Source: a virus. From it: DNA of 21,633 bases. Positions 1 through 21,633 of this stretch are shown piece by piece. Where the stretch lies: the IMG/VR virus record IMGVR_UViG_3300033153_007826, positions 1 to 21,633 of that record, one strand, 5' to 3'. The notes beneath the pieces were generated by a model. That model did no database searches and was not told the DNA's origin. It saw only the letters and a program-made list of their open reading frames with translations. The number at the start of each line of letters is the position of its first letter. Within the stretch, counting starts at the first letter, position 1. Position numbers and translations under genes: made by a program.

Positions 1-1
1 A

Positions 2-565
2 ATGAAACAAGCATGGACAGATGTTGAAACTGGTGGATTAGACGCGGTAGAGAATGGTCTTCTACAGGTCGCAATAATTATAGGTAAAGATAAATTTGTT
101 GAGTATATTAAACCACCAACATCTTTGTTGATAGAAGATGAAGCATTAGCTGTTAATGGTATCACACGTGAACGAATAGCTAAATTTACACCAGAGGCAG
201 AAGTCTTTAAAAATCTTCTAAAGTTTTTGGATCGCCACGTTGATCGTTTCGACAAAACAGATAAGCTTCAGTTCAATGGTTATAACTCTAACTTTGATGC
301 TGGTTTTATACAAGAGTTATTCAAACGTAACGGTAATAACTATTATGGAGCTTACTTCTCATATTATGACGTTGACACTTTCGCGCTGGTTAAAATACTT
401 TTAGCTGAAGGTCGTATCCAGAAGGGTGAGAATTTAAAGCTAGGAACTATGTGTAAGCAATTTGGTATAATTATCGAGAATGAACATGATGCTTTCGATG
501 ATATTAAAGCAACAAAAAAGCTTCATAAGAAACTTGTAAAAAAATACTTTAAAAAGGCTAAGTGA
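2..565 (+). CDS. DnaQ-like DEDDh 3'-5' exonuclease
   Basis: Predicted metal-dependent 3'-5' exonuclease of the DEDDh (DnaQ/RNase T) superfamily, able to trim or proofread DNA ends during phage replication. All three exonuclease motifs are visible: DVETGG with D7 and E9 (motif I), NGYNSNFDAGFI with D99 (motif II) and EHDAFDDIKAT with H162 and D167 (motif III). The 187-residue length fits a stand-alone exonuclease domain with no polymerase attached. The ATG lies one base inside the window, so the start cannot be judged against an upstream ribosome site. However, motif I falls within seven residues of it, which is normal for the family. It heads the plus-strand operon as seen here, and its TGA overlaps the next ATG by one base. 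Whether it proofreads a phage polymerase or processes recombination ends is not decidable. Confidence 0.9.
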   Translation: MKQAWTDVETGGLDAVENGLLQVAIIIGKDKFVEYIKPPTSLLIEDEALAVNGITRERIAKFTPEAEVFKNLLKFLDRHVDRFDKTDKLQFNGYNSNFDAGFIQELFKRNGNNYYGAYFSYYDVDTFALVKILLAEGRIQKGENLKLGTMCKQFGIIIENEHDAFDDIKATKKLHKKLVKKYFKKAK

Positions 566-993
566 TGAATGTATATATTGGTAATAGTAAAAATGAGGGT
601 AGACGTAACGCTAGGTTAGAGGGTATTTTACATGATATTCTTGAAGCTGGTGAGACTGTTCCAGTTTTAATGTTCGATGTGCAAGATATTGTGACGGTTG
701 TTTATAAGTCAGCTATAACTCAAAAGCTTGCTGACTTTTTTGTTGATGGGTTTGTTTTGAATAAACCTAATGTGTATGATGATATGTACCTACACCTCTC
801 ACATGGTATTCCCCATTCTCTTAAAAATACAGCTAATTTTAGTATCTTACACCGATACTCAGTAGCTGTTGATAATACACTAACAATAGAGGCTGGAGTT
901 TTTGGATGGGATGTCTTAATGAGTGAAGAAGGTTCTAGTTGGAAAGCACAAGATCGAGTAAAAGATAAGTATAAAATTAAAAAGGTTAAGTAA
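565..993 (+). CDS. Unknown phage protein between two exonucleases
   Basis: A 142-residue protein I do not recognise. The ATG at 565 is chosen because it overlaps the preceding stop (TGATG); a GTG lies directly before it in frame. The sequence is soluble-looking, with no signal peptide or membrane helix. A hydrophobic beta/alpha pattern (VPVLMFDVQDIVTVVY) follows an N-terminal arginine-rich stretch (NEGRRNARLEGIL). The C-terminus is lysine-rich (KDKYKIKKVK). The stop overlaps the next start (TAATG), so it is translationally coupled to the FEN-type exonuclease. Position alone suggests a role in DNA metabolism. No catalytic motif is evident and no function is assigned. Confidence 0.75.
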   Translation: MNVYIGNSKNEGRRNARLEGILHDILEAGETVPVLMFDVQDIVTVVYKSAITQKLADFFVDGFVLNKPNVYDDMYLHLSHGIPHSLKNTANFSILHRYSVAVDNTLTIEAGVFGWDVLMSEEGSSWKAQDRVKDKYKIKKVK

Positions 994-1826
994 TGAAAAA
1001 AGATATATACATTGATGCCGATCATATGATATATTTTATATCGATGGCTAATATAAATAAAGTAGGTACTGAGTTTGACGTTGTAGATGAAGGTATGGGT
1101 ACCGACTATAAGATACCTATGAAACGATATAAGAAACAATTTAAAGAACTCATCAAAGAGTACAAAAAAGTTGTTGAAGTGGAGAGTATAGCTTATGATT
1201 GGACACCAGGTAAAACACACGTTATCTTCAGTGATCCGAAGACTAACTTTAGATATAAACTCTATAGCAAGTATAAGAGTGGTCGTGCTCCAGACAAGCC
1301 CGAACTTTTTTATAGACTTCGTAAGTGGGCGCATAAGAAATATGGTTACATCAAGAATCTGGAAGCAGATGATGTCGTGGCACACTATGCTCGTAAAGGT
1401 CAAGTGGTTATCACCACTGACAAAGATGTTTTTAGGGGGGTACCCGGGCTATTCTATAACTCACATCACTTTCACCAGTGTTGGATTAGAACCACCAAAG
1501 AAGAAGCTCATCATTTCAATCTCATTCAAACGATAATGGGAGATAGCACTGATACTATTCCAGGTGTGCCGGGTGTTGGTAAAGATCGAGCTGCTGACTT
1601 TTTATATGAAGATACATGGGAAGCTGTGGTAAATGCTTTTAAAGGTATTCCACCACATACAGGTAAGCCTTTTTACAACGCTGATGGAAATTTATCAGCA
1701 CTTGTTAAAAAGATCCAAGCATTAAACTTAACAGAAGAAGATGCTATTTTAAACCACAGGTTAATCAGCATGAATCAGTGGACACCAAAAGGAGGACTAC
1801 AACTATGGCATCCCTCAAAAAATTAG
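993..1826 (+). CDS. 5'-3' exonuclease / flap endonuclease (T5 D15-like)
   Basis: Structure-specific 5' nuclease of the FEN/PIN superfamily, as used by phages to remove primers and flaps. Expected acidic clusters are present: IDAD (D8, D10), the helical-arch segment YKSGR (93-97), EADD (E124, D126, D127), TDKD (D143, D145) and MGDSTDTIPGVPGVGK (D184, D187). The last leads into the helix-hairpin-helix DNA-binding element, residues about 183-205. Its 277 residues match stand-alone phage enzymes such as T5 D15 rather than a Pol I fusion. The ATG overlaps the previous TAA by one base. The 3' end overlaps the next gene by 22 bases and carries that gene's AAGGAGG ribosome site. Confidence 0.93.
   Translation: MKKDIYIDADHMIYFISMANINKVGTEFDVVDEGMGTDYKIPMKRYKKQFKELIKEYKKVVEVESIAYDWTPGKTHVIFSDPKTNFRYKLYSKYKSGRAPDKPELFYRLRKWAHKKYGYIKNLEADDVVAHYARKGQVVITTDKDVFRGVPGLFYNSHHFHQCWIRTTKEEAHHFNLIQTIMGDSTDTIPGVPGVGKDRAADFLYEDTWEAVVNAFKGIPPHTGKPFYNADGNLSALVKKIQALNLTEEDAILNHRLISMNQWTPKGGLQLWHPSKN
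1789..1795 (+). promoter_or_regulatory. Strong ribosome binding site setting the PAPS-reductase-like start
   Basis: AAGGAGG lies 9 bases before the ATG at 1805 and inside the end of the FEN-type gene. It favours ATG 1805 over an in-frame ATG at 1778, which has no comparable site and would add nine unconserved basic/Thr residues. Confidence 0.8.
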
Positions 1827-2665
1827 TAAAAAAGTTTAAAGAAGCTCAATTAAAAATTACAAATAATGTAGTCTATACGGTTTCTATGTCTGGTGGTAAA
1901 GACTCAACAGCCACTGCTATTTGGGCCATGAAACATCTGAGATCTAAAGGACTTGTGGTTTTCTACACAACTGATACAGGTTGGGAACATGAGAAGACTT
2001 ATGAATACTTAGACTATTTAAGAGTCGTATTGGGAATTGAAATTGAAGTTCGTATGTCAGATGAATATGATGGTTTTGAAGACATGTGTATTAAACGTAA
2101 AATTATCCCCAGTAGGATTAAGAGAATCTGTACCAGGGAACTTAAAGTGTTTCCTTCACAGAAATATCTTAGAGAGTGGCAGCGTAAAGGTTATGATGTA
2201 ATTAACATAACAGGTGTACGTGCTGATGAGAGTGCTAATAGAGCCGGAGAGTGTGAGTGGAAGTTTAACTTTTTTATGAAAAATACTTTAACAAAACTCA
2301 TGTATAAAATTAAAGAGGGTGCAGTTACTTACCAGCCTATAGTTTTTTGGACAACTCAAATGGTCTTTGACTATCACAAAGAATATGGAGTGGATGTAAA
2401 TCCTCTTTATAAATTAGGTTATAGTCGTGTAGGGTGTTACCCTTGTATCATGGCCAAAGTAGGTGAGATTGGTATGGTAGATGAAGTGAGAACGGAACGC
2501 ATAACTCAACTTGAAGCTGATGTAAGTGCTGCTTCTGGTAAGAAGACTGTGTTCTGGCATAAGGGAGGTGAGTTGATAGAGTTTGAAGATGCAAACACTC
2601 ACTATAAAAAGAAATACGGTGGTGAATCAGACACCTGTGTTAATCAGCATGGAATATGCGAGTAA
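1805..2665 (+). CDS. PAPS reductase / DndC-like ATP-pyrophosphatase
   Basis: Member of the PP-loop ATP-pyrophosphatase superfamily in the PAPS-reductase/DndC-like branch. These enzymes bind or activate adenylated substrates for sulfur or amino chemistry. In the 286-residue protein the PP-loop SMSGGKDST sits at residues 27-35. RICTREL (C109) and GVRADES (137-143) are the family motifs that contact substrate. Additional cysteines, GCYPC (C211, C214) and CVNQHGIC near the C-terminus (C278, C285), could bind a metal or iron-sulfur cluster. The start is set by an AAGGAGG site 9 bases upstream. It is followed within 9 bases by a small five-cysteine protein. Phages carry many such stand-alone proteins. 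Sulfate assimilation is unlikely without partner genes; nucleic-acid thiolation or another modification is possible but unproven. Confidence 0.88.
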   Translation: MASLKKLVKKFKEAQLKITNNVVYTVSMSGGKDSTATAIWAMKHLRSKGLVVFYTTDTGWEHEKTYEYLDYLRVVLGIEIEVRMSDEYDGFEDMCIKRKIIPSRIKRICTRELKVFPSQKYLREWQRKGYDVINITGVRADESANRAGECEWKFNFFMKNTLTKLMYKIKEGAVTYQPIVFWTTQMVFDYHKEYGVDVNPLYKLGYSRVGCYPCIMAKVGEIGMVDEVRTERITQLEADVSAASGKKTVFWHKGGELIEFEDANTHYKKKYGGESDTCVNQHGICE

Positions 2666-2674
2666 GGAAAAATT

Positions 2675-2899
2675 ATGAGTAAGTTTGAACAATATGAACA
2701 TCACGGTGAAGTAGTATGGGTTAACAGTGAGTTAAAAGGTCAACATAGAGAGCACAATTTGTGTTTCTCATGTGAGAAATTAGTTATTAATGATCCGGAA
2801 ACAAATTGTCCTCTAGCTCAAAAGCTTTTTGAATTTTGTTATGTGGATGATATGGTAACACCTGTGTTTGAGTGTCCTGAGTTTAAGGAAAAAGAATGA
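2675..2899 (+). CDS. Small five-cysteine phage protein, possible zinc binder
   Basis: A 74-residue protein with a CFSC pair (C30, C33) and further cysteines at 45, 55 and 67 (ETNCPLA, FEFCY, FECPEF). This looks like a small zinc- or cluster-binding fold. I recall similar short proteins (HREH followed by C-x-x-C, then NCPxA and a C-terminal ECPxF) as recurring, unnamed phage genes, but no function is known to me. An AAGGA site six bases upstream supports the ATG. The stop overlaps the next gene's ATG (ATGA). The neighbouring PP-loop enzyme is also cysteine-rich, so they may act together; that is inference from position. Confidence 0.82.
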   Translation: MSKFEQYEHHGEVVWVNSELKGQHREHNLCFSCEKLVINDPETNCPLAQKLFEFCYVDDMVTPVFECPEFKEKE

Positions 2900-3225
2900 G
2901 AAGTTTTAACACAGAAGTAAACAAAGTTCTTGATGAGTTAGGTGAACTACTTAAATTCAAAAATAGAGCTTATGGAAACTCAGCTTTAAAACCTGTAAGA
3001 ATATTCTCTAAAGCTTCTGCATTAGAACAACTCAATGTACGTATCGATGATAAGTTAAGTCGTATTCAAAATCAAAATCAAAACGGGATTGTTGATGATG
3101 GTGAAGATACTGAATGGGATTTAATGGGTTACTTAGTTCTAAAAAGAATTGCACAAAAGGCACTTAAAGATGAAGATACTACCAATCCAGGTGAAGACAG
3201 CAAAGAAGTTATCCAAAAAACTTAA
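2896..3225 (+). CDS. DUF1599 / Nmad1-like protein
   Basis: A 109-residue mostly helical protein. The core is KFKNRAYGNSALKP (about 20-33), then VRIDDKLSRI (48-57) and DTEWDLMGYLVLKR (about 71-84). That order, a KNxxYG stretch followed by RxDDKLxR and DLxGY, matches my memory of DUF1599, also called nucleotide modification associated domain 1, and of MazG-like all-alpha NTP pyrophosphohydrolases. Members occur in phages and are suspected of acting on nucleotides or modified bases. A Gln/Asn tract (QNQNQN) lies between the two acidic motifs. The start has an AAGGAA site and an ATGA overlap with the previous stop. The last 56 bases overlap the helicase gene. The family call is from motif pattern only. 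Confidence 0.72.
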   Translation: MRSFNTEVNKVLDELGELLKFKNRAYGNSALKPVRIFSKASALEQLNVRIDDKLSRIQNQNQNGIVDDGEDTEWDLMGYLVLKRIAQKALKDEDTTNPGEDSKEVIQKT

Positions 3226-4471
3226 GAAGTACCACTTAGCAATCTTATCTGGTGAAGCTAGGGCTGGTAAAAGTATGAGCTTTTTAGCAGCAGCTTTACC
3301 TTATAAAAAGATCCTCGTAGTTACACAGAAGAACGCTATAAAAGATATAGTATCCCAAGCTGCTGTTGTTGGAATTGAGAAGGTTACAGTTGTGAATTAC
3401 CACCAGGTAAAAAACCTTATTAACATTGATCAATTTGACATCATAGTTTTGGACGAAGCACATAGATGGATCTGTGGTATACCTAACTTTTCTACAATAT
3501 GGAAAGATGTAAAAACTGTTTGTAAAGGTAAGGATGTTATTTTTTCATCAGCTACATTAACACCTGAGACTTACGCTACTATTTATCCCATGCTTGCTTT
3601 ATCTGATTTCACACCTTGGTCAAACTATAAAAAGTTTAATCATTGGTTTGAAGGTTTTTCAATCTGGAGATCTGGAACGCAATTAAGAGCCTATGGCGTA
3701 AATTATAAACCAACTGGATCCAATATTGGTAAACTTAAATATGTACGTTCTATTCACGGTTATGGTAAGCCTTATAATATAAAAGTGAATGGTAACGATG
3801 TTCCGAGATACGATAAAACACATGAAGATGAGATCTGGGAGGATATAGGTAAGTTTGTTGTTAGTATGACCAGGAAAAAAAGCGGCCATGTTCATGAAGC
3901 TGTTGATAAACTTGTTCATATAGAGTTAAGTAAAAAGCAACAAAAGATGGTAAACACTCTCTCAAAAGATAAAATCTATAGTAAAAAACGAAATGTAATC
4001 TTAGCAGATACTCCATCTAAAATGATGCAAAAGTTACACCAGGTTGGTGGAGGGTTTATTAAAGGTGAAGATAAGTATCTACACTCCTTCAAAAAGATAC
4101 CTAAAGTTAAATGGCTGCTACAAAATATAGATCCTAAAAATACAATTATACTAGCACACTATGTTGAAGAACAAAAGATGTTAGCTAAACTCTTTCCTCA
4201 TACCGGGAGCATAACTAAGAACGCCGAAGGTGTTGACTTTAGCGGTTTTGATGTGATGGTTATTTATTCAATGGCTTTTAGTTACGCCACCTATGAACAA
4301 GTGCGTGCTCGTCAAATGAATATCTCCAGAGACAAACCTATTGTTATTCTATACCTCATCAGTGGTATTGACAAATACGTGTATGAAGCTGTACAATCTA
4401 AGAAGTCTTTTACTGCAAACTGGTACAGGAGAAATAATGAGGAAACAGTTAGAAAATCCATTTCAAACTAA
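3170..4471 (+). CDS. SF2 DEAH-type helicase
   Basis: ATP-dependent superfamily 2 helicase or translocase, probably for replication or recombination. In the 433-residue reading, Walker A is SGEARAGKS (about 27-35), Walker B is VLDEAH (93-98), motif III is SSAT (126-129) and motif VI is QVRARQ (about 377-382). These mark two RecA-like lobes with a roughly 100-residue insert (SNYKK to about SGHVHE). ATG 3170 is preferred over an in-frame TTG at 3149: it has AAGG nine bases upstream and still puts Walker A at a normal distance. The gene begins inside the DUF1599-like gene and ends inside the VRR-NUC gene (35-base overlap), so the three are probably translated as a unit. SNF2-like phage helicases are the closest guess. 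No primase or nuclease domain is fused. Confidence 0.9.
   Translation: MKILPIQVKTAKKLSKKLKKYHLAILSGEARAGKSMSFLAAALPYKKILVVTQKNAIKDIVSQAAVVGIEKVTVVNYHQVKNLINIDQFDIIVLDEAHRWICGIPNFSTIWKDVKTVCKGKDVIFSSATLTPETYATIYPMLALSDFTPWSNYKKFNHWFEGFSIWRSGTQLRAYGVNYKPTGSNIGKLKYVRSIHGYGKPYNIKVNGNDVPRYDKTHEDEIWEDIGKFVVSMTRKKSGHVHEAVDKLVHIELSKKQQKMVNTLSKDKIYSKKRNVILADTPSKMMQKLHQVGGGFIKGEDKYLHSFKKIPKVKWLLQNIDPKNTIILAHYVEEQKMLAKLFPHTGSITKNAEGVDFSGFDVMVIYSMAFSYATYEQVRARQMNISRDKPIVILYLISGIDKYVYEAVQSKKSFTANWYRRNNEETVRKSISN
4427..4431 (+). promoter_or_regulatory. Ribosome binding site setting the VRR-NUC start
   Basis: AGGAG lies 5 bases before ATG 4437, inside the helicase gene. It identifies 4437 as the start rather than an upstream in-frame codon at 4341. 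The upstream stretch would add 32 residues that are only the out-of-frame reading of the helicase C-terminus. Confidence 0.75.
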
Positions 4472-4754
4472 AGTTATTGAGCATTTATATAAACTGGATC
4501 ATTGCTGGGATGTTAAGATCATTTCATGTAATAAACCAGGCTCACCTGATATAATTGGATGTTACGCTGGATTGTTTTTTGCAATAGAGACAAAGAGGCC
4601 CGATGGTAAAGGGGTAACTTCACCTTTACAGAAACATCATAAAAAAGGGATCAAACGTGCTAAAGGTTTTGCTATTATCACAAAATCTCTTGATGAAGTT
4701 ATAAAATTTATGGAGAAGGTTCACAATGAAGCTAGCCGATTGGAAATTATTTGA
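4437..4754 (+). CDS. VRR-NUC (PD-(D/E)XK) nuclease
   Basis: A 105-residue single-domain VRR-NUC nuclease, a Holliday-junction-resolvase-like PD-(D/E)XK fold found in phage replication modules, often beside an SF2 helicase. Visible catalytic residues are E15, D38 in GSPDIIG, and E51 and K53 in FAIETKR, with the conserved Gln at 65 (SPLQKHH). The remaining GFAIITKSLDEV is the usual final strand and helix. Length is typical of stand-alone phage members. Pairing with the overlapping helicase gene suggests a helicase-nuclease pair that processes branched or broken DNA. Substrate preference cannot be read from sequence. Confidence 0.9.
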   Translation: MRKQLENPFQTKVIEHLYKLDHCWDVKIISCNKPGSPDIIGCYAGLFFAIETKRPDGKGVTSPLQKHHKKGIKRAKGFAIITKSLDEVIKFMEKVHNEASRLEII

Positions 4755-4971
4755 GGTTTCACCTGTTGAAGTTTCAATGTATGCAAATACTTTAACACAT
4801 AAGGAGTATACAGCGTGGTCCATAGTAAAGCTCAATGAAGTTATCACAAGAGAGCTTAGACGTAGGAAAGGTAAAAAGATTTTTACTCAACGTGGAATAG
4901 TGATGTTGGCATATAGACAAAATGCTATAAAGTTTTTTCAAGAAAAATTAGAAGGATATGGTGATGTTTAA
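4726..4971 (+). CDS. Small basic unknown protein
   Basis: An 81-residue protein overlapping the VRR-NUC gene by 29 bases, with a GGAGAAGG ribosome site 6 bases upstream of its ATG. It has a short N-terminal segment (ADWKLFEVSPVEVSMYAN), then a predicted helix with a strongly basic patch (RELRRRKGKK, about 42-51) and a C-terminal amphipathic helix. No membrane segment, cysteine motif or catalytic signature is seen. The basic patch could contact nucleic acid. I do not recognise the family. Confidence 0.72.
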   Translation: MKLADWKLFEVSPVEVSMYANTLTHKEYTAWSIVKLNEVITRELRRRKGKKIFTQRGIVMLAYRQNAIKFFQEKLEGYGDV

Positions 4972-5233
4972 AAACCGTAATATAAATTTTCTTTTAACAG
5001 GTGCAAGTGTAGTCTTTATAATTGTAATGTTTTCTGGCCTTATTGATTTAAAAGATATATCTTCAATAGCTGAAAAGCAAGAACCTATGATTTGTCATTC
5101 AACCGTAGGTACACATGTTATTTATGAGTATGATATTAAAGAAGATGAAGAACTCTTAATAACACCAAACGGTTGGGCTTATCGTTTAAAAGAATGTGAA
5201 ACTTATGAGGATCCAAGAAAAAAACCTGGATAA
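4964..5233 (+). CDS. Small single-pass membrane protein
   Basis: An 89-residue protein from ATG 4964, which has GAAGG 8 bases upstream. An in-frame ATG at 4958 lies too close to that site. Residues about 9-25 (FLLTGASVVFIIVMFSGLI) form one transmembrane helix after a basic N-terminus (KNRN). An acidic domain of about 60 residues with two cysteines (ICHS, KECE) follows and would lie outside the cytoplasm. There is no lipobox, so it is not an obvious lipoprotein or outer spanin. It overlaps the preceding gene by 8 bases and is the last plus-strand gene before the convergent junction. Function unknown. Confidence 0.7.
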   Translation: MFKNRNINFLLTGASVVFIIVMFSGLIDLKDISSIAEKQEPMICHSTVGTHVIYEYDIKEDEELLITPNGWAYRLKECETYEDPRKKPG

Positions 5234-5237
5234 TTTA
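5234..5237. other. Convergent junction of the two operons
   Basis: The stop of the plus-strand membrane protein (TAA, 5231-5233) and the stop of the minus-strand BppU-like gene (TGA, 5238-5240) are only four bases apart. The nearest inverted repeat is a weak five-base-pair ATCCA/TGGAT pair at 5211-5231 with an A-rich loop and no T tract on either side. I therefore do not call an intrinsic terminator here. Confidence 0.8.
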
Positions 5238-5558
5238 TCAAGGTAGTAAAACTAAATCTCCACGTAAATGCGTAGCAATTTCCCCATCATGATCTCTCTT
5301 CACCCAAAAGTCATATTCACCCTCAATCATTTGTTCTGCTGTAGGTACAAACTCCACAACACCACCAGCGCCATTTGTTATATCACCAGTGATTGTTGTA
5401 GGCGACTCTGCTGAATCTTCATTTGAAAAAACAAACGTCAAAGTATCATCTGTAATGTCTACCACTGCCCCGTTAACTTTTATAGTTACCTCTATAGGAT
5501 ATGTATCACCATCGGTACGTTCAATCCTCTTCGTTACTGTTTTAATAGCTTCACCCAT
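5238..5558 (-). CDS. Putative baseplate/appendage protein, BppU N-domain-like
   Basis: A 106-residue beta-rich protein, last gene of the minus-strand operon. The order of elements is a strand pair around TDGDTYPIEVTIKVNGAVVD, then DDTLTFVFSNED, GVVEFVPTAEQM and EGEYDFWVKRDHDGE. This resembles the N-terminal domain of baseplate upper proteins (BppU-like), which plug into the tail and carry receptor-binding parts. The match is a pattern memory, not an alignment. The ATG has a GAAGGAG site and overlaps the previous stop by 8 bases. Context with four other beta-rich virion-like genes supports a structural role. Its stop is 4 bases from the stop of the opposing operon. Confidence 0.65.
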   Translation of the reverse strand: MGEAIKTVTKRIERTDGDTYPIEVTIKVNGAVVDITDDTLTFVFSNEDSAESPTTITGDITNGAGGVVEFVPTAEQMIEGEYDFWVKRDHDGEIATHLRGDLVLLP

Positions 5559-5820
5559 CTAAATCTCCTTCAATTTCATTTTTAATATCACCATCAAGTT
5601 CATATTCTGTTATATCAGCTGACAACACAGGTGTCGATAAATCACCAGATAATTCCTGGATCGCTAGATCAGCTGACACTTCAGTTGTTATATCAGCTGT
5701 AAAACTATCCTTCGGTAAATAAGTTGTAACACCACCACTCCCAGAAGGGTTTTGTACATGTTCAAATGCTGTACCTACTGTGAGTGTGCTGTTATCTTTT
5801 ATATGATCAAAGAATGTCAT
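5551..5820 (-). CDS. Small structural protein with short beta-type repeats
   Basis: An 89-residue protein. After an N-terminal segment with a Gly/Ser hinge (NPSGSGG, about 24-30), residues about 42-89 consist of an 8-9-residue repeat: TADITTEV, SADLAIQEL, SGDLSTPVL, SADITEYEL, DGDIKNEI, EGDLDG. The [AG]-D-[IL] core in every unit suggests stacked short beta strands, as in triple-stranded beta-helix or beta-prism stalks of phage fibres. Translational coupling with both neighbours (ATGA upstream, 8-base overlap downstream) fits co-assembly with the BppU-like protein. No enzymatic motif is visible. The structural role is inferred from repeats and context. Confidence 0.65.
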   Translation of the reverse strand: MTFFDHIKDNSTLTVGTAFEHVQNPSGSGGVTTYLPKDSFTADITTEVSADLAIQELSGDLSTPVLSADITEYELDGDIKNEIEGDLDG

Positions 5821-6920
5821 GGTAGATCCGTTGTTGCAAGTTTATCAAACACAGCATCTGCTACATCTATTACTGAACCTGTAGTATTATCAAATACATA
5901 TTCGGAACCAGTTTGAGTGTGGTTAACATTACAATCACCACTAATCGTAAACGCTCCATTTGTACATGAAGGATCTATATATAACTCTCCATTCATTGTC
6001 ACATCAATTTCTATCCCAGCCGTACAATTAACAATTTTAATGTTACCGTTGTAATTCCATATAGCAAAAGAGGTAGCATTAGCTAAATCAATTATAGGTG
6101 GATGGGCTGCATCTGAACCAGCAGAACAGGCCATCATTACTGCAACACCATTAATAAAAATAGTATTTGCAGTTAAAGCACAGTCATTAATAAATCCAGC
6201 AAAGTAATTTACTTGTCCAAGAACACAATGTTCAAGTATAGCACCACCATCCAAGTCACCACTAAATGTTAAGTTCTTAGCAATTAACCCCACTGTATCA
6301 GATAAATTATTTACAATAAGAATTGAGTTTAATGGGTGAGAACCAACTACGATTCTGTATTCAGCATTGTCTCCATCAGCAAGAGTTAATAAACCCTGGA
6401 GGTTAATCTCTTTTGCGTTTTCTCTGTCTGCAATAACCATAGCATCAGACCAGTTATTAGAAGGCTTACCAAGAGTACCAATAGGTGTTGATGTTCCAGA
6501 TTGACCACCAAGTATATTTAAAACAACTTCCCCTTGATACGCACTAGATAACAACGTACTAAGATCTTGAAGACCTGTTGAGTTATTTGGTCTAATAGAA
6601 ACTTGATTTACATTTGTGTAGTTATGCACATTAGTATTCGCACCATCGAATAATACTGCGTATTGACCATCTTCAAACGTAACTGTATATCCATTTATTA
6701 ATAGTACAACTCTTGCAAGAATAACATCACCAGTATCAACTGTTGTGTTGTATTTTATCATTGGAGGATAAGAAAGACCATTATCGAACTGGTCTTCCAA
6801 ATCTCTACATTTTTTTCTAAACTCATTCAAGTCGAGCTTATACTTTCCTGTTTCTAAAAAAATAAGGTCTGACTGAGGTATAAAGATAACCCCAGTAGAG
6901 TAATCGACTTGATATGCCAT
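5817..6920 (-). CDS. Virion appendage protein with conserved phage N-terminal module
   Basis: A 367-residue beta-rich protein. Residues 1-60 contain a short helical region (LDLNEFRKKCRDLEDQ). Residues about 75-125 carry INGYTVTFEDGQYAV and VNQVSIRPNNSTGLQDLS. I have seen this module repeatedly in structural genes of marine and other siphoviruses (gYtvtFedG...GaNtN...nqVs.r..NsaGL). The rest (about 130-350) is rich in Gly, Asn, Thr and Ile with a strand-turn rhythm consistent with a right-handed beta-helix. There is a GAGAG ribosome site before the ATG, one base lies between it and the upstream stop, and the 3' end makes an ATGA overlap. Most likely a minor tail or neck appendage subunit; the exact position in the virion is unknown. 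Confidence 0.7.
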   Translation of the reverse strand: MAYQVDYSTGVIFIPQSDLIFLETGKYKLDLNEFRKKCRDLEDQFDNGLSYPPMIKYNTTVDTGDVILARVVLLINGYTVTFEDGQYAVLFDGANTNVHNYTNVNQVSIRPNNSTGLQDLSTLLSSAYQGEVVLNILGGQSGTSTPIGTLGKPSNNWSDAMVIADRENAKEINLQGLLTLADGDNAEYRIVVGSHPLNSILIVNNLSDTVGLIAKNLTFSGDLDGGAILEHCVLGQVNYFAGFINDCALTANTIFINGVAVMMACSAGSDAAHPPIIDLANATSFAIWNYNGNIKIVNCTAGIEIDVTMNGELYIDPSCTNGAFTISGDCNVNHTQTGSEYVFDNTTGSVIDVADAVFDKLATTDLP

Positions 6921-6921
6921 G

Positions 6922-8658
6922 TTAGCTCTCTCTAACTAATGTAACACTAAATGAGAATCCAGCTGCGGTAATATTACCAGAAATTATCTGGAATAAATCT
7001 GGTGCAGCTTCATCACCTTGTCTAACCCATCCGTAAACTGGGATTGGGGTAGAATCATAAATAAGTGAATTAGATACAGTTTTTGTAGTACCACCACCGA
7101 TTGCTGATTCATAGAAATAAGCATGATGAGCTGGATCTGTTGCTGTAATATCACCGTCTAATGTACCAGTTAAACTAAACTGAGCACCAGTCCATGAATC
7201 ATACTCATAATATTCTCTTGAAGTTGTACCTGTTCTAAGCACACCAACATAACCTGTTTGTGGAGTGTCAGATGCAATAGCATCAACATCAATAATAGAT
7301 GTACCACCTGTATTACCATCACATGTGTAAGTGTCATATTCTGGAAAAGAACCTGCACCTTTTTTAGCTAAGAATACATGAGGATCATCACCAGAATCAA
7401 CAGATTCAACAGTACCGCTAAGAGGAACATTGTTTGGTGGTTGTATAGGATCACCGTTAAGTGTTTTAAATGAATCCGAAGATGTAACTTGTGCATAAAC
7501 AAAACCAATACCGACTTCACCAATCCAGTTTCCTGTAAAAACACCAGTAAAATTAACTGACGTATCTAATGCTGTAGAGTCTGCATCAAGAACACCAGTA
7601 GCTGAACCAGCACCTGTAATAGTCAACGCATCAACTGGAGCAACACCTGTATTTAAGTGAAGTATTAATCTAGCTGTTGTTGTACCAGTTGTATCATCAA
7701 CTGCAACTAAGTTACCCGTACCGGCTGTATCACCTGTACCCCATGATAGAGTTTCATCTTGAACCCAAGTATTTGCACCTGAAGCTATAGAACAGTCATA
7801 TAATCTACCTGTCCATAACGGACCATCAACACCAAATAGTGTATCAGTAGAGTCTTCACATAAAATTGCTTTATGAAATTCGTAGATAGATTTTTTAGTT
7901 CCACCATCACCCCAGTTTAATTCACAAATATATGGTTCATCGCCAGTGGTATCTAAATCTAGGTCATTCCAACCATAAGAAGACGTAGAACCAACCGTCA
8001 ATGATCTAATATCACCAATAGTAGCTGTAGTATTCTGCGGATCATCAGCAGCAGATACAGAGGCAACTTTCTCACCTAGCCCTAGTGTTGTTCCCCAAAT
8101 AGCATAACCATACAGCCATTTATTAAGACGTACATGAACTAAACCGTTGTCTATAAGCTCACCGGCAGTTTTACCTTTAATACAGATTCTAGCTAGTGTA
8201 TTACCACCACCATTTTTACCTGTACTCCAGTGGGATGTTAATTTAACATTATTTTGTAAGACGTTAATAGGTACAGAACCATCTGTTTGACCTAGTATTT
8301 GAAGACCATAAAATTCTTCATCACCACTGTCATAAGATACTGAACCACCAAAATGTGACTCCATAACTGTCTCAGTAATTTCATACTTAATACTATAGTC
8401 TGTTGTGTGATCATATAATGTAATGATCGTTCCAATTGCTTCTGACTTAGACGGATTAGGAAAAGATAAGTTAATCTCATCATCTCCACTTGTCGCTAAA
8501 TCATAAGCTATTTTTTGCAGACTTCTATGGATCCAATATACGTGAAACGTATCTGTTGTAGACACATCTGTAATTGCTCCGGAAGCTGCGACTTTATGTT
8601 GTGCCAACCATGCTGTTACCGCAGTAGTAGCATTAGCATCAATATCATAAACTGCCAT
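6922..8658 (-). CDS. Large beta-rich virion appendage protein
   Basis: A 578-residue protein, rich in Thr, Gly, Asp and Ser. The N-terminal 120 residues include VYWIHRSLQKIAYDLATSGD and INLSFPNPSKSEA, a segment I associate with unnamed phage structural proteins. The middle is repetitive in style (for example TGTGNLVAVDDTTGTTTARL, 330s) and the C-terminus (VYGWVRQGDEAAPDLFQIIS) is compact. There is no signal peptide, membrane helix or catalytic motif. A clean AAGGAG site precedes the ATG and 10 bases separate it from the upstream gene. Its composition, size and place between two other beta-rich proteins suggest a fibre or decoration component. Function is inferred. Confidence 0.68.
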   Translation of the reverse strand: MAVYDIDANATTAVTAWLAQHKVAASGAITDVSTTDTFHVYWIHRSLQKIAYDLATSGDDEINLSFPNPSKSEAIGTIITLYDHTTDYSIKYEITETVMESHFGGSVSYDSGDEEFYGLQILGQTDGSVPINVLQNNVKLTSHWSTGKNGGGNTLARICIKGKTAGELIDNGLVHVRLNKWLYGYAIWGTTLGLGEKVASVSAADDPQNTTATIGDIRSLTVGSTSSYGWNDLDLDTTGDEPYICELNWGDGGTKKSIYEFHKAILCEDSTDTLFGVDGPLWTGRLYDCSIASGANTWVQDETLSWGTGDTAGTGNLVAVDDTTGTTTARLILHLNTGVAPVDALTITGAGSATGVLDADSTALDTSVNFTGVFTGNWIGEVGIGFVYAQVTSSDSFKTLNGDPIQPPNNVPLSGTVESVDSGDDPHVFLAKKGAGSFPEYDTYTCDGNTGGTSIIDVDAIASDTPQTGYVGVLRTGTTSREYYEYDSWTGAQFSLTGTLDGDITATDPAHHAYFYESAIGGGTTKTVSNSLIYDSTPIPVYGWVRQGDEAAPDLFQIISGNITAAGFSFSVTLVRES

Positions 8659-8668
8659 AATTTCTCCT

Positions 8669-10300
8669 TTATTCTTGTTCTAAGCTGAAATTAATATCAG
8701 CACCTACTGAACCAATAGTACCTGATTGATCTTGTTGAACATAATCAATTCCTATTAAGTCCATTTGTCTCGCCCATGCAACGTAATCAACTCCGTCATA
8801 GGATGCTGCAATTGATTCTGAGTATATTCCAGAACCGTTAGTAGTTCCAGAGATGATAGTAGCTTTTGTATCCTCACGCTTAACCATTACGTTAGCGTCT
8901 GGGATACCAAGCCCAGTTTCTGCATCCTTAACTGTAATAGTTATAGGAAGTAATCCAGCAATAACATTTACAGTAGCTCCAGCACTTCTAATAGATGGAG
9001 TAGTTGCACCAGATTGAACATTTATGTCTACTTCTCCACTAGAGGCTGACACATAAATATCTTCATTTCCTGTGCTAGTTGGAGTTACTGGAGTTCCAGT
9101 TTCACCAGCATCATAATCAGTAGTGTTACAACTCCAATCCATTGTACCATCACCAACAGTAGTTAGTTCCATTGCATGATTACTTCCATCTGAATCAAGT
9201 GTATTACTAGGAGCATGAGCAGTGTCAGATACTACCATAGCTACAGCACCACTTGCATCGTTAATAATATTCTTTGTGAATGTACCAGTAGTAGCTACTG
9301 TAATTAGTCCTGAAGTATTGATTGTATTTAATTCAAATGTAGCACCATTTGGAGAGACTGATGTACTTGTATCAAATACATTACTAGTAATTGTCTGAGA
9401 AGCATTAAAAGTACAAGCACCCATATTAACTAGTGAATTACCATCAATGTTAACAGTATCTAAATTAGAACCACTTGTGTCAAAAACACCAGGGACATTA
9501 TTCGATTTAATGAATGAACCAGCAATGTCAAGATTAGATTCACCTGTAGCGTTACCTAATAATGTAATAGAATTTAGAGTTGTACTAGCTAAATCATTGT
9601 CTGGATAAAGTAAAACTTCTCCACTCATTACCATATCAACACTGTTTGTACCTGTGTCACCAAGCTCAAGACCACCACCCATAATGTAAGCACCTGTGTT
9701 TTTGAGGACAATACCATATTTATTAGTTGAAGCTGTATCAACTGCAAAAATGTCTTCCATGGTAATATTATCTGTAGCTCCAGATGTAACAGTAAGAGCA
9801 TCACCATATCTAAGAACATCCCAAAAACAGTTCATAATATAAGTTTGACCTTTTTTAAAGCCGATAGTAAGAGTTTTAAATTGAACACCAACAATAGTGA
9901 TGGCTGATGTGTTCAGTGTACCACTAGATTCATCTGGTGTTGCTTCTAATGAACAAAATAATAACTGCCATCCATTTGCATGAGTGTCATTTCCCCCCAC
10001 ATACCAAGTAGCCCAGTTTGTTCCATCAGAAGCATATAGTCTATACCCACCATTAGCTCTAGTATCAACAACTCCAGTACATTGCATCCATGCGTATAGA
10101 TGCTGACCTGACATATCTGTTGCAGAACCAATAGCATATTGGATTACTGTACTTGTAGTTGCATTAATCCAGTCACCTAGACAACCATTTCCTTGAATTT
10201 GCACAGAAGGATCTAGCTCGAATCTAGTATCATTAGACCAGCCAGTTTCTGAGTCACAATTAGAAATTAAAGTTTGATTTGTAGTTACTGTAATAGCCAT
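8669..10300 (-). CDS. Beta-helix virion protein with C-terminal Ig-like domain
   Basis: A 543-residue protein. Residues about 1-160 look like a jelly-roll (NGWQLLFCSLEATPDESSG, TIGFKKGQTYIMNCFWDVL). Residues about 160-440 have the N/T/S/G-rich, regularly spaced hydrophobic pattern of a right-handed beta-helix (NSITLLGN, NLDIAGSFI, TVNIDGNSL, TFTKNIIND). The last 90 residues contain ITVKDAETGLGIPDANVMVK and TTNGSGIYSESIAASYDGVD. That is the signature of a carboxypeptidase-regulatory or transthyretin-like Ig fold, used in phage virions for weak surface attachment. It starts one base after the previous gene's stop, with only a weak GGTGA site. It probably forms a fibre or side appendage. Confidence 0.7.
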   Translation of the reverse strand: MAITVTTNQTLISNCDSETGWSNDTRFELDPSVQIQGNGCLGDWINATTSTVIQYAIGSATDMSGQHLYAWMQCTGVVDTRANGGYRLYASDGTNWATWYVGGNDTHANGWQLLFCSLEATPDESSGTLNTSAITIVGVQFKTLTIGFKKGQTYIMNCFWDVLRYGDALTVTSGATDNITMEDIFAVDTASTNKYGIVLKNTGAYIMGGGLELGDTGTNSVDMVMSGEVLLYPDNDLASTTLNSITLLGNATGESNLDIAGSFIKSNNVPGVFDTSGSNLDTVNIDGNSLVNMGACTFNASQTITSNVFDTSTSVSPNGATFELNTINTSGLITVATTGTFTKNIINDASGAVAMVVSDTAHAPSNTLDSDGSNHAMELTTVGDGTMDWSCNTTDYDAGETGTPVTPTSTGNEDIYVSASSGEVDINVQSGATTPSIRSAGATVNVIAGLLPITITVKDAETGLGIPDANVMVKREDTKATIISGTTNGSGIYSESIAASYDGVDYVAWARQMDLIGIDYVQQDQSGTIGSVGADINFSLEQE

Positions 10301-10301
10301 C

Positions 10302-10544
10302 TTATTTCACCAATATTGTCTGATTAACCGCAGATTGCATCATTACTACATCTGGTTCAGATCCACCTAGAATTACAGTTGATGAATCAACATCAGCTTG
10401 TAAGTCGCCAGAGCATGTTTTAACTTGTGCTTGACTTCTATTGTAATTAGGGTTTGTATAATGTCTAATATGTCTACCGCCAATATACATATCTTCGTAA
10501 TCAGATAAACTATGTGCAGACATAACGCTTGCTACCGTTGCCAT
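10302..10544 (-). CDS. Small unknown protein at head of second structural block
   Basis: An 80-residue protein with a short helical N-terminus (ATVASVMSAHSLSDYEDM), a polar middle (RHIRHYTNPNYNRSQAQVK) and a strand-rich end (SSTVILGGSEPDVVMMQ). It carries one cysteine and no membrane segment. It begins directly after the stop of the reductase-like microgene. The AAGGAG site lies within that microgene, six bases before the ATG, so the two are coupled. Its position at the head of a run of beta-rich virion proteins suggests a small structural or assembly protein. I do not recognise it. Confidence 0.65.
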   Translation of the reverse strand: MATVASVMSAHSLSDYEDMYIGGRHIRHYTNPNYNRSQAQVKTCSGDLQADVDSSTVILGGSEPDVVMMQSAVNQTILVK

Positions 10545-10697
10545 CTAAGACTCCTTAAATTGTATGCGTTCCATATGCTCACCAGTCTTACCAAGATTAA
10601 AACTTTCTACTGGTCTGTGATAACCCATAACTCTTGTATATATAGTACATTTTTGTCTTTTGTCTTTTAGCTTTGCTAATATTTCATTTTTACTCAT
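10545..10697 (-). CDS. 50-residue NrdD C-terminus-like microprotein
   Basis: Too short for usual ORF cut-offs, but well supported. On the minus strand ATG 10697 to TAG 10545 gives 50 codons, with AAGGAT five bases upstream overlapping the endolysin stop. The protein is basic at its start (MSKNEILAKLKDKRQK). It then reads CTIYTRVMGYHRPVESFN, LGKTGEHMERIQF. The pattern C-x-x-x-x-RVxGYxxPVxxxNxGKxxExxxR resembles the C-terminal, glycyl-radical-bearing end of class III anaerobic ribonucleotide reductase (NrdD). Phages often encode it as a free small protein. If the analogy holds, the glycine in VMGY would be the radical site. The CxxC zinc cysteines of full NrdD are absent; only one Cys exists. 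It may be a spare radical domain or a repurposed fold. Confidence 0.8.
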   Translation of the reverse strand: MSKNEILAKLKDKRQKCTIYTRVMGYHRPVESFNLGKTGEHMERIQFKES

Positions 10698-10702
10698 TTT
10701 GT

Positions 10703-10708
10703 ATCCTT
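10703..10708 (-). promoter_or_regulatory. Ribosome binding site of the NrdD-like microgene
   Basis: AAGGAT on the minus strand, five bases before ATG 10697 and overlapping the TAA of the peptidase gene. It supports real translation of the 50-codon gene, coupled to the lysis cassette. Confidence 0.65.
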
Positions 10709-11009
10709 ACTTGGGTTGGAACTCTATGTGGATGTGATCTTTTTCAAGAACTACATCATACTGATCACCTAGAGCTTCTTTAAGTTTTTGAGTTATGATT
10801 TCTGCCATTGATGCACTCATATCGCGAGTTCTCAGATCAATTGCAAAACCCACATAGTGAAGAGAGGCCACACCGTGCTTACCACCTGTTGCCTCAGTTA
10901 AAGTACATTTTACACCATACTCAGAGTAGATCTCGTTTGCTATAACGAAAGCTAAAAGCATTTCAGTTTGTAGACCGTTGACCTCTACACCTGGTTTAAT
11001 TGACATCAT
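10707..11009 (-). CDS. Minimal M15-family peptidase endolysin
   Basis: A 100-residue zinc peptidase of the M15 (D-Ala-D-Ala carboxypeptidase / L-Ala-D-Glu endopeptidase) group, expected to cut peptidoglycan stem peptides and release progeny. The motif SLHYVGFAIDLR gives zinc ligands H51 and D58. EKDHIHIEF gives H94 (with H92) and the nearby acidic catalytic residue (E89 or D91). There is no signal peptide, so it would need the holin gene immediately upstream to reach the wall. It is short for the family and has no separate wall-binding domain, as usual for phages of Gram-negative hosts. ATG 11009 makes an ATGA overlap with the holin stop; a second ATG at 11006 is equally near the AGGAG site. 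Confidence 0.9.
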   Translation of the reverse strand: MMSIKPGVEVNGLQTEMLLAFVIANEIYSEYGVKCTLTEATGGKHGVASLHYVGFAIDLRTRDMSASMAEIITQKLKEALGDQYDVVLEKDHIHIEFQPK

Positions 11010-11458
11010 ACTTTTCTCCTATCACCTTTACCGGAGAGGTATCTAGCTATATGCTCTAAACCTCTTGATGTAAAGTAAGCTGTAAACACAATATAGAGTA
11101 GTGCTTCAAACACAGTAATATAAATTGCTTTAACTACAAACTCACCAAAGTTACCATCAGTAAGCGCTAGTAACGTGAATACAAAAAGCAGATAGATAAG
11201 TGTGAGAGGTCTTACATTTCGAGCTAGAACTGTACCGTGAGTATTATCAGACTCCCAGCGTTTAGTGCGTTCTGCTTCTACTTTGGAAGCAAACTCTTCC
11301 ATTTTGATTTTGAACCCTACAGTGATTGTCTTCAACTCATTTTTCAAAGTCATACGTTCTTCGTCAGATGTTATATTATTATCAATGGCCTCACCCACAC
11401 TGTCAACTAAGTCAGCAGCTGGTTTTAACCAATCAAGGGGATTTAAACTAAAGCTCAT
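11006..11458 (-). CDS. Holin (GTA/3TM-type)
   Basis: A 150-residue membrane protein likely to be the holin that opens the inner membrane. After an N-terminal NPLDWLKPAADLV and a charged helix there is KRWESDNTHGTVLARNVRP (about 66-83). A first transmembrane helix follows (about 84-100, PLTLIYLLFVFTLLAL), then a second (about 107-129, ending FTAYFTSRGLEHI). This R-W-x-x-D ... ARxxRP ... SRGLEH order matches the phage/GTA holin family known as Holin_3TMs. ATG 11458 is chosen over an in-frame upstream codon at 11488 because it gives an ATGA overlap with the previous stop and has a GAGAG site. It lies directly before the M15 peptidase. Confidence 0.87.
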   Translation of the reverse strand: MSFSLNPLDWLKPAADLVDSVGEAIDNNITSDEERMTLKNELKTITVGFKIKMEEFASKVEAERTKRWESDNTHGTVLARNVRPLTLIYLLFVFTLLALTDGNFGEFVVKAIYITVFEALLYIVFTAYFTSRGLEHIARYLSGKGDRRKV

Positions 11459-11769
11459 TTGAGACTCTCTTCGCATTTTGCTTGCCATTTCTCACAATAC
11501 TGTATCCGTAATTCGTGTTTAATAACTTCTTGCCGAAGATACTCCTTGTCTTTATAATCCGATGCTATATAAGCTCCCAGACTTTCATTAAGGCCATCAA
11601 TAGATATTGTCTGGCGGTCCATTTGTTTCTTTACATATTCTACGTCTATGATATTATCATGTGCTTTAAGAGTGAAATTCCCAAGTCCGTATAAGACAGT
11701 GAGTATTAAGGAGGTGGCTAGTGTGGTAAGTATCGTTACCGACATACCCTTCTTTACTACGGGAGGCAT
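11455..11769 (-). CDS. Membrane-anchored coiled protein in lysis cassette (spanin-like?)
   Basis: A 104-residue protein with one N-terminal transmembrane helix (about 9-30, SVTILTTLATSLILTVLYGL). A charged, helical outer part follows (VEYVKKQMDRQTISIDGLNE, KDKEYLRQEVIKHELRIQYC). Two cysteines near the end (C92, C98) could form disulfides. The topology, one helix in the inner membrane with a periplasmic coiled coil, fits an inner spanin (Rz-like), and the gene sits immediately before the holin. No embedded or downstream outer-spanin lipoprotein was found, so this remains tentative; it could instead be a holin accessory or antiholin. AAGGA precedes the ATG and it overlaps the papain-like gene by 13 bases. 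Confidence 0.62.
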   Translation of the reverse strand: MPPVVKKGMSVTILTTLATSLILTVLYGLGNFTLKAHDNIIDVEYVKKQMDRQTISIDGLNESLGAYIASDYKDKEYLRQEVIKHELRIQYCEKWQAKCEESLK

Positions 11770-12230
11770 AATGTTTTCCTTTTCGTAAGTATTTTAAAAA
11801 GCCCGTTTGGACTTACTTTCGCAGAGTTGGTGTGTTCTAAACAGCCAGAAACAATTAAAGCTTCTGTGCATATTTCAGAACAGAACCACTTATTGCTGTG
11901 GTCACGAACTCCAAACACAAATCCAGCGATCCCAAGATAATCATACCCCTTACCAGCTTCTTGACCACAGAACTCTCGGAGTTGAGGTTCTTGATCATCT
12001 GGTAAATCAATATGATCCCAAGATGTGCTATCTGTATTATACCGTTTAAATCTAGTAGAGTTCTCATATTGTGACGCAGAAAACATAAATCCATCTGAAA
12101 ATAACAATTCTACATGGCTATAAGAGTCTTTCCACTTACTGTTAAACTTATCTTTAGTGGGTGAGGTCCACCAACGTATTAACTTGTCAAAGAAGTTACC
12201 TTGTTGATTCCCGTAGAATATTACTTTCAT
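11757..12230 (-). CDS. Permuted papain-like (NlpC/P60-clan) hydrolase
   Basis: A 157-residue protein with the layout of circularly permuted NlpC/P60 or YiiX-type papain-fold enzymes. The catalytic His comes first (YSHVELLFSDG, H39 with E41) and the Cys second (KWFCSEICTEAL, C117). This is the reverse of classical order. Such enzymes hydrolyse amide or thioester bonds in peptidoglycan peptides or lipids. The element KGYDYLGIAGF between the motifs is also typical. It is cytoplasmic by sequence. Its place just before the lysis genes suggests a wall-related role, either a second lysis enzyme or a virion enzyme. Its start overlaps the previous stop (TAATG). Confidence 0.82.
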   Translation of the reverse strand: MKVIFYGNQQGNFFDKLIRWWTSPTKDKFNSKWKDSYSHVELLFSDGFMFSASQYENSTRFKRYNTDSTSWDHIDLPDDQEPQLREFCGQEAGKGYDYLGIAGFVFGVRDHSNKWFCSEICTEALIVSGCLEHTNSAKVSPNGLFKILTKRKTLCLP

Positions 12231-12787
12231 TATCCGATCCTTTTTGTAGAATCAATAGTCATACCTATCTGTTTAGATACATCAGATATAGGGCTTATTC
12301 CTTGTAGTAATTCGGGTTGTAATAACTGAAGCTCAATAGCTCTTTTTGCAGAAGCTGGATTTCTTAATAATGTTTTCATTGTGTTAGGTAAAATTCTTCC
12401 AGTAGCTAAGATCTCAGATCTTACATCAAGTATGTGTTTGCAAACTAATTCTTCAAAATAATTAATTTCATACATTTCATTATCTGTTTTACCAACTATC
12501 CTTGTTTTTTCTGCTTCAACAGCTAATCCCTTTTCTAGCTTTTGTAAAAAATTAATTTCTTCTTCACAATCTTTTATGAGAGAGTTGGTTTGATTCTTTC
12601 TTAATTGTGCCTCTTTATATTCAAAAGAAGAAGTGTCCATATTTTTTACCTTATCTTCACCTAACAATGCAACGCTAAGAGCTAAATTTCTTTCCTCTAA
12701 AAAAGACCTAACTACTCTTAATCTCTCCCACACAGTTTCCCCGTCAATTACATATAAATAACTTGCTTCTCTATTTACCCTTGCCAT
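12230..12787 (-). CDS. Unknown helical protein between fibre and lysis genes
   Basis: A 185-residue, highly charged and mostly helical protein, predicted to contain coiled coil around residues 55-110 (EYKEAQLRKNQTN, EEEINFLQKLEKG, VEAEKTR). It has an N-terminal YLYVIDGETVWERLRVVRSF and a C-terminal LLQPELLQGISPISD. No membrane helix or catalytic motif is seen. An AAGGAT site lies just after the upstream stop codon. Its TAA overlaps the next ATG by one base. Sitting immediately after the fibre and propeller genes, it could be a fibre chaperone or assembly factor. That is only a positional guess and I do not recognise the family. Confidence 0.68.
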   Translation of the reverse strand: MARVNREASYLYVIDGETVWERLRVVRSFLEERNLALSVALLGEDKVKNMDTSSFEYKEAQLRKNQTNSLIKDCEEEINFLQKLEKGLAVEAEKTRIVGKTDNEMYEINYFEELVCKHILDVRSEILATGRILPNTMKTLLRNPASAKRAIELQLLQPELLQGISPISDVSKQIGMTIDSTKRIG

Positions 12788-12797
12788 ACTATATCCT

Positions 12798-13769
12798 TTA
12801 AATTCCAGCTCCAGGAGTTTGTGTTTTTATTGTACCAAGATAAGTAGTTGAACCTACCTGTGTCCCAGTATTATCAATTCTGAAAACTGCATTTATTGGA
12901 GCTAATCCGGTATTATAATCTAAATAAAAAACAGCAATCCCATCCACAGCAGCACTACCCGCCCAAGCCATTTCTGTACTTAAGCTAGTTTCGGAGGCAA
13001 GTAAGCCTCCAGCTGGATTAACCATACGTAGAGAATCTCTATAATTCCACCCTCCATAAATTATCCCAATTGTCGATAAAGCTGCCCCAGCAGCAGTTCT
13101 ATCTGGATTAAATAAATAAGATATACTACCCAACATTGTACCATCTTCATATATCTTAAATAATGAATCTGTATAAGAAGAAGTGGTGCTCTGCCCACCC
13201 CAAAATAGACCAAGACAATCAAATCCTAATCCAGCACCCTTAGTTTTTGCTTCTCCAGCACTTGTTTCAGTGCCAATTATTGCCCCACTGCTATTTATCC
13301 TTGTTACGATCTTTGTTTCAGCACTAAAACTGGTATCTCCACCAAAATACATACCAACACTATTTAAAGATGCTCCCGTTATAGCGTATCTAGCTGTACC
13401 TACTGTAGTTTCTGAACCAGCTAGTGCTCCAGATGAATTTACTCTTGTTACATTATTCTTATATACAGCTACGGTTAGTCCTCCATAATACATCCCAATA
13501 GTATCCACACCAGCTCCCCCAGCTGCCTGTCTGGCTGTACCTATGTTTGTTTCAGAACCAACGATAACTCCATCACTATCTATTCGAGTACATCTATTAT
13601 AAGTTATTGGGTTTGAATCATTATAGAAATATCCTCCATAATAAGCTCCTATGGAAGTTGTCCTCTCATACATGGTGTAAACCAAATCACCATTAACATA
13701 TATTTCTGTTACGCCTTTTCCATTTATAATAGGGACATATATAGATGTACCATTAATTATTAGGCTCAT
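12798..13769 (-). CDS. Six-repeat beta-propeller-like tail protein (receptor-binding candidate)
   Basis: A 323-residue protein made of a 35-residue N-terminal segment (SLIINGTSIYVPIINGKG, likely attachment) and six repeats of about 44-52 residues. Each repeat follows the pattern IGxYYGG ... TRINSSGxxxGSET ... GTARxxxxGAxxx. Repeats begin near residues 38, 90, 138, 186, 235 and 279. The last two are more divergent (IGIIYGG; IAVFYLD). The GG/R/G-S-E-T pattern recalls Kelch-type blades. Six blades with no residues left over at the end suggest a closed propeller. It follows the tail fibre gene with a TAATG overlap, so a distal, host-contacting role is likely. Glycan or protein binding is inferred, not shown. 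Confidence 0.75.
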   Translation of the reverse strand: MSLIINGTSIYVPIINGKGVTEIYVNGDLVYTMYERTTSIGAYYGGYFYNDSNPITYNRCTRIDSDGVIVGSETNIGTARQAAGGAGVDTIGMYYGGLTVAVYKNNVTRVNSSGALAGSETTVGTARYAITGASLNSVGMYFGGDTSFSAETKIVTRINSSGAIIGTETSAGEAKTKGAGLGFDCLGLFWGGQSTTSSYTDSLFKIYEDGTMLGSISYLFNPDRTAAGAALSTIGIIYGGWNYRDSLRMVNPAGGLLASETSLSTEMAWAGSAAVDGIAVFYLDYNTGLAPINAVFRIDNTGTQVGSTTYLGTIKTQTPGAGI

Positions 13770-14611
13770 TATGCATCCGTTCCATCATTACGGATATACG
13801 CAACACTTCCATCCAGTCTCATTTTGACTGTACCACCAACTGTAGAGGTTGCATAATCATCAGCTTCAATTTTGTCACCAAGACCACTGACCGTACATGT
13901 GATTGTTATATTACTACTGCCATCAAAACTTTCTGAACCACTCACATCACCACCCATACTAATTGTCCGTGATGTTGCTAAAATTGTCGCTTTAGCTGCT
14001 GTTGCTGATATACCAAGATACTTAGCTGATAATGAAGTCCCGGCTTCTTTGAAAGACGCTGCGTACACAATAGAATTACCGTTAGCTTTGTAAGTAGTGT
14101 CTGAACAGAAGTGCCATGTGTTAGTAGCCTCATCGTGCCACATATGGTCAATATTAGAACCGGATCGCGTAACGAAAGCACCATCACCATCATTTACTAT
14201 AAGAGTACCATTATCAAGGTATAAATCTTTACCACCTGTTGATAATCCCCAACTACCAAATGTCCACTTACCTGTGATTGTATAATCACTACCCACAACA
14301 AGTTTAGGAGATAATAAGCTGAGTATTTTGGAAGCTGTTAATAGATCACTTGTAGTTGTCCCAGCGTCATTTACATTACAGCTATCAACAGTATCTACAT
14401 TGATCATATACTTAGTTGAAAGTACATCCCATGTTGCGCCATTGTATTTCTCAAAACGGTTGTTGGTACTGTTCCATCCAATATAACCACTAACTAAATT
14501 GGTACTTGATGTACCATCGAACATCTTTGCTAGATCTTCGTCTCTTGCTTTTACATAAGTTAAAAAATCTGCATAAGCGTCAGTTAACGCCGGTTTATCC
14601 CAATCTGCCAT
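13769..14611 (-). CDS. Tail fibre protein
   Basis: A 280-residue fibre-like protein. The N-terminus (WDKPALTDAYADFLTYVKAR, DEDLAKMFDG, GYIGWNSTNNRFEKYNG) is a module common in phage fibre genes. It precedes a repetitive shaft with ITGKWTFGSWG and DLYLDNGTLIVNDGDG. Then comes AKYLGISATAAKATIL followed by ISMGGDVSGSESFDGSSNI, the conserved fibre segment repeated across many siphoviruses. It lacks an evident C-terminal peptidase (S74-type) or collar domain, so the shaft may be completed by the propeller protein encoded next. It starts 12 bases after the J-like gene with an AAAAGGAG site. Confidence 0.85.
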   Translation of the reverse strand: MADWDKPALTDAYADFLTYVKARDEDLAKMFDGTSSTNLVSGYIGWNSTNNRFEKYNGATWDVLSTKYMINVDTVDSCNVNDAGTTTSDLLTASKILSLLSPKLVVGSDYTITGKWTFGSWGLSTGGKDLYLDNGTLIVNDGDGAFVTRSGSNIDHMWHDEATNTWHFCSDTTYKANGNSIVYAASFKEAGTSLSAKYLGISATAAKATILATSRTISMGGDVSGSESFDGSSNITITCTVSGLGDKIEADDYATSTVGGTVKMRLDGSVAYIRNDGTDA

Positions 14612-14623
14612 AATTTACTCCTT

Positions 14624-17600
14624 TTAGTATCCAGTAGCTGTCCAGCTAACGGTTGCGCTTGCTCTATCACCAACATCATCAAAGACATACACATCAAAGT
14701 CTGTCGGGTTAGGAACATCATCGAAATCATAAATAACTGTTAGAGGTACTGTGCCATTAACGGACACACCTATTGACGTTACATCAACAAAATCTGTGGC
14801 GAAGGTAACTGTAGTTCCTCCACTGTCGGTAGATAAAGCTTCAACGGACCCAGACTCACTTAATATTTTACTAGCCAACTTAATTTGTATGTCTTGAACC
14901 TCAATATATGAAGTATCATCACACACAAAACTTACTGTTATTTTAACATATCTAAAATTAAGAGCATATGCCGTGTATACATTTCCCCAATCATCCCAGT
15001 CAATATTGTCATCAGAGGTTTTAATGTTCATAACAACAGTAACATTTTCATCACCACCTATAATCCAAGTTGGAACAACACTTATTAAAGTACCAGCTAG
15101 AAGCGTACCATAGTCAAGAGTCTCTTCATAAGAGCCACTTGTCTCAAATGGTGAAATCCATAACGGATAACCAGCAACTACTTGTGCGTTTGGTGATGCA
15201 AATGAGTTTGACGTAAAGTGAACAGAATAAGTTTCCGTTGCATTTACTCCATAAAGCATAACATCTTCAGAGGTAATACCGTTTACAAGTGTGCCGCTAA
15301 AATCACTATAATAATCAAGATGTAATTGATAATCTGGAGGACTTGAAACTTCAGCTAATATACTTCTAGGAGTACCATAATTACCAGCTGAGTCTATAGG
15401 TACACACCAGTAAGTATATGATCCAGCTAATGTTTCAAAGATAGACGTAAACGTACCTTTTTTCTCACCAATTATTGTAGCTGTAGCATAAACATCACCC
15501 CTACGTATCTCGAAGTTGGTAATTGGTAAAGTGCCTTCAACAGGAATCCATTTTAATAGCACATTATTATCAATAACATCACCGGTAAGAGCACTTAAAG
15601 AAGATAGATTTATTGTTATATTTAATGAAGCTGCTGTACCTACATTACCTATAATATCTACAGGTGAAACATAAAAAGTTTTACCACCACTCCAATTTAT
15701 CAATTTTATAAAAGTGGTAGTTTTAACACGAACCTCAGTAGAATCATAAGTAACTAAATAATAATCAATTTGAAGATCACTTGTGGGAACAGTCCAACTT
15801 AAATATAACTCAGTACCAATAATTTCAGATGATAAATCTAACTGTGGTGGTGATACTATCTCCAACTCAGTTGTAGCCTCAGTTTCAGATAAATTACCAG
15901 AAGTGTCTACAGCACTGATACCATATGTATGATTTTCATCGGGTGCTGGGAGTGGTGCTGAATATGAAGTACCACTAAATTTTTCCACAAGTGTGGTAGT
16001 ATCTACAGTTAAATAATAACTTGCTAAATCCACATCACTTACAGGGTCCCATGTTAAACGAACAACAGACTGTGAAGTGTCAAGTGTTGCTGTAAAACCT
16101 GTAACATCTTCGGGTGCTTCTAATTTACCAAGATATATTACACTAACTTCAGGTGCTGAAAGTAAAGGTTCCACAGTTCCAAAAAACTCAACTTGGACTT
16201 TGAAAATGTAAGATTTTCCTTCAGTTAAATCAAGAGCGTTATATGTATAATTTAAGTTAGTTGTCGTGACGATAGGCGCATATGAATAACCACCATCACT
16301 CGAAATCAGGACATTAAATCTTGCTGATGTGTTATAATCGACAGACAAATCCCAAAACAAATCAATATATGGAATAATCGTACCGTCATTCTTTTTTTCT
16401 AAATGTTCCTCATAATCTAAATTTTCAACAGAAATATTACTGTCAAAATAAGATGCTGAAGGTGTAGGTATTATAACCTCTGTGTCAGTTAAAATACTTT
16501 CATTATAATCAATAGCTTTCACTTTACGTGTCTGGTCAGAAGCTCTTGAAATATCAAATATTCTAAAAAGTTGTTTTTCACTTCCAGTTTCACCAAACGT
16601 GAAAACGTCATACTCACTGGGGATAGTTGTGAAAGCTTCAGTGACATTTAAAGTGTTGGTGGTTTGTGTAATAACAAAGTCAATAACTCTTTCTTCAAAA
16701 GTATCGTCTGTTGAAATACGAATTATAATAGCGTAAGACTTGCCTTCAGTAACTGTTACCTCTTGATCCAAAGTAACAGATGTTGAGGTGGCTGACACAA
16801 CGCGACCACTATAAGCCCACATTGGAACATCATGTGCAAAATAAATAACATCACCAACAGTACAAGCTAAAGCATCAACTCCAACTTCAAATTCTACAGA
16901 ACGTCTTAACTGTTTATTACAGTGAAGAAAATATTTACCAGCTCTATACGCAGCACTCGGGTTTGTCACCCCCAGGAGTGATATTGTGCTTTTCTTAGTC
17001 GTTACAGTATTATCATAATAATCAGGAGCCACCACAGAAAGTTGATCTTTAGTGTAATCATTATTAGCATTGGTATACTGTATCTCAATTTCAGTAGCTA
17101 AATCTTCAGAACCAACATAAGCTGTTTTAAAACTTTTTTCTATGATATTACCCATTGAAAACAGTTGTACTGGCGTTTCAGGTTTATCAACAACGACACT
17201 ATACTTAGTACCACGAATCACAATACCAGCTCTACCAACAGTAGCTAATTTTTCAAGAGCTTCCCACACATTTGTATTGAAATCAAATATACCATTGAAA
17301 CGTGCTCTACGTTCACCGCCACCACTAAGTCCATTGTAAACTATTTCGTCACAAAAATCAGCCCAATCTACGAATGATTGAAAGTCTATCTTACTAAAAG
17401 CTAGGCCAGCGCCGTATTTTACATTTGTTAGTAAATCCCAAGCCGCCCAAGCTGGATTACCCATATCTCCATAATCTGTATAAACCATACCGTCCTCATC
17501 ATGTATTATATGTGGAGCACGTGTTATAGTAGTTGTAATTGTAGGATCACCACCGCTTAATTGACCTGTTGCTAATATTTTCAAACCTAATAAGGCAAGC

Positions 17601-18946
17601 CCTGGATAACACAGTTCATCATAAATAACTTCACCTATACCAGCATGGAAGAGTTCTGTTTTAGTACGGGTGTTAGAATCATCGGCAGTATTTCTAGTAA
17701 TACGTGTTTCATATTGGTCAGGTAATAAACCGTCAATACGAATGGTAAACTTAAGAGGTGTATTTTGAGCACCTTTGACAGTCCAAGTTGTTGGTAGAGT
17801 TGTTTCGTATATAGCTCTACGTTCCCCACTCATAACATAATCAGTATCAAAATTATCCAACGAACAATAAGTGGAATAAAGGTCTTCCACCTGTGTCCAC
17901 CCTTCTTCATAAACATCAGAACATTTTACATATTTGTACTCATAATAATCTATTGCCACATTTCTATCATCAGGTACATTTATCCAAGTGCCGTCTCCAA
18001 CTTTTCTATACTCAACTGTGAAGTTTACAGATCGTGTATCAAAACCACCATCATCATTAGCATAATATATACCATAAGGAAAAGCCATATATAAGATCAT
18101 ACCTTCGATACCATTACCTAAACTTTGTTTCACTACAGGATCATTATAAAGACACTGTGCAGAAAAACCATTTGCTGTAATAGTTTCTCCAAAATAAGGA
18201 ATTATGCTTTGGTTATCAGAACCGTCTCTCTGGAACATTTCGTAATCTTTATATGTTGTAATATCCATACCATTAAGTTTAATATTACTATCGGAAATAT
18301 TTTGGATTCGGCCTTCAGATAAAGCTAATAAAACATATAAATATTCATCAGAACCGTCATATTCAACTCTACGACTGATAATATTACCAGCTACAGCATG
18401 TGTACCATAAAGTACAGGTATTGGTGTTCCAATTCTAGCTAATGTTCTCATACCTTCCCAAGAATACGTAGGGCTTGCAGCAGCATCAGCACCAGCTATC
18501 TGAGGTACATCTGGCATTTGTGGAGGTAAAAGAGCATTTATTATCATACTACCAGCTACAACAACACCAATTTGTAGACCTAGAAAAATACCAGCACCCA
18601 TCATACCACCATAAACACCAGCGCCAACCATACCGGCTGTAGCTCCCATTATTGCACCAGCTGCGTATGGAGCCACTACAGCAATTGCAATTATGGCAAC
18701 TATACGAATTATACTTTTAGAAGAATCACTACCTTCAAGCATAGGAGCAATAATAATCTGAGAATTTTCGTGGGGAATAACAGAATAATCAGTAACATTC
18801 ACACCATTGAGATTAACTATATACTCTCCTCCTGGTGGCACATAAGATACTAAAGATTTTGCTTCCCAAGGGAAATCGGCTATCAATCTATTTTTAGGAT
18901 CAAGTGGTTCAAAAATGTTGGTGATGAGAACTTTACGTATTGCCAT
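14624..18946 (-). CDS. Tail tip protein J-like host-specificity protein (I-J fused)
   Basis: A 1440-residue central tail-tip protein of the lambda gpJ type that contacts the host receptor and leads DNA into the cell. Residues 1-70 resemble the beta-grasp start of lambda gpI-like proteins. Residues about 78-141 form a long Gly/Ala/Ile hydrophobic stretch. The J core begins at about 155 (YSWEGMRTLARIGTPIPVLY; later GDMGNPAWAAWDLLTN and FDFNTNVWEALEKLATVGRA). About four fibronectin type III-like domains follow (roughly 855-935, 940-1030, 1032-1115, 1118-1200; for example VVRLTWDPVSDVDLASYYLT). The C-terminus ends TVSWTATGY, like lectin-type tips. The start has a GGAG site and overlaps the K-like gene by 14 bases. 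Confidence 0.9.
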   Translation of the reverse strand: MAIRKVLITNIFEPLDPKNRLIADFPWEAKSLVSYVPPGGEYIVNLNGVNVTDYSVIPHENSQIIIAPMLEGSDSSKSIIRIVAIIAIAVVAPYAAGAIMGATAGMVGAGVYGGMMGAGIFLGLQIGVVVAGSMIINALLPPQMPDVPQIAGADAAASPTYSWEGMRTLARIGTPIPVLYGTHAVAGNIISRRVEYDGSDEYLYVLLALSEGRIQNISDSNIKLNGMDITTYKDYEMFQRDGSDNQSIIPYFGETITANGFSAQCLYNDPVVKQSLGNGIEGMILYMAFPYGIYYANDDGGFDTRSVNFTVEYRKVGDGTWINVPDDRNVAIDYYEYKYVKCSDVYEEGWTQVEDLYSTYCSLDNFDTDYVMSGERRAIYETTLPTTWTVKGAQNTPLKFTIRIDGLLPDQYETRITRNTADDSNTRTKTELFHAGIGEVIYDELCYPGLALLGLKILATGQLSGGDPTITTTITRAPHIIHDEDGMVYTDYGDMGNPAWAAWDLLTNVKYGAGLAFSKIDFQSFVDWADFCDEIVYNGLSGGGERRARFNGIFDFNTNVWEALEKLATVGRAGIVIRGTKYSVVVDKPETPVQLFSMGNIIEKSFKTAYVGSEDLATEIEIQYTNANNDYTKDQLSVVAPDYYDNTVTTKKSTISLLGVTNPSAAYRAGKYFLHCNKQLRRSVEFEVGVDALACTVGDVIYFAHDVPMWAYSGRVVSATSTSVTLDQEVTVTEGKSYAIIIRISTDDTFEERVIDFVITQTTNTLNVTEAFTTIPSEYDVFTFGETGSEKQLFRIFDISRASDQTRKVKAIDYNESILTDTEVIIPTPSASYFDSNISVENLDYEEHLEKKNDGTIIPYIDLFWDLSVDYNTSARFNVLISSDGGYSYAPIVTTTNLNYTYNALDLTEGKSYIFKVQVEFFGTVEPLLSAPEVSVIYLGKLEAPEDVTGFTATLDTSQSVVRLTWDPVSDVDLASYYLTVDTTTLVEKFSGTSYSAPLPAPDENHTYGISAVDTSGNLSETEATTELEIVSPPQLDLSSEIIGTELYLSWTVPTSDLQIDYYLVTYDSTEVRVKTTTFIKLINWSGGKTFYVSPVDIIGNVGTAASLNITINLSSLSALTGDVIDNNVLLKWIPVEGTLPITNFEIRRGDVYATATIIGEKKGTFTSIFETLAGSYTYWCVPIDSAGNYGTPRSILAEVSSPPDYQLHLDYYSDFSGTLVNGITSEDVMLYGVNATETYSVHFTSNSFASPNAQVVAGYPLWISPFETSGSYEETLDYGTLLAGTLISVVPTWIIGGDENVTVVMNIKTSDDNIDWDDWGNVYTAYALNFRYVKITVSFVCDDTSYIEVQDIQIKLASKILSESGSVEALSTDSGGTTVTFATDFVDVTSIGVSVNGTVPLTVIYDFDDVPNPTDFDVYVFDDVGDRASATVSWTATGY

Positions 18947-19322
18947 TATATCTCCAATAACCAGCTATGCGATTACTCCACACTGGGTTTCTAATACTCT
19001 CTACTACGATAGAAGTATCTTTAAGTACATGAATAAATTTATCATCATCAAGCATGTAACCAGCATGTCTCATAATACCACCTATGATGAATACAACAAC
19101 GCTACCTTTTACCGGATCGCTTTTAGTCCATTTAGGTGTCATTACTTGTTCGATAAAGTACATAGAGTTAGTATCATTATTTGCTTCATCATAAATGAAA
19201 TCAGGAAATGTAAGACCTAACTCTTCTTTACCCATATGCTTAACAAGACCCCAACAGTCAAAACCTTCTTCTAATGATCTTCCTTTGTTTTTAAAAGGTA
19301 ATCCTATAAGTTCATTTATCAT
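18933..19322 (-). CDS. Tail tip NlpC/P60 protein (lambda K-like)
   Basis: A 129-residue NlpC/P60 cysteine peptidase of the tail tip, comparable to the peptidase half of lambda gpK and to GTA tail hydrolases. It may cut peptidoglycan locally during DNA entry or act in tip assembly. The catalytic Cys is in EGFDCWGLV (C23). His is in MRHAGYM (H86) and a third polar residue is in KFIHV (H98). The N-terminal INELIGLPFKNKGRS is typical of the family. There is no attached JAB/MPN metalloprotease domain, unlike lambda gpK. It sits between the L-like and J-like genes, the canonical M-L-K-I-J order. The restored L-like gene would end in an ATGA overlap with this ATG. Confidence 0.9.
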   Translation of the reverse strand: MINELIGLPFKNKGRSLEEGFDCWGLVKHMGKEELGLTFPDFIYDEANNDTNSMYFIEQVMTPKWTKSDPVKGSVVVFIIGGIMRHAGYMLDDDKFIHVLKDTSIVVESIRNPVWSNRIAGYWRYNGNT

Positions 19323-19404
19323 TTGTATATTGCTCCACTTGGGATACCTGGGAATACCAGGATTGGTAGTCTGTTAACCTCAACTGTATTTGCTAAGATT
19401 GTAC

Positions 19405-19472
19405 TAATCACATCAGCTGGGGTTTCAGTTTGGATAAGTAATCACATCAGCTGGGGTTTCAGTTTGGATAAG
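19405..19472. repeat. Perfect 34-bp tandem duplication
   Basis: Two adjacent identical 34-base copies, 19405-19438 and 19439-19472, beginning taatcacatcagctgggg. Identity stops exactly at the unit ends, so no extra microhomology flanks them. The length is not a multiple of three and it introduces a stop near the end of the L-like gene. Confidence 0.97.
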
Positions 19473-20126
19473 AAATGGTTTTTCACACCAGGCTGCTGGT
19501 ACTGTGTTTACTGAGTCATTATAATGACCATAAAAGATAACATCGTGGGTAGCTGTCACCAATCTTTTAAGCTCAGTACCATCATAAACCCTAGCACCAT
19601 CTAAACTATAAATACCACTGATACCAGTATCAGCACCACTATAACCATAAGGATGAACAATACCTACAAGTAAGTACCATGTGTTATCTAATGGTAAATC
19701 TTGATTTGAAATAGTATAAGGATACGTTGGCACTTCATCATCTAAATACGCAACTTGATCACTATTACTCCTATTTGTACCGAGATAAGTAGCGCCATTA
19801 TCATTTAGTCTTTTTACAAAACAGCCATGAATATAAGTCTTCGTTTTATCTATGGGTATGAGTGGTGCATAAAAAGCTCCATCAAAACTAAGACTACCAT
19901 TAGGTGTTGATACCCAAAGTAAGGATGTATGGTTTGAAGCACCAGTTCCATAAATTATACTATTCTCATCAAGATCACCTGTGTAATCCCATCCTTCTGG
20001 TGGCATTTCCATACTTTCCCATACAGCATAGTCAATGAGGTTGTTCTCAATATGACCAGCTCTACCATCTGTACCAAATTTCTCACGACAGTCAGTAAGA
20101 GTTTTACCACAAGTAGTATCTGTACC

Positions 20127-20189
20127 TGTGTAACCACACCCACTATCTTTGAAAGTGTGTAACCACACCCACTATCTTTGAAAGTGTGT
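20127..20189. repeat. 29-bp-period tandem duplication with TGTGT microhomology
   Basis: Period-29 repeat covering 63 bases: two copies of the unit (20127-20155, 20156-20184) followed by a further tgtgt (20185-20189). The ancestral single-copy sequence would start and end with tgtgt, a five-base direct repeat suited to replication slippage. The 29-base insertion breaks the L-like reading frame in the middle of its cysteine cluster. Confidence 0.97.
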
Positions 20190-20663
20190 TGACAAGCGTT
20201 AGGTAAAAACTTTCTACGAGGGAACTGCATACGAATAGGGTTTGGCATACCTAACTGAAAAGTTACAAACGACTCATCAGCGCCAACACTTAGTGATGTA
20301 AACTCTAAAGCTATCTCAGGTGTTGAACTCTCAATGTTAGAAGTGTGTACAACTCTAAGTTCTACTTTCCATCCCGAACCATAATCAGGATCATTCTCAA
20401 CATAACCTTGAACAATACGTTGAACATTTGAAACTTTTAATCCAATAGTAGGTAATTGACCATGTGATGTTTCTGGAACATCATCTATATCAAAAGGAAA
20501 AGCTATATAATCAGTGCTATTCCAGGTAACGTCCTCAGTGTTTGAACAAATGGAAATATGCACACTCTCATCTTGATTAAAAAGATCTATTAAAAGTAAC
20601 CATGAACCTGTGTCGGTTAGTGAGTTCTTTTTCTCTTTTGCAATTGATGATATGGTTAACACG

Positions 20664-21002
20664 TTATACCTCTCTCAAAGTGAATTGTATATCATATCTG
20701 TCTGGACGATTACCCTGGGCTTTATAAGCTGGAGCATTATCATAACGCATTGTATAAACAGTTGTTGTGTCAGGATCAGTCCAATCAAAAGAGTCAGAAC
20801 CACGAACTACACCATAATGTGTAAGTAGTAAGTTTCTGTCAGCAATGGATAAACTTTTATATGCAACTTTTACAGTAGCTCTATTTCTAGTGTGACGTTC
20901 ACGTGTTTGTTGATACCCACCTTCAAACTTTGTTTTGATTGTAGAATACTCAGGATTAAAATCTACAGACACTGGATTGACAGTTAAAGTTGGATAAGCC
21001 AT
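20664..21002 (-). CDS. Minor tail protein M-like
   Basis: A 112-residue protein of the phage minor tail protein (lambda gpM-like) family, part of the tail tip built around the tape measure. Recognisable elements are KFEGGYQQTRERHTRNRATV (about 29-48), KSLSIADRNLLLTHYG, SDSFDWTDPDTTTVY and a final YDIQFTLREV strand. Length agrees with lambda gpM (about 110 residues). AGAGGAA precedes the ATG, and one base separates it from the tape-measure stop. The next gene starts, with GTG, one base after this stop, so translation is probably coupled. Order tape measure, M, L, K, J is the canonical lambda order. Confidence 0.87.
   Translation of the reverse strand: MAYPTLTVNPVSVDFNPEYSTIKTKFEGGYQQTRERHTRNRATVKVAYKSLSIADRNLLLTHYGVVRGSDSFDWTDPDTTTVYTMRYDNAPAYKAQGNRPDRYDIQFTLREV
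20669..20674 (-). promoter_or_regulatory. Ribosome binding site for the GTG start of the L-like gene
   Basis: GAGAGG on the minus strand lies six bases before GTG 20662 and inside the end of the M-like gene. It supports the GTG start, because no in-frame ATG lies nearby. Confidence 0.65.
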
Positions 21003-21003
21003 A

Positions 21004-21633
21004 TTAAGTTCCTCTTATTGCTTGTCTAAAAGCTGGATTATAGTTTAGATGTTGCATAACTGTGTTTATAATCGTATCACCTTCTGAATTAGTGCTACGA
21101 CCTGTTTCAAGTAACTCCATCGGTAAACCAGACTCATTATTTACAGTGATAATAACATTGGCTACTTTAGAGCGTACACCAAGATCACCATTAATTCTTG
21201 TTAGTGGTAAAATAGCTTCTGGACCAGCCTCACCCATTAAACCAGTACCTTCAGCCATTGGGAAGAATGTTGGAGTTGTAACCACACCACCCGAGGCATA
21301 TCTTTTAACTGCTGTAGAAGACATGGATGATATATAGTTATTAACCACACCTCCGTGTGCGTATGGTAAAACTTTTCCATTAGATGATATTGCAGCGCCA
21401 GTTGCACCACCAAAGAAATCCATTGTAAAATTTGAAAGAGGACGAATAAGACTCATCTGAATTGAGATACGTAAGAGATCTTCAAGTACAGCATTTACAA
21501 AATCTTTAAATATAAATTTACCAGTCATAGCAAACTCAACTAAAGAGTTTTCAAGATTTTTGAATACTTGATTAGCAGCGTTTTTAATATCACGAAGATA
21601 GTTTTTTTCTTCTTTAGTTGACTTCTCTAAGAT
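21004..21633 (-). CDS. Tail tape measure protein, C-terminal part (5' end outside window)
   Basis: C-terminal 209 residues of a lambda H-like tape measure protein, which sets tail length and passes into the host during injection. The frame is open from the window edge: upstream of an internal ATG at 21528 it reads through KEEKNYLRDIKNAANQVFKN without a stop. The gene is therefore truncated by the window, not a short ORF. The diagnostic motifs are EFAMTGKFIFKDFVNAVLED (the conserved helix near the C-terminus) and MGEAGPEAILPLTR, preceded by repeats of the YAHGGVV / YASGGVV type. There is no lysis or peptidase domain in the visible part. It is immediately followed by the M-like gene. Confidence 0.92.
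   Translation of the reverse strand: MLEKSTKEEKNYLRDIKNAANQVFKNLENSLVEFAMTGKFIFKDFVNAVLEDLLRISIQMSLIRPLSNFTMDFFGGATGAAISSNGKVLPYAHGGVVNNYISSMSSTAVKRYASGGVVTTPTFFPMAEGTGLMGEAGPEAILPLTRINGDLGVRSKVANVIITVNNESGLPMELLETGRSTNSEGDTIINTVMQHLNYNPAFRQAIRGT

Follow-up and report, generated by a model that had tools for sequence, protein, structure and literature searches.

The window analysed here, meaning the whole stretch of viral DNA under study, is the complete IMG/VR record IMGVR_UViG_3300033153_007826, which comprises 21,633 bases and contains no Ns. Its genes are tightly packed, with small gaps or overlaps, and on the right the contig stops inside the tape-measure gene. M-like, L-like, K-like and J-like genes follow one another on the minus strand (Table 1), and of these only the L-like gene is broken. 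Among the other complete genes of the window, none is visibly interrupted or decayed. The only sizeable intergenic gap in an otherwise packed minus-strand block measures 162 nt (10545-10706). Elsewhere, the gene at 1817-2665 resembles by eye a phosphoadenosine phosphosulfate reductase-type protein, and a search of IMG/VR for it gave no close relative.

Table 1. Coordinates of the genes, reading frames and repeats around the interrupted L-like gene.
Feature	Position	Strand	Basis or remark
J-like central fibre gene, intact, 1440 aa	14624..18946	-	phrog_31, E 4e-149
K-like NlpC/P60 gene, intact	18933..19322	-	PF00877, E 6e-13
gpL-like hub (tail tip) gene	19319..20662	-	PF05100, DUF1833, phrog_18; position between M-like and K-like genes
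L C-terminal cap (..LPILVFPGIPSGAIYK)	19319..19404	-	back in first frame; ATGA overlap with K
Insert absent from L071 and L072	19373..20065 (approximate)	-	~230 residues, ~195 of them predicted jelly-roll module
34-bp duplication, copy 1	19405-19438
34-bp duplication, copy 2	19439-19472
ORF2	19425..20168	-	cysteines 2-4 of cluster, then inserted carbohydrate-binding-like module
ORF1	19955..20662	-	N-terminal hub domain and first cysteines of cluster, then out-of-frame tail past the 29-bp duplication
29-bp duplication, copy 1	20127-20155
29-bp duplication, copy 2	20156-20184		self-match extends 5 nt further, to 20189
M-like (distal tail) gene, intact	20664..21002	-	same gene order in L071, L072 and nickie

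The break coincides with two perfect tandem duplications, of 29 and 34 bp, that had been reported in the initial annotation. Tandem Repeats Finder, a repeat finder and a direct scan all recovered them, with unit 34 at 19405-19472 and unit 29 at 20127-20184, and all three methods found no further perfect tandem duplication with a unit of at least 10 in the 21,633 bases. None occurred in shuffled sequence (n=5). The two duplications are 654 bp apart, and neither site contains Ns. The initial annotation had not noticed that the self-match, the longest stretch identical to itself at a given offset, is exactly 34 nt at both sites, despite periods of 34 and 29. At the 29-bp site, the 34-mer carries TGTGT at both its ends, so that its copies overlap by 5; the unit is 29 bp because the copies share this motif. 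At the 34-bp site the copies abut, with no microhomology.

As deposited, the two duplications split the L-like gene into three frames. Reading begins at a GTG (20662) and stays in frame 0 up to the 29-bp duplication, continues in another frame in the middle, and returns to frame 0 after the 34-bp duplication, ending with a stop at 19321-19319. The initial annotation had stated that deletion of one copy of each unit yields a single frame of 426 codons, and the arithmetic is correct: the span of 1344 nt less 29 and 34 leaves 1281 nt, or 426 codons and a stop. It had further proposed that this deletion rebuilds a four-cysteine cluster and restores an ATGA overlap with the K-like gene. Both points hold: the first frame alone encodes the first cysteine and the second frame alone the last two, and the resumed frame 0 ends in a TGA that overlaps the ATG of K. 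Restoration of the frame by 29 + 34 = 63 nt was considered as meaningful in itself and rejected, since any two out-of-frame units have about an even chance of doing so and the stretch between them contains stops. The two longer pieces are ORF1 (235 aa) and ORF2 (247 aa); the GTG of ORF2 sits inside the 29-bp duplication, where a clear ribosome-binding site is absent.

The gene's assignment to the gpL-like hubs is consistent across profile, motif and context. The N-terminal hub domain is recognized in ORF1 by PF05100 Phage_tail_L (37.4 bits, cut-off 25; E 2e-9), DUF1833 (25.6 bits, cut-off 21) and phrog_18 (E 7e-18). The four cysteines and the cap are all encoded and align with the L gene of contig L072, but lie in three frames as deposited. 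The gene is located between M and K, upstream of J. The gene is presumably essential, as is generally known for lambda gpL.

The closest L genes found are those of the contigs L072 and L071, which are 51% and 48% identical in the N-terminal part. In each of them a single unbroken frame, slightly longer than 200 aa, encodes one cysteine cluster and the C-terminal cap seen here; L071 also shares the ATGA overlap with K. L072 contains no repeated segment, and aligns successively with the end of ORF1, the start of ORF2 and the final frame-0 piece. About 45 further complete L homologues from IMG/VR also read through in one frame. Aligning relatives had been suggested in the initial annotation, and the outcome bears out its view that the gene is disrupted: the relatives are single-copy at both sites, lack the duplicated sequence and have an unbroken gene, and no homologue inspected carries a second copy at either. 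Neither ORF2 nor an exact 20-mer beside the 29-bp site retrieved a near-identical contig from IMG/VR, the record itself and near records being set aside.

To gauge how often such duplications arise, we counted perfect tandem duplications with a unit of 13-300 and a self-match of 20 or more across 232 loci, which total 2.78 Mb and are for the most part viral contigs. Of these loci, 152 are relatives, chiefly from IMG/VR but including some phage and bacterial records, and the other 80 were picked from IMG/VR by an arbitrary 14-mer. The full set holds 14 such duplications. In 10 of the 14 the unit is divisible by three, and the remaining 4 are out of frame, a rate of ~1.4 per Mb that predicts ~0.03 in a sequence of 21.6 kb. 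The corresponding probability of two or more in 21.6 kb is ~5e-4 (Poisson on the comparison counts). At this rate, it is unlikely that the two duplications arose as independent ordinary events; assembly joins or one damaged genome would supply a fitting common cause. A further perfect tandem duplication was seen in a metagenome viral contig (L040, 9191-9315), with a unit of 62 and a self-match of 63, and causes a frameshift close to the C-terminus of a small gene; it may belong to the same class as the artefact proposed below.

Relative to L071 and L072, the L-like gene carries an insert between the last cysteine and the C-terminal cap. Homologues of the inserted module occur in phage fibre or structural proteins of the Vibrio phages SBP1 and 6E35.1a and of the IMG/VR contigs L066, L068, L069 and L070, and the domain homologues L065-L070 are single-copy at the motif that is duplicated at the 34-bp site. 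The module has no Pfam match. An AlphaFold2 model from six sequences reached a mean pLDDT of 57 (~52-84 per block over residues 61-230), compared with 30 for a single-sequence fold of ORF2. The modelled module resembles jelly-roll carbohydrate-binding modules, with Z ~9.9 against CBM4-2 and CBM61, yet MAM and Eph domains score about as highly. On the basis of this model, the insert may consist mostly of a carbohydrate-binding-like module.

Five L homologues (L013, L022, L026, L034 and L038) hold other inserts in the same C-terminal region within an unbroken frame, and the C-terminus of the hub seems often to receive added modules. The C-terminal region of gpL has been called hypervariable (PMC13243795). 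Various inserts within or next to the cysteine cluster, in one frame, were also observed in these five and in L024 and L046. The initial annotation had suggested that the segment between the duplications might have been separate because it varies between strains. Most of a domain missing from the closest relatives does lie in this segment, but neither duplication coincides exactly with an edge of the insert, the 29-bp one being ~62 nt outside and the 34-bp one ~33 nt inside. These offsets, together with the differing sequences of the two units, led us to reject the idea that the duplications mark exact insertion edges, as in a target-site duplication. Within the record, a 34-nt stretch of the J gene (17225-17258) is 82% identical (E 5.8e-4) to one at the start of the module in the L gene (20055-20088); this likeness is possibly chance and possibly a trace of module insertion.

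Of the causes that had been put forward in the initial annotation, untrimmed contig joins agree best with the data, since the self-match measures exactly 34 nt at each site and the remaining complete genes appear unbroken. We consider it likely that the break in the L gene is an assembly artefact, in which pieces were joined with their overlap left uncollapsed. Under this mechanism, assembled pieces sharing a 34-nt end sequence would have been joined at two points without collapse of the overlap. At one join all 34 nt would have been written twice; at the other, TGTGT, a 5-nt match by chance, would have served as the point of merging, with 29 nt remaining in excess. The frame would shift at each join, and the two together would leave one gene in three frames. 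We infer the joining step, the assembler and a k of 35 (overlap k-1). Equal lengths of 34 nt are what constant-overlap joins would be expected to give, whereas we estimate the chance of such equality under independent duplication at roughly 1 in 20-40; chance equality at that level also counts against the artefact, and with two sites only, a constant overlap length is weak when taken alone. Other points tell against it as well: we identified no assembler with 34-nt overlaps, a joiner that seeks overlaps should normally find 34 nt, the joins contain no Ns, and the TGTGT edging the 29-bp unit is also expected from natural microhomology-mediated duplication. In the literature on untrimmed contig overlaps, we did not find this exact error described.

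That same TGTGT boundary speaks for genuine tandem duplications in a phage or prophage that is defective or has recently mutated, where slippage or template switching would have duplicated 29 and 34 bp, and short frame-breaking cases do exist in other contigs (L040, unit 62). We nevertheless regard this origin as unlikely: with a background of about 1.4 per Mb, two events would have had to strike a single gene inside 0.8 kb, the 34-bp site lacks microhomology, and the equal 34-nt self-matches would be a coincidence. It would be similarly doubtful that L is no longer a functional hub and that the lineage is dead or lives by complementation. Tight gene packing and the lack of any visible interruption in the other complete genes make a decaying genome less likely. 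A chimera formed before or during sequencing, as an amplification or library artefact rather than at assembly, would likewise yield duplications absent from relatives; it would need to account for most reads at both sites and does not predict equal self-match lengths, and we judge it improbable. The most remote readings give the break a function. In principle, recombination or slippage can return perfect tandem copies to a single copy, and the copies here are perfect, as would suit a genetic switch in which the duplications expand and contract in the population and turn the L gene on and off. Switching nonetheless lacks positive evidence: two out-of-frame units would have to change together, slippage tracts do not usually consist of two copies of 29-34 bp, the L protein serves as a structural hub and not as an optional surface protein, and such repeats occur in no inspected relative. 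We therefore hold a switch to be very improbable, and we give just as little credence to real, reversible duplications that keep part of the population without a functional hub, perhaps toggling the module-bearing L. A functional split into separate ORF1 and ORF2 products, which the length of both ORFs might suggest, is equally hard to credit, given the start of ORF2 within a duplication and lacking a clear ribosome-binding site, the division of the cysteine cluster between products, the non-homologous, out-of-frame tail of ORF1 and a conserved C-terminal cap left untranslated.

Under the preferred explanation of uncollapsed assembly joins, the break itself is probably without biological meaning, and the split gene is most likely not a real feature. 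In nature, the L-like gene is most likely intact and encodes a gpL-family hub with a carbohydrate-binding-like module near its C-terminus. If the break is an artefact, a single uncorrected overlap length can turn one intact tail-tip gene into what looks like three fragments, and a self-match length shared by several tandem duplications of a contig would provide a simple warning sign. The biology that remains is modest, namely a gpL homologue with a modelled carbohydrate-binding-like module in a variable C-terminal region, a possible point of receptor contact.

False tandem duplications through assembly errors are known from chicken and pig, as recounted in a passage of PMC4662242 that cites Zhang and Backstrom 2014, and from the animal genomes of the VGP (PMC9516828). 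Those cases resemble the one proposed here in that the assembly holds duplicate sequence absent from the true genome; they differ in concerning animal genomes and being generally larger, whereas here 29-34 bp are affected in a viral contig and the artefact is a probable one. The L genes of L072 (IMG/VR 3300020045) and L071 (IMG/VR 2929491376) share the cysteine motif and C-terminal cap with the present gene, but are unbroken and lack the inserted module. That module shares ~27-32% identity in alignments and the same W-LLV core with the SBP1 tail protein, 6E35.1a, L066, L068 and L069; there it forms part of large fibre or structural proteins, whereas here it lies inside a hub protein. With lambda gpL and the Phage_tail_L family (PF05100), the iron-sulfur hub of siphophage tail tips, the L-like protein has in common the profile-matched N-terminal hub domain and the gene order M-L-K-J. 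In lambda gpL, four cysteines hold an iron-sulfur cluster and are spaced by 9, 23 and 7 residues (PMC10721106), compared with 9, 9 and 7 in the L reading here, where the cluster motif is putative. The present gene further departs from lambda gpL in its interruption by two duplications and in the ~230-residue insert that precedes its C-terminal cap.
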